DNA of 64,000 nt. It comes from Trichodesmium erythraeum GBRTRLIN201. Its GTDB lineage: Bacteria; Cyanobacteriota; Cyanobacteriia; Cyanobacteriales; Microcoleaceae. Location of the stretch: assembly GCA_018457135.1 (NCBI GenBank), contig JAGGDU010000213.1, positions 14,040-78,039 of the forward strand, written 5' to 3'. The position numbers and the translations under genes were made by a program. Shown one piece after another: positions 1 to 64,000 of the stretch. Positions within the stretch are counted from its first letter, which is position 1. The number at the start of each line of letters is the position of its first letter. The notes beneath the pieces are model-generated. The model made no database searches. It was not told the origin of the DNA and saw only the letters and a program-made list of their open reading frames with translations.

Positions 1-1219
1 TAGCAATTTTACCTAAAGTTCCTGATGCCATTAACTTCGGTAAATCTCCAATATCCTCTAAAGGAATTAACTGACTTTCTCCGGTTTGTTTATCTCGATA
101 AGCTACCATTACAAAAGGAATAAAATCTGGAGTTAGCTCATCTAATAAAGCAGAATTATGGGTTGTAACTAAGATATAAATTTGACGCTGTTGACCAATT
201 TCTCTTAGCATTTCTAATAGTAATCTAGCGCGAGAAAGATGTAAACCATTATCAACTTCTTCTATGACAATTAGACTATTTTCTGGTTGAGTTAACATTG
301 CTGTTAAAATTGCTAAAAATCGCAAAGTTCCATCTGACATTCCACTAGCATCAACTATCATTGGGTCTTTGTTAAAATCCCAGATTTCTTCACAGTAAAG
401 TATGGCATCCCTACCTAATCTTCCCACAGATTCAGACCATACTTTTTGCATATCTCCTTCTGGTAATTTTGCCAGATATTTTAATAGTTTTTCCTCTACT
501 TGAGCTTTTATTGGTTGTGGTAATGCTGCTAAAACTCCAGCAATATTAGAACCGTCTCTTTCTAACTTTGTTGATAGAGGTGAAGGATACCTCATTTGCG
601 AAGGTATTGGATTTAAAATAAAAATATTTTTGAGAATCTCTGGAACCATAATTTGCGCAGACATCATTTGATTAACATCATCAAATTCATAGAATGGAAT
701 CTTATCTGTAGAATGACCCAACCAAGGATTAGGAGTAGGATAAAATTTTTTTATAACTTCTTTTTCTGCTTCATAATGTTTATAAATTATTCTATTTTTT
801 TCATAAGTAAAGGATATAAAAAAAAGTTGCTGACATGAATTATTATCCGAGATATTTTGACTATCAATTAAAGTTAAAGATTCATCTACTACCTGTACAG
901 CATTTGTATTTTCTACAGTGATTTTATAAAGATAATCATTCCCTTTATCTTTCCCATCTACTAATACTTGAAAACTAAATTTTGTTTCTGGTTTTCTAGC
1001 TGCCCACTCAATTCCTCCTCTAATACCTGGAGTAAAGCGATCGCCTATTAATACTGTTTCTACTGAAGCACGTTGCATCATACTATTCAAAAAATCTAAG
1101 GCATCTACAACATTAGATTTCCCACTAGCATTTGTACCAATTAAAACCGTTAATGGGTCAATATATAATTCTGCATGACGGAAACTTTTCCAGTTTTCCA
1201 AAGTTATTTGTTTCAACAT
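1..1219 (-). CDS. AAA/RecF-like ATP-binding protein, C-terminus beyond window
   Basis: The reading frame is open from an ATG at 1219 down to the window edge, about 406 codons, and has no stop, so the C-terminus lies outside. It looks like an SMC/RecF-type single-protein ATPase. Walker A is GTNASGKS at residues 28-35, an ABC-signature-like SDGTLRFLAIL lies near residue 300, Walker B (LIVIEEVDNGLH) near residue 316, and a switch-like TTHNSALLDEL near 355. The N-terminus MLKQITLENWKSF is typical of this group. Such proteins often work with a nuclease or toxin partner, but any partner would lie left of the window. Precise role unknown; the ATPase fold is well supported. Confidence 0.85.
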   Translation of the reverse strand, partial: MLKQITLENWKSFRHAELYIDPLTVLIGTNASGKSNVVDALDFLNSMMQRASVETVLIGDRFTPGIRGGIEWAARKPETKFSFQVLVDGKDKGNDYLYKITVENTNAVQVVDESLTLIDSQNISDNNSCQQLFFISFTYEKNRIIYKHYEAEKEVIKKFYPTPNPWLGHSTDKIPFYEFDDVNQMMSAQIMVPEILKNIFILNPIPSQMRYPSPLSTKLERDGSNIAGVLAALPQPIKAQVEEKLLKYLAKLPEGDMQKVWSESVGRLGRDAILYCEEIWDFNKDPMIVDASGMSDGTLRFLAILTAMLTQPENSLIVIEEVDNGLHLSRARLLLEMLREIGQQRQIYILVTTHNSALLDELTPDFIPFVMVAYRDKQTGESQLIPLEDIGDLPKLMASGTLGKIA

Positions 1220-1744
1220 AAAGCCTTCCTTATTTATCTCTTCCACTTGAATTTATTTTTAGTCAGTATTTAAAAGTTTTTTATAAACTTAAGCTTCCCT
1301 AATTGGGGACAAATTTAGAGAAAATTCGCCAGTTTTTGGGCTGTTATGAACCAGGGAATAAATTTAAATTAACTCAATTAAAAATATCCTCAAAGTGGTT
1401 GATTAAAAACACTTGACATGATACTATAAACATAATGGAAAAGGTGTGCTCAGATATACTCAAAACAGGCCTCTTTAATTTCAAGTATTTGAATATCCTC
1501 TACAATAACAGTAACTTTTTGAGTTTTTCAAAATATAGTTGCTAATTTCCTGATAAAAATTTCTCTCTCTTAAAACTTTGGCGAAAACTAATAATTTCCC
1601 AACTCGTCCAACTTGCTTGAAGTGGAAATTTAGAATATATATTGTCTGAGAATAATACCAGTTCAAAAAAGAAAAAAATAAATCAAGAGTAAGGATTTTT
1701 ACTACTGCCTATTTCCTTTTATTAGACACTGAGATAATCAAACT
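1220..1744. other. gene-free stretch, 525 bp
   Basis: AT-rich spacer between two minus-strand genes. A 61-codon frame at 1481-1666 has no recognisable content. I see no strong terminator or RNA gene. Confidence 0.5.
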
Positions 1745-2182
1745 TTATCTACCAGTAACCTGCACTAATACATTTCTTTTTCGAGGTCCATCTAATTCAA
1801 AAAATAATACTGACTGCCAAGTTCCTAAAGCTAATTTTCCATCCATAATAGGAATCACCTCACTATTATTTAAAGTCATTGCTATAAGATGAGAATGAGC
1901 ATTAATTGGTTCATCCGGAGGAACATCTCGCAAATGCAAATCATTATGAAGATACTTGTCAGATTCTGGCGCTAACTTTCTTAAGTATACTTTCAAATCT
2001 TCAATTAATCTTTCCTCATTTTCATTAATCCCTAAAGCAGTAGTTGTGTGTCTAGAAAATACAATTACCTGCCCATCATTTATACCAGTTGCAGTTAAGA
2101 TATCAATAACTTGGGGAGTAATATTGTATATTTCAATTCCAGGAGCAGTTTCTATTTCTAAAAGTTCATTTTTAATCAACAT
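1745..2182 (-). CDS. YjbQ/UPF0047 family protein
   Basis: A 145-residue protein of the widespread YjbQ (UPF0047, TIGR00149) family, often labelled secondary thiamine-phosphate synthase because of weak complementing activity; the physiological role is unsettled. The family core is visible: SRHTTTALGINENE around residues 43-56, a histidine-rich NAHSHLIAMTL segment near 95-105, and a C-terminus ending NVLVQVTGR. Length matches the family. It lies about 50 bp downstream of the oxidoreductase on the same strand, so the two could be cotranscribed. The family is clear, the function is not. Confidence 0.92.
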   Translation of the reverse strand: MLIKNELLEIETAPGIEIYNITPQVIDILTATGINDGQVIVFSRHTTTALGINENEERLIEDLKVYLRKLAPESDKYLHNDLHLRDVPPDEPINAHSHLIAMTLNNSEVIPIMDGKLALGTWQSVLFFELDGPRKRNVLVQVTGR

Positions 2183-2233
2183 ATTAATATCCTATTTTTT
2201 CAAAGCTACTGCTGTTCTTAAAGTATAAAAAAA

Positions 2234-3196
2234 TTATTCAACTAGACTTATCTCTTCATTGATAATCACAATTTTTCCAACAGCATGATTCATTTCGCTA
2301 TAAGTATGAGCAGCTGCTATTTCTGCCAACTTATATGTTCGGTCAATCACTGATTTAACTAATCCATCTTCAATCAATTTTCGGAGAGAAATTAAATCAC
2401 GAGGATTAGGTTGAACAAGAATTAATTTAGACTTTTTACCAGGTACAAATAAAGTCAATAAAGTAGAAGGTAAATTTTCTAAATTTGGTAGAGTAGAAAT
2501 ATAAACTCCTTCTGATTTCAATACATTTTCACAACTAGAAAAAGTTTCTTTTCCCACAGCATCAAAAATAATGTCATACTGTTCAAATTCTTTAGTAAAA
2601 TCAACCTGATTATAATCAATAACCCGATCAGCCCCTAAACTTTCTACTAGAGTAATATTTTTACTACTACAAACACCTATTACTTCAGCTTTCATTGCCT
2701 TAGCAATTTGTACGGCAAAAGTTCCAACTCCCCCAGAAGCACCATTAATTAATATTTTTTTTCCTGGTCTAATTTGACCTAAATCAAGTAATGCTTGAAA
2801 AGCAGTTAAACCTGCTACAGGTACTGCTGCAGCTTGGCAATAATTCATATTCTTTGGTTTTAATGCAACAGTATTTGCAGGTACAGCAATATACTCTGCA
2901 TAAGCACCTCCTAATAATGGATTTACGAATGTATAAATTTCATCTCCAGGTTTAAAGTCTTCTACTTTTTCTCCTACTTTTAATACAACTCCAGATAAAT
3001 CACAACCTAAAATAATTGGAAAGTTAAAAGCTGATAATAATTGTAATTGCCCTTGTCTAATTTTCCAATCAACAGGATTAACACTAGTAGCGTGAATTTT
3101 TACTAATAATTGATTTGATGTAATTAATGGTTCTTGAATTTCTGAATATTCTAAGACATCAATGGAACCATATCGATTAATAGTGATTGCTTTCAT
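2234..3196 (-). CDS. NAD(P)H:quinone oxidoreductase-like MDR protein
   Basis: A 320-residue medium-chain dehydrogenase/reductase with an N-terminal GroES-like half (GCDLSGVV at 64-71, GDEIYTFV at 84-91) and a Rossmann half with the cofactor loop NGASGGVG at 151-158. The catalytic zinc cysteines of alcohol dehydrogenases are absent, which points to the quinone-oxidoreductase/enoyl-reductase branch using NAD(P)H. It is probably a soluble cytosolic enzyme. The substrate cannot be read from sequence. The ATG at 3196 gives a standard N-terminus (MKAITINRYG). Confidence 0.9.
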   Translation of the reverse strand: MKAITINRYGSIDVLEYSEIQEPLITSNQLLVKIHATSVNPVDWKIRQGQLQLLSAFNFPIILGCDLSGVVLKVGEKVEDFKPGDEIYTFVNPLLGGAYAEYIAVPANTVALKPKNMNYCQAAAVPVAGLTAFQALLDLGQIRPGKKILINGASGGVGTFAVQIAKAMKAEVIGVCSSKNITLVESLGADRVIDYNQVDFTKEFEQYDIIFDAVGKETFSSCENVLKSEGVYISTLPNLENLPSTLLTLFVPGKKSKLILVQPNPRDLISLRKLIEDGLVKSVIDRTYKLAEIAAAHTYSEMNHAVGKIVIINEEISLVE

Positions 3197-3432
3197 AGAT
3201 TTTTGTTGTTGAATTTTTAATTCAAGTATAGTACAAATAAATTATATCATTATAACCTACAAATAAACGAGATTATGATAGAAATTTTCCTGATATATAA
3301 AAATAATAATGATATAAATAAACTCAGTTTATTGTTTTAGTTCATCACTCCTAATGATGTTAGTTGAGATACTTATAAATAATAGGAAAAAATCAACTAA
3401 ATTTAAAGTCACTTTATTCCAGTATTTAATTA

Positions 3433-4746
3433 TTAAAATGTAATTCGGCAAACTATCACAGATATCAAAATTCCTACCAGATCAGCAGATAAAGCAGCAG
3501 GCAAAGCATATCTAGTTTTTTTAATTCCAACACTGCCGAAATAAACAGCTAATACATAAAAAGTTGTTTCTGTAGAACCCTGGATAGTTGATACTAAATA
3601 GGATAGAAAACTTAATGGTTCATTTGTAACTATTTCGGACATAATGCCAAAAGCACCACTACCAGATAAAGGTCGAATTAGTGCCATAGGTAGTGCTTCT
3701 GCTGGTATTCCAATTAGATTAGTTATGGGCGATAAAATTCCAGCTATAATATCTAGCGCACCACTAGCTCTAAACATTCCAATTGCTACAAAAATTGCCA
3801 CCATAAAAGGAATTACTCTAATAGCAACTTCAAATCCAGATTTTGCGCCTTCAGTCATTGTTTCATAAACTTTAACTCCTCGGAAATAGCCAAACAAAAG
3901 AAAGGAACAAATTAGTATTGGTAATAACCAATTAGACAAACTTTGGAGAAAAGTAAGACTAAAAATATAAGGTATACCTCTGAGTCTTAAGCGATAAATT
4001 ATTGCACCTAAAAAAACGCCAATTAAACTAGCAAAAACTAACTTTCCAATTTTGGATGGTGGTGTAAGTTCTGAGATTTTTTCTTCTCTGTCAAACAAAT
4101 CATTTTTCTCCAAATCTTCTGAAGTAAATGATTGATTTATACTTGGCATTGGTTGCCGACTTGCAAAAAATTTTGCTGCTACAACTGCCATAATTGTAGA
4201 ACAAAAAGTAGCAATAATTGTAGGTAAAATAATATCCCCAGGATTAGTAACACCTGCACTCGCTCGAATGGTTATTACACTAATAGGAATTATAGTTACC
4301 GAAGAGGTATTAATTGCTAAAAATAAACACATTGCATCTGTAGCAGTTCCCTTTTCTGGATTTAATTTATCCATTTCTGCCATAGCTTTTAAACCCATAG
4401 GTGTTGCAGCATTTCCTAATCCTAAAGCATTAGCAGCTATATTGAAAATAATGGCAGACATAGCAGGGTGAGATGCAGGTATATTTGGAAAAAGCTTTAC
4501 CATTATAGGGTAAATAAAACGGGCAATTATTTTCATCCCTCCTGCTGTTTCAACTATTTGAATTATCCCTAACCATAATGCCATACTACCAATTAGTCCG
4601 ATGGCTAAAGTAACGGCATTTTTGGCAGCTTCAAATGATGCTTCAGTTATTTCCATCATTCTATTATTGTATGCAGCTATAACAGTAGCTGAAATTATCA
4701 TAAATAGCCAAATACTATTAATAGGTGATGTTTGTGATTTATTCAT
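3433..4746 (-). CDS. fused SpmA/SpmB nucleoside-recognition membrane protein
   Basis: A 437-residue polytopic membrane protein carrying two Gate (nucleoside recognition) domains, equal to Bacillus SpmA and SpmB joined in one chain. The SpmA-like half contains NALGLGNAATPMGLKAM near residues 105-125. The SpmB-like half contains RPLSGSGAFGIMSEI near 355-370. A charged linker (about residues 205-230) separates them. In spore formers the pair acts in spore core dehydration; in non-sporulating cyanobacteria the fused form is taken to be a transporter of unknown substrate. A perfect 23-bp tandem duplication sits immediately upstream of the start codon. Confidence 0.88.
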   Translation of the reverse strand: MNKSQTSPINSIWLFMIISATVIAAYNNRMMEITEASFEAAKNAVTLAIGLIGSMALWLGIIQIVETAGGMKIIARFIYPIMVKLFPNIPASHPAMSAIIFNIAANALGLGNAATPMGLKAMAEMDKLNPEKGTATDAMCLFLAINTSSVTIIPISVITIRASAGVTNPGDIILPTIIATFCSTIMAVVAAKFFASRQPMPSINQSFTSEDLEKNDLFDREEKISELTPPSKIGKLVFASLIGVFLGAIIYRLRLRGIPYIFSLTFLQSLSNWLLPILICSFLLFGYFRGVKVYETMTEGAKSGFEVAIRVIPFMVAIFVAIGMFRASGALDIIAGILSPITNLIGIPAEALPMALIRPLSGSGAFGIMSEIVTNEPLSFLSYLVSTIQGSTETTFYVLAVYFGSVGIKKTRYALPAALSADLVGILISVIVCRITF

Positions 4747-4747
4747 T

Positions 4748-4793
4748 TAAGTATTCTGTCCATAAACTAATAAGTATTCTGTCCATAAACTAA
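4748..4793. repeat. 23-bp perfect tandem repeat (two copies) in spmAB leader
   Basis: Positions 4748-4770 and 4771-4793 are identical and abut each other. In the transcript direction they lie directly before the ATG at 4746, so both copies would be in the 5' leader. Probably a replication-slippage duplication. Confidence 0.9.
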
Positions 4794-4871
4794 GTTTTTT
4801 ATTTAGTAATATTTAATATTCAGCATTTGATTTTGTAGAGCATTTTTTATATAAAATTTTGAGAGCTATTT

Positions 4872-5909
4872 TTATTTTTTGCCTAGAATAATATAGTCAT
4901 CTATTCCGTAACTTGAATAATGCTTACTTTGAAGATACTGTCTTTTTAATTTTTCCATATATTTTTGATGAGGTAAGTTTTCCCTAGCAAATATGCCATA
5001 TTCACGACTCTTACTCGGCATTCTTTGACCAGTAGAAGCTAAATATTTATACCAAACTAAGTTCAAGCCTATATCTGCCATCAAATTTTCAATTAGTTTT
5101 TTTTCTATGTCTCTATTTTCACTAAATTCTAGATAATAATTCCTAAAAATTTTTCTGCCTTGCACTATGATAATTGCATAACCATCATTACTCAAGCTTT
5201 CCTGAAATATTTTCCGATAAACCTTGAAAGACTTTTTCTTTTCTTCTTGGTCAAAAAATAAACAGTGAGAAATAGTTATAAAATTAAAAAATCCTTTTGG
5301 CAAAACTTTCAACTGTTCATTGTATGTAAAAAGATCCCTCGTATCAAATCGAAAATATAAATTTGTAGGCATTATTTGTTGCTCTATATATTGCCGCCAA
5401 AACTGAAGACCTCGATATTGAAACTGAGCTTGTTTTTCCAGAGAATAATAACAAATATGCATAGGATGAGTCGCAAAAAAGCTACTACTACTTTGCAGAA
5501 ACAAAGCTAGTCCATAAGCAACTGTTCCTGGACCGGCACCAATATCCAATATATTAATTTTTGTTGGTAATAATCCACTTTGATAGACCAAGTACCAAGC
5601 TAAATAATTGGAATAAATATTATCTAAAAAGTATCTTATAAAATAAACATGAGGAGTTAAATAAAAACTATAATCAGGATCAGCGCCAACCTTTAACTTT
5701 CCTATATCCCTGTGAGCTTTTTCTAACTCTAGTATTCGTTTATCTTCAGGTATGGTTTCAACTTCAGATTTAATATAGTTTGCTAAACTTGATTCTAAGT
5801 CATAAAATATCTGTTCATCAATTCCCGTACATTGTAATAAATTTTCATCTTTTTCAATCAACTGAAAACTATTAATTACAAACTCAATAAACTTCGTATT
5901 CGGAGTCAA
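4872..5909 (-). CDS. SAM-dependent methyltransferase-like protein (C-terminal part of a split gene)
   Basis: The 345-residue frame has a class I methyltransferase core: motif I LDIGAGPGT at 121-129, followed by sheet and helix segments consistent with a Rossmann fold; KGFFNFITISHC is a motif IV-like strand. The upstream part (to about residue 110) is a helical segment of unknown type. Its first possible start is a weak TTG at 5909 with no ribosome-binding site and no ATG nearby. The frame is continuous with the small coding segment at 5967-6206, separated only by one TAA and 19 further sense codons, so this is probably the rest of one gene broken by a nonsense codon. Substrate unknown; methyl transfer itself is inferred from the fold. 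Confidence 0.65.
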   Translation of the reverse strand: MTPNTKFIEFVINSFQLIEKDENLLQCTGIDEQIFYDLESSLANYIKSEVETIPEDKRILELEKAHRDIGKLKVGADPDYSFYLTPHVYFIRYFLDNIYSNYLAWYLVYQSGLLPTKINILDIGAGPGTVAYGLALFLQSSSSFFATHPMHICYYSLEKQAQFQYRGLQFWRQYIEQQIMPTNLYFRFDTRDLFTYNEQLKVLPKGFFNFITISHCLFFDQEEKKKSFKVYRKIFQESLSNDGYAIIIVQGRKIFRNYYLEFSENRDIEKKLIENLMADIGLNLVWYKYLASTGQRMPSKSREYGIFARENLPHQKYMEKLKRQYLQSKHYSSYGIDDYIILGKK

Positions 5910-5966
5910 TATATAGTCATCAATTTTTCTAATTAATGGCTCATTAAAATTAAGTTTTAATTCTAA

Positions 5967-6206
5967 TTAATCTAATTTATCAACAGTTTTTCTAAGATCC
6001 GTGCTTAAATAGCTAATTTCCCTATCTTTATCATTTAAAGATTCTTGAAACTTCAGCTTGTCTTGATATAATTTCTCTAAAGGAGATAATTTTGCTCCCG
6101 AACTTTCAATAGCTTTTAGTGTTTTATTTGCCAAAAAAATATTTCCTTGTTTTAGGGCAAACCAAAATTTGATAGAACGGCAAAAATTTGTGATTTTATT
6201 ATTCAT
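5967..6206 (-). CDS. N-terminal segment of the split methyltransferase-like gene
   Basis: An ATG at 6206 is preceded at a plausible distance by the purine stretch GAGAGAA, and opens an 79-residue helical, charged segment ending in a coiled-coil-like heptad run (KDREISYLSTDLRKTVDKLD). It stops at a TAA at 5967-5969. The same frame then reads on without another stop into the methyltransferase-like domain that begins around 5909. I therefore read 4872-6206 as one gene of about 445 codons with a single in-frame stop. An earlier TTG at 6224 is a less likely start. Standalone function is not recognisable. Confidence 0.5.
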   Translation of the reverse strand: MNNKITNFCRSIKFWFALKQGNIFLANKTLKAIESSGAKLSPLEKLYQDKLKFQESLNDKDREISYLSTDLRKTVDKLD

Positions 6207-6448
6207 TAGTAAATATTCTCTCAAATTATTTTATTGCTAAATTATTTACACCTGTATTAACTTATCTGAAAATTGTTGATAATTTTTATGTTGATTAAAT
6301 TACTAATTTTTTTACCTTTATAATTTCCATATTCTGGACCTTTCAGTAGAAGATATAATTATTTTTAGTATTTAATTTGCCAGAGAATTATCCCCTTATT
6401 TCCAGATAAAGTATAAACTTATAAATCTGCCAAAAATTTGTGACCTAG

Positions 6449-7369
6449 TCATTCATAAGTAAATCCAGCTTTACCTTCCTTAACTTCTACATCACTGAGT
6501 ATTTCTAGCAACTTACCTTTGAATTGTTGATAATTTTCATGTTGGTTACTGTACCACCATTCGTACTTTTTTTTCATATCTATAGCTGCATCACGAGTGC
6601 TAGCTACCAGGGAGCCCTTATGACTAACATGAAAATCTTGAATGACAACTCTATCTACAAAATTTAGTTGCCTAATAAAACTTTCTTGTTCTTCTGGTAA
6701 AGTCGGCAGTAAAGGAGTAATAGTAATAGAAAGTTTAGGCAAATAACCTGTGAAATTATGAATTTCCTTTTTGATTTTTTTCATAGCATTAAGTCTAGCT
6801 TTAATACTAGGTGTTTGAGGTTCAAAATCTTTTCTTACTAGCTCACTACCCGTTGGAATACTCATATTAACTCGGAGATTTTTAAACCGTTGCAAAAGAT
6901 CAATATCCCTCGTTATCATCGGACTACGAGTTTGGATAACTAAAATTGGTCGATATTCTAACATAACTTCTAATAATCTCCGAGTTAATTGAGTTTTAGA
7001 CTCTATTGGTTGATAAGGATCTGTGACACTACTCATATAAATACTAGGTAATTTATCATAATTTTTCTTCTGCCATCTCATCAACTCTTTCTCTACAACT
7101 TCCGCCGCATTTTCTTTAATTAAAACCCATTTTCCCCACTCATCTCGTTTTTTTTCATTAGGACTAAAAGCCGCAGCATAACAATAAGTACAACCATATT
7201 GACAACCCCGATAAGGATTCAAAGTAAAATCATAAGCTTTAATAAAACCAGTAGCTTTATTTAATATTGATTTAGCATTTTGTCCGTAAATATCAGCACT
7301 GCCAAATTTTTCACTAGCCACTAATAACTGACTAGTATCTACTGTGTATTCTTTGTCTTGTAATTCCAT
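6449..7369 (-). CDS. radical SAM protein, SPL/Rv2578c-like
   Basis: A 306-residue radical SAM enzyme. The 4Fe-4S ligands are C56, C60 and C63 in RGCQYGCTYC, the Cx3Cx2C arrangement expected of the superfamily. YCYA after the last cysteine, PSIYMSSVTDPYQPIE and LVIQTRSPMI match the group annotated SPL (spore photoproduct lyase-like) or Rv2578c family, whose substrates are mostly unknown. It would cleave S-adenosylmethionine reductively to a 5'-deoxyadenosyl radical. No neighbour reveals the substrate. The start at 7369 gives a normal family N-terminus. Confidence 0.88.
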   Translation of the reverse strand: MELQDKEYTVDTSQLLVASEKFGSADIYGQNAKSILNKATGFIKAYDFTLNPYRGCQYGCTYCYAAAFSPNEKKRDEWGKWVLIKENAAEVVEKELMRWQKKNYDKLPSIYMSSVTDPYQPIESKTQLTRRLLEVMLEYRPILVIQTRSPMITRDIDLLQRFKNLRVNMSIPTGSELVRKDFEPQTPSIKARLNAMKKIKKEIHNFTGYLPKLSITITPLLPTLPEEQESFIRQLNFVDRVVIQDFHVSHKGSLVASTRDAAIDMKKKYEWWYSNQHENYQQFKGKLLEILSDVEVKEGKAGFTYE

Positions 7370-7856
7370 TTTAATTTTCTAAATAAACTGATAAATTAAT
7401 GAGTTTTTTTTAATCCTGGAGACTAAAGGTAGTAGTAGTTAATCAAATATAAATTCATACTATTTATTATTAACATTTGCTATATATCATAATAATTATT
7501 ATCAGGTAAGTATTCAGCTATTAATTATTAATTCATTACCTGTATAATAAAAATTAGTATTTATAGATTTAAGAAGAATTAACAATATTGGAAAAAACTG
7601 ATAAATGATAGACAGCAATATCCACCCTTATTTCCTACTTTATTTTTTTGACCTCATCCTATTTGTAAAATTATTTTATAAAATGAGTATGATGTATAAA
7701 TTATTTTGTATTAAAGCTAGGGAAATGGTGTAAGCTAAAGAAACTCAGTTAGCTATCTATCAAATTTCATCTAAAATATTATTAACCATAAAAACTGGCT
7801 TCTACAACAATAATTATTAAATTTGTTTCTTTGTCAAGAATGAGGATGTAAATATT
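7370..7856. other. gene-free divergent spacer, 487 bp
   Basis: Separates the leftward radical SAM gene from the rightward cNMP-binding gene, so both promoters should lie here. I cannot pick out a convincing -10/-35 pair or operator. Confidence 0.5.
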
Positions 7857-8330
7857 ATGCTTACAAGTGTCGAGCGTCTTTTGTTTATTAGAGCTGTACC
7901 AATTTTTAGAGAATTAAGAGATGATTTTCTAGTACGTTTAGCTTCTGTGATGAACGAGCTATCTTTCCCTACTAACCATACTATTTTTACTGAAGGGAAA
8001 GAAGGAAGATCTCTTTATATCGTAGTATCTGGTAAAGTTAAAGTTCATTTGGAAGACCGTGAGTTAGCACACTTAGAACAAGGAGCTTGTTTTGGTGAAA
8101 TGTCTTTGTTTGATGCTGAACCTCGCTCTGCTTCTGTTACTACTTTAGAAAATTGTGAATGTTTAGTTTTAACTCAAATACAACTTTATGACGCAATTGA
8201 TGAAACACCAGAAATTGCAATTAATATTATTCGTCTATTGTCTCGTCGTATTCGTGAATTTAACCAAAGGCTTAATGCTAAGGAAAGTAGTACTTCTTCT
8301 AATAGTAATAGAATACCTGAAATGCGTTAG
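7857..8330 (+). CDS. stand-alone cyclic nucleotide-binding domain protein
   Basis: A 157-residue protein that is almost entirely one cNMP-binding beta-barrel. The phosphate-binding cassette reads FGEMSLFDAEPRSASV at 79-94, with the glutamate and arginine that contact cyclic nucleotide (E81, R90) both present. No helix-turn-helix follows, so it is not a Crp-type transcription factor; the short tail after residue 140 is serine/asparagine-rich. It could be a free cAMP/cGMP sensor acting through a protein partner. A GAGGA ribosome-binding site lies about 10 nt before the ATG. Partner unknown. Confidence 0.9.
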   Translation: MLTSVERLLFIRAVPIFRELRDDFLVRLASVMNELSFPTNHTIFTEGKEGRSLYIVVSGKVKVHLEDRELAHLEQGACFGEMSLFDAEPRSASVTTLENCECLVLTQIQLYDAIDETPEIAINIIRLLSRRIREFNQRLNAKESSTSSNSNRIPEMR

Positions 8331-9087
8331 AAATATGGAATAATATTGAGAAAATTAGTTGAGCTACAGATAAAGCTAACATGAATGAATTTATGAATAA
8401 ATTGTAATAAGTAACAGAATATTAAATTGCTAAAATATTATTTTCTACGTTTTTGGAGAATAAAATAGTTTTGATAGCTAAAGGAGGATAGTCTTAAAAT
8501 AATTAAGTATAAAGGATATTACACTATTCCCTATTCCCGGGTACTAAATCATTACTTTTTTTTACCTCTATATCAACAAAATTGTAACTATAGTAGATGA
8601 AAAATAAATGGATAACAGTTAGATAATTCTAGACAAATATCACTACTAATAAGTAATAGTTTAACCATAAAAATCGGTAAAATATCTGTTAAAGTTTTTT
8701 GTTACTAGTATAATTTATTCTGTGCTTCAATTAATGATTATAACAATATGAATAGCCACACTAATTCAGGTTGCTAAATATAACAACATGGGTAAGCAAT
8801 AAAACTTCCCATAGCCCAAATATTTGATCAAAATTTTATATGGCTTTTATTGTAAAAAAATATCAACCTATCAGATCTAAAGAAGTTAAGTATTAATTTT
8901 TATTAAGTTGATATTTTTCCTATTCTCAAAATATTTATTCTATTTATGATGTCAGATATGTGTTAATATAAATATTATTAATATAAATTATATCATAATG
9001 AGAAATATATTAAATTTAGCCTAGATAAATATATATAAATATATAATATTACGAACGATTCTAGATTCTATAAATATAGGTTAACTT
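8331..9087. other. gene-free stretch, 757 bp
   Basis: AT-rich spacer between two rightward genes, without coding signal, strong hairpin or RNA gene that I can recognise. Direct TATATAAATA-type runs precede prfC near 9030-9050. Confidence 0.5.
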
Positions 9088-10716
9088 ATGTCCATTGAAA
9101 TTGAAGCAGAATTGCAAACAGCAGTAGATAAACGGCGTAACTTTGCAATTATCTCCCATCCTGATGCTGGTAAAACCACTCTTACAGAAAAACTATTATT
9201 GTACGGAGGTGCTATTCAAGAGGCTGGTGCAGTCAAAGCTAAAAGAGCACAACGTCATGCCACCTCAGACTGGATGGCAATGGAACAACAAAGAGGCATT
9301 TCTATCACTTCCACAGTTCTACAATTTGATTATCAAAACTGTCAAATAAACCTCCTAGATACTCCAGGACACCAAGATTTTAGTGAAGATACATATAGAA
9401 CATTAGCAGCTGCCGATAATGCTGTAATGTTAGAAGATAGTGCTAAAGGTTTAGAACCTCAAACTCGCAAATTATTTGAAGTTTGTAAGATGCGAAAACT
9501 ACCCATTTTTACCTTTATTAATAAAATGGATAGACCAGGACGAGAACCATTAGAACTCTTAGATGAAATTGAACAGGAATTAGGCTTAAAAACATATCCG
9601 GTAAATTGGCCTATAGGTATGGGCGATCGCTTCAAAGGAGTATTTGATCGAAGAAAAGAACAAATTCACTTATTTGAGCGGAGTATTCATGGTAGGAAAG
9701 CAGCAGTAAATACAGTAGTAAATTTAGGCGATCCTCAAATAGAAAAACTATTAGATCAAGACCTTTATTATCAACTCAAAGAAGATTTAGAATTGCTAGA
9801 CGAATTAGGCTCAGCTTTAGACTTAGAACAGATACATACAGGAGAAATGACCCCTGTATTTTTTGGTAGTGCAATGACTAATTTTGGGGTGCAATTATTC
9901 CTGGATGCTTTCTTAGAATATGCTCTTAAACCAGGTATTCATAAAAGTACAGTTGGGGAAGTTTCTCCTACTTATCCAAACTTCACTGGATTTGTGTTTA
10001 AATTGCAAGCTAATATGGATCCAAAACATCGAGATCGAGTTGCATTTATTAGAGTTTGCACAGGAAAATTTGAAAAAGACATGACAGTTAGTCATGCTCG
10101 AACAGGTAAAACAGTACGATTATCTCGTCCCCAAAAGCTATTTGCTCAAGACAGAGCATCTATCGAAAATGCCTATCCTGGTGACATAATTGGTTTAAAT
10201 AATCCTGGAGTATTTGCCATAGGAGATACTATTTATAATGGCAAAAAAATAGAATACGAAGGTATCCCCTGTTTCTCACCAGAAATATTTGCTTATTTAA
10301 GAAATCCTAACCCTTCTAAATTTAAGCAATTTCGTAAGGGAGTTAATGAATTACGAGAAGAAGGTGCAGTGCAAATTATGTACTCAGCAGATGAGGCAAA
10401 AAGAGACCCTATTTTAGCTGCTGTTGGGCAGTTACAATTAGAGGTAGTTCAGTTTAGAATGCAAAATGAATATGGAGTAGAAACTAGAGTAGAAATGTTA
10501 CCTTTTACTGTCGCACGTTGGGTAGATGGTGGTTGGGAAATACTGCAAAAAGTGGGTAGGTTATTTAATACTGTGGCGGTCAAAGATAGCTGGGGTAGAC
10601 CTGTTTTGCTATTTAAAAATCAGTGGAATTGTCAACAGGTTGAATCTGAGCATCCAGAGTTAAAATTAAATAATACTGCACCAGTTGTTTCTGGTCAAGA
10701 ACCAGAATCTTTATAA
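9088..10716 (+). CDS. prfC: peptide chain release factor 3 (RF3 GTPase)
   Basis: A 542-residue translational GTPase that ejects RF1/RF2 from the ribosome after termination. G1 is SHPDAGKT at 23-30, G2 lies in RGISITST, G3 is DTPGHQDF and G4 is NKMD. The N-terminal [19 protein letters not shown] is the RF3 signature distinguishing it from EF-G, and length is normal (E. coli 529). The EF-Tu-like domain II and RF3 C-terminal domain ([19 protein letters not shown]) follow. It stands alone with large spacers on both sides, so probably monocistronic. Confidence 0.97.
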
Positions 10717-11610
10717 GGATAAGTACAATTTAAACCTTTAAAAAAAAAGATATAAATAAGAAAATAGGGTTGAAGATTAATACCTTTCTTTTCTCCTTCC
10801 TTCTCCAAGTAAAATGAGTTATACAATTTATTTCTCGAAAACTTTTTTTACATTTTTGCGAAGCAGGGAAACCATTCTTAACTCAAACCTTGGAAGGGGA
10901 GATAGAGAGTAGGAGATCAGGTAGGGGTATTGAATGTAATTTCCATAAAACATAAGAATAATTAACACATTCGGGAGGATACTAATTATCAAAAAGGTTA
11001 TTGGTATAATCTATCAATTACTTAATAATTGAAGTGTTACTAAAGTATAGAATTATTTTGAGGAATTAATATTCAATATTGTCAGAAATTAGACCCTTTG
11101 CTATGACAAGATTAATTACATACCCAAGTTTCCTATTTAATAAAGTACATCTCATCAGTATATCCGTGTAAAAAATTTATCTTGTGCCTTCCCTATTTCT
11201 TTCCCTAATTATTAATTACCCTGTAAAGACCTTACATATAACATTCCTACTCGACTTTAGACTAATGTAAGCTTCCCTAAAATTTGTCGAGCCAAAATAA
11301 GGAGATCGACAAAATTAACTGAAACCCTTTTAAGCATCAGCATCGCAATAACTTTTAAGTTAATTTTCTAGAGCCTGTGCAATGGCAAAATTTAAGCGAT
11401 CATAAAACTTTTGAAAGAGTTTAAGTAAGACAATCCTAACTCAAACTCACTAAAAAAGACAAATAATATTGATTACTTATTACATACCCAAAGCTTATAT
11501 TACTATTGAATTCTAAGTTTTGGGTTAACATCATTCTCATATTTATTATTTGAATACCCCAAAATTTAGTCAAAACTCCAGAAGCTTACCTACTCCCTAA
11601 ATAAAATAAA
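10717..11610. other. gene-free stretch, 894 bp
   Basis: Spacer with pyrimidine/purine-rich runs (about 10780-10920) but no frame with recognisable content, no clear terminator and no RNA gene that I can identify. Confidence 0.5.
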
Positions 11611-12894
11611 ATGATTAAAATTATCCATCTTTCTGATATTCATATTGGCAGTGGTTTTTCTCATGGTCGTATCAACCCAGAAACAGGTTTAAACACTCGC
11701 CTGGAAGACTTTATTTCCAGTCTAAAACTTTGTATAGATAAAGCAATTTCCGAACCAGTTGATTTAGTTTTATTCGGTGGAGATGCTTTTCCAGATGCTA
11801 CTCCTGCACCATACATAAAACAAGCTTTTGCTGGTGAAATACGCCGTTTAGTAGATGCTCAAATTCCCATAGTATTATTAGTAGGAAACCATGATCAACA
11901 TTCCCAAGGCCAAGGAGGTGCAAGTTTAGGTATTTATCGGACTTTAGGAATACCCGGAGTCGTGGTAGGCGATCGCTTAGAAACTCACAAAATTCAAACT
12001 CAAAATGGTTATATTCAAATTATTACTTTGCCTTGGTTAACTGCTTCTAGTTTAATGACAAAATCTGAGACCGAAGGTAAATCTATGGGTCAGGTAAATG
12101 AGTCACTAATTCAAAAATTGCGGTTGATATTAGAATCAGAAATTCGGAAATTAAACCCAGAAATACCCACGGTACTTTTAGGTCATTTAATGGCAGATAG
12201 AGCTAGTTTAGGAGCAGAACGTTTTTTAGCAGTTGGTAAAGGTTTTAATATTCCTGTTTCTCTGTTAAACCACCCTTATTTTGATTATGTTGCTTTAGGT
12301 CACGTTCACAAACATCAAAATTTGAATAATTCTAATAACCCACCAATTATTTATCCCGGAAGTATTGAAAGAGTTGACTTTAGCGAGGAGAAGGAAGAGA
12401 AAGGTTTTGTTTTAGTTGAACTAGAAAAAGGTAAAGCTATATGGAAATTTTGTGCCTTGCCTGTACGAAATTTCCAGACTATTAAAGTTAATGTTTCGGA
12501 AGTAGAAAATCCACAAACTGAGTTATTAAAAACTATTAGTAAATATCAGATAAAAAATGTAGTAGTTAGATTAATTTATCAGTTACGTTCTGAACAGTTA
12601 GACTTAATAGATAATAGCATTTTACACCAGGCTTTAAGTGAGGCACATACTTATACTATTCAACCAGAATTAGTCAGTCAGTTGGCAAGACCACGTTTAC
12701 CAGAATTATCAACAGGTAATAGTATTGATCCTTTACAAGCTTTAAAAACTTATTTAGAAAGTCGCGAAGATATTCAAGATATTCAAGAGGAAATGTTAGA
12801 AGCTGCAGATAAGTTACTAGTAGACAGAGCAGACTTATCAGAGGAACATTTTGATAGTCAGTTAAGTTTATTTACAAATAGCACGAGAAAATGA
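11611..12894 (+). CDS. sbcD: SbcD/Mre11-like exonuclease subunit
   Basis: A 427-residue calcineurin-like metallophosphoesterase of the SbcD (Mre11) type, which with SbcC processes DNA ends and hairpins. Metal-binding motifs are in order: LSDIHIG (D9, H11), GGDAF (D58), GNHDQH (N93, H94), then GHLMAD and GHVHKH. The C-terminal third carries the capping-type region and a glutamate-rich tail. The partner sbcC is not adjacent; it must be elsewhere if the complex exists. The start at 11611 gives MIKIIHLSDIHIG, as expected. Confidence 0.9.
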   Translation: MIKIIHLSDIHIGSGFSHGRINPETGLNTRLEDFISSLKLCIDKAISEPVDLVLFGGDAFPDATPAPYIKQAFAGEIRRLVDAQIPIVLLVGNHDQHSQGQGGASLGIYRTLGIPGVVVGDRLETHKIQTQNGYIQIITLPWLTASSLMTKSETEGKSMGQVNESLIQKLRLILESEIRKLNPEIPTVLLGHLMADRASLGAERFLAVGKGFNIPVSLLNHPYFDYVALGHVHKHQNLNNSNNPPIIYPGSIERVDFSEEKEEKGFVLVELEKGKAIWKFCALPVRNFQTIKVNVSEVENPQTELLKTISKYQIKNVVVRLIYQLRSEQLDLIDNSILHQALSEAHTYTIQPELVSQLARPRLPELSTGNSIDPLQALKTYLESREDIQDIQEEMLEAADKLLVDRADLSEEHFDSQLSLFTNSTRK

Positions 12895-13185
12895 AAAAAA
12901 TTAAATTCAAGCACAGATTTTTTGATAATATCTATTCTCTATTCTTTAGATATCAATGCCACTAAAAATTATAGTTATCAGAAATCATCAAATCATCATC
13001 TAACTATAATTTTTTCTGAAATAACACTAGTAAAAAAAAGAATACTATAAAACACATGCATAATCATAGATGCCTAAAAAGAGCAGCTCCCATTCATTTC
13101 AGATAACTATCTCTATCGCGATCCTCTCTTTTTGTTGTATTTACTTCAACTTCGCTGTAATAAATATTTGTCGGACTTGGTATTA

Positions 13186-13926
13186 CTAACCAAATTTATA
13201 TCCAAAACCTCTAATAGTAATCAAATACCTTGGTTTACTAGGATTTAACTCTAATTTCTCTCGTAACCAACGAATATGAACATCAACCGTTTTTCTATCC
13301 CCAATAAAATCTAGTCCCCAAACCTGTTCTAACAATTGTTCGCGAGACCAAACTCTCTGTGGATAATTCATAAATACTTCAAGTAAGCGAAATTGCTTAG
13401 GGGAAAGCTTCACCTCTTGACCTCTGACTATAACTCGGCATTCTTGAGGATAGAAAATTATATCCTGATACTGAAGTATTAGTGCCTGAGATAGTTGACT
13501 TAAACGTTGGCGACGGATCATAGCTTGGCAACGAGCAATAAATTCCCGTATCCCAAAGGGTTTAGTTAGATAATCATCAGCTCCAGCTTCTAGATAAAAA
13601 GCACAATTATTAACACTGCCTTTTGCTCCTAAAACCATTATTGGTATTAAATTACCTTGATGTCTTAACATTCGGCACACATCCAAACTATTAACAGAGT
13701 CAAGAATTAACAGATTGAAAGATTGTTCACTTTTGAGCGATAAAGAATTCTCAAAAATGGGAATAACTTTACAGCTATCTCGAGTAATAACCACTTCATA
13801 ACCTTGTTCTTCTAGAGCTAGGGCTAACATATTCCCAAATAGCTCTTCAGTTTCTAATAATAAAATCTTACTATTTGTTCTGACGGCAGACCTAGAAAAA
13901 CTTTGGCTTAGATCTGAGGAAAACAT
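13186..13926 (-). CDS. OmpR-family response regulator with atypical receiver
   Basis: A 246-residue regulator: receiver at about 19-138, winged-helix DNA-binding domain at about 150-246 (RKTVDVHIRWLREKL then ITIRGFGYKFG, diagnostic of the OmpR/PhoB family). The phospho-acceptor aspartate (D76 in LLILDS) and the lysine (K122 in LTKPFG) are present. However the acidic pair after beta-1 reads LETEE instead of DD/ED, and the usual Thr/Ser after beta-4 is glycine (G100 in IMVLGAKG). This suggests weak or phosphorylation-independent signalling, as described for cyanobacterial NblR; identity with NblR is only a suggestion. No kinase gene is adjacent. Confidence 0.9.
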   Translation of the reverse strand: MFSSDLSQSFSRSAVRTNSKILLLETEELFGNMLALALEEQGYEVVITRDSCKVIPIFENSLSLKSEQSFNLLILDSVNSLDVCRMLRHQGNLIPIMVLGAKGSVNNCAFYLEAGADDYLTKPFGIREFIARCQAMIRRQRLSQLSQALILQYQDIIFYPQECRVIVRGQEVKLSPKQFRLLEVFMNYPQRVWSREQLLEQVWGLDFIGDRKTVDVHIRWLREKLELNPSKPRYLITIRGFGYKFG

Positions 13927-14540
13927 AAATATTGCTTTTGATAATTAGGATGTGTAAATTATTAATTGGACTTTACTGATCAATTAAGCTACCCGCAAAT
14001 TTTTTAGCTAATTAACTTAATTAATTGATTTATAGCTTTTAAAACTGCTAAAAAAACTAGGTTTTATTCCATTGATATAACGCATTTTTACTATCAATAA
14101 TTAGTATAACAACGATATTACCAATATAATCTACATATTACTACAGTCTAGTTTTTTGTCGTTTATTAGGAATATATACTAATTAAGCAAGGGTTACAAA
14201 GTTGAATTTTGCATTTTTGTTCTGAATAGAAAACTTATACTGCATTAACATTACAGCTAACAGGTTAAGAAAAGGTTAACTTTGGGTTATCAAAAGATTA
14301 AATATGATGATAATTGTCAAAATATTAAATCTGAAAATATCATACCAATTTAATAGAATATTACTCAAAACTGCTGTTTACAAAAACTATAGGTTAATTT
14401 ATAAACTTTAATTATTCTCTCAAAATTGAATAATTTAGAGTACATTAAATAGTTTAAAGCTAATTCAATACACCATAAAAATTTATACTAATAACAAACA
14501 TTAAAAGTATAAATAAATCAATCAAAATCTAAATATAAAT
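13927..14540. other. gene-free divergent spacer, 614 bp
   Basis: Very AT-rich region between the leftward regulator gene and the rightward creatininase-family gene; promoters of both should be here. I see no distinct operator or RNA gene. Confidence 0.5.
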
Positions 14541-15287
14541 ATGCTACTACACTTAAGTACCTGGTCAGAAGTCGAAGCTTATCTAAATCAATCTCAAAGT
14601 ATTATTTTACCAATTGGTTCCACTGAACAACATGGACCTACAGGATTGATTGGTACAGATGCTATTTGTGCAGAAGCCATCTCTAAAGGAGTAGGAGAAA
14701 CAGTACAAGCATTAGTAGGGCCAACAATTAATGTAGGAATGGCCTTACACCATACAGATTTCCCCGGTACGATTAGTTTACGGCCTACTACAATGATTCA
14801 AGTGATTCGTGACTATATAGTTTGTTTAACTAAATCAGGATTTACCAAATTTTTCTTCATCAATGGTCACGGAGGTAATATCTCTACTCTGAGGGCTGCA
14901 TTCTCAGAAACCTATGCCCACTTAGCTGATTTTAACATTGCCAATGCAGATCAAGTTAAGTGCAAAATCGGAAATTGGTTTATGTGTAGCTCAGTTTACA
15001 AACTAGCAAAAGAGTTGTACGGCCATCAAGAAGGGTCTCACGCTACACCTAGTGAAGTAGCTTTGACTCAGTATATTTATCCAGAAGCAATTAAACAAGC
15101 GACGCTGTCAGAAAATGTCGCTAGTGGATATTCAATATATAGTGCCACAGATTTTCGCCGCCGATATCCTGATGGTCGCATGGGTTCTAACCCTGCATTA
15201 GCTACACCTGAACATGGTAAGCAGTTTTATTCCTTAGCAGTAAAAGAACTAAGTAATTCTTACCTAGAGTTTATTCATGATAAATAG
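14541..15287 (+). CDS. creatininase-family amidohydrolase
   Basis: A 248-residue protein of the creatinine amidohydrolase family, a zinc/manganese hydrolase fold also found in FAPy deformylase and mycofactocin MftE. Metal ligands are visible: E29 and H31 in LPIGSTEQHGP, D40 in IGTD, H110 in FINGHGGN, and E165 in HQEGSHAT. HHTDFPGTISL (70-80) is also characteristic. Most cyanobacterial members have no established substrate, so the specific reaction is unknown. It stands alone with a hairpin 33 bp past the stop. Confidence 0.92.
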   Translation: MLLHLSTWSEVEAYLNQSQSIILPIGSTEQHGPTGLIGTDAICAEAISKGVGETVQALVGPTINVGMALHHTDFPGTISLRPTTMIQVIRDYIVCLTKSGFTKFFFINGHGGNISTLRAAFSETYAHLADFNIANADQVKCKIGNWFMCSSVYKLAKELYGHQEGSHATPSEVALTQYIYPEAIKQATLSENVASGYSIYSATDFRRRYPDGRMGSNPALATPEHGKQFYSLAVKELSNSYLEFIHDK

Positions 15288-15858
15288 AGGATAGAGAGTA
15301 GTTAGCACCCAGAAGTCAACCCCTCTTAAAATCCCTAAGAGGGGAACTCAGAACTCAGGAGAAGTTATAAATTAGCAGCACGGACTAAATTTAAGAAGCG
15401 CAAGAATGTCCTAAAAATAATGGGGACTGCTAGACAAGGAGAGCCCTTCAGAAGGGGGGTTGGAGGGTTAGATTTTTTGATAACTTATGACTCATCACTG
15501 ATTACAGTACATATAATTTATATAATTTTTCAGCCACAACCTTGATGTAGATTTATTTAATCTAGAAACTTAGAAATTAAAAGTTGCAAATCAAAAAAAA
15601 TCAGTTAAAATAGTATTTATAAATATCTAAAATTCTCTCAAGCAAAAACGATACATAAAAACAGTAAAGCATTAGACAATAAATTAATATATATTACTTT
15701 TTTCTAACTTTTATAGCACTTCTTCTCAACAAATTTTACGTTTGAATATTACTTTATTCTTACTGACAACTATTAATAATTCTTCTACTGTAAAAGTATA
15801 GAGAAGAAATAAGTTAACTTCTCTGCCAAAGCAAATATTAGGTTCAGAGGTCAAGATT
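15288..15858. other. gene-free stretch, 571 bp
   Basis: Apart from the hairpin at 15320-15344, and a G/T-rich segment around 15440-15475, nothing recognisable. The promoter of the COP23 gene should lie toward the right end. Confidence 0.45.
15320..15344 (+). terminator. hairpin downstream of creatininase gene
   Basis: A perfect 9-bp GC-rich stem (15320-15328 with 15336-15344) with a 7-nt loop, 33 bp after the stop codon. There is no T-run, so it may be a weak or Rho-type terminator, an mRNA 3'-end stabiliser, or a dispersed repeat hairpin. Confidence 0.5.
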
Positions 15859-16437
15859 GTGAACAACCAATTAAGAGTGTCTTTAGCAGGTATTTTAGCA
15901 ACCGTTGGTCTCTTGGGTATAATGCCTCAATCGGAAGCAAAAGCAGAACAACTGGAAGCTACGGATAAAGTAGTTTTCTCTTGTGTCTCAATTAACGCTG
16001 AAGAAAATCAATATGCAACTGTTCCTCAAATAGTTCGTGAAATAAGGGATACAAGCGAACCTGGGCTTTTAGGTGGATATCCTCTCGTGAAACAAGAAGT
16101 CATTCAAGTTTCCTCTAAACCAATGATTGTATGGACTGCAACTCTTTCTTCTGATCATCCTAAAGGTGCCTATACTCCTGACCGTCGTTGTCAATCCGTT
16201 AGCACTCGTCTAACTAACCTTGCTTATGCCCTAGGGATGACAACTTTCGCAGATATCAGTCAAATTGGTGTCGTCAATTATGAGCAAGTGGTCTATGTTT
16301 CCCCAGAAGAAGAGCCTAGCTTTGATAATGTAGTCTTCACTTTAAAGCCAGAAAATCGTGAAAAATCAGAAGAAATTCTCACTCAATTTAAGGATTTCGG
16401 ACAAGGTACTGCTAGTGACGAGCCTATCTACGAATAA
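15859..16437 (+). CDS. COP23-domain protein, probably exported
   Basis: A 192-residue protein of the cyanobacterial COP23 (circadian oscillating protein) family. It starts with GTG at 15859, preceded by AGAGG at good spacing. The first ~28 residues form a signal peptide (charged start, hydrophobic LAGILATVGLLGIM, then SEAKAEQ). The family core has paired cysteines in VVFSCVS and RRCQSVSTRL, and PMIVWTATLS. Members are periplasmic or membrane-associated with unknown biochemistry; clock control is known only from the founding protein. No operon partner. Confidence 0.85.
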   Translation: MNNQLRVSLAGILATVGLLGIMPQSEAKAEQLEATDKVVFSCVSINAEENQYATVPQIVREIRDTSEPGLLGGYPLVKQEVIQVSSKPMIVWTATLSSDHPKGAYTPDRRCQSVSTRLTNLAYALGMTTFADISQIGVVNYEQVVYVSPEEEPSFDNVVFTLKPENREKSEEILTQFKDFGQGTASDEPIYE

Positions 16438-17600
16438 GTTATTTGAATATAAGTGTTGAGGGAATAACTAAGGGAATAAATCTTCCCTCTTCACTTCTTT
16501 TTATTAACTTATAGCAAATTTCATCAAGGGTGAGGTACACCTTTGGGTAAGATAGATGCATCGCTACAAAGGTCTTATACCATTTATCAAAAACTTTTCA
16601 ACAACTTTTCAACTTGACTGTTGAACAGGATACCCACTCCTAACCCTGACGGGATGGTAAAGGGAAACTAACCCCTAACCCTTCTCAAGAGGAGAAGGAG
16701 TTTTGCATAAAGGCGTCCCTACAATATAAGGATAATTAACATTAACAAGCGCTTTTATCCTGCAAAAAGTTTATTCTATTTGTGTTAATTATTTAATAAC
16801 TGAAGTTTGACAAAAAGTTAGCATTAATACATGAGAATTGGTCTTATTATATCGCTATTAATTTGACTGGAATAGTGTCTAAAACTATAGCAATCTTATT
16901 TTATTTATATCCAAAATATGACTGCTTTTTAGAAATAGGTTTGGAGAAGTAGGGGCAATAAGCAAAAGTTTCGGAGTTTACTTCTAGTTTTTGAATTTTT
17001 ACAACCGTTTGATCCGATTGCTATAGTAATCTTAAACCTTGTGTATATCAATTTTCACACTGTTGAAGTACAAAATTTATTTTTTTTAGTAAAAAAGCTG
17101 TATGTAACGTTCCTTAAAGAGTAGTAAGCAAAGAAAACAGACTATAGAAAAGAAGAAAAAAAAATGTACCTCAGTAACTTGAGAAATGCTATAAAATCGC
17201 ATCCTTTCTTAAAAAAATAGCTCCTACTCGTTTTTCTTCAACATAAGCGCCTACAACATCTTGCCTTAAAGCAACCTCAACCTTTCATTCTTCAGATAGG
17301 GAAGTAAAATTATCTCTGAAATATATGAATCTGGGGAATAATTAATCAAAATTTGTAGATAGTTCACAGATAATTTTATCAGACACTAATAACTTACTAT
17401 TATTTAAGTTTGTGTCTGTTTTAACAACTTTAAAAATAAACTTGAGAAATAAATTTAGAACCAAATTATATCAACTATCAAAATTATTTTTAAACTCAAG
17501 GCATACTACTATAATATAGTTAATTGATGGTATAATCAAATGATGCTTAAGCATTAATTTATTTGTTCAAGTATTTCAATTAATTACTAAAAGGAAAGCC
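16438..17600. other. gene-free stretch, 1163 bp, with one hairpin
   Basis: No coding content recognised. A 7-bp perfect stem (16680-16686 with 16692-16698, 5-nt loop) lies in a C/T-G/A rich patch that resembles dispersed hairpin repeats common in cyanobacterial spacers. The 3' end supplies the leader and an AAGGA ribosome-binding site for the next gene. Confidence 0.45.
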
Positions 17601-17948
17601 ATGAAAATTATAACTACTTCAACTTTATTTACTGCAACAATAACAATGTTTTTCACTGTTAGCTTAACTGCTAATCCGGCAAAAGCTCAAGAAAAACCAG
17701 CAACTAATAATATTAGTCCCTCAGAAAAATTATTGAGTAACAATGCTAATAGTTTTTCAAGGGATAAAAGTATTGGCTTAACTCAAGAATCTACAACAAC
17801 TAGAAGTAGATATGGGCTATCTCAAGGCGAGCTAGATGAGGTAACAAATAATATTAATCTACAAATGCAGAACAATAGAGATGCTAGATGGAAAAGAGAG
17901 AAAGTATGGTTTGAAGAAAAATGGAATTCTTTTGCTACAGACTTTTAA
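17601..17948 (+). CDS. small secreted protein of unknown function
   Basis: A 115-residue protein. Residues 1-29 are a classic signal peptide (MKIITTS, hydrophobic core, ANPAKA then QE), so the mature product is about 86 residues, exported. The mature part is Ser/Asn/Thr-rich and then charged with no cysteines. A good AAGGA Shine-Dalgarno sequence lies 6 nt before the ATG. It converges with the protease gene, 17 bp tail to tail. I do not recognise a family. Confidence 0.65.
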   Translation: MKIITTSTLFTATITMFFTVSLTANPAKAQEKPATNNISPSEKLLSNNANSFSRDKSIGLTQESTTTRSRYGLSQGELDEVTNNINLQMQNNRDARWKREKVWFEEKWNSFATDF

Positions 17949-17965
17949 CCAGTATTAATTGTGAG

Positions 17966-18787
17966 TTAATTGCTGATTCTAGAAGCTGGAATTCCCCAAC
18001 TTAAAGATTCCATTTTTTTGAATTGCTCAATGGATGGTCGAGAGCCATCTATAAAACGAAATGCTCCAATTCCAGCAATGGGATATTTTGACCGTCCGTT
18101 AATACCAATTAACTGACCTTTGCTATTTAAAATCGGTCCACCACTCATGCCACTTTTAATATCATTGGTATAACCTAATTGATATCCTTGGCTGAGGGTG
18201 CGACTGGTTAGCATTTCTACAGACCCTACTGTTAATTGAAAAGCTCGACTACCCCAAGCAAGGGTACTACTTATTTCTAAAGAGTCAGGTTGATACCAGT
18301 TAGGAAAACCAGCAGCAAAAACAGTTTCTCCTACTAAGAGTTGATTGGTTTTTACTATTTCTACTACTTGATAGGGGCGATCGCTAGTAAATTCTAATAA
18401 CGCTACATCCAAATTACCTATTTGAGGAGTATAAACTAGGGCAGCTTTATGAGTTATCCCATCTCCACTTATAATTCGATACAATTTATTCGAGTTGTTC
18501 TCAATTACATGATGATTTGTGACAACAGTGTAGGTGTTACCTTTCTGTTTGATGATTACTCCAGAACCAGCACTATTGTCTGTAAAAATTCTTACCGTAA
18601 CTTGTTGGGCTATGTTGGATATTAATAATGGAGACTGTTGTGATTCTACTGCACTAGGTTTTGTGTAATAAGCTGAATTTTCTACTTTGGTTTGAGAGTA
18701 AGCATTCGGTGCAAATATGGCAAGATAACATAGTAAATGTCCTAAGATTTTACTACTTAACTTGAAGGATGACTTCTTTTGTTTCAT
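17966..18787 (-). CDS. secreted trypsin-like serine protease (S1 family)
   Basis: I place the start at the ATG at 18787, giving 273 residues opening with MKQKKSSFKLSSKI and a hydrophobic signal sequence ending near AYS; a longer frame back to 18895 would bury this signal. The chymotrypsin-fold triad is visible: H93 in TNHHVI, D127 in LDVALLEF, S215 in SGMSGGPI. It resembles the protease half of HtrA-type enzymes but no PDZ domain follows. Expected in the periplasm or outside the cell; substrate unknown. Confidence 0.85.
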   Translation of the reverse strand: MKQKKSSFKLSSKILGHLLCYLAIFAPNAYSQTKVENSAYYTKPSAVESQQSPLLISNIAQQVTVRIFTDNSAGSGVIIKQKGNTYTVVTNHHVIENNSNKLYRIISGDGITHKAALVYTPQIGNLDVALLEFTSDRPYQVVEIVKTNQLLVGETVFAAGFPNWYQPDSLEISSTLAWGSRAFQLTVGSVEMLTSRTLSQGYQLGYTNDIKSGMSGGPILNSKGQLIGINGRSKYPIAGIGAFRFIDGSRPSIEQFKKMESLSWGIPASRISN

Positions 18788-20700
18788 GTTATTAAGGTTT
18801 ATTAAAACAAAGGCATTTAGAAAAAAGATATAGAATCCATTTAGTATCTTTTTCAACCTAAATATGCTTGCTGAAATAGCTAGTATATTGAGCAATTTCA
18901 GAAAATTTTTATGGCCGATTTGGAATTATCTATGGGAATAAATAATAATTAAACCCAGAAATTTTCAGGCTGATGATTAGGCAAGGGGCTATCAAGTTGG
19001 TTACATAAATTACCCTGATAACTAATAATTGAAATGACACCACATCTATAAAAGTATTGTGACTTTCTCAACTTTGATATTTTGGTAGAGATAACTTTAT
19101 AATTTTTTCAATACATGAATTGTTGCTAGTAATTAAATTAACTCCTTAGAGCTTGCTGAGAAATAATGATTATGTTTGGGTAGAACTCAGGAGTAAGTAG
19201 ATATCTTACATACAAAGTTCCTAGGTCGAAATGGTGATTAATCAGGAGGCAGTCGAATATGTTTGTTTCTTGCGGCCTTCTGTCATGGAAATGGCTAAAA
19301 TACTTTTTGTGTGTGAGGTCAGTGGAGCTAAAAAGCTTTTACTTTTTCAACACAAACAAAAAAGCTACTTACCTTGAAGATTCAATTCCTTGAGAGTTAA
19401 TCAGTAAATTTTACTTAAGTCAAAACAGTTATATATATTGATTAAATTCAACCCAGTCACAAATAATTTATTTGGCCATACCTACAATTTTAGTTTTTCA
19501 GAAAAAACGGCTGTAAGAAACTGAGTTGAAATTATACACTATAGCGGTCACAAAAACAACTGATAAGCAATATTAATCTGGTAATTTTTTTTTCCAGTAT
19601 TTTAATATGGCATTTCACAATAGTTGGGATAATACAGTTAAATATAAATTTACTTGACAAATTATAATTATTGTGATAATAAATCAGCCATAAATATAAT
19701 CAAAACCCTACACTTATTTTTAAATAGTAAGTCCAGCCCACTTTTTTCAAGTAAACCTGAGTTTTTCTCAAAACATGTCTCTCAAGGGAAGCCAGCATAA
19801 ACTATTGTTTAAAGTTAAATAGGCAAAGAAATAAATTTGAAGAGCTAGTGTTCCGAGTGTCAAAAGCTAAAGTCACTGGGGGAGGCAAACTTTGCACTAC
19901 AATAGGACAGACGCAAAATGTCCTACCCCACCAATTATGCATTCGTGCTTGAAACCTTGAAAAAAACCGTAGTACTATGCAAACAAGCTTAGGATTAGTT
20001 ATTGTGAAAAGCGAGCCAAACCAAAGTTTTTAAGGGGACTTGAAAGTTAAATAAAAAATCTAATATACTTATTTAAACTTACACATAAATAGCGATATTG
20101 TAGCAGTATGAGTAATTAGCAAAAACCATATAAATAATTAGCTTGAGTTTCCTGGCAGTTTGAAGCCTACTCTTGAAAATAAGTTATAGACTGCGGTCAG
20201 TGGTATATCGGTAAAACACCGAAGCTAGCTCTAAAGCTTATGCAATAACCCTTATGTAAGTTTCGGGAAATTTAGTTTAACGGGAAATTCGGTTTTTAAC
20301 TAACAGAGGAGTATGATTAATAATTACCTCTAAAAAAAACTGGGAGTGAACTCCATAACTACCATCAGATATTGTAAAAAACACCCTATCTCATAGAAAA
20401 TTTCTGCGCTCAAGTAAAAAATTAAAAGCGTTGCGTTCCCTCAGGTCTTCCTCAGAGAGATGCTTGCAATATGACAAGGGTTTCGTAAACTTTCACCGGA
20501 GGAATTTTTTAATGTTGCCTCAGTCATTTTATTAGCATAGCGATCGCCATCGACCTAAAGCATACAATGCTAATTTTGTCAAACTTTAAACTGATGATAT
20601 GCCCTAAGTTAATAAAATTAGTCTAATAAAAAATAGGTTGACAAATTATCCAGAAATTTGTATCTAAAAGCTTAGATTAAAATCTAACTCAATATTAACC
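18788..20700. other. gene-free stretch, about 1.9 kb
   Basis: The longest empty stretch. No frame has recognisable content. A hairpin occurs at 19903-19925 (stem TAGGACA/TGTCCTA) set between GGGGG and CCCC patches. Around 20270-20350 there are short repeats (CGGGAAATT twice) and small stems. It is more GC-rich in places (19860-20050, 20160-20340) than other spacers, which could reflect a structured RNA or a dead element, but I cannot assign a family. Confidence 0.4.
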
Positions 20701-21240
20701 ATGCAATTACAAAATTTGCTGTCCCGTAGTCCATTAATTATCTTGGGCGCCCTCGCTGGAGTTATGCTCTCTCATCAAAGAGCGATCGCAACCAGCAAAA
20801 TCGTCATAGATATAGCTGGGCCAATAAAAGCATCCATAAAAGTTAAGGATCTACGACTATTTGCAGAAACTGGTGAAACTACCAAAACAATTTCTCAAGC
20901 TCTAGCCATATCAAAAGTTAACCCTAATACAGTTCGTGGATTAATGACATTAGAAGTAGGAGCAGGTGTGACGAACCTAGCCAAAGTTCTGTATAGTAAC
21001 CTAGGTCAAAATGTAACAAAAGGTGTCGCTGAAGTACTTCAAACGAAACACAACTATGAAAGTGACAAAGCCTTACGTTCTGCTATTATCCTAGCAGCAG
21101 CAGATGATAACCGAATATCAGTCCTAGAAATTCTCGAAAAATATCCTACCGAAGAAATGCATATCGACGTTGGTAAAATCAACGAAATTGTAGAAAAACT
21201 TAAAGATACTATAGGTAATTTAGGAAAACTATTTAATTAA
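20701..21240 (+). CDS. DUF1400 protein, exported
   Basis: A 179-residue protein resembling the DUF1400 domain, in cyanobacteria usually found as the N-terminal part of alpha/beta-hydrolase-like secreted proteins. Residues 1-30 look like a signal sequence (hydrophobic LIILGALAGVML, cleavage after ...RAIA). The family's pattern is visible in SALRSAIILAAAD-like ALRSAIILAAADDNRISVLE (126-145) and KYPTEEMHIDV. No catalytic hydrolase domain follows, so it is the domain alone. A short inverted repeat (AAACCT/AGGTTT) follows near 21280-21300. Confidence 0.72.
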   Translation: MQLQNLLSRSPLIILGALAGVMLSHQRAIATSKIVIDIAGPIKASIKVKDLRLFAETGETTKTISQALAISKVNPNTVRGLMTLEVGAGVTNLAKVLYSNLGQNVTKGVAEVLQTKHNYESDKALRSAIILAAADDNRISVLEILEKYPTEEMHIDVGKINEIVEKLKDTIGNLGKLFN

Positions 21241-21438
21241 GTTCTGCCTGACAGGAACTTCGACACAGAGAGATTTCTAAACCTCATGCTTTTAGGTTTG
21301 TAATTATTAAGCACTGAACAGCAAGTGTCAGAAAGCAGATGTGATGAAGCAAAAATCCCCATGGTTGATTTGAGGGAATCATATCTTCTTACCTATAGCA
21401 GCGTCAGGAGGATATCAACCTCAATATCTTTCAATTCT

Positions 21439-21720
21439 CTAACACTTAAATGTAACTTCACTATCTTCATCAGTATTATTTGGCTTAGAAGTTCCCGAAT
21501 CAACTGATGCATCTTCTATATATTGACTTTCTATGAGAAATGCTCCTTTCTCAAAACGAACAGCCCAGTAATTTCCTGGTTTACAACTTAAAACAGTTCC
21601 TACTTCACCATTACGCACTACATTAGGAGGACGTAATATCGGCATTGATTCAGCAGTTTTAATGTATGGTGGTTGACCTACTAGTCTGACTTTCTGGCCA
21701 ATCAAAAATTCTGTTTCCAT
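21439..21720 (-). CDS. sipA: SipA regulatory protein (DUF3148)
   Basis: A 93-residue protein of the DUF3148/SipA family, a small SH3-like beta-barrel that binds the sensor kinase NblS in Synechococcus and modulates NblS signalling in light and nutrient stress. The family signature is clear: GQKVRLVGQPPYIKTAESMP near 8-27 and YWAVRFEKGAFLIESQYIE near 51-69. The last ~20 residues are an acidic, non-conserved tail. It is divergent from rbfA with about 250 bp between. No NblS gene is in the window. Confidence 0.88.
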   Translation of the reverse strand: METEFLIGQKVRLVGQPPYIKTAESMPILRPPNVVRNGEVGTVLSCKPGNYWAVRFEKGAFLIESQYIEDASVDSGTSKPNNTDEDSEVTFKC

Positions 21721-21966
21721 TTATTTATCTCCACATTTGTTTTGTGTTATATCTTATTGCTTTAATAATATTATTAGCCAATGCTATAATTGAGGGGTGA
21801 GTAAGTCAAGGAATCAAAAGTTTATACAGCAGATTATAAGTACATGAATTGCAAACATTGAAGAAAACCTTGCCTGCTAGAATGGAGTTTAAATAAAATC
21901 TTTGTAGAACGAGCATAAAGTATTAAAATGAATATGGTTAGTATAAAATTATAGAGGGTAATGATT

Positions 21967-22380
21967 ATGGCTATAGCTCGTCGCATTTCCCGGATTGCTT
22001 CATTAATCAAGCAAGAAATCAGCCAGATGTTGCTCCATGGTATCAAAGATAACCGCGTAGGCATTGGTATGGTCAGCGTCACAGATGTAGATGTTTCTGG
22101 AGACTTACAACATGCTAAAGTATTTGTAAGTATCTATGGATCTGACGAAGTAAGATCGCAAACTATGGCAGGTTTAAGGTCTGCAACTGGATATGTCCGA
22201 AGTGAATTGGGTAAAAGAATACGTATGCGTAGAACTCCAGAAGTTATCTTTGTTGAAGACCGTTCTCTAGAGCGTGGGACAGAAATTTTATCACTTTTAA
22301 ATAAGCTTTCTCAAGAACGACAACAACAGGAAATAGAAGACATTACCCATAAAGAGTCCCACCAAGACACAATAGAGTAA
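21967..22380 (+). CDS. rbfA: 30S ribosome-binding factor A
   Basis: RbfA, about 137 residues, a KH-type factor needed for late 16S rRNA maturation of the small subunit. I choose the second ATG (21967; [19 protein letters not shown]) because it matches family N-termini and GAGGG (21954-21958) sits 8 nt before it; the ATG at 21961 is only 2 nt from that site. [20 protein letters not shown] and [13 protein letters not shown] are family hallmarks. The residual gene just after it is a decayed glycoside hydrolase. Confidence 0.95.
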
Positions 22381-22439
22381 ATAATTCTTAAATTATCCAT
22401 TACTAAACTATGAATTTAGCATAAAAAGTTGATCCTATG

Positions 22440-23780
22440 GCCGCATTGATGGCCTCTGGCTATTGGTTTGACTATCAAATTCATTATTCAGACTGAGATC
22501 TCCCGAAAAGCAAGCTTTCATTTTGGATAGAAGACTTGGGCATTAAAGCAAGCTTTCATTTTGGGTAGAAGACTTGGGCATTAGAGAGGTAGTTTTTGCG
22601 GGTGGAAGTGCTATAGACTTGGTAACTCCTATCCAAGAAATTTAGTATAGGGCAAAAATTCCTTTGCTGTTAGCTGCTGATGTTCAGAAAGGAGTTGCTA
22701 AAAGGCTTTCTGGGGTAACTTAGTTTCCTCCACTAATGGTGATCGCTACTATTGTTCAAACTGATCTGAAAGAAGAGCCCAACAGTTATGCTGAAACTAT
22801 GGGAGCTATTACAGCTCAAGAAGCTGTGGCTATTGGTTGGAATTGGTATTGGCTCCAGTGGTAGATGTAAATAATAATCCTGATAACCCAGTCATTAATA
22901 TTCGAGCTTTTGGAGAAACGACGGCTTCGGTTGGTCAATTCTCAAGAGTTTTTCTTTGAGGCGCTCAAAAATATCCAGGGTTGACCACGGCTAAATATTT
23001 TCCTAGTCATGGGGATACGACAGTTGATTCTCATTTTAATTTACCAGTTATATCTCACTCGGAAAGTAGATTGGTAACAGTTGAATTATCTCCTTTTGTG
23101 AAGGCGAGCGCTTCAGAGATAGATTCTGTGATGAGTAACCATTTGTTGATCCTGAGCAAGGACGAAAAATATCAGTAAGTTTACTCCACAAAATTATTAT
23201 GGGTCAGTTGCGCTAAAAGTTGGGTTTTGGTGAATTAGTTGTGACTGATGTTTTGGTTATGGGGGCGATCGCTAATTTTTATGGTTTGCCTAATGCAGAT
23301 ATTTTAAGTATGCCTGTAGATCCTGAGCAGACAATTAATACTGTTTGTGACGCGGTGGCTCCAGGCCGTATTTCTGAATTACGAATTGATAAATCTTTGC
23401 AGAGAATTTGGTAAGCTAAAATCAAGGTTTTTCCTACCTAGCAACCTGGAAATGAAAACATACCAGATTATTTCTTAGCTCCTACATACAATTTAGTTAA
23501 AAATTTAGCGAATTCGGCACAAGAAAAGAAAGTGTTGCTCAAATTTTGCCAGGCTCTATTCAAGTAGAAGGAAGTTATCTGACTCCAAGTACAGATAATC
23601 ATCATTTACGTAATTTAGCATTTGTACAGGATATACTTCTTAACACTTATTTCTCAGGTTATCAGAACCTTTACTTCTCATTGATATATTGATGGTCATT
23701 GTTTTGGACAAAAAATTAGTCTAACACAAGTAGCAGAGGATTTCATGAAGAGATTATTAAGAAATGGCAAACTATAAGGT
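22440..23780 (+). pseudogene. decayed family 3 glycoside hydrolase (NagZ-like)
   Basis: Reading three frames together restores most of a cyanobacterial family 3 beta-N-acetylhexosaminidase/beta-glucosidase. Fragments in order are ASGYWFDYQIHYSD, FWIEDLGI, KIPLLLAADVQ, SYAETMGAITAQEAVAIG, the catalytic-loop region KYFPSHGDTTVDSH (intact members read KHFPGHGD), and LGFGELVVTDVLVMGAIANF, DILSMPVDPEQTINTVCDAV. Many frameshifts and stops break it, and a 38-bp tandem duplication adds another. Intact reading segments remain at 22981-23178 and 23220-23414. The right end blends into noncoding DNA near 23780. Confidence 0.9.
22508..22583 (+). repeat. 38-bp tandem duplication inside the glycoside hydrolase pseudogene
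   Basis: 22508-22545 and 22546-22583 abut and differ at one base. Because 38 is not a multiple of three, the duplication shifts the frame. Confidence 0.92.
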
Positions 23781-24259
23781 ATAATCATATACAGTAGTCA
23801 GTAAACATTGAAAAGGTTTTCCCCAGAAATATTATCAGAGAGATCTTATATCTTCTGTTATGGACAAATACTAAAAGCCCCAAAGCTATCTGGATCTTTA
23901 TATTTAAAGATTCACAAGTATCTGTCTAAAATATCAAAAAATATCACCTAATTTTTGATTAAACAAAATTAAACTTATATGGGCCAGATGATGATTTCAG
24001 GTAAGAAGGCTGGGAAAGTTTAGATTATTAGCTACTACCTTATAGTTACAATTTTATTAGCACATAACTGTAATTTAGACAACACTAAATGTAATGTAAT
24101 GTGTTGGCATTCTTACTTTTAAAATTCTTATCAAAACAAGATAAAAAATTGTAACTATATATACTGACAAATTTAATGTTCATAATTACAAATTTTGCAT
24201 TATATTATAAATAGTACCGTAGCGCAGAAAATTACTTAAGCTAGGCCAAGAGGGTGACC

Positions 24260-24484
24260 ATGACTTACACCACAATTCAATATTCTTTAGACATTATCAG
24301 GGACGAAGCACTAGAACTTGTACATAAAGGAGTTCTCAGTCGTCAGCAGCCTATTTATACTCTGTGTCGATATATTCCGGCCAGAGAATGGGCTTGTGTA
24401 GAATGTGAATTAGAAGAATGTGACTTTCTACTTAGGGACCGAATTGGTGACCTAATAGGCAGAGAAAAATGGGACAACGACTAA
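24260..24484 (+). CDS. DUF4327 family protein
   Basis: A 74-residue cyanobacterial protein of the DUF4327 family (IQYSLDIIRDEALELVHKG, then IYTLCRYIPAREWACVECEL). I place the start at the ATG at 24260 with GAGGG five nt upstream; the GTG at 24254 overlaps that site and is unlikely. Two cysteines in WACVEC and one in YTLC could bind metal but this is speculative. Function unknown. A strong inverted repeat follows 7 bp after the stop. Confidence 0.85.
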   Translation: MTYTTIQYSLDIIRDEALELVHKGVLSRQQPIYTLCRYIPAREWACVECELEECDFLLRDRIGDLIGREKWDND

Positions 24485-24490
24485 ATAAAA

Positions 24491-24528
24491 ATCTAACCTA
24501 GTTAAACTATATTTTATCTAGGTTAGAT
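24491..24528 (+). terminator. inverted repeat downstream of DUF4327 gene
   Basis: A perfect 11-bp stem (24491-24501 with 24518-24528) with a 16-nt loop, just after the stop codon. It has no T-run, so termination is inferred from position. Confidence 0.6.
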
Positions 24529-24639
24529 ACTATGATTTATCCTACTTTTTCAGAACTTAATAAGAAAATAAGATAAATATAGATTAGAATCCTATAATGT
24601 TCCAGATATTTTTTTATTTCCAAAAATTTAAGAAAAACT

Positions 24640-25026
24640 TTAGTTCTGAGAGTCTAACTCTTGAGATTGTTGTAAATCATTCCGTAGGTTAGCTATTTCT
24701 TGAGTTAGCTCTAATAAATCTCTTTGTATATCTGATTGTGCCAAACCCGAAGCAGAATTAGGGCTGGAAGAAACAGTTGTGCTATCAGTATTGGCTTGAG
24801 TATTTTGTTGATTCAAAATTATATCAACAAAGCTTCGAGCTTCCTGCTCAGTCATCTCACCTCTTTCAGCCCACTCCTCAGTTAGTTGATTAAAATCAGA
24901 ATTTAATTTATTCAAATTTTCATCCCGCTTACTAGAGTCTTGCAAAGTTTCCATGAAAAAGGAGGTTGCACCTAGGGTAGTACGGAATGCTTTTTGCATT
25001 ATTTGGGTTAGATCATCAGGGTTCAT
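24640..25026 (-). CDS. phasin-like helical protein
   Basis: About 128 residues from the ATG at 25026 (a TTG at 25044 would add six). The N-terminal two thirds is an amphipathic helical region (IMQKAFRTTLGATSFFMET, then FNQLTEEWAERGEMTEQEAR) resembling phasin-like proteins of polyhydroxyalkanoate granules and the related cyanobacterial families. A low-complexity Ser/Thr/Asn linker (about 75-105) leads to a C-terminal coiled coil (LLELTQEIANLRNDLQQSQE). No PHA synthase genes are nearby. Family assignment is moderate, function inferred. Confidence 0.6.
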   Translation of the reverse strand: MNPDDLTQIMQKAFRTTLGATSFFMETLQDSSKRDENLNKLNSDFNQLTEEWAERGEMTEQEARSFVDIILNQQNTQANTDSTTVSSSPNSASGLAQSDIQRDLLELTQEIANLRNDLQQSQELDSQN

Positions 25027-25258
25027 AAATGTAAGTTTACTCAATATTAAATAGTAATTTCTCTATCATTCTATATTATAAATAGACTTTACTGTTAAAA
25101 TAACCCAGATGGATAGAAGCAAGTGCAAAGAAGTTATGCTAATTTTTTGATATTTTAAGAGCTCAATCTATATTTTTTAAATCTTAATAACTAGCAGATT
25201 AAAAGCTAATTGAATTTATTTATCAGGTATAGCCAATGTGTAATTATTATATACTTGA

Positions 25259-26506
25259 TTAAGATTGTTTAATAATAACCCTTTCTACACCCAAACTTAT
25301 TAGCTTATTTTTAACTTGTAAAACAACATTTTTTAAATTTATATATATTAATAAATATTCATTTTCTGTCAATCTGTATATCAGGGATGATTTACAAAAT
25401 AATGATAATATATCTTTTGGTATATCATCAAATTCAAATATTTTTTGTAGAATTAATTTACCACCAAAACCAGGTAGATTATTTTGCAATTTTACCCATG
25501 AATTATGAGCCATATATTTGCCATTAAAAGTAGGTATAAAACTGTATATTTTTGGAAGTTGATTGACTGCTTTTCTGACATTAGTATGTTTTAACATATA
25601 ATTGTTTTCTGGTTTAGTTAAATCCAAGACGAAAGCTTCAGCATTTCCTAAATAATTTTCTGGTATGCCAACCTTTCTATATCTTAAGTTACAAGGAAAA
25701 ATAAATCGTTTAATAGGAACAACTGATAAAAATTCAAATAAAGCATCGTTTGTGCTATAAGCACTTTTTTCATTAGAAATATTTTTATTTTTACCCTTGA
25801 TTAAATCTAACTTTTCTTTGGTTAAGATACATTCAAGATAACTCCAATTATTCTTATTTTGAAAAAAACTGTTCAGTATAAAAACAATAAAAGACGTTGA
25901 ACTGAAAAGTTTATCTTTCCATGATAATTTTTTAAAGCTTGCAGATATAAAATCATCCATTTTATTAAAATTTATTGTAAATAATGGTTCAGATTTAGAG
26001 ACATATTCTAGGTCTTCGTATGCTTGAGAAAGATACTCTAATAATTTAAAATATGTTCCACCATCTGCTATGAAATGATTAACAAGTAGAGTTACGCCAT
26101 AATAATTTTGATTATGATTTAAAATCACATATATTAATGGAATATCTTTATTAATAGCATCTGCAGATTTTTTGGGAATATTGAATTGATTTTTTATATA
26201 AGTTCTTGCATCTAATAAATTATCAATATTTATTTCCTGTTCATCTAGATCAATATGAATAAAACCAACACCAGATTTTTGTGGGTTACATACGACTTTT
26301 AATGGGGAAAAAAATTTCTTTACCAATCTTCCTCCCAAAATTGGTACACTATCTACTATTTGTTGAATTGCTACTTTCAATCTATGAGAATCTATTTGAT
26401 GTTTGTACCAATTTATCACACCATAATAAGGCCAAACTCCCATCTCAAGATCAAATTTTGAAAGTTGATACTCTTGATACACATTACTATTTGTAATTAA
26501 TTCCAT
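25259..26506 (-). CDS. BAHD-like (HxxxDG) acyltransferase
   Basis: A 415-residue protein from the ATG at 26506 (a GTG at 26515 is possible). It resembles the transferase/condensation superfamily: LSKFDLEMG near the start, DSHRLKVAIQQIVDSVPILGGRLVKK as in BAHD N-domains, and the catalytic HxxxDG in VNHFIADGG with H144 and D148. A degenerate counterpart of the BAHD DFGWG motif reads GFGGK near residue 350. Likely transfers an acyl group to an alcohol or amine; substrate unknown. It is preceded on the same strand, to the right, by a decayed copy of the small gene described at 29091, so it was probably the second gene of that pair. Confidence 0.72.
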   Translation of the reverse strand: MELITNSNVYQEYQLSKFDLEMGVWPYYGVINWYKHQIDSHRLKVAIQQIVDSVPILGGRLVKKFFSPLKVVCNPQKSGVGFIHIDLDEQEINIDNLLDARTYIKNQFNIPKKSADAINKDIPLIYVILNHNQNYYGVTLLVNHFIADGGTYFKLLEYLSQAYEDLEYVSKSEPLFTINFNKMDDFISASFKKLSWKDKLFSSTSFIVFILNSFFQNKNNWSYLECILTKEKLDLIKGKNKNISNEKSAYSTNDALFEFLSVVPIKRFIFPCNLRYRKVGIPENYLGNAEAFVLDLTKPENNYMLKHTNVRKAVNQLPKIYSFIPTFNGKYMAHNSWVKLQNNLPGFGGKLILQKIFEFDDIPKDILSLFCKSSLIYRLTENEYLLIYINLKNVVLQVKNKLISLGVERVIIKQS

Positions 26507-26515
26507 TGGTTTCAC

Positions 26516-27075
26516 ATGTTAGATTTATTGATATTGAAAAATCTTTTATAGACTCGTTCTACCTAAATAAGGGAAAAATAATGATTTTAGGAAAGTCATG
26601 GTAAATCCTGTTTAGACAGAAAGCTTACCCCATAAAGGTAAAACAGAATGCAGAGGATACTTATGCAGCAAAGGTTAGAGAGAAATTGGAAAAAGTTACT
26701 TTTGATAACCAGATTTGGGTTCAGAAGATGCTTTTAGGTTGCTTATATTAACTGTATTTATCTACCTAACAATATCTACAATATATTAATTCTTCAGTAA
26801 ATTTATCCCACTGATTATAATCTTAATATTGTGTTGAAAAATACTCTCTTATAATATATTTTCTTTATGATTTAGTTCTTGAGGAATTAGGATTCAGGAA
26901 ACAGAGAAGCATAGAGTTGAAGAATAGAAAAACTTATGATTTGGTACTGATACTTTCCCGTTAGACTTTGGTTTATAAGGAAGAGTATATAATTATTTAC
27001 TTCATCTTTATCTACTAGAAAATTTTTAAGACTTTACTTTTAAAAAATTATTTTTTTGTTCAGAATAAATAAACT
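26516..27075. other. gene-free stretch, 560 bp
   Basis: Spacer between the intact acyltransferase gene and the remnant of the small gene. Nothing coding recognised. Confidence 0.4.
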
Positions 27076-27201
27076 TACCGAATATTTTAATCCCTGTATT
27101 AATTGAGCGATAAAACCTTGCAAATTTATTCTAGCTTCAGGAATAATATCAAAAGATATAGATTATACTGCTAAATTCAAGGTTAGTTTAGAAATATACA
27201 T
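27076..27201 (-). pseudogene. remnant of the small conserved gene (copy of 29091-29447)
   Basis: Reading from an ATG at 27201 gives MYISKLTLNLAV, a stop, then SISFDIIPEARINLQGFIAQ, clearly the N-terminus of the intact gene at 29447 (MSTSKLTLNLVEGSISFDF). Homology fades after about 40 codons. This remnant lies upstream of the intact acyltransferase just as the intact copy lies upstream of the broken acyltransferase. Confidence 0.85.
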
Positions 27202-27608
27202 CAGAAATAAAATATAAACAAATTGTATTCTAAGTTAACTCAATATTAAAGATAATTTTCGATCTTAAATTATAGATAAAAAAAATTTTATGTTAATATA
27301 ACGTGGATAGAAGCAAGTGAAAAGTTGTTGGAAAATATTTTAGCTAGAATGTATATTTTATAGCTGAATCTAGATCTTTTTAATCTGAATAGCTAGAAAC
27401 TTAAAAGCTAATTTATTTTGAAAGTAAACTCAATTTGTAATTATTATGTAATTGACACGATATTTTAATAATAACCTTTTATCAAACCAAATTTATTAAC
27501 TTATTCTCAACTTGCAAAACAACATTTTTGAAATTCGCATATATCAATACATATTCATTTTTTTTTCGTTCTGAGTCTTAGTGAACTTTTCCCAAAAATG
27601 ATAATATA

Positions 27609-28966
27609 TATAAATAGAAAAAATAGGTCAATTCCCCTAGAGTAGAAGACATCGAAATAAGGCAGCCTTCTGGGTACAGAAAAAGTATTTCCCCAATGTT
27701 AAAAAGACCAAAAACTGGTTGCTCAATGATGGCGAATATATACTAAACCAAGACTCAGATGTTCCTATTTGATCAGGCACATTAAAGTTAAAGGTAATAA
27801 ATGACCATTATGAAGGTGACTGGAGTTATTGGAGCAACAGAATAAGTAAATATCCAGGGGTAAGGAAAGAAGTCACGACGCTGTTAAGACGACAAAAAAA
27901 TAAATGCACATTTTGTCAGGCAACCTTTAAGCCTACAGACTTAATGGAAATAGAGCATATAAAATCTAAGTCTGAAGGTGTTGAAAACACATACAAGAAT
28001 AAACAACTGTTGATGATATGTTGATATTGAGGCAGAGATATACCCATGACAAGGAATGTCGGCGTTGGTGAATTAAGTTATGATTGGAGTTCATAGCGAT
28101 CGCTATGAATATCTATAAGGAACTGGAACATCCCAAAATTGATATTTACTGGATCAGTAAGTGAATTGAATGCTTTAACTTCGCGTTATATTTTGAGTAG
28201 CAAAGAGTCCTTCGATGTCATATGGCAAGATAGTGCCGAAGTCTAGTATTTTCTTCTTCTACTCTGGTCATATAGGTTTTGCTGATAATTTTATCCCCAT
28301 CATTAATAGGCCTTGGTATATACTTTCCATCCATCTGTAATTTAAAGGAGGACATTCCTATTTTTTAACTTGTTCCCATAAAGGATAAAATGTTTTTCCG
28401 CTAAGATTTCTAATAACCCATTCTAAAACTCCTTTTTTAAAATGATTTACTGCGGTTCATACCCAAATTTGGTTTTTTTTGAGCCTAATTATCTCTGTAA
28501 TTCTTCTAGCTCTTCTACTTGAGGAGTTTTTTGAGGAGAGTAAGAACGTGGTAATAGTTGTCCTACTTGTTTAATTGAGTTGATAATTGTAGTATGGTGT
28601 AGCTTTTTGACTCTTGATATTCCTCTTAAGCCCATAGCATTAACATATATTTTTAAGCATTCATCTGTGAGTTGATCACTATAACCTGTATAAGTTTCAT
28701 AGGAATCAATAAATTGAGGACCACAATAAACACAGATGTAGTTTTGCTTTCCTTTCTTTTGGCCATTTTTATTGATGTGAGTTGATTGACATTCTGGACA
28801 TTCTATAATTTTTCTGCCTAAGAGCGCGATCGCTATGAACTCAAATCATACCTTAATTCACCAACGCCGGAATGTCTAGGAGAGGAGCAGTGTGAGGTGA
28901 AAGTCAGGCACGGTTTTGAATTTGAAGGCGAGTCGGATAGGGTAACCTATATGGCGAACGTTTAAC
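27609..28966 (+). mobile_element. 5'-truncated group II intron fragment
   Basis: Its left part encodes the C-terminus of a cyanobacterial (CL-type) intron-encoded protein with a few frameshifts: FWVQKKYFPNV, NWLLNDGEYILNQDSDVPI, GDWSYWSNRISKYPGVRKEV, then an HNH endonuclease domain with CTFCQ, MEIEHIKSKSEG. The right part holds a recognisable but mutated domain V (28889-28919: GAGCAGTGTGAGGTGAAAG then CACGG) and domain VI, ending near GGCGAACGTTTAAC. Domains I-III and the reverse transcriptase are missing, so it cannot splice or move alone. It carries an IS1-family insertion at 28061-28868. Confidence 0.88.
28061..28868 (-). mobile_element. IS1-family element, transposase decayed
   Basis: An 808-bp element with 43-bp terminal inverted repeats (28061-28103 and 28826-28868) matching at 41 of 43 positions, and an 8-bp target duplication GGAATGTC on both sides (28053-28060, 28869-28876). 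The minus strand encodes an IS1 transposase in pieces: a zinc-ribbon start ECPECQSTHINKNGQKKGKQ, YICVYCGPQF, and the DDE end TYMTRVEEENTRLRHYLA. Several stops and shifts kill it. Just inside the left end the HIP1 octamer is embedded in a perfect 20-bp palindrome (28090-28109). Confidence 0.93.
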
Positions 28967-29090
28967 ATATCATAAAATTCAAACTATCTTTGCAGAACTA
29001 GTTTCACACAAAAATTAGGTAAATAATTTTGTAATTTAACCGATGAATTATGCTTCATGTAATTGCCATTCAAAATTAGTTTGAACACTT

Positions 29091-29447
29091 TCAGCCTCTT
29101 TGGTCTAAATATTGATTAATATCATCATAAACTCTAGTAAGTTCAGCTTCAGTGGTTATCCGAATTCGCTCATCTCGCAAAGTAATTAATAATTTAGCAG
29201 CAAAAGGACTAGGCCAAATATTAGGGTTACAAAAGATTTCTAAAAAGACATCTCCTGTATACCGATATTCCGTAGGTTTTTGTGGAGTTGGTTTACCAGA
29301 ACTACCTGTAGCCGTTTTGGCAGCAACAGATTTTAATTGCTTTATTAATTCAGCTATTGCACTTTGTAAATTTCTTGCCGCCTCAGGGGTAAAATCAAAA
29401 GATATAGATCCCTCTACTAGATTCAAAGTTAGTTTAGAAGTAGACAT
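29091..29447 (-). CDS. small conserved protein of unknown function
   Basis: I place the start at the ATG at 29447, giving 118 residues beginning MSTSKLTLNLVEGSISFDF; the duplicate remnant at 27201 starts at the equivalent codon, which supports this. The N-terminal 45 residues look like a beta strand then helix (PEAARNLQSAIAELIKQLKS), a Gly/Ser/Pro linker follows, then YTGDVFLEIFCNPNIWPSPF and a helical end. No known domain recognised. It was the upstream gene of the duplicated pair with the acyltransferase. Confidence 0.7.
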   Translation of the reverse strand: MSTSKLTLNLVEGSISFDFTPEAARNLQSAIAELIKQLKSVAAKTATGSSGKPTPQKPTEYRYTGDVFLEIFCNPNIWPSPFAAKLLITLRDERIRITTEAELTRVYDDINQYLDQRG

Positions 29448-30001
29448 AATAAATAAATAATTTAATTGAAGAAGATTATAGGTTAATGGTTCAATTGAAA
29501 AAGAATTCAAGTCTAATTAAGTTTCGATACTTTAAAAACCCCGGAGTTAATGACCAGGCTGCTCCTAAATAGTGTTTTTGATAGTGCTATTAAAAAATCT
29601 ATTTCTACCTTTAATATTCAGCAATCTAACACTAAAGGAAACATGGAGACAAATGTAGCAATTCTATATAATTTGTGAAAAAAATAAGCGACTAGAAGGG
29701 AGGAGACAGGAATCAGAAGGCGTGATAAACAGAAGTTGAAACTCTTGTCAAGAAGTTCAGTGATTTTACAAATAATTTAGGATTGCTATACATATATAAA
29801 GACTATTATTAATGGATAAGTATATCACACAAACTAAAGCTCAAGTTACTACTTGAAGCCAAAAAATTAGGCATTTGCTATTTTTGACTAATTTAGCTTT
29901 AGCTTGAATATGATGATATATGAGTTTAGTTAATATCAGCATTTTTTTAACTTAGCACAAAAAATTTTTTCCTAAATCTGTATCCCTAGTAAATTAAGTA
30001 T
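29448..30001. other. gene-free stretch, 554 bp
   Basis: No coding signal, RNA gene or strong hairpin recognised. It contains short A/T runs only. Confidence 0.4.
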
Positions 30002-30532
30002 TTAATCCAAGTTAATTTGACTATCTATGTAGACATTTGTTAAATCAGAAGGATTTATTTGTTCATATATTTCAAAGGGTTGATGAATCCAGGGATTATC
30101 AAGCAAATAATCAACATAGTAATCAGGTTCAAATATTGAGCAAGACTTATACCACAAAACAGCCGTTTTTACTTCTTTAATTTCTTGACCATAATTATTC
30201 TGAAGCCAATTAATGGATTCTTTAATAGTAATTCCTGAGTCTACTAGGTCATCAACCAACAAAACATGACTACCTAAACTATCTGTAGTCATAGTCAAAC
30301 TTTTCGCTATTTTAATATTACCTTGCTTTTGACCCTTAATGTCGCCATAAGAAGAAGTAGCTAGAATTGCTAAAGGTTTGCTGAAAATACGAGAAAGAGT
30401 ATCTCCTACTCGTAGTCCTCCCCTAGCTAAACAGACAATTTGATTGAACTCCCATTGGGATTGATAAATTTTTGCTACTAGATGTTCAATTGTTTGATGA
30501 TAATGTGACCAAGAAATATAAATATCGCTCAT
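30002..30532 (-). CDS. phosphoribosyltransferase (xanthine/hypoxanthine type)
   Basis: A 176-residue type I phosphoribosyltransferase. The PRPP-binding motif is VLLVDDLVDSGIT at about 90-102 with D94 and D95; CLARGGLRVGD at 34-44 forms the pyrophosphate loop. It fits purine salvage enzymes such as xanthine or hypoxanthine-guanine phosphoribosyltransferase, but the base specificity cannot be read. Length and start (MSDIYISWSHYH) are normal. It stands alone. Confidence 0.9.
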   Translation of the reverse strand: MSDIYISWSHYHQTIEHLVAKIYQSQWEFNQIVCLARGGLRVGDTLSRIFSKPLAILATSSYGDIKGQKQGNIKIAKSLTMTTDSLGSHVLLVDDLVDSGITIKESINWLQNNYGQEIKEVKTAVLWYKSCSIFEPDYYVDYLLDNPWIHQPFEIYEQINPSDLTNVYIDSQINLD

Positions 30533-30865
30533 TTGTAAACTTTACAATAATAGTGATACTTATAAAGTAGGTTAATTTTAGCTAAAACTACTATTTTTTT
30601 ACCACAATTTTTATCTTCTTTTTTGCTTAAGAGTAAGATAAAGTAATGCCTGGCAAAATTATATACTACAAAAGTTTATTTAAACTACGGTTGTTCAGGT
30701 TAGATATTCTTTAATATTTATACTTCTTATGGTGAGAATTTACTCTATAGTATATAAAAATTTATGAGTTAAAGATTTGATAAAAAGTTTTTGGTGATAT
30801 AGTTGTATTGTTATATAAGTTGATATTTATAAAAATGCTGAAAGAAATATTTTAGTTATACTAAA
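30533..30865. other. gene-free stretch, 333 bp
   Basis: AT-rich leader of the phosphoribosyltransferase gene; no feature recognised. Confidence 0.4.
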
Positions 30866-31770
30866 TAAAGCATTTTGCATTACACTTTTAGGTAATCAAA
30901 GATATGAATTTTCTTGATAAAAAAACATTATCTTTAGACCTAAGTCAAAAAATTGTCAGTACTTATTAAGCCTCACAGACATCTATTCAGATGTACTCGA
31001 AAATTGGAATTAGGGTCAGTGAGAGTACAATGTACTGTTTTTTTGAATCAAATAGAATTCTGGAAAAAAATCTTCAGAAGTACTCAACCCTTAAGAGAGG
31101 AAAATCAAAGAAAAAGGGAGGATAATTCGGATTTATTAGAGATGTGCAATGCCGAAAACCTGGTATTTTTGGATTACTTGGGTGTTTGACTGGGGATGAT
31201 GAGACTAATGTTCAGGAGCTTATTAGATATCTTCATAAAAGGTTACTAACTCTTTGAAACGCCGTTCCAAAATCGGCATTTTTGGAGAAGTATATTGGAG
31301 AACAGGCTAACATTAATAACCAAAAATATTAAGGTAGTCGAGTCAAAGTCAATTGGGGCTATCAATTTTAGAAGTACTAATTCTTTCAAAATTTTATGAA
31401 AATCAATGAAGAGAAAAAATTTCTAACAATTTATCCAGAAAGAGTTAGTGCTGAAATTATGATCAGGAGCAGTGGTAGTTATGAAAAACTTTTAAGTCCA
31501 TAAAGTCAAGGGTATTGAAAAAATGTTAGAGTCTGTGGGAACTAAGATTATGTATTTATCTCCCTACTCATCGGAGCTCTCTCCAATGGAGAGTTTATGG
31601 TAAGAACACCCTAGCATTTATCAGCAAACTTTACTTTGCGTTACGCCTAGAAACTTAGAAGCAGTAACTAAACTATTAGAATGGGGTATTAAGTGATATT
31701 TCTCTAAGCAAATCAAAAATTATTTGACCTACTATTATTGCTGTACTAGTTAGTTTTGCAAAGTGCTGTG
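30866..31770 (+). mobile_element. dead IS630-family element, internally deleted
   Basis: About 905 bp between imperfect inverted ends (left TAAAGCATTTTGCA, right TTTTGCAAAGTGCTGTG) related to those of the copy at 32434. Transposase fragments read LSLDLSQKIVSTY, then after an internal deletion RSTQPLREENQRKRED, FLDYLGV, and PYSSELSPMESLW. The segment between the helix-turn-helix and DDE parts is mostly missing. A surviving frame at 30953-31189 is only a fragment. Confidence 0.8.
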
Positions 31771-31964
31771 TTATTTATCTTTGTTAGATATAATTAGTGG
31801 TTAAGGATTAGACATCAGGAACTATGAATAAGATGCTAATAACTTTTATTTGAGAATTATTAAAGATAAAAATATCTTATTATATGGATTATTAGAACAT
31901 AGTTAAGTATAGCATTTTTCAAAAATAATTAAACTTTCAACAATTATAAAAAGGATATTCTGAA

Positions 31965-32192
31965 TTATACCATTTTCAACCATCCACGGCGAATTGCATG
32001 AATTAATCGATTAATTGCGGTGGTATCTTCTTCAGTCAGATTGTGGTATAAAAATAAATCTTTGAGTTGTTTTCTTTGGTCTTTAGTCAAGATACCAGAA
32101 CGATAAACTTGAAACATTAATTCTGTGATTCCTATTGCCGGTAGAAAAGATTGATTTAGATAATTCATCATAGTTTTTTCCAATAACTCCAT
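31965..32192 (-). CDS. small conserved cyanobacterial-type protein
   Basis: A 75-residue helical protein with an ATG at 32192. A central part (LPAIGITELMFQVYRSGILT) and a basic C-terminus (AINRLIHAIRRGWLKMV) look like a real, conserved soluble protein, and I recall similar short hypotheticals in cyanobacteria. It could also start at the methionine pair at residues 8-9. It lies between two dead IS630 copies. Function unknown. Confidence 0.6.
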   Translation of the reverse strand: MELLEKTMMNYLNQSFLPAIGITELMFQVYRSGILTKDQRKQLKDLFLYHNLTEEDTTAINRLIHAIRRGWLKMV

Positions 32193-32433
32193 TACTTTTA
32201 ATATTACTTATATCAAAATTAATAATTGTGATAAATAAGTTGAATTTAGATGATATTTATCCTACAAATTAGTGATTTATATCACATTAGTTTACATAAA
32301 ATTATTTACTCAAGATATTCAAAAATATAAATTTTCAAGAATATAAGTAAATATTAAGATACAAGAATATAAGTAAATGTTAATACAGTGGTTTGCACGT
32401 GTTATCAGGGAAAGTTAGAAATAAAAATTTGAT

Positions 32434-33479
32434 TACACTGTTTTGCATAACTATTAGGTGTAATGATATTTTCTGAATTGTTTTGATAAAAATGAAACCT
32501 TATTCTTTAGACTTACCTCAAAAAATGGTCAGCACTTACGAAGCTGGAGATACTATCTATTGGGAAAGTTGCTCAAAGATTTCAAGGAGTGCAAAAGTAG
32601 GGTACAAGAGCTATTAAAACGAAAACCATAAACAGGCCAATTACTGCCTCGATGAGTAATAAGAGGTAAGCCCAAGCAATTATTAAATTATAAAAATGAA
32701 ATAGAAGATTCTAGAAAGACTTATTGAGACCTGACCTGATACTAGTAGAATGCTGTGAATATTTGCAAGACAAAGCTGGAATCATAGTCAGTGAAAGTAC
32801 AATGTGCCGTTTTTTGATTCAATACAACTGACCCTGAAAAGAACCCTAAGAAGCACTTAGGCTCTAAGACAGGAAAATCAAAGAAAAAGGTTGGAGTATT
32901 GGAAAGTAATTAGAGATTTGCCATCCCGAAAAACTGGCCTTTTTGGATGAAATGGGTATTTGACTGGGCATGATGAGACCAATGGCCAGGAGTCTATTGG
33001 AGAAGGATTTTATGGGTCCAAACGTTACTATAGAGGTAGCCAAGTCACTTTCATTGGGGCTATCAAATGTGGTCATGCGATCGCTATCAAAACCTTTGTT
33101 TTAAATCTAATCCTGATGAAAATTAATTAAGGGAGAAGATTTTCAATATTATCCAGAAAGAATTAGCACCAAAATTATGGCCAGGAGCAGTGGTCGTTAT
33201 GGACAATTCTGATGGTTCATAAAGTCAAGGGTATTGAAAAAAATATTAGAGTCTGTGGGAGCTAAGGTTATATATCTATCTCCCTGCTCACCAGAATTTA
33301 AACCTATTGAGTATTAATGGTTGGAACTCAAAGCATAATTCCGCAGCATTTGTGCCCAAAAACTTGAACGGAGTAACTAAACTTTTAGAGTTAGGCATTA
33401 AGTTGTTTTCCTCTAAGCAAATCCTAAATTAGTTTATTCACTGTTATTACTGTAATAATTAGTTATGCAGAGTGCTGTA
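32434..33479 (+). mobile_element. dead IS630-family element, near full length
   Basis: 1046 bp with imperfect 20-bp terminal inverted repeats (32434-32453; 33460-33479) and TA at both outer edges, the IS630/Tc1 target. The transposase starts MKPYSLDLPQKMVSTYEAG at 32492 and keeps the DDE end: DETNGQESIGEGFYGSKRYY, TFIGAIKCGHA, VHKVKGIEKN. Many stops and shifts make it inactive. The left inner sequence is related to the copy at 30866. Confidence 0.87.
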
Positions 33480-34094
33480 TATAGTTATGAAATTATATTC
33501 AACATATCTTCGAGAAAAAATAGTTCTGGCATATTTGAACTAGAAAATATTAATTGCTCTGTAGTAGCCCTTATATTTACTATCAGTAAAAGTTTATTCA
33601 GTCTCAGGCATTGCAAAATAAAACAGATATAAATTTACAACCATTAAAATGTGGGAAATCAAGGTTTAGTCATCTGACAAATGCAGGGTTAGATTTCAAG
33701 CGATAGTAGAATTATGTGGGTTATTTGCATTTAAGACTAGAAATTGAGTGAGTCAGACTAAATCCGCTTTACGCTTTATTATAAAGGTTAAGGCACTTGT
33801 ACTAGAGAGTTGGAAGGATTTAAAAAATAAGCTTTTCATAGCCGGATTTGGTATCATACTCTTAGTGCATTGTTAGAAGTTGATGATCCCAGCTTAGGTC
33901 AATGGCAATTACGAGGTAAGTTTATTATTGGTCCCACTTGCATTGCACTGAATATTTGCTGAATTTTTATCTAGAGAAGAAAATATAGACTATCGTTTAG
34001 TATCTGATTAATAAATTAGGGATATATTATCATGCTAGGTAATACAGTACTTAAGATAGAATTTAACGAAAACTAACGCCAGAAAAAATTACTT
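33480..34094. other. possible gene remnant in a 615-bp spacer
   Basis: Around 33840-34010 the plus strand reads like a degraded gene: HTLSALLEVDDPSLGQWQLR, GKFIIGPTCIAL, a stop, then EENIDYRLVSD before a TAA. Codon-like texture and a stop at the end suggest a remnant, but I cannot name the family. The rest of the spacer looks noncoding and includes the leader of ndhM. Confidence 0.35.
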
Positions 34095-34442
34095 ATGCTA
34101 TTAAAGTCAACAACTAGACATATTCGTATTTTTGCAGGAACTGTGGAAAATAATGAACTTGTTCCTGATGATCAGGCATTAACTTTAGATATTGATCCCG
34201 ACAATGAACTTAACTGGAATGATACTGCTGTGGAGCAGGTTTACCGAAAGTTTGATGAATTGGTAGAATCTTATAGTGGTTCAGATTTAACTGAATATAA
34301 TCTGCGTTGTATGGGTTCTGATTTAGAACATTTTGTCCGATCACTATTACAATCAGGTGAAATTAGTTATAACCTTGGTAGTCGTGTCAATAACTATAGT
34401 CTGGGACTACCTAGAGTAGATGTTGATGCTGAAGCTAAATAG
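34095..34442 (+). CDS. ndhM: NAD(P)H-quinone oxidoreductase subunit M
   Basis: NdhM, 115 residues, an oxygenic-phototroph-specific subunit of the NDH-1 complex in the thylakoid membrane, needed for respiration and cyclic electron flow around photosystem I. The family signature starts MLLKSTTRHIRIF and continues through VPDDQALTLDIDPDNELNWN, YRKFDELVESYSG, LTEYNLRCMGSDLEHFVRSL and ISYNLGSRVNNYS. Length is normal. A strong hairpin follows 86 bp after the stop. No other ndh gene is in the window, which is usual for ndhM. Confidence 0.97.
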   Translation: MLLKSTTRHIRIFAGTVENNELVPDDQALTLDIDPDNELNWNDTAVEQVYRKFDELVESYSGSDLTEYNLRCMGSDLEHFVRSLLQSGEISYNLGSRVNNYSLGLPRVDVDAEAK

Positions 34443-35232
34443 CAATGTTATCTCAGTTATTAGTTATCAGTTATCAGTCTCTCTAGCTTCATTTAGAGGC
34501 TTGAAATACTAAAATTGAAATTTCATCAATTCCGATAACATTTCTGTTATCGGAATTATTGAGAATAGTTTAGCGTCTGCTATAAATATAATGTTATTTT
34601 CCTATGTCCTATTGCTATCATATTTATGATCAATTGTTTTGGGTCTTGTCTTTTATATGTTGAGTATTAATGAACTATTTATATTGGTTTGATATGTGAG
34701 TCTCTTTCTATTTTTTTCTTTTGTTTTTTTTAATTTCTATGGTAAGCATTCAGTGGTTATCTATTAGTGATCAGCTATGAGTTATTAACTCATTATAGTG
34801 CAATAAGGAATTAGTCTCCAAGGATAATTAAAAAGTTATGCTTGCATAGTTTCTGCTAAGTTATGAAGTGCAGAATGTTGGTAGTAGAGAGTTACTAATA
34901 GTAGTATTCTCAAAGTAACCAGAAAATTTTATCAACCTCAATAGTCTTGGTGAGAGTTAGCAGTATATTCAACTAAAAAAATTTAACTACTAAATCCAGA
35001 ATTTACCTATTACTTACAATCAAAAAATGTAGGTTTAATTCGACTATTTAAAATTGAGGATAGCTTAGATATCATTAATCTCTATAAGGTAAAACTAGAG
35101 CAAGTAGATGGCTGTGCTATGCATTAGTCAAAATCAATTTTATTTTCTGGATATTTTTATTGGAAATGTTTATTAGTCTTGGGCGTTGGTTAATCAAGCA
35201 TTGAGAAATAGCTAATCTCTGCCCTCTACTTC
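34443..35232. other. gene-free convergent spacer, 790 bp
   Basis: Besides the hairpin at 34528-34557, it holds short TTATCAGT-type direct repeats (about 34455-34480) and long T-rich runs (34690-34735). No coding content recognised. Confidence 0.45.
34528..34557 (+). terminator. 13-bp stem-loop downstream of ndhM
   Basis: A perfect 13-bp stem (34528-34540 with 34545-34557) with a 4-nt TTTC loop. The sequence after it has no T-run. It is the strongest simple hairpin I found and probably ends the ndhM transcript. Confidence 0.7.
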
Positions 35233-35607
35233 CTAGTCTCTTTTATCATTAATTGCCATATAACTTAAAAGCCAATTAGCCATAGTAGCACGACGTGCTT
35301 GTACAGGAGTAAATTCGCCTATTTTATAGCCTTTAAAACCCAATTTTCTTTTCAACAATTGTTTATTTTCTTTAGGAATAGAGCGAGTCAATTTAACAGT
35401 AGGTGGCCGAAATTCAATAAAATTTGGAGGTTCTGGATATTCTTCTCGCCACTCTGGTGCTACTCTGGAAATATCCCATTTACAAGTAGCATTATCATAA
35501 CGATAACCAAGATAATACCAAACTAATTGATTAACAGTTTCATCCTCAATTTTTTCATCAATAATTGCCTGAATAGTTTCTATATTTAGAGTTGGTAGTT
35601 TAGACAT
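35233..35607 (-). CDS. DUF1823 family protein
   Basis: A 124-residue protein of DUF1823, a family shared by cyanobacteria and plastids. Signature segments are VNQLVWYYLGYRYD near 25-38, WREEYPEPPNFIEFRPPTV near 53-71, and QARRATMANWLLSYM near the C-terminus. No known active site. It probably serves a photosynthetic-lineage role, but no function is established to my knowledge. Standalone gene. Confidence 0.9.
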   Translation of the reverse strand: MSKLPTLNIETIQAIIDEKIEDETVNQLVWYYLGYRYDNATCKWDISRVAPEWREEYPEPPNFIEFRPPTVKLTRSIPKENKQLLKRKLGFKGYKIGEFTPVQARRATMANWLLSYMAINDKRD

Positions 35608-35999
35608 AAAACCTGATTCCTTAAAACTTAATTTAGATGATTCTGTGCTTAGATTATGTATGGCAGAGAGCGTCTCTGGTATACTAAACTGACATCTTTT
35701 CCTTAATAAACTGGTTTTTAACGACTGATTATTGGCTGCTCCTAGAGTAATTTTTGCCCCATCAACCTTATTTCTGGATAATTCCTGATAACTTAATTTT
35801 TCAGTTATTAAGTATTATTTAAGATAGATCGCTATCCTTTAATAGATTATAATATTTTATCATAGGAGTTTGTTATCCAAACCCCTAAAGTTTTTTCACA
35901 AATGATTTAGGATCGGTACATAGGGGTCACTAGGGTGATTAGCACATTCTCACACCTCTTAAGTTTAGTATGTACTAGGAGCCTTTACTTTTGAGACTA
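35608..35999. other. gene-free stretch, 392 bp
   Basis: Spacer between two minus-strand genes; it contains the 3' end region of gap1 and promoter region of the DUF1823 gene. Nothing specific recognised. Confidence 0.4.
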
Positions 36000-37073
<1,074 letters not shown>

Positions 37074-37254
37074 TTACCGATTAGAAATTATCATAAGGAT
37101 AATTGGTCTAAATTATTCTTTTCCATATCTTAAGAATCTCTATTTAACTCCTCTGCACATTGGTGTTTTTAAACTTATGCTTAATAATATAAAGTTGACT
37201 CAATTTTTTTAGCAATTGAAATATGATGATGAAATTACAATAGTAGAAAGAATT

Positions 37255-37930
37255 TGTGAGTAGAACTTATCCATGCTGGTAGTTATATTATTATTGATGC
37301 CAAACTTGCTTCAAAACAGTTAATTTAAGAGTTGAGACAGCAGAAGGTAGACTTAATTACCAAAGTATAAATCAATGCAGTAAGCAAATATACTTTAGTG
37401 CTAGCAACACTCAAATACATTCTTGGTAGACCTTACATCTGGAGTAAATTAGTTAAATTACGCAACTGTTTGATGAGAAAGACTACTTTACGGTAAGATG
37501 GTAACACTTAGATATGGCACTTATGATTTCCATTGAGGCTCTCCTGTTCAAAAAGTGCGCTTTGTAATAGCTGTATGGCTTTATGGCAAACAAATAATTA
37601 TGCTTTCAATGATATCACTATTTCGGCAGCATAAATTTTTACTGCTTACAGTTGGGGTTTCAATATTGAAGTCACTTTCGGGAAGTTAATTCAACTATTG
37701 TCTGGTTTTAGCTATCAGTTTTGGATGAAAGATATGCTCTCAACTCAGGGGTGGCTGAAATAGTTAATTCTCAGTCGATATCCTCAGAAACGGCCGCAAC
37801 AGTTTCACAGAAAAATTGAAGCAATGGAGAGGTTTGTATTTATTCATGCTATAGCTCTAGCTGTTACAATTACTGAGTTTAGAGATGCCTATGACTGTCT
37901 CGAAACATTTCTCCGGTTAGTTTTGTACTT
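37255..37930 (+). pseudogene. dead DDE (IS4-like) transposase
   Basis: The plus strand yields ordered pieces of a DDE transposase in shifting frames: SYIIIDAKLASKQLI, a region equal to KV.INAVSKYT, AAYSWGFNIEV-like AYSWGFNIEVTFGKLIQLLS, GFSYQFWMKDM, then PQQFHRKIEAMERFVFIHAI. This pattern (RFKIEVSFK...FWMRDM) marks an IS4-superfamily-like DDE transposase. Stops and shifts are frequent, and I cannot find terminal repeats. The flanks (37029-37254 and beyond 37930) are not assigned. Confidence 0.68.
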
Positions 37931-39004
37931 TACCTTCTAATAGTTATCGGAGTGAACGGATAGTTTTGCTAACACTTGCTGAACAGAGGAAGTATATTTT
38001 AGTCAAAAGTAGGTGAGGACTAATTTTGCCAAAATTATTAAATGCTAGATCACTATTTACGAGGTTGTGGAAAATGGAGCATTTTGTCAGATGACAACAA
38101 CTTTTTTATGAACCAAAAAACTTTTTACTGTTCAGTTTATAAAAAAACTCAAAGAATAATTATACTCAAATGATAATTAGTAAAATTGAAAAAAATCTGG
38201 AAGAAAAACTAGCTAAATAACAGCCAAAAATAGAAGCTATAAACCTAGTATTATTTATGATTTATAAATGTATTTACTATAAAAATATATATTAGGTTAT
38301 GCTTGAAATTTAACAGATAAAATATTATGAAAAATGATTACTAAATTAATAAATATGATAGAGGATATTATTATAGAATTTAAGACTTTATAATTAAATA
38401 GTATCAAAGTACAAATTAAGAAATACTATGGAATTTATGGAATATTTACAACAGCAAAGATTGGAAGCAAAATTAGCAATATTTTAGGATAGACTAACTT
38501 ATGATACTTCTCAACAATTTCAAAAATATTTGATGACAATTAATCAAGAAAAACCCGAAAAGGAATGGTTGATAAATTGTACAAAATTTTACCTTAATAT
38601 CCTAAAGCAAAGCCCCATAGAATAAATTTGGTTACAAGTAAAAAATTTAACCAGATAATTTGATAATCTTTGTAGTTCTTTGAAAATAGTTCAGGGGCTA
38701 TTTAAGTTTTTGGCGCTATGGTTAAATATTCAATTTTTCCAAATTTTTTCAGTATAAAATTTTGGCACAAACAATAGGTAGATTACTACATTTAAAGTTA
38801 GACAAATTAAAAACTATCAAGTTATATTTTATTACTAGTATTAGGTTTGAAGCTATTTTAGGTGTAAAAAATCTCAAAGTACCGTTAATAAAATACTTTG
38901 TGTTTAATCCTACATTCTGGAGGTTAAACAGTGCCATATTCTACCTAACCTATATTGGTTTAAATAGGCCAAAATAAAATTATAACAATAAAATCAAAGT
39001 TGAA
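37931..39004. other. mostly empty 1.07-kb spacer with a possible small remnant
   Basis: Around 38428-38640 the plus strand reads MEFMEYLQQQRLEAKLAIF, a stop, DRLTYDTSQQFQKYLMTINQ, then EKEWLINCTKFYLNILKQSP and a stop. This coding-like texture hints at a broken small gene of unknown family. Two overlapping short frames near 38750-38977 lack recognisable content. The end of the spacer is the feoA leader; I do not see a clear Fur-type box. Confidence 0.35.
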
Positions 39005-39274
39005 ATGAATGTAGCTGATTTGAAAATAGGACAAATAGCGATAGTAGATAAAGTCCTCAACCTTGATGGCGGACAAGGAACTGTTCAGAGATTAGCAGCA
39101 ATGGGAGTAGTTTCTGATAAATCAGTACAAGTCTTGCGAAAGGCTAGATTTAATGGGCCCTTACACATTCGAGTCGGAGCTACTACAGAAATAGCTATCC
39201 GACCCCATGAAGCGGAAATGATAGTTATTAGAACAGATAGGGATGATGAAATAAATTTCTCTGAAGGTTCTTAA
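39005..39274 (+). CDS. feoA: FeoA ferrous iron transport accessory protein
   Basis: An 89-residue FeoA-type SH3-like protein: MNVADLKIGQIAIVDKVLN, GTVQRLAAMGV, then GPLHIRVGATTEIAIRPHEA, the standard FeoA core. It works at the cytoplasmic face with FeoB. feoB starts 140 bp downstream on the same strand, so an operon is likely. Regulation by iron is expected from the family, but I cannot locate a Fur site with confidence. Confidence 0.92.
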   Translation: MNVADLKIGQIAIVDKVLNLDGGQGTVQRLAAMGVVSDKSVQVLRKARFNGPLHIRVGATTEIAIRPHEAEMIVIRTDRDDEINFSEGS

Positions 39275-39414
39275 ATGATTCCTTAAGCATGGCAAGCTCA
39301 TCTAAAATTTTATTGACAAATCAATATTTTTATGATACCAAATGTTAAGAATCTTTTCAAAAAATTACAAATATTACATAATTTTTATATTATCGGTTTT
39401 CTTGCTTAATAATA

Positions 39415-41235
39415 ATGACTTGTCATAACAATAAAGTAACAATATCTCAACCTACTAATGCCACAAAAAAAGTGGCTTTAATAGGGATGCCAAACACTGG
39501 AAAATCTACATTTTTTAATCGGATTACTGGAGTTTCGGCCCATGTAGGAAATTGGCCGGGAATAACAGTTGATCTTTTTCAAGCTGAGGTCAAAATAAAT
39601 AAGGAAATTACACAATTTATAGACTTACCAGGAATTTATAATTTCAATGGTTTTTCTGAAGATGAAAAAGTTGTTCAAAATTTTCTGGAAAATAATCCTG
39701 TTGACTTAGTAATAGTCGTTATTAATTCCTCACAAATCGACCGTCAAATTATGCTACCATTACAGGTAAAATCTTTGGGTTTACCAGCAGTTTTGATGTT
39801 AAATATGTCAGATGAAGCTAAACAATATGGGATTAAAATAGACAAAGAAGAATTATCCAAACGTTTGTCAATGCCAGTGTTTTTAATAAGTGCTAAATAT
39901 GGTAAAGGCTATATGAACGCCTACATGGCAATTTCTGAACAGTTAAAAGAGAGTAAAAATTCAGTTCAACTAGATACGAATAAAATCAAGGAAAATATTT
40001 CTGTTAGGGAAATAGATAGTATTTTAAATGGAACTGTGATTATGCCTTCTCAAATGGCACAAAATTTCACAGCTCAAGTTGATAAAATTCTGCTGCATCC
40101 TGTCTGGGGTTTACCTTTATTTTTCCTAGGAATGTTCCTGGTTTTTTTGGCAATTTGGAATATCGGACTTCCTTCAGTAGACCTTCTTGAAATTGGGGTT
40201 GAATGGGTACAGTCATCAATTGTTGAACCTCTAGTTCAACCGTTTCCACAAGTACTTCAAGATTTTCTAATTAATGGGCTTTGGGCAGGGGTAACTACTG
40301 TTGCTTCTTTTGTACCTTTAATTATAGTATTTTTTATAATTATGGCGGTGTTAGAAGATAGTGGTTATCTATCACGTTCTGCTTATTTAATGGATGCCTT
40401 TATGGCAAGATTGGGTTTAGATGGACGTAGCTTTGTACTGCACATAATGGGGTTTGGTTGTAATGTTCCGGCATTAATGGGAACTAGGGTGATGCGATCG
40501 CGTGCTTTACGACTATTAACCATGTTAATTATTCCTTTTGGTTTATGTTCAGCACGATTACAAGTATTTGTATTTATTATTGCAGCAGTATTTCCTAATA
40601 GCAAGGGAGCGATAGTTTTATTCTCTTTATATATTCTAAGTTTTCTGGTTGCTATTATTACTGCAGCATTATTTCAAGGAGTATATAAAAATGAAGAACC
40701 TTTCGTTTTAGAGATGCCTCCTTATCGTTTTCCTACATGGAAACAAGTTTTACTAAGAAGTTGGGGAGAAGTTAGAGAATTTTTAGTTAGAGCATCTGGC
40801 TTCATTACTGTTGGTTGTATTGGAGTTTGGATACTGACAAGTTTACCTTCAGGGGCAACAGGATTAGATACAATTGGTGGTCAAATTGGTCAATTGATGA
40901 GTCCTATTATGGATCCTATTGGTATCAATTCTTATTTAACATTATCCCTATTTTTTGGCTTTATTGCTAAAGAAATTGTGATCGGTTCTTTAGCAGTTAT
41001 TTATAGCATGAGCGAACAGAATGTTAGTAGCAATATTGCTGAGACAGTTACTTTTATTCAAGGATATAGTTTCTGTATTTTTTGTTTACTTTATACCCCA
41101 TGTTTATCTACTTTAGCAACTTTAATTAAAGAAGCAAAATCATGGAAATTTTCCTTACTTTCTTTAGTATTTCCATTAGTTTTAGCTTGGTTATCTAGTT
41201 TCATTTTTTACCAAGGAGCTTTGGCTTTAAGTTGA
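39415..41235 (+). CDS. feoB: FeoB ferrous iron transporter
   Basis: A 606-residue FeoB, the GTPase-coupled Fe(II) importer of the inner membrane. The N-terminal G domain shows G1 GMPNTGKST (24-32), a G2 region GNWPGITVD, G3 DLPGIYN, the FeoB-type G4 NMSDEAK and G5 ISAK. From about residue 215 there are multiple membrane segments with the Gate-type repeats (SGYLSRSAYLMD, GFGCNVPALMGTR, FGFIAKEIVIGSL). Shorter than E. coli FeoB (773) but typical of cyanobacteria. Follows feoA. Confidence 0.97.
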   Translation: MTCHNNKVTISQPTNATKKVALIGMPNTGKSTFFNRITGVSAHVGNWPGITVDLFQAEVKINKEITQFIDLPGIYNFNGFSEDEKVVQNFLENNPVDLVIVVINSSQIDRQIMLPLQVKSLGLPAVLMLNMSDEAKQYGIKIDKEELSKRLSMPVFLISAKYGKGYMNAYMAISEQLKESKNSVQLDTNKIKENISVREIDSILNGTVIMPSQMAQNFTAQVDKILLHPVWGLPLFFLGMFLVFLAIWNIGLPSVDLLEIGVEWVQSSIVEPLVQPFPQVLQDFLINGLWAGVTTVASFVPLIIVFFIIMAVLEDSGYLSRSAYLMDAFMARLGLDGRSFVLHIMGFGCNVPALMGTRVMRSRALRLLTMLIIPFGLCSARLQVFVFIIAAVFPNSKGAIVLFSLYILSFLVAIITAALFQGVYKNEEPFVLEMPPYRFPTWKQVLLRSWGEVREFLVRASGFITVGCIGVWILTSLPSGATGLDTIGGQIGQLMSPIMDPIGINSYLTLSLFFGFIAKEIVIGSLAVIYSMSEQNVSSNIAETVTFIQGYSFCIFCLLYTPCLSTLATLIKEAKSWKFSLLSLVFPLVLAWLSSFIFYQGALALS

Positions 41236-42106
41236 TAATCTAAATATTAGATATTTCTAGAAAAAAGGGAATAGAAATTAAGGATAAATAATTAATAGTT
41301 TATGTAGGATTATTAATTTTATTTTGATGACTACACATATTTATTATAAAAGCTAGCAGTATTCAATAAAAAAGATAAAAATTATAGCTATCTAAAATGA
41401 ATTGGGGAAACTATTTTTAAACATATTGCTCCCTAGTGCGGGTATCTTTTCCCTTAGTAATGTATCTGACTAAGATGAAATTTGCTATAGTTTGAATTTA
41501 TTTATTGAAAGCTATATATCAATTCTTTGTTGTCTAATTAATAATAATTTTTTTCATTTTGAAGATAGACATTTGTTGTATCATCGCGATCTTTAGGTAC
41601 GCCAAGCTAAATAAAAATTGTAACGAGGCAAAATTTAATTTAAAATTCGATTCAGAACTTAAAAAGAAACTAAATTCTACTGAAACTTAGAAAAATCCAT
41701 GAACTATTTGTTGAACTAAACTGACCTAAAATTCCTCGGAAAACACTCATGCTACTCATGCTAAAGTTTATTAAAAAAAATTAAGCTTGTGCTAATGTAG
41801 CAATGAAAAAGTAGCGATCGCCTCATAAGAAATCCCATTATATCAGTAGTTATTCAAAAAGAGCAATCGCAATTTAAGCATAATAAAAAAGAAGTCAAAA
41901 GTTTAAAATTAGGGTTGTTCTATTGAACTTCCCTTTAGGGTTGACTATTTTTTTTGGTAACGTTATAACACATCGTAATCTGATCATTGCCCACCATGCA
42001 TCCTACTGGAGTGACACAGCTAAAATAGTGCAGGATACGGATTAATCAATACCTTTGAGAGTATGAATTTCAGAAGTAAATACGCACCCTACAAATAATT
42101 CCAACT
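41236..42106. other. gene-free convergent spacer, 871 bp
   Basis: Between the converging feoB and carB. A short AT-rich inverted repeat follows feoB (AAATAT/ATATTT near 41242-41256). One HIP1 site at 41815. Otherwise nothing recognised. Confidence 0.45.
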
Positions 42107-45100
42107 CTAATAATAATCCTGTATCGCCTTCACCTCCAACGCTCCCGACTTCAATGCTCGAATTGCGGCCGCCGTCGCCTTCGCCCCCGCAATAGTTGTA
42201 ATTAACGTTATTTTATAATCCAACGCACTCCGCCGAATTTTAATCCCATCTGCACGGGCTTCATCCCCAGAAGGAATTATAATAATCAACTGAATTTCTC
42301 CATTTTTAATTCCATCCAAAACATTAGGTCGCCCTTCATGCAACTTCAGCATCAAACCCACTTCTAAATCATGCAAACGCAAAATCTTCCGAGTTCCTTC
42401 AGTCGCTACTACCTTCAAACCCAAATCAACTAAATCTTTAACCACTGGTACAACTGCTTCTTTATAGCGATCGCTCATTGACACAAACACTGTTCCCTCT
42501 AAAGGCAACTTTTGACCTGCAGATAACTGTGCCTTAGCAAAAGCTTTACCAAAGTCAACATCAATACCCATAGCCTCACCTGTCGAGCGCATTTCAGGTC
42601 CTAATACTGTATCTATACCAGGGAATTTAGCAAATGGTAACACTGCCTCTTTCACAGAAACATGATCAGGTATTTGTTCATCTATAAAACCCAATTCCTC
42701 CAAATTTTTCCCAGACATAACCCGGGATGCTATTTTTGCCAAAGGTATTCCTATTGCCTTAGAGACAAAAGGTACTGTCCTTGATGCGCGGGGGTTAGCT
42801 TCCAAAATATATACTGTTTCTCCTTGGACTGCAAACTGAATATTCATTAACCCGATCACATTCAACGCCTTTGCCAGAGCAACAGTCCATTGACGAATTG
42901 TTTCCACCGCAGCAGAAGTTAACGTTTGATAAGGAATAGAACAAGCAGAGTCACCAGAGTGAATACCTGCCTCCTCAATATGTTCCATGATACCACCGAT
43001 AACTACCCGACCTGTGCTATCAGCAATAGCATCCACATCTACCTCAACAGCATTGTTCAAAAATTTGTCAATTAAAATTGGATGTTCCGGTTCCACCTGT
43101 ACTGCAAACTTCATATAACGTTCCAGCTCTTGGTCAGAATAAACAATTTCCATAGCCCTACCTCCCAAAACATAGGAAGGTCTTACCACAACTGGATAAC
43201 CAATTGTATGTGCTACTGTCAAAGCATCCTCAAAGCTACGAGCCAGACCATTTGCTGCTTGACGAATATCTAAATCTCGTAAAATCTTCTCAAACCGTTC
43301 CCGGTCTTCAGCAGTATCAATAGAGTCTGGCGAAGTACCCCATATTTTGGTTTGAGCATCTACTTGCTCTAAATATTTTTGCAGAGGAACCGCTAATTTC
43401 AGAGGTGTTTGTCCGCCAAACTGAACAATAATTCCTACCGGGTTTTCCGCTTCAATAATATTCAGTACATCCTCTTTAGTCAAAGGTTCAAAATAGAGGC
43501 GATCGCTTGTATCATAGTCAGTAGAAACAGTTTCCGGGTTAGAGTTGACCATTATTGTTTCAAACCCATCCGCTCCCAAAGCATAACTAGCATGACAGCA
43601 ACAATAGTCAAATTCTATTCCCTGACCAATACGGTTAGGTCCTCCTCCAAGAATCATTACTTTCCGTTTTTCCGATGGTAAAATTTCTGACTCTTCTTCA
43701 TAAGTAGAATAGTAGTAAGGTGTCAGTGCCTCAAACTCTGCAGCACAAGTATCCACTGTTTTATAAACAGGTTTAATGCCCAAACTCAACCGATAGCTTC
43801 TGACCTCATCTTCGGTAGTTTTACTGCAATAAGCAATTTGGCGATCGCTAAAACCTTGACGTTTAATATCCCAGAGCTGCTCCTTTGTTAATTCATTGAG
43901 CGGAGTATACTTAATTAACTTTTCTGTATTTATCAACTCCCGCATCTTATCAAGAAACCAAATATCTATTCCAGTCAACTCATAGATTTCTTCTAAACTC
44001 ATTCCCAGTAATAAAGCATGACGAACTGTAAATAATCTTTCTGGGTTAGGCGTGCGTAACCCCGATCTTACTTGTTCTAAACTGGGTATTTTTTCCCAGC
44101 GATCAGCACCAAAACCCGCTCTACCAGTTTCCAAAGACCGTAAAGCTTTCTGGAACGACTCCTGAAACGTGCGACCTATTGCCATTGCCTCCCCAACCGA
44201 CTTCATCTGAGTAGTTAACACTGGTTGGGAACCGGGAAACTTCTCAAAAGCAAACCTAGGAATTTTCGTAACTACATAATCTATAGTAGGTTCAAAACTA
44301 GCTGGAGTCTTTTTCGTAATATCATTTGGAATTTCATCAAGAGTATAACCAACTGCTAACTTAGCCGCCATTTTCGCTATAGGGAAACCAGTTGCTTTTG
44401 ACGCCAAAGCAGAAGAACGACTCACCCGTGGGTTCATTTCAATCACAATAACATCCCCATTCAACGGGTGAACAGCAAACTGAATATTTGACCCTCCAGT
44501 TTCCACACCTATTTCCCGAATAATTTTAATCGAAGCATCTCGTAGTCTTTGATATTCCTTATCCGTCAATGTTTGCGCCGGAGCAACAGTAACAGAGTCT
44601 CCCGTATGTATCCCCATTGGGTCAATATTTTCAATTGAGCAAATAATCACCACATTGTCTGCTAAATCTCGCATGACTTCCAGTTCGTATTCCTTCCAAC
44701 CAATTAGAGATTTTTCCACCAAAATTTGAGATACTGGACTAGCATCTATCCCCCCTTGTGCCATTACCTCATATTCTTCTTGGTTATAAGCAATACCTCC
44801 CCCTGTCCCTCCTAAAGTAAAAGCAGGACGAATAATTAGAGGATATGTTCCTATTTTTTGAGCGATCGCCTTGGCCTCTTCCCAATTACTAGCAATACCT
44901 GATGGACAAACCTGGATGCCTATCCGACCCATTGCTTCCTTAAACAATTGACGATCTTCGGCCATTTCAATGGCTGGTAGTTTAGCCCCAATTAAATCCA
45001 CACCATATTTAGCTAAAGTGCCATTTTTTGCCAGAGAAACTGCTATATTTAAAGCAGTTTGACCACCCATTGTTGGTAATAAAGCATCTGGTCTTTCTTT

Positions 45101-45337
45101 AGCAATAACTTTTTCTATAAGTTCCGGGGTTAGAGGTTCAATGTAGGTACATTCGGCAATTTCTGGATCTGTCATAATTGTAGCCGGATTAGAATTTACC
45201 AATACTACCTCAAAACCCTCTTCCCTAAGGGCTTTACAAGCTTGAGTTCCACTATAATCAAATTCACAGGCCTGGCCAATAACAATGGGGCCAGAACCAA
45301 CTAGTAGGATTTTACGTATATCTTGGCGTCGTGGCAT
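42107..45337 (-). CDS. carB: carbamoyl-phosphate synthase large subunit
   Basis: A 1076-residue CarB, which with CarA makes carbamoyl phosphate from bicarbonate, ammonia (from glutamine) and ATP for pyrimidines and arginine. The start [20 protein letters not shown] is canonical. Two homologous ATP-grasp halves are visible: [20 protein letters not shown] with [20 protein letters not shown] in the first, and [20 protein letters not shown] with [20 protein letters not shown] in the second. A C-terminal MGS regulatory domain ends with [19 protein letters not shown]. Length equals the family norm. carA is not in the window. Confidence 0.98.
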
Positions 45338-45665
45338 AGACTTATTTGTATTTGTTTGAGAATTAAAACTTAATCCAGAGTATTTTAAGGGTTAGTATAA
45401 TGGCTGTGCTAGTATATACATACCAATTTTATATTTGGGAATTCAAAATTATAAGTTTTAAATACTCATAAATACTAAGGATAAAAAAGAAGAGGTAATG
45501 ATTAGTTCTTAATTGTTTCACGTTCCTATATTAGGATTAATTAATATGACTTGATAGGATTCGGAGTTAATAATTTTAACTTTTAAACTTTGACCTTTTA
45601 CTTATAAAATATTTGACTTCATAGGAGTCGGAATTAATAATTTTAACTTTTGATTTGTAAGAGAT
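45338..45665. other. divergent spacer, 328 bp, with a direct repeat
   Basis: Lies between the leftward carB and rightward small gene. It contains an imperfect direct repeat of about 43 bp, 45548-45590 and 45615-45657 (period 67), the second copy ending just before the gene at 45666. Confidence 0.6.
45548..45657. repeat. imperfect ~43-bp direct repeat, period 67
   Basis: Both copies share GACTT.ATAGGA.TCGGA.TTAATAATTTTAACTTT. The second copy overlaps the leader of the gene at 45666. It could be a slippage duplication or a duplicated regulatory segment. Confidence 0.75.
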
Positions 45666-45917
45666 ATGCCAAGAAATCCTGATGAATTTGCTATACACCT
45701 ACTATTAGAAGGTGGCGCCCGTGAAGAAGTACGTTTTCTAAGTCTTAAAGACTTTCAAACCTGGTATAGTGGGGTTGTAGTCCCAAAACATGACTCTCAA
45801 GAGTTTGTAAATGTACCAATTAAGACTATTCAAGGCGAATATATGGTAGTTCGTCCTTCAGCTATAATTGCCATTCGGGTTGAACCAATATTTAATTCTA
45901 GTATTGAAAGATATTAA
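45666..45917 (+). CDS. small conserved cyanobacterial protein, upstream of ROK kinase
   Basis: An 83-residue protein: MPRNPDEFAIHLLLEGGARE, EVRFLSLKDFQTWYSGVV, then YMVVRPSAIIAIRVEP. No domain recognised; it looks like a compact beta-rich protein conserved next to glucokinase genes in cyanobacteria (recollection, not tested). Its TAA is immediately followed by the ATG of the next gene, so the two are almost certainly one operon. AAGAG lies just upstream of its ATG. Confidence 0.75.
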   Translation: MPRNPDEFAIHLLLEGGAREEVRFLSLKDFQTWYSGVVVPKHDSQEFVNVPIKTIQGEYMVVRPSAIIAIRVEPIFNSSIERY

Positions 45918-46829
45918 ATGAACTCTCTAGTTATAGGCATTGATATAGGAGGAACATCTATCAAGTTGGGATGTTTCGGTAGGGATGGAGTATGTCATCA
46001 ATCTTTAACTGTTCCAACTCCTCGACCTGCTACTCCAAAAGCAGTTATTGATCTAATAAAAGAGGTAATATCTATGATGATAAAAGAACCTCAAATATAC
46101 AACTTAGGACCTATTCAAGGAATAGGTATTGGAGTACCAGGTCCTGTTGATGCTGAAGGTAAAACTTCTATCATAGCAATTAATTTAACAGATTGGCAAG
46201 ATGTTCCTCTCGCTAAATTGTTAGAGGAAAAAACTGGTTTACCAGTAGTTATAGCTAATGATGCTAACTGTGCTGGTTTAGGAGAAGCTTGGTTAGGGGC
46301 AGGTAGTCAGTATAAAAATCTGATTATGCTTACCCTGGGTACTGGTGTCGGAGGAGCAATTATATTAAATAGCCAATTATTTGTGGGTCATCAAGGTGCC
46401 GCTGGAGAGTTAGGCTTAATAACTTTAAACCTCGATGGACCTAAATGCAATAGTGGCAATAATGGTTCTTTGGAACAATATATTTCTGTTCAAGCAGTTC
46501 GTCGAGAGACAGGAAAAGAACCTTTAGAATTAGCCAATTTAGCTTTGGCTGGAGATAAATTTGCTCTAGAATTTTGGCAAAATTACGGACGACTTTTAGG
46601 AGCTGGGTTAGCAAGTTTAATTTATATTTTAACTCCAGAAGCAGTGATTATTGGTGGTGGAATAAGTGCTGCAGCAAAACTTTTTTTACCTGCGACTAAG
46701 GCAGAAGTTAAGCGACGAGTTCTTCTGACTTCTTCTTTAAAGTTACAATTATTAATTGCTAAATTAGGTAATCAAGCTGGTGTTATTGGAGCTGCTAAGT
46801 TAGCTTGGACTAAGTTTTCAGATCAATGA
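45918..46829 (+). CDS. ROK-family glucokinase
   Basis: A 303-residue ROK (repressor, ORF, kinase) sugar kinase, probably a glucokinase. The phosphate-1 loop VIGIDIGGTSIKLG is at 5-18, the catalytic aspartate region is NDANCAGLGE and the adenosine region is LTLGTGVGGA. The zinc motif CxCGxxGC of typical ROK proteins is replaced by CNSGNNGSLEQ, so only one of the cysteines remains, which seems normal for the cyanobacterial branch. It would phosphorylate glucose for storage or respiration. Starts directly at the stop of the upstream small gene. Confidence 0.9.
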   Translation: MNSLVIGIDIGGTSIKLGCFGRDGVCHQSLTVPTPRPATPKAVIDLIKEVISMMIKEPQIYNLGPIQGIGIGVPGPVDAEGKTSIIAINLTDWQDVPLAKLLEEKTGLPVVIANDANCAGLGEAWLGAGSQYKNLIMLTLGTGVGGAIILNSQLFVGHQGAAGELGLITLNLDGPKCNSGNNGSLEQYISVQAVRRETGKEPLELANLALAGDKFALEFWQNYGRLLGAGLASLIYILTPEAVIIGGGISAAAKLFLPATKAEVKRRVLLTSSLKLQLLIAKLGNQAGVIGAAKLAWTKFSDQ

Positions 46830-47371
46830 TTTGAGATTTTTGAATTGGAAGGTAATAGGTAATAGTTGGTGGAGGAAGGAAATTTTGATAATAACTCAAT
46901 ACTGTTTAGACAAAAGATTACTATAAATCAATACAATTCTACTATTAAACTAAACATCTTTTGCAGAAGATGATTCTGATGATAGTAATGGTCACTATCC
47001 TTGAGATAATTTTCCGGTAGTCCTAAAAAGGAAAGGATGAAACTATGGTTTTTTAGTGAGCAGGACTTCTACAGCATTGCTAATAATTCTCAAAACTTTT
47101 GAGCTGAAGCTACAGAATGATATCCAATGTAGCATCTGATATGATCAGTGATTTTAATGGCACGTGATAGTGCTCTGCATCGCCTGGAGGACGAGCGCAC
47201 TAACACCAATTAAGAAAAATTATTCATGCTATCGACGGGAGTTAAGTTGCTCCTATATTTTTTGCTGCCAACAGAACTCCTTGGTTCAGCAACAATACTT
47301 TAACTCTCACTTTTTTATATTCTACACAATTACTCCAGTTTAGACTAAATAGTTGAATATCAAATCAATGA
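46830..47371. other. gene-free stretch, about 540 bp
   Basis: No recognisable coding content. If the following truncated gene was once longer, its 5' part should have been here, but I cannot find remnants of a GTPase domain. Confidence 0.4.
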
Positions 47372-48272
47372 GCTATTGTTATCGACGGAAAAGGTATTAT
47401 AGTAAATTACGATATTGGTGTTGCAGAAATAGAAGGTATTCGTAAGCGGAAAAAAGCAGAAATGGAGTTGATTAATAAGGCAGCAGAAAATGTAAGATAT
47501 AGAGTTCAGCCTTTAATTTATCAGCTTCCAATTCTTCTCAAACAAGCAGCAGAAACAGCTATTGAAGAAACTCCAATTGAAAAAGGAGAGGTCAAAAGAA
47601 AAAAAGTTTTACAAGAAAAAATTTCTCGTTCTGTTACTAATGCAGTACAAAAAGCAAGTCGTAAATTTTCCGAGAACATACAAACAGAAATTCAACAGGG
47701 AATTGACCGAGAAGTAGATCGTCTTAAAGATTTTACTACTTCAGTAGATGAAGCTTTCAATAAGATTGAAATGGAGTTTGTTGATATTGAATTTAATGCT
47801 GAGAAAAAGACAACTTCTCATGCACAAGCAATTACTGCTGCTTTAGCTGCATTTACAGGATATTGCTTTTCCTCTTCTTTTAGCTACTGGAATTGCTAGC
47901 ATTTTTGCAGGAGACTGGTTAGCTAAAGCAGTTTTTACTAAGGAAATGGAGCGCAATTTTAAAGGTAATTTTCAAGAAGCAATTACCAAAGAAATTGATA
48001 AGCAACTGCGAGAAAAACATCTTGAACAAGAAATTAGCAATCTAATTTCAGAACCTTTTGCAGATCTTCAAAAAAGCTTAAACCAAGAATTAGAAGCCCT
48101 TCTGGATAATACTCAAAATAAACTTGCTCAATTACGAGGCGATCGCGAACGAGGAGTAGTCTTAAATGAAGCCAAACAGCGAGAACTAGAGACGATGCGT
48201 ACCGAAACTCAAAGTATATTAAGTAATGCTGAACGATTATCTAAGCAAATAGTGGAAATCATAGAGATCTAA
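47372..48272 (+). pseudogene. truncated and frameshifted membrane/coiled-coil protein, dynamin-like C-terminus
   Basis: The open frame begins right after a TGA at 47369 with IVIDGKGIIVNYDIGVAEIE, so the true start has been lost; an ATG at 47462 is internal. It runs as a long charged helical segment (MELINKAAENVRYRVQPLIY, DREVDRLKDFTTSVDEAF) and breaks at about 47860: the frame goes to a TAG at 47897 while the next frame continues with DIAFPLLLATGIASIFAGD, KEMERNFKGNF, ending at 48272. A hydrophobic stretch flanked by coiled coils suits the C-terminal stalk/paddle of a bacterial dynamin-like protein, but no GTPase domain is left, so this is inference. One indel restores the frame. Confidence 0.65.
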
Positions 48273-49385
48273 CCTCACAGGGTGACAAGTAAGCTGAAAG
48301 ATAGGTATAAAAACAGTTTGGTGAAATAGCTCTAACAACAATTCAAACACAAGGCTCTTTTTTCAAGGCAAACTGCATCTTAATTTTAAAGTTCTGACAA
48401 CACAGGGATATTAAGCGCTTGAATGTTTATACTTAGAAATTGCTGATTAACTCGTAAAGTATTTATGCATAAAAGCTTTAGCCTAAATTTCTCACTTCAA
48501 AACCTAGCATCAGGCATTATGCATAAATAGGGCTTGCTTATAAATACTTAGAGAACTACCCTACCAAAATTTTGTACTACTTTTAATGTTACAAATTGAC
48601 TGGCTGAACTTGAGCTTTAGCTTTTTTAGGTAGAAAAAAGTGCAAGCTTTTCAGCCACTCAAGCTCACCCATGTTAAAATTTTGGGCAGGCCACAGCAAA
48701 AAAAATCAGGGTCCAATATATCCGACTACCTCCTAATTAATTCCCATTTCACCTAACTTCCGACTCCTAACTCCTACCCAAAGCCATGCATAATTTTTCA
48801 GCAAATCTTATTTACCCAAAAATTTGGTTTAAAATCTCGCCTACCCATTGGGGGACAATCCATGTTTAAATAAGATTGGTTCTTCACCCGCCTTGTCTCA
48901 TAAATACTCTAGAAAAGAAGAGGTTCCTCAAAACTCTCCCCGTGCCCTTGAGCAGAACTTGGGAAGCCTTCAGGTTTTGGATCAACTTCTTTCCACCAAA
49001 GCATAAATAAAAACCCACAATAATTTTTGGTAAGTCGCCCTCAGGCATTCCGATACTTGAAATAGACTTGGAGGTCAGCTCCAAGTACCTTGCTTATGAG
49101 TATTGCTATATCATCCACCAATTGTACTTATAGTGGTTAATAGTGACTCAGATAATTAATTTTACTCTGCTTCAGCCTATTAAATTTGATCACAAACAAT
49201 AAATCAAGTTCAAAGAAGAAATATTTACTACCAACTATTACAATCTATTTCATCTAAACATAGTAAAGTAATTATCGTAGATTAACTCAGCAAAAATAAA
49301 AGCTTAATTTCATACTTCAAAAACATTGAAAAAGCTACTGCTAATATATTTCAGAAACTACCGAATGCGCTATCCCTAATTTTCT
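48273..49385. other. gene-free stretch, 1113 bp, with a long hairpin
   Basis: No convincing gene; a 66-codon frame at 48884-49084 lacks recognisable content. A long imperfect hairpin occupies 48601-48657: outer 8-bp stem TGGCTGAA/TTCAGCCA, a CTTG/CAAG stem, and an inner 7-bp CTTTTTT/AAAAAAG stem around a 6-nt loop. Confidence 0.45.
48601..48657. other. three-segment imperfect hairpin
   Basis: Outer stem 48601-48608/48650-48657, middle CTTG/CAAG and inner CTTTTTT/AAAAAAG around AGGTAG. It could be part of a small RNA or a bidirectional terminator between the truncated gene and pyrG. Confidence 0.5.
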
Positions 49386-51146
<1,761 letters not shown>

Positions 51147-51293
51147 CTATCTAAAATACCTAACTTTACCTAACTACCAAGAATTGCTAATCTCTAGCTA
51201 GCTTCAAAAATATCATATACATAGCACTACCATACAGAGGTTAGAACATTTCACTATTCCTTATTCTTTATATAACTTAAGGTTTAATTTTTG

Positions 51294-51560
51294 TTAAAAT
51301 TTAGCCTTAATAGTAAAGGAGTAATCTCCACCAGGTTCTAGTTGATAATCCCATTTTTCTAGAAATCTACCCAAAGGTTCTTGAATTAGGGCACGCCCTT
51401 GAGAAGGTTGAATAGAAAGAGTTTTTCCCTGTCTAAAACGCCATTTAAACTGCCAACCAAAAGAACCGGCACTAACCTCTCCTTCGATCGTGCCTTTTTG
51501 CCAAGACTGACGAGTTACTCTGATGTAAGCAGTAGTTTCTGGTAGACCCTTAGAAATCAT
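51294..51560 (-). CDS. DUF3146 family protein
   Basis: An 88-residue protein of DUF3146, a cyanobacterial family: LPETTAYIRVTRQSWQKGTI, EGEVSAGSFGWQFKWRFRQG, GRALIQEPLGRFLEKWDYQL, then EPGGDYSFTIKAKF. Probably an all-beta fold. No function known to me. It lies 192 bp upstream-side of pyrG on the same strand, weakly arguing for cotranscription. Confidence 0.88.
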   Translation of the reverse strand: MISKGLPETTAYIRVTRQSWQKGTIEGEVSAGSFGWQFKWRFRQGKTLSIQPSQGRALIQEPLGRFLEKWDYQLEPGGDYSFTIKAKF

Positions 51561-52392
51561 TAATAGTTAAAAGTCACTTAAGTCAATCACTCAAAAGTAA
51601 AAATTTCTATAATCACAACTGCCTTATCCACCTATCGGGCGACTTTTTAGTTGTTTTTTTTATTTTATATTTTATAAATTACTAATTAGTTAGACTGGAG
51701 GACAGTCTCAGATAAAAAACGAACGCACACCGCAAACATAAGACTAGGGTCTTTTTTTAGCCCTCGCTTTTGATAAATTGCTGCACCAAAAATATTGGTC
51801 AACTCCTATCATACTAAGGAACACAAGCTACCATAAGCCTTAGAGGCCAGGAATATTTCAAAAAGATAATCTTGCCCTCCCTGTATAAATAATCAATACA
51901 TCTAAGAATCTGCCAATTTCTGGGGTTAAGTTTTATAGGAGTCATAAGTACATATATTCATAATTCTCAAACCCTTACCTTGTAAGGTAAGAACTTCAGC
52001 CAGAAAAATGGGTATACCAGAAAAACTAGGTTTAAAGTCTGCCCCACAAGCGCGTAGATTTTTATTTGTTTTTTTTAAATACAATGTACTTTATAGTCAC
52101 ATAATCACTATTAATTAATTATAAGTGGGAAGTCCAAGACAAAAAATAGACGCACACTGCAAGGGGTGTTAACCAGGGTTAGTGCTGGCCTTATTTTTAG
52201 GGATAGGTAGAGCAGCCAATGAAAGGTCAAGAAAAATCTAGGCTTTACTTTAAGTGTTCTTCCACACTCCACCTGCGCCTAACGTCTGGGAAATATGTCA
52301 ACCTACCTACATAACCATATCCCTTATACCCATCTCTCCTCAAACTTTTCAGAAGTTTCATTCAGAAGTTTCATCCTGATCAGATATAGCTT
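51561..52392. other. gene-free stretch, 832 bp, with two similar 31-nt segments
   Basis: No coding content. 51705-51735 and 52132-52162 are alike (about 23 of 31 positions; shared AAAAAA and CGCACAC.GCAA). This could be two copies of a small regulatory or RNA-related motif, or chance. Confidence 0.4.
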
Positions 52393-53052
52393 CTATGACG
52401 GGGGTTTAGACACAGGATTTTCGGTAATAGTTCTATTATTATAGAGACTCATAGCTTTTTCAATTCCTTGCTTTAAAGAAAGTTCTACTGCATCTACAAC
52501 CAGCTCCAGCACTTGAGTCATTAATTTGTTTTCTTTAGGACTAAACTTTCCTAAAACATGACTAATAGTTTTTGCTTCCCCTCTTTCAGCAGTAATATTT
52601 TTTGGCTTACCAATGCCTATCCGCAAACGAGGAAACTCTTGAGTTCCCAAATGAGCGATCGCGGACTTCATTCCATTATGGCCACCTGCCGAACCAGACA
52701 ACCGTAATCTTAGTCGTCCCATTGGTAAATCCATATCATCATATATTATAAGCACACAAGACGGAGGTAATTTATACCAATTTACTACTGCACTAATTGC
52801 TTCTCCCGATCTATTCATATAGGTTAAGGGTTTAAGCAAGTAAATTTTTTCTGCTTTTGGTCTCCTACCTTCTCCAAATTCTCCTTTAAACTTACGATTT
52901 TCAGATAAAGAAACCTGCCAGATATTAGCTATAGTATCTATCCCAGTAAATCCTATATTATGCCTAGTTTGATCATATTTTGGCTCTGGATTTCCCAAAC
53001 CTACAATTAATTTGGGAATCACCAAATTTGCTGCTGGTGCAACCTCTTTCAT
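52393..53052 (-). CDS. pth: peptidyl-tRNA hydrolase
   Basis: A 219-residue Pth, which frees tRNA from prematurely released peptidyl-tRNA. The catalytic histidine is H31 in YDQTRHNIGF, with N21 in GLGNPEP, TYMNRSG, and IYDDMDLPMGRLRLRLSGSA. The N-terminal extension (about 12 residues) and Pro/Ser tail are nonessential additions. It is third in the leftward run psbH, tatA, pth; that order recurs in many cyanobacteria (recollection). Confidence 0.95.
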   Translation of the reverse strand: MKEVAPAANLVIPKLIVGLGNPEPKYDQTRHNIGFTGIDTIANIWQVSLSENRKFKGEFGEGRRPKAEKIYLLKPLTYMNRSGEAISAVVNWYKLPPSCVLIIYDDMDLPMGRLRLRLSGSAGGHNGMKSAIAHLGTQEFPRLRIGIGKPKNITAERGEAKTISHVLGKFSPKENKLMTQVLELVVDAVELSLKQGIEKAMSLYNNRTITENPVSKPPS

Positions 53053-53159
53053 TCCTTTAAAAGTTAAATGTTAAATAAAATTTAAAGCCACAATTGCAAT
53101 AATCTTCTTGATTTAGATTGGCTCTGGTTAATTTTTTCTATAGTTTAACTTTCACTTAC

Positions 53160-53423
53160 TTAATTCTTGTTTGTATTTGTTGCAGAAGAAACATCTACCA
53201 CTTTTTCTGGTTCTGAGGCCGAGGTACTAACTTTAACTCCTTCCTCTAAATGTTTTGCTTCCCGTTTAAATTCATTCTCAAAATCACGTGCTCCTGCCTT
53301 AAAACTATTTATTGCTTGTCCTAAGCTCCGACCAATTTCAGGTAACTTTTTCGGACCAAATATCAAAAGGGCTACCACCAAAATAACAATCATTTCTGGG
53401 AGGCCTATACCAAATATATTCAC
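53160..53423 (-). CDS. tatA: twin-arginine translocase TatA/Hcf106-type subunit
   Basis: An 87-residue TatA/E or TatB type protein of the Tat export pathway, which moves folded proteins across the membrane. A single N-terminal membrane helix (GIGLPEMIVILVVALLIFGP) is followed by the FGPKKLPEIGRSLG hinge and an amphipathic helix, then an acidic, Ser/Thr-rich tail. It sits between psbH and pth on the same strand. In cyanobacteria a single TatA/Hcf106 often serves both roles; which applies here is not readable. Confidence 0.92.
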   Translation of the reverse strand: MNIFGIGLPEMIVILVVALLIFGPKKLPEIGRSLGQAINSFKAGARDFENEFKREAKHLEEGVKVSTSASEPEKVVDVSSATNTNKN

Positions 53424-53536
53424 CTTTTTTTCCTTCTCAAAATTTACTTTAATATAGTATATGTATTAGTTTAATGTATAGGGCTAGAAAAATTCAGCTT
53501 GACTGAACTTCTTAGCCCCTTTGGTTTAAATTTACT

Positions 53537-53740
53537 CTATTTAGTTAAGTTTGCCCAATCTACATCAACATTTTCTAATAACAAGGAAGAGTTGTAGATT
53601 TGGAGAATAATTAACAAGAAGACAAAAAATAAGCCAATAAAAACGGCCATCACCCATGTAGTTCCCCAACCGGGAGATACTTTACCATATTCTGAGTTTA
53701 AGGGCTTGAGGATGTCTCCTAATCCAGTTCTTTGTGACAT
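53537..53740 (-). CDS. psbH: photosystem II protein H
   Basis: PsbH, 67 residues, a one-helix thylakoid subunit needed for photosystem II assembly and stability. The start [20 protein letters not shown] and the helix ([20 protein letters not shown]) fit the family closely. It diverges from psbN with 87 bp between starts, so the promoters of both lie there. Standard cyanobacterial length, lacking the phosphorylated N-terminal extension of plant PsbH. Confidence 0.96.
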
Positions 53741-53827
53741 AATTTTCGATTTTTACTATTTTCAGCAGAAAATTTTAATGTTTTGTAATATTGTATATGT
53801 ATAACAGTCACAATTTTAATGAATTAT

Positions 53828-53959
53828 ATGGAACCTGCAACAGTTCTTAGCATTTCGATAGGTGTAATGGTTGTGGCCATTACTGGATTTTCAATTTATA
53901 CAGCTTTTGGACCTCCATCAAAAGAGTTGGTTGACCCTTTTGATGAACATGAAGATTAA
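53828..53959 (+). CDS. psbN: photosystem II PsbN protein
   Basis: PsbN, 43 residues. The sequence opens [20 protein letters not shown], continues with [20 protein letters not shown], and ends at a TAA. It is a single-helix protein required for photosystem II assembly and repair but not a stable part of the centre. It is divergent from psbH. Downstream is a T8 run at about 54012, after a short inverted repeat, that could end the transcript. Too short to show in ordinary long-frame scans. Confidence 0.95.
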
Positions 53960-54138
53960 AGCTTAGTGGGACTCGTAGGCTGAAAAACTAGCTTCAAGCT
54001 AAGTATAATAGGCCTTTTTTTTGAGTACATTGCAGCTTATCGCTTCGTCTGGGAAAAACTCTGATGATTTTGTAGGTAAAACTTATACCTGCTAATCAGC
54101 TTTATTGACTGCTTATGCTAGAGTAGAGTAACTAAATA

Positions 54139-54351
54139 TCAGTCAAAAGGCGGTCGAAATGTGGTAAAAGCTGCAGTGACCAGAGACAATACCGCGATAC
54201 CTAGGGTGACTTGTGCGCGTTGGGGAAAGTAATAAAACTCCAGTAAAAATCTCCCAATTCCAAAGGTAGCTAGGTAATGTAAAAGGAAAGCCAAAATACG
54301 AGTCGGATAGGTTAACTTACCAGGCTTAATTAAACATGAGTCTAGAAGCAT
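54139..54351 (-). CDS. small membrane protein, antisense-adjacent to aroC
   Basis: From an ATG at 54351 this is 70 residues (starting MLLDSCLIKPGKLTYPTRIL). It has two hydrophobic spans (ILAFLLHYLATFGIGRFLLE and QVTLGIAVLSLVTAAF). The frame extends back to 54447 but this would overlap the aroC start; the shorter form avoids that. It opposes aroC, start to start, 60 bp apart. No family recognised; moderate chance it is real. Confidence 0.55.
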   Translation of the reverse strand: MLLDSCLIKPGKLTYPTRILAFLLHYLATFGIGRFLLEFYYFPQRAQVTLGIAVLSLVTAAFTTFRPPFD

Positions 54352-54410
54352 GAGAATTTGAAGAAAAAGCAGTAATAGTGATTTTTTAAGCAGTTTATAG
54401 TTGGAGTTTA

Positions 54411-55523
54411 ATGGGCAACATATTTGGACATTTGTTTCGGGTAACAACCTTTGGTGAATCCCATGGGGGAGGAGTAGGAGTTATAATTGATGGTTGCCCA
54501 CCAAAGCTAGAAATAAATGTTAAAGAAATTCAATATGAGTTAGATCGTAGGCGACCAGGGCAAAGCAAAATTACTACACCCCGTAAAGAAAGTGATACTT
54601 GTGAAATACTGTCTGGGGTATTTGAAGGTCAAACCTTGGGGACACCAATTATGATTTGGGTCAGAAATAAGGATGCTCGTCCCCAAGATTATCAAGATAT
54701 GGCTATTAAATATCGTCCATCTCATGCTGATGCAACTTATGATGCTAAATATGGTATCAGAAATTGGCAAGGTGGGGGAAGGTCTTCGGCCAGAGAGACA
54801 ATTGGACGAGTGGCTTCAGGAGCGATCGCTAAAAAAATTTTGCAACAATATTCTGGTGTGGAAATTGTAGGCTATGTGAAGCGGATCAAAAATTTAGAAG
54901 CTATTGTTGATCCAACAACGGTAACAATGGAACAAGTAGAAAGCAATATTGTTCGTTGTCCAGATAGTGAATGTGCGGAGAAAATGATTGAATTAGTTGA
55001 AAAAATACGGGATTTGGGAGATTCTGTGGGGGGTGTAGTAGAATGTATAGTCCGGAATGTGCCAAAAGGTTTGGGTTCTCCTGTATTTGATAAACTAGAG
55101 GCTGATTTAGCCAAGGGTGTAATGTCTTTGCCAGCAACCAAAGGATTTGAAATTGGTTCTGGTTTTGCAGGTACTACTATGACAGGTAGCGAGCATAATG
55201 ATGAACTCTATACAGATAAACTTGGTGAGATTCGCACAGTGACAAATCGTTCTGGTGGAATACAGGGTGGCATCTCTAATGGAGAAAATATTGTATTGCG
55301 CGTGGCATTTAAACCCACTGCAACAATAAGGAAAGAGCAGCGTACTGTTAGTCGTCAAGGTGAAGAGACATTTCTTGCGGCTAAAGGAAGACATGACCCT
55401 TGTGTTTTACCTAGGGCTGTACCTATGGTAGAAGCAATGGTAGCTATAGTTCTATGTGATCATTTATTGCGTCATTATGGACAATGTAATACCTTAAAGT
55501 CAGAAAATGTATATGGAAACTAA
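54411..55523 (+). CDS. aroC: chorismate synthase
   Basis: A 370-residue chorismate synthase, last step of the shikimate pathway (EPSP to chorismate, needs reduced flavin). The family motifs appear in order: [53 protein letters not shown], and in the C-terminal part [20 protein letters not shown] and [13 protein letters not shown]. Start at 54411 gives [20 protein letters not shown], as usual. The last 17 bp overlap the start of the next gene. Confidence 0.98.
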
Positions 55524-56421
55524 ATCTTCTACTATAGTGCCTACCCAAGATAATATTGATTCTGCAGAGTTGTCTGAAAATAGAAGAGATTTTCTAGTCA
55601 AGTTCTGGGGAGTTCGGGGTAGTGTTCCGACTCCTGGAAAAGATACTGTTCGATATGGAGGAAATACTTCCTGCATAGAAATGCAAATTGCTAATAATCG
55701 TTTGATATTTGATGGAGGTACTGGAATACGAGAATTAGGGAAAGAACTGATGCAGGAAATGCCAATTGAAGCTTATGTCTTTTTTACTCATTATCATTGG
55801 GATCACATTCAAGGTTTCCCATTGTTCACTCCGGCTTTTACTAGAGGAAATTGTTTTCACATCTATGGGGCAATTCCTCCTAAAGGGGAGTCAATGAAAA
55901 AGCATTTTATGGATAGAGTTTTACATAATAACTCTCCTATTCCTCTCAAGGATATGCAGGCGGACTTGCGATTTTATGAACTTGAGCATGGGCAAAAAAT
56001 GATGCTCCATAATATAGAGATTGAAACGGGTTCTCTGAATCATCCTAATAAGGCGATAGGATACAGGGTGACATGGAATGGAAGGAGTGCGGTTTATTGT
56101 TCTGATACAGAGCATTTTCCTGAAGGTTTGGATGAAAACGTAGTCTATTTAGCTCGAGGTGCTGATGTTCTAATTTATGATGCTATGTACACTGATGATG
56201 AGTATCATAACCCCAAGTCCTCTAAAGTGGGTTGGGGACATTCTACTTGGCAGGAAGCAATCAAAGTTGCTAAAGCTGCCGGAGTAAAGCAACTAGTAAT
56301 TTTTCACCATGAACCAGGTCATAGTGATGATTTTCTGGATGGGATGGCAGAAAAAGTTAAAGCAGCTTTTCCTATGGCAGTTATGGCCATAGAAGGTTTA
56401 GTGCTACCAGTAGGAATTTGA
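55507..56421 (+). CDS. metallo-beta-lactamase-fold hydrolase
   Basis: A 304-residue MBL-fold hydrolase: motif THYHWDH (H95, H97, D99, H100) and downstream ligands in [10 protein letters not shown] and [10 protein letters not shown]. The N-terminal [20 protein letters not shown] is the start of the group often called phosphoribosyl 1,2-cyclic phosphate phosphodiesterase-like or RNase Z-like. The substrate is uncertain. The start (ATG 55507, or 55513) overlaps the aroC 3' end by 17 bp, so translational coupling is likely. Confidence 0.9.
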
Positions 56422-56435
56422 TATGAGAAATTACT

Positions 56436-57254
56436 TTAATACAAATTTAATAATTTATTGCGATATTCTTTGCTTATCGGATGATTATCTCCTAAGATGT
56501 GAAATATTGCTAGCATTGCTTTGCGGGGTCGGTCATCCTTTTTATTCTTATGATTTTTAGTGATTAGCTCTAAAAATAATTCTAGTGCTTGTTCGTAGTT
56601 ATCTGATAATGTTAGACTACAAGCTTTAGCATAAGTTTTATCTAGTGTACTATCACCTGGATTTTCAGCTTCTTCTTTAAAGTGAATTAACGCTTTTACG
56701 GCCTGTAATTGAGGATAAAATTCTCGCTTATGCTCGCCAATAGTTTCAATAAGCTTTTTTGCTTCTTTTAGTTTATTTGAGCTTACCAAAAACTTAGCAG
56801 CTTCTATGATGATAGTAACGTTATTAGGATACTTGTGAAAGAGCTGATCTAAAAGATTTTTTGCTTGTTCAAGTTTACGTGATTTTATCAGCTCCTGTAA
56901 TTGCTGTAAATTTTTTTCTAGCTCTGAGTGAAGATTAAATTCCCCTAGAAAATTTCTGAGTTTTGGTTCTGAGAGAACTCCTACAAAACCTGGTTTAACT
57001 TCTCCTTGAGTTACGACTCTTACATCTGGTACTCCTTCGATGTTATAAGTTTGAGCTAAGTCTGGACTCTGATCGACATCAACTTTAGCTAAGATAAAGT
57101 CATATTCAGTAGCCAACTTTTCTAAGATTGGTTTTAGCATTTTACATGGACCACACCAAGTAGCGTAGAAGTCTACTAAAACTGGTTTTTTGTGAGAATT
57201 TTTTAATACTTCGGTAGCAAAGTTTGTATTGTCAACTTCTATAGAAACGCCCAT
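56436..57254 (-). CDS. thioredoxin-TPR protein (CnoX/YbbN-like)
   Basis: A 272-residue protein with an N-terminal thioredoxin domain (WCGPC at 33-37, cis-proline region EGVPDVRV near 75) and a C-terminal helical TPR-like part (ELIKSRKLEQAKNLLDQLFH, then repeated helices). This is the CnoX/YbbN layout, a holdase that protects proteins under oxidative stress and works with chaperones; it keeps a full CGPC, so redox activity is possible. It converges with the MBL gene, 14 bp apart at the tails. Placed by architecture only. Confidence 0.88.
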   Translation of the reverse strand: MGVSIEVDNTNFATEVLKNSHKKPVLVDFYATWCGPCKMLKPILEKLATEYDFILAKVDVDQSPDLAQTYNIEGVPDVRVVTQGEVKPGFVGVLSEPKLRNFLGEFNLHSELEKNLQQLQELIKSRKLEQAKNLLDQLFHKYPNNVTIIIEAAKFLVSSNKLKEAKKLIETIGEHKREFYPQLQAVKALIHFKEEAENPGDSTLDKTYAKACSLTLSDNYEQALELFLELITKNHKNKKDDRPRKAMLAIFHILGDNHPISKEYRNKLLNLY

Positions 57255-58846
57255 TGAATTCTTAGAATTAGAATATTTTGTATTATTAACTATTATGCCT
57301 GAATCAAGGAAATTTTTGGCAAAATAGAAGTTAAAATTTTGTTAGGGAGTATGGAGTAAGCTAATAATTTATTTAAAATGCGTCTTCGGGAATCAAAAGT
57401 CATAAGAGTTGTGTTGTTAATTAGGTACACAACATGCTAAACACCTACAAACAATTATTTACATATAATTTGCCCAAATTTCAAAGTAATTTTTTGAGCT
57501 ATTTTTTAAGCTACTCCAACTTTCTTATGCATTAACTTTGATTAATTCATAATTCATAAATTTTCATAATATTTCAATCAATTTTTCTGACTTGTGAGTA
57601 GATAGATAACCAAAATATATCTAATTTTTTTTGCTTCCATTCCTATTGTTTTTTTGTTTTATCCGTGGTAATTATTGGAACTTTATTTATGACTACTAAG
57701 GTAGATGTAGATTTTGATAAATATTTACTGAAGTTATCCAGGCAGTTAATAACTATTTAACTATGAATTACTACTTCATATATATCAAAATATCATTTAT
57801 TTTTATAATTTATTCATCCCAGAATATTAATGATTGTACTTGGGTAGGTTTTCCTAGTTATTATTTATGATTTTAAGGCAATTTACAGAAAATATTCTGT
57901 ATTCAATAAAATCAACTTTTTGAAAGTGTATTAAGGAAATTGGTCTTGATTTTTTTGGGAATTATTATCATCTTAGTATTTTCACTTATAACTCTCATGC
58001 GTTAATAGTTTTGCTCATTCCTATCTTCATTATTTTCTATTTTATATTCAACTTTGCAGATTCTTCTTATTGTTTCTTTACTTATATCAGTTTGCCATCC
58101 CAGTTTGAATTTTAGCTATAACTTTTTTAAAGTTTTCAGATTCATACTTACCAACTATTTTACTATTTTATTCTGATCCTGATTTAACTTAGATTTTCCG
58201 TGCTAACTCTATCTTTGTGATTATAGATGTCTATTCCATGCGAAAACTTTCTATCTAGTAGACCAATTATATATGGTTTTTCTATTCACTCTAAGTATTA
58301 ATTCTAATTTATATATAGAAAATCTCTGATAACTAAATTATATATTTAGCTCTGTCTCTAACATGAAGAAATTTACTGTGTTGACTAATTCTTTATAAAA
58401 ATTTTCTAGTTTTGTTGTTTAATTCCCTAATAAAAACCATGAAAAATTATCATTATTGTTATTTTGATACTAGAGTATACTATTATGTAAGATATGTATA
58501 ATAAATTTTGTGTATCTAATTATGTGGTTGAAATGCATAACAATTAAATAATTAGAATTCGGTGGGAATGGAAAAGAAGAATGCATTTATAAATCTAGGT
58601 TAGGTGACAAATTTTTGGTTTTAGGCAACACGGAATAGGTAAAAATACTATACTGATTAATATGAAAATCTCTATATAATTAAGACATAAAATTCTAGAT
58701 TAATATTCCACAACTGACGGGGTAAGTATTTTTTGCTTTTTCCATATTTTGCTAACCATCTTGCCTATTGCCTAAAACTACCAATATATATACTTTATTA
58801 AGTAGGAAACTACTGTAAATTTTTATTGATCAATGTTAAATCAAAA
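57255..58846. other. gene-free divergent spacer, about 1.6 kb
   Basis: Very AT-rich, T-rich and unstructured in the 57.4-58.7 kb part. No coding frame, RNA gene or strong hairpin recognised. Promoters of the thioredoxin-TPR and TPR-sulfotransferase genes should be at its ends. Confidence 0.45.
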
Positions 58847-60718
58847 ATGTCGTCGAAAAATAATTTAAATTTGAATACATCTGAAGAGTATGCAAACCTT
58901 GGTAGTATATATGTTCAAGAAAATAATTGGGATTTAGCAATTGAAAACTACCGTAAAGCTATCATACTAAAACCTAATGTTTCATGGTATTACTATCACT
59001 TAGCACAAGCTTTATCTCAAAAAAAAGATTGGGAAAAAGCTATAAAAAATTATGATAAAGCAATAGAGTTAGATCCTAATTTTGCTTGGTCTTATTATAA
59101 TTTGGCAAATGCGTTAAGTAAGCTAGAAAAATGGGATGAGGTGGTTAAAGCTTACCAAAATGCAATCAGAGTCGATGTAAATTTTTCTTGGTCTTACTAC
59201 AATTTAGGTGATGCTTTAATCAAGTTAAAAAAATGGGATGAAGCTATATATAACTATCTCTATGCTACTAAACTTCAGACAGAATTACCAGGAATTTATA
59301 GTAAACTAGGAGATGCTATAGAAGAAAAACATAAATCAAGCTTAGATGGAAAAATTAAGGATTTCTACAAAGATATTCAAGATATTAAGCAATATTATAT
59401 TGACGATAAATCACTACTACTTTTACAACAAAACCCTGATTTACTTGTACAAGTAGCAGATGGTTTAACTAAAGCGAATCAAATTAATGGGGCAATTATT
59501 TTATATAAAATAGCTCTAGATATTAATCAAGATTACCTAAAAATTTTTGAAAAACTCAAGCAAGTATTAGAGAAAAAAAATCAGTTAGAACGAGAAATAT
59601 TAGAAGTAAGAAAAGAAATAGAATTAAAGCAAAATAGTAGGTCTTACTATAATTTAGGTATTGCCCTAACTCGAGAAAAAAAATGGAATGAAGCAGTTAT
59701 TGCTTACCGTCAAGGTATTGAAATTGAACCGGATTTTCATTGGTGGTTTTATCACAATATATGGGAAGCCTTTGCTAGGGAAGATAAACTAATGGAAATA
59801 CTCAATTTTTTTCAGATGTTTCAGAAAGCTAATCCCGATTCTTTTTGGTCTTATTTAAATATAGGAGAAGCTCTAACTTGTTTGGGTAAAATTGATGAAG
59901 CTATACCTTATTATCAAACAGCTTGTTATCAGCAAACTACAAAAAAATACCCTAGTTTAGTATCGCAACCATGGAATTTAGAACAAGTGCAGGGACCGAA
60001 TTTTATAATTATTGGAGTGCAAAAAGGAGGTACTACTTCCCTTTTTGGTTATCTGACTCAACACCCACAAATAATGTCTCCTATTAAAAAAGAAATTGAT
60101 TTTTGGTCTTGGAAATTTAATGAGTCAATTAATTGGTATCTGGCTCATTTTCCAGTAATTCCAGATGGAAAAAAAATCTTGGCTGGGGAAGCTAGTCCTA
60201 GTTATTTTAATCATCCTGATGCTGCTAGGAGAATTTATCAATTTTTTCCAAAAATTAAGTTGATTATACTTTTGAGAAATCCTGTAGTTCGAGCTATATC
60301 TCAATATTATACCTGGAGAAGATTCAACTGGGAAAACCGATCTTTAGAAGAGGCAATTGAATCAGATTTAGATAAGCTAATCAATAATCCAGAAAAAGTT
60401 AATTATTGGATGGGAGAACAGAATTATTTGGCAAAGGGAGTATATATTGAATTTTTAAAAGAATGGATGAGTTTATTCCCAAGGGAACAGTTACTAATTT
60501 TGAAAAGTGAAGATTTTTATGCTGATCCACAAGCAATTGTACAGCAAGTTTTAAAGTTTTTAGATTTGCCAAGATACGAACTATTAGAGTATAAGAATTA
60601 TAATCCTGGTAATTATTCACAAATCGATCCATTAATGGATAAAAAATTAAGTAATTATTTCCAAGTTCATAATCAAAAATTAGAAGAATATTTAGGGATA
60701 AAATTTAACTGGGAGTAA
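58847..60718 (+). CDS. TPR repeat protein fused to a sulfotransferase domain
   Basis: About 623 residues from the ATG at 58847 (a TTG at 58826 is less likely). The first ~370 residues carry TPR-type repeats (for example LGSIYVQENNWDLAIENYRK, YYNLANALSKLEKWDEVVKA). From about residue 383 a sulfotransferase domain follows, with the 5'-PAPS loop GVQKGGTTSLFGYL and the 3'-phosphate motif LRNPVVRAISQYY. It resembles heparan-type N-sulfotransferase-like enzymes of bacteria and would transfer sulfate from PAPS to a carbohydrate or other acceptor, possibly for extracellular polysaccharide. No signal peptide. First of three TPR genes here. Confidence 0.88.
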   Translation: MSSKNNLNLNTSEEYANLGSIYVQENNWDLAIENYRKAIILKPNVSWYYYHLAQALSQKKDWEKAIKNYDKAIELDPNFAWSYYNLANALSKLEKWDEVVKAYQNAIRVDVNFSWSYYNLGDALIKLKKWDEAIYNYLYATKLQTELPGIYSKLGDAIEEKHKSSLDGKIKDFYKDIQDIKQYYIDDKSLLLLQQNPDLLVQVADGLTKANQINGAIILYKIALDINQDYLKIFEKLKQVLEKKNQLEREILEVRKEIELKQNSRSYYNLGIALTREKKWNEAVIAYRQGIEIEPDFHWWFYHNIWEAFAREDKLMEILNFFQMFQKANPDSFWSYLNIGEALTCLGKIDEAIPYYQTACYQQTTKKYPSLVSQPWNLEQVQGPNFIIIGVQKGGTTSLFGYLTQHPQIMSPIKKEIDFWSWKFNESINWYLAHFPVIPDGKKILAGEASPSYFNHPDAARRIYQFFPKIKLIILLRNPVVRAISQYYTWRRFNWENRSLEEAIESDLDKLINNPEKVNYWMGEQNYLAKGVYIEFLKEWMSLFPREQLLILKSEDFYADPQAIVQQVLKFLDLPRYELLEYKNYNPGNYSQIDPLMDKKLSNYFQVHNQKLEEYLGIKFNWE

Positions 60719-61293
60719 TCTAAAAAAATTGATTTTTTGCAGTTAGTGTATGGCAATTTTCTGGTAAATAATACTTACATAGGAAATAAAAAATAGGCTA
60801 GAAGTTGCTTTGTTATAGCTGGAAATTACATGGATAAATTGTTGTTATTTTGTTGAAATTATCAAAAAAATTTATACTGAAAAATTTCATAGAGAATGTC
60901 AGGGCAGAGACTACAGCCATAAAGGGAAGAAACTTTCTGTATAGTTAGACTAACAGCTTTTTTAAATTATCATAAATTTTATGTTAAAAAATTTAATAGG
61001 GAATGTAAGAGGCAGAGGGCACAGTCATAAAGCGAAGAAACTTTCTGTACAGTTAGACTAAAAGCTTTTATAGGACTGATAAAGACTAAGAGTTTGAACC
61101 TCTTGGTTAAAGCTATCAGATTTATTCTGGGAGATTTGACTAAGAAATAAGGCTTCAAACTTTCCTTTTTTAGGGAATAAAAAAGGAAATTTAGGATTTT
61201 AAGTTTTCTGGTGAAGTCGAACCTAATAAGAACTAATAATTTAAGTATTCTCTATTCTATTTTTACTTTTTCATTTTTCCTGATCAAAAAAAT
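60719..61293. other. spacer between TPR genes, 575 bp, holding a 108-bp tandem repeat
   Basis: No coding content. Two adjacent imperfect copies of ~108 bp occupy 60857-61072. The 3' end is the leader of the next TPR gene. Confidence 0.55.
60857..61072. repeat. 108-bp tandem repeat, two imperfect copies
   Basis: 60857-60964 and 60965-61072 share AATTATCA, the GAATGT..GGCAGAG region, and AAGAAACTTTCTGTA.AGTT with period 108. They differ at scattered bases, so the duplication is not recent. Confidence 0.88.
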
Positions 61294-62640
61294 ATGTATT
61301 CAGCTTTAACTCCAGAAATGTCGGCTTTTAGTTTATGTCAAGAAGCAGAGTCTCATTTAAAAGCAGAAAAATTAGATGAGGCTTTTTTGGCTTGTGAAAA
61401 AGCTCTAGAAATATTACCATTCTATGCTTTAGCTTGCAAAAGTATGGGAAATGTATTGCAGGCTATGGGAAAGTTAGATGAAGCAATAAATTACTATGTA
61501 CAAGCAATTATGCAACAACCAAATTGGGCGGAAGTTTATACAAATATTGGTAGTTTATATGCTAAACAAAAAGAGTGGGAACCAGCTATCGCTTGTTATA
61601 GAACAGCTATTGAATTACAACCAAATTTTACTGGTACTTATCGTAATTTATCTCGGCTTTATCAACAGTTAGGAGATTTGGGTTTAGCCAAAAAATATTG
61701 GTATTACGGAAAAAAAATAGAATCAGAAAAAAAAGCATTAGAAAAGCTAAATAAGGGGGATGTTTTATTTAGTAAAGGAAAAATAAAAGAGGCGATCGCT
61801 GATTATTTTGAGGCTATAGAATTAAATCCTACTTTATCGGATGCTTACTCGAAATTAGCAGAAATTTTAGTAAATCAGGGAGAATTAGATGCAGCAATAG
61901 ATTGTTATCAAAGTTTAAGTAAACTATTACCTGAAAATTGGTTAATTCTTCATAAACTAGGAAAAATTTTCCGAGAAACAGGTAAGTTAAATGATGCAGT
62001 AGAAGTATTTAAACGTGCTATAGAAATTAATCCAAAGTTTCCTTGGTCTTACAAAAATTTAGCAGATATTTTGTATGAACAAGGTAAGTTAAATCAAGCC
62101 CTTACTTGTTATCGTAAACTGATTAAAAATGATCCTAATATTTGGGATGCTTACTGTAAAATTGGAGAAATATTGGTCAAACAAGGAAAAATAAATCAAG
62201 CAGTTGTTGTCTACCGTAAAGGTATCAAACTTAACCCACATTTAGCTAAGTTTCACTATCTATTAGGGGAAGCACTGGGTAAACAAAAAAAATGGGGGTC
62301 AGCAATTAAAGTTTATAGTAAAGCGATAGAGTTAAAAGCAAATAATCATTTATTTCATCGTAGTTTAGCAAATGCTTTGCAGGAGCTTGGGAAATTAGAT
62401 GAGGCTATTATTAGTTATCGAAAAGCTATAGAAATTAATTCTAATTCTTGTTGGTTATACGCATCATTAGGAAAAGTATATATTCAACAAAAAAATTGGT
62501 CTGATGCTATCGAATGTTTTAGAGAAGCAATACAAATTAAACCAGACTATGATAAAGCTTACGAAAAAATAGCCTATATCTTTGAGCAGCTAGGTGACAG
62601 TGAAGCTGCAGAAAAATGGAGAAATAAAGATAATTTATAA
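61294..62640 (+). CDS. TPR repeat protein
   Basis: A 448-residue protein built almost wholly of TPR units, about 11 in number, for example DEAINYYVQAIMQQPNWAEV and AIKVYSKAIELKANNHLFHR. Its first ~130 residues are strongly similar in layout to the next gene (LDEAFLACEKALEILPFYAL against LDEAYAACLKALNSQPEFAP). No catalytic domain. It would act as a protein-interaction scaffold; partner unknown. No signal peptide. Middle gene of the TPR run. Confidence 0.9.
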   Translation: MYSALTPEMSAFSLCQEAESHLKAEKLDEAFLACEKALEILPFYALACKSMGNVLQAMGKLDEAINYYVQAIMQQPNWAEVYTNIGSLYAKQKEWEPAIACYRTAIELQPNFTGTYRNLSRLYQQLGDLGLAKKYWYYGKKIESEKKALEKLNKGDVLFSKGKIKEAIADYFEAIELNPTLSDAYSKLAEILVNQGELDAAIDCYQSLSKLLPENWLILHKLGKIFRETGKLNDAVEVFKRAIEINPKFPWSYKNLADILYEQGKLNQALTCYRKLIKNDPNIWDAYCKIGEILVKQGKINQAVVVYRKGIKLNPHLAKFHYLLGEALGKQKKWGSAIKVYSKAIELKANNHLFHRSLANALQELGKLDEAIISYRKAIEINSNSCWLYASLGKVYIQQKNWSDAIECFREAIQIKPDYDKAYEKIAYIFEQLGDSEAAEKWRNKDNL

Positions 62641-63235
62641 TCTTAAATAAAAAGGTAATTTTAGTTATTAATATCTCTGGCTAAAGCTACAGGCTTGAAA
62701 TACCCATGGCAAATATTTTTTTCCCTAACTTTGAAAGTGGAGGCTATTAAGTTTATTGTTTTGTCAACCTTTTTGCGGAATTTATATATTTAAAAGTTTA
62801 AGGTTCAAGGTTTTGCCTTATTGATGAACCAAGAATTTTGCAAGATAGAAAATGTTTCTCCCTCTCAAAGGATTAATTTTGGGAGTTGTATCTAGTTAAT
62901 TTTTGATAAATTAAAAAAGGGATTTAAAAAACAGTAGTTAGGAATTGTGATCTGAGTATTTTCTAGTACTCACTTACTTTGGGTAAAGTAAGTTCAAAAT
63001 AACTGGAGCAAAATTATTAGACATATTTTAATAATGAAAAAATAGAAGCAGTAGCTATTAATTTTAATCAGCTAGCAGAAGATAGTGTAGCTAAAGTAAA
63101 AATGAAGTTCATGGAAATTTTTCTAATTATTTATAAATTTATAAAATTTCTGGTTAAATACGGTAAATAATGGAATAGTTATAATCAGTCAAAAAAACTT
63201 AAAAACAAGCGTTTCAATAATAAAGTGATTAAAAT
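62641..63235. other. spacer between TPR genes, 595 bp, with a gene-fragment duplicate
   Basis: Contains a degraded duplicate of the start of the following TPR gene at 63025-63111; the rest shows no coding content. Confidence 0.5.
63025..63111 (+). pseudogene. fragment duplicate of the next TPR gene's N-terminus
   Basis: In one frame it reads NNEKIEAVAINFNQLAEDS and VAKVKM, aligning with NNKKVETVAINFHQLAESS of the gene at 63236. The fragment has no start codon in that frame. It is about 210 bp upstream of the intact copy. Confidence 0.82.
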
Positions 63236-64000
63236 ATGTCTAATAATAAAAAGGTAGAAACAGTAGCTATTAATTTTCATCAATTAGCAGAATCTAGTCT
63301 AGCCCAAGGAAAATTGGATGAAGCTTATGCAGCTTGTTTAAAAGCATTAAATAGCCAACCAGAATTTGCACCAGCTTACAAAACTATAGGCAATATTTTA
63401 CAGGTCAAAGGAGATATAGAGGCAGCCAAAAATTATTATTTTAAAGCCATAACAATATTTCCTGATTTTGCTGAAGCCCATGCTAATATTGGTAGTATGT
63501 ACGCTAAACAAAGGGACTGGGAAAAAGCATTTTTTTATTACCAAAAAGCTATCCATATTAAGCCTAACTTAGCGATAGTTTATCGAAATTTAGCGAAAGT
63601 CTGCGAGTGTACTGAAAAAGAAGAATTAGCCACAGAATATACTTATAAAGCACTTATCCTAGAACCGGAATCAGCTACAGCTATAGAGCATTTGAATATA
63701 GGAAAAAAATTATTAGAATTAAACAAAATAGAGGCAGCAATTAAATGTTACCGTAATGCTGTTAAAATTAATCCTAATTTGTCAGCAGGATATCAAAATT
63801 TAGGAGAATTGTTGGTAAAAAATGGGGAATTAGAGTCAGCATTAATAGCTTTACGCGAAGGAATTAAGATAGATGCTAAAAACCCTAGATGTTACTACTT
63901 ACTCGGGGAAGTTTGGCAAAAACAGGGACAATATAAGTTAGCAATTTCAGATTATAGTCGTGCTATAGAATTAAAACCAGAAAATCATTTATTCCACAAA
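63236..64000 (+). CDS. TPR repeat protein, C-terminus beyond window
   Basis: Starts at an ATG at 63236 and stays open for 255 codons to the window edge. It carries TPR repeats from the start (LDEAYAACLKALNSQPEFAP, AAKNYYFKAITIFPDFAEA, LLVKNGELESALIALREGI), and is a paralog of the gene at 61294. The missing C-terminus could add a catalytic domain such as the sulfotransferase domain of the first TPR gene; this cannot be seen. Function not assigned. Confidence 0.88.
   Translation, partial: MSNNKKVETVAINFHQLAESSLAQGKLDEAYAACLKALNSQPEFAPAYKTIGNILQVKGDIEAAKNYYFKAITIFPDFAEAHANIGSMYAKQRDWEKAFFYYQKAIHIKPNLAIVYRNLAKVCECTEKEELATEYTYKALILEPESATAIEHLNIGKKLLELNKIEAAIKCYRNAVKINPNLSAGYQNLGELLVKNGELESALIALREGIKIDAKNPRCYYLLGEVWQKQGQYKLAISDYSRAIELKPENHLFHK

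Follow-up and report, generated by a model that had tools for sequence, protein, structure and literature searches.

The window analysed here, a stretch of 64,000 nucleotides (64 kb), belongs to contig C213 (85,273 bases) of the draft genome of Trichodesmium erythraeum GBRTRLIN201 (7.22 Mb in 241 contigs). At the studied locus, an IS1 element sits inside a 5′-truncated group II intron, which itself sits inside the relic of a duplicated acyltransferase-like gene (Table 1). A sequence-only reading of the same DNA had proposed this three-layer nest, and we confirmed it by sequence comparison and by analysis of the junctions. The gene relic, the intron and the IS1 all look dead: frameshifts and a 94-nt deletion affect the intron protein, domain V has degenerated and the IS1 has a broken transposase frame. 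The relatives used for comparison are referred to by codes; by inference from coinciding match positions and E-values, G002 and G003 correspond to Okeania sp. SIO3I5 and Okeania sp. SIO2F4, and G005 and G006 to Trichodesmium sp. MAG_R03 and Trichodesmium sp. MAG_R02.

Table 1. Features of the nested locus, in window coordinates.
Feature	Position	Strand	Basis or remark
Acyltransferase-like gene, intact copy 1, 418 aa	25259–26515	−	ORF
Second copy of the neighbouring gene, N-terminal fragment	27084–27211	−	77% identical to 29330–29457
Acyltransferase copy 2 relic, left of the intron (gene 3′ end and downstream spacer)	27276–27609	−	74% identical to 25078–25413
5′-truncated group II intron, IS1 included	27610–28966	+	Homology to full-length copies; left limit uncertain, 27610 to 27641
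Broken IEP remnant, end of maturase part and HNH region	27641–28052	+	Frameshifts, 94-nt internal deletion at 28011/28012
Target site duplication, left, GGAATGTC	28053–28060		Sequence
IS1-family element, 808 bp, transposase broken	28061–28868	−	Inverted repeats, transposase match, target duplication
Target site duplication, right, GGAATGTC	28869–28876		Sequence
Degenerate group II domain V	28882–28920	+	RF04357 32.6 bits, E 8e-5, below gathering threshold
Domain VI region and intron 3′ end (GTTTAAC)	28921–28966	+	Comparison with full-length copies
Acyltransferase copy 2 relic, right of the intron	28967–29089	−	76% identical to 25422–25543
Neighbouring gene, intact, 139 aa	29091–29510	−	ORF

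Results

The outer layer is a duplicated stretch of two genes

The duplicated stretch spans both the acyltransferase-like gene and its neighbour. According to the protein matches, the copy 2 relic keeps acyltransferase residues 325–365 and 380–417, the remainder being gone, while the fragment of the second neighbour copy matches residues 17–61 of the neighbour protein. All six other genomes searched within the genus match the intact copy 1, G001 and G003 by fragments only, and nine other genomes match the right part of the relic at 77–82%. The neighbouring gene was matched in 17 of the 17 genome entries searched, several of which are one genome entered twice. The 418-aa product of copy 1 gives weak matches to PapA5-type acyltransferase models (E 0.0036 and 0.0093, far below the cut-offs), has no Pfam match and finds its best solved chain at E 0.38 only; its family is uncertain, and "acyltransferase-like" is to be taken as a putative label. 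The 139-aa neighbour protein has no match in Pfam or NCBIfam.

A relic-like stretch is also located between the intact acyltransferase-like gene and the neighbouring gene in Trichodesmium sp. MAG_R02 (G006). It is 85.6% identical to the studied relic over 201 bp, as against 74.8% to copy 1 over 313 bp. We placed these sequences in a nine-row alignment, of which seven rows span the intron site (our own copy 1, the sequences of G001, G002, G004 and G005, the G003 relic and copy 1 of G006); the other two are the studied relic and the G006 relic, the latter ending before the site. A more distant second G004 gene (62%) was left out. In the tree of the nine rows, the studied relic pairs with the G006 relic with a support of 88/89, short of the tree tool's own mark of 95/80. 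The relic is thus probably shared with G006 and would predate the divergence of these genomes. The relic-like piece of G003 is uninterrupted at the intron site, and the tree does not settle whether it is the same relic as the studied one.

Other repeats occur in the window. Two diverged direct copies, at 31063–31769 and 32836–33478 (70–96% identical in blocks, about 1.7 kb apart), resemble a broken transposase-type gene, which is a guess from their sequence. A 38-bp unit is tandemly duplicated at 22507–22582 (97%), and at 34523–34562 lies an inverted repeat whose 18-nt arms are 4 nt apart and 89% complementary.

The middle layer is the 3′ part of an HNH-type group II intron

The intron lies on the plus strand and the acyltransferase relic on the minus strand, that is, the insertion is antisense to the gene. 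A search with bases 27609–28059 gave 31 matches in the same genome, itself included, the best other copy being 77% identical. Related introns had been expected in the host genome, and we indeed found six full-length copies of 2518–2554 nt there. Comparison within the genome showed that their ends coincide: the 5′ end reads GTGCGAC in five and GTGAGAA in one, and the 3′ end is GTTTAAC in all six, as in the studied intron. The copy on contig C203 still encodes a 635-aa protein with RVT_N, RVT_1, GIIM and HNH domains. This protein matches TIGR04416 with 347.6 bits (cut-off 300), and its nearest solved relative is chain C of PDB entry 6me0 (residues 36–576, E 1.8e-114).

When started, by choice, at position 27619, the studied piece aligns to positions 1903–2518 of the 2518-nt C203 intron, and it is 66–74% identical to eight full-length introns, six from the same genome and two from Okeania. 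It lacks the first ~1900 of 2520 nt. The 5′ terminus GUGYG, domains I–III and the RT domain, all present in the full-length relatives, are absent, and we class the copy as a remnant and not as a working intron. The sequence-only reading had stated that the C-terminus of the IEP with its HNH region and domains V–VI were kept. This holds as far as homology goes, and a piece of the IEP remnant read across one frameshift matches Pfam HNH with 23.6 bits (cut-off 21.4), but the protein is frameshifted and lacks 94 nt, and domain V is degenerate. The copy is expected, on sequence grounds, to be inactive. Because the intron is antisense to the gene, even a whole intron could presumably not have been spliced from the acyltransferase mRNA.

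The assignment to domain V/VI models was borne out below threshold only: at the gathering threshold, the Rfam scan of the whole 64-kb window found nothing, but a local scan found, besides the RF04357 match of Table 1 (gathering 53), RF00029 with 23.6 bits (gathering 40, E 0.081). At the equivalent position, the full-length copies of contigs C134, C203 and C60 pass the gathering thresholds of both RF04357 and RF00029, and it is these homologous copies that settle the identity of the intron. The domain V hairpin of the studied copy folds no better than shuffled sequences (z −0.95), and for domains V and VI jointly the z value is −1.66, versus −5.39 in the C134 copy. The ribozyme core is degenerate, its identity being drawn from homology and position.

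Other copies of the family were also noted. On contig C134 (L021), two introns of the same family, at 2191–4711 and from 4757, are only ~45 nt apart; an ORF at 1438–2211 runs into the first of them, a further domain V lies upstream at 1244–1284, and Trichodesmium MAG_R02 (L081) matches this stretch along 3.8 kb. On contig C203 (L022), copies at 1–974 (plus strand, cut by the contig start) and 3814–1297 (minus strand) face each other with their 3′ ends ~320 bp apart. On contig C52 (L025), a 671-nt copy at 2166–2836 has both ends and little of the protein-coding part. We also considered an open protein frame running through domain V as a constant trait of these introns and rejected it, as the trait varies among 14 copies: the longest open frame passes the start of domain V in three (L022, L023 and L080) and stops before it in the others.

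The intron site is exact on the right and fuzzy on the left

On the right side, the intron ends with AC at 28966 and homology to the acyltransferase gene restarts at 28967, so that the group II 3′ terminus AY is joined directly to the exon. BLAST matches to other intron copies mostly stop at 28965–28968 (two extend, to 28977 and 28983), and the gene matches of nine other genomes begin at 28966–28969. On the left side, homology to the gene ends at 27609 in our own copy 1, G001 and G002, and at 27606 in G003. Intron homology is secure from 27641 (BLAST) and plausible from ~27617; local alignments to eight full-length copies begin anywhere from 27571 to 27647, varying with the scoring. The left junction is fuzzy in these alignments, and only an inferred position can be given for it. 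The earlier proposal that the intron joins the dead acyltransferase with the alignment resuming within a few bases therefore stands for the right edge, exact at 28966/28967, while 27609 is, by alignment, the last base of the gene and the left edge is less sharp.

In the intron-free copy 1, only eight bases, CTTTTGGT, separate the two flanks, and these are missing from the relic. The insert is absent from all seven aligned sequences that span the site, which come from our own copy 1 and, one apiece, from six other genomes. The G001 sequence contains a partial repeat of the region around the site, and both repeats are uninterrupted. On visual inspection, the C134 intron shows, immediately upstream of the part retained here, a sequence similar to the lost CTTTTGGT; GATAATAT is present both in the acyltransferase-like gene and in the intron of contig C13. 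We do not claim microhomology at the left junction, bases 27610–27640 fitting neither gene nor intron securely.

The inner layer is an IS1-family element

The perfect 8-bp duplication reported around the IS1 was found to be exact, GGAATGTC standing on both sides of the element. The IS1 family is recognised by terminal inverted repeats together with a target duplication of 8–9 bp, and both are present here: the inverted repeats measure 44 nt and are 95% complementary, their arms including one base of the duplication on each side. IS1 itself is ~768 bp long. The transposase, read on the minus strand, has a broken frame whose first half carries the match to the NCBIfam IS1 transposase model NF033558 (positions 1–104 of 199, E 7.3e-27, 94.6 bits for a cut-off of 100). 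This frame also matches the IS1/IS1595 zinc-binding domain (47.7 bits, cut-off 28) and, below the cut-off of 26.1, the Pfam InsA zinc ribbon (21.4); the C-terminal piece has no Pfam match. Compared with its family, the 808-bp element therefore shares the inverted repeats, the 8-bp target duplication and a transposase piece that matches the IS1 model, but its transposase frame is broken. Its identity to the six best-matching other copies of the genome is 87–94%; two of these were translated, and their frames are broken too. The insertion site lies just before domain V, and the flanks, once joined, align to the C203 intron without a gap.

Survey of intron ends in the genome

We searched the genome with the first 370 nt and the last 322 nt of the full-length C134 intron, 40 candidates being scored in each search, and then paired the matches, using all 40 5′ matches listed and 37 of the 46 3′ matches listed. 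The nine unused 3′ matches fell short of the last part of the 322-nt query, and two of them are other pieces of the studied copy. Among the matches listed, 20 copies were paired, 17 had the 3′ end only (the studied copy included) and 20 the 5′ end only. At least four of the 17 3′-only copies and at least three of the 20 5′-only copies are at or close to a contig end. Among these matches, there is no excess of 5′-truncated copies (17 versus 20), so that the survey lends no support to a general rule of incomplete reverse transcription in this genome.

Discussion

Taken together, these observations suggest, with a probability of roughly 0.78, a tandem duplication, an antisense intron insertion in which reverse transcription stopped, a later IS1 insertion and decay. 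In an ancestor belonging to the Trichodesmium group, the two-gene stretch would have undergone a tandem duplication, and the acyltransferase copy 2 would have decayed. An HNH-type group II intron would have inserted antisense into copy 2, its reverse transcription, proceeding from the 3′ exon towards the intron 5′ end, most likely stopping after ~0.6 of 2.5 kb. The cDNA would have been joined to the upstream flank with the loss of eight target bases, giving an intron copy that was presumably dead on arrival. Later, the IS1-family element would have inserted just before domain V, duplicating 8 bp of target, and everything would then have decayed. The order of duplication, intron and IS1 that had been read from the sequence is supported by the sharing of the relic with MAG_R02, for which the tree gives moderate support, and by the seven intron-free sequences out of seven that span the site. 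Copy 2 may already have been dead when the intron arrived, and any dating of the intron against the species splits is tentative.

A group II intron enters its target by reverse splicing, after which it is reverse-transcribed from a primer at the 3′ exon. If reverse transcription halts, the 3′ end is expected to be exact, the 5′ end to be missing and the upstream flank to be nearly intact, which is the pattern observed. Incomplete reverse transcription, to which the sequence-only reading had likened the case, fits the small loss on the left (eight target bases) and is probably the cause of the 5′ truncation, even though 3′-only copies are no commoner than 5′-only copies. We favour a truncation that would have happened at insertion and not afterwards. 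The junction itself, with its exact 3′ end, truncated cDNA and 8-base loss, may, on balance, be a natural footprint left by a target-primed group II insertion that was aborted; it is readable because the intron-free site survives in the paralog and in sister genomes.

The main alternative is that the intron inserted at full length and that its 5′ three quarters were lost afterwards, together with eight flanking bases. The region does carry other clear deletions, the 94 nt within the intron and the ~324 codons missing from the start of the relic, and among the matches listed 5′-only copies are as frequent as 3′-only copies in the genome. However, such a deletion would have had to end by chance within ~8 bases of the original exon–intron junction, and we regard it as rather unlikely. 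An arrival of the intron ahead of the duplication, with a later precise loss from copy 1, would agree with the similar size of the copy 1/relic identity (74–76%) and of the intron/intron identity (66–74%); yet it makes a precise loss a necessary assumption, when our own copy 1 and the sequences of six other genomes are uninterrupted, and appears highly improbable. That the arrangement is an artefact of assembly is hardly credible: the genome is indeed a draft in 241 contigs, but the target duplication and the intron 3′ end are exact, the locus matches the intron-free site at the base level and it lies in the middle of an 85-kb contig.

The locus can be compared with known systems. With bacterial HNH-type group II introns, whose nearest solved relative here, 6me0_C, was deposited as a maturase reverse transcriptase, the full-length introns of the genome share the domains found in the C203 protein, a 5′ GTGCG and a 3′ AC; the studied copy differs from them by the absence of ~1900 of 2520 nt, by its frameshifts and by its damaged domain V. 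In the accessible part of PMC7923331, the 5′-truncated introns H.ha.F1/F2 are described as likewise keeping only the C-terminal part of the protein and domains V–VI, for which the authors suggest "perhaps" an incomplete reverse transcription. Our locus differs from that description in that a paralog and other genomes show the intron-free site, and in that the intron contains an IS1. The group II twintron of T. erythraeum, as presented in the available text of PMC4649490, comes from the same organism group and shares with our locus nested elements and a high intron load, but at our locus a DNA transposon forms the inner element and a remnant the outer one, and no splicing is expected.

Excerpts of earlier reports provide the background. 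Most copies of group II introns in bacteria are given there as truncated (PMC4028801, PMC4424553). Non-coding DNA and mobile elements are described as abundant in Trichodesmium genomes (PMC4649490, PMC9950141), with ~78% of paralogous gene clusters annotated as selfish elements, in the section consulted of PMC9950141. Trichodesmium was noted for its intron load and for a twintron (PMC4649490, in part), and T. erythraeum IMS101 is credited with 24 group II introns per chromosome in the extract of PMC8919778. In the open-access literature, as judged by titles and the starts of abstracts, we found no paper on the locus.

The locus is a clear and readable but ordinary record of genome decay, a single new case of a kind that is already well known, which adds detail and no new principle. 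Nonetheless, it shows, nearly base by base, how non-coding DNA accumulates, through duplication, retro-insertion, transposon insertion and decay. If the junction is indeed the footprint of an aborted insertion, a collection of such sites from Trichodesmium and Okeania could reveal how aborted retrohoming events are resolved in bacteria.
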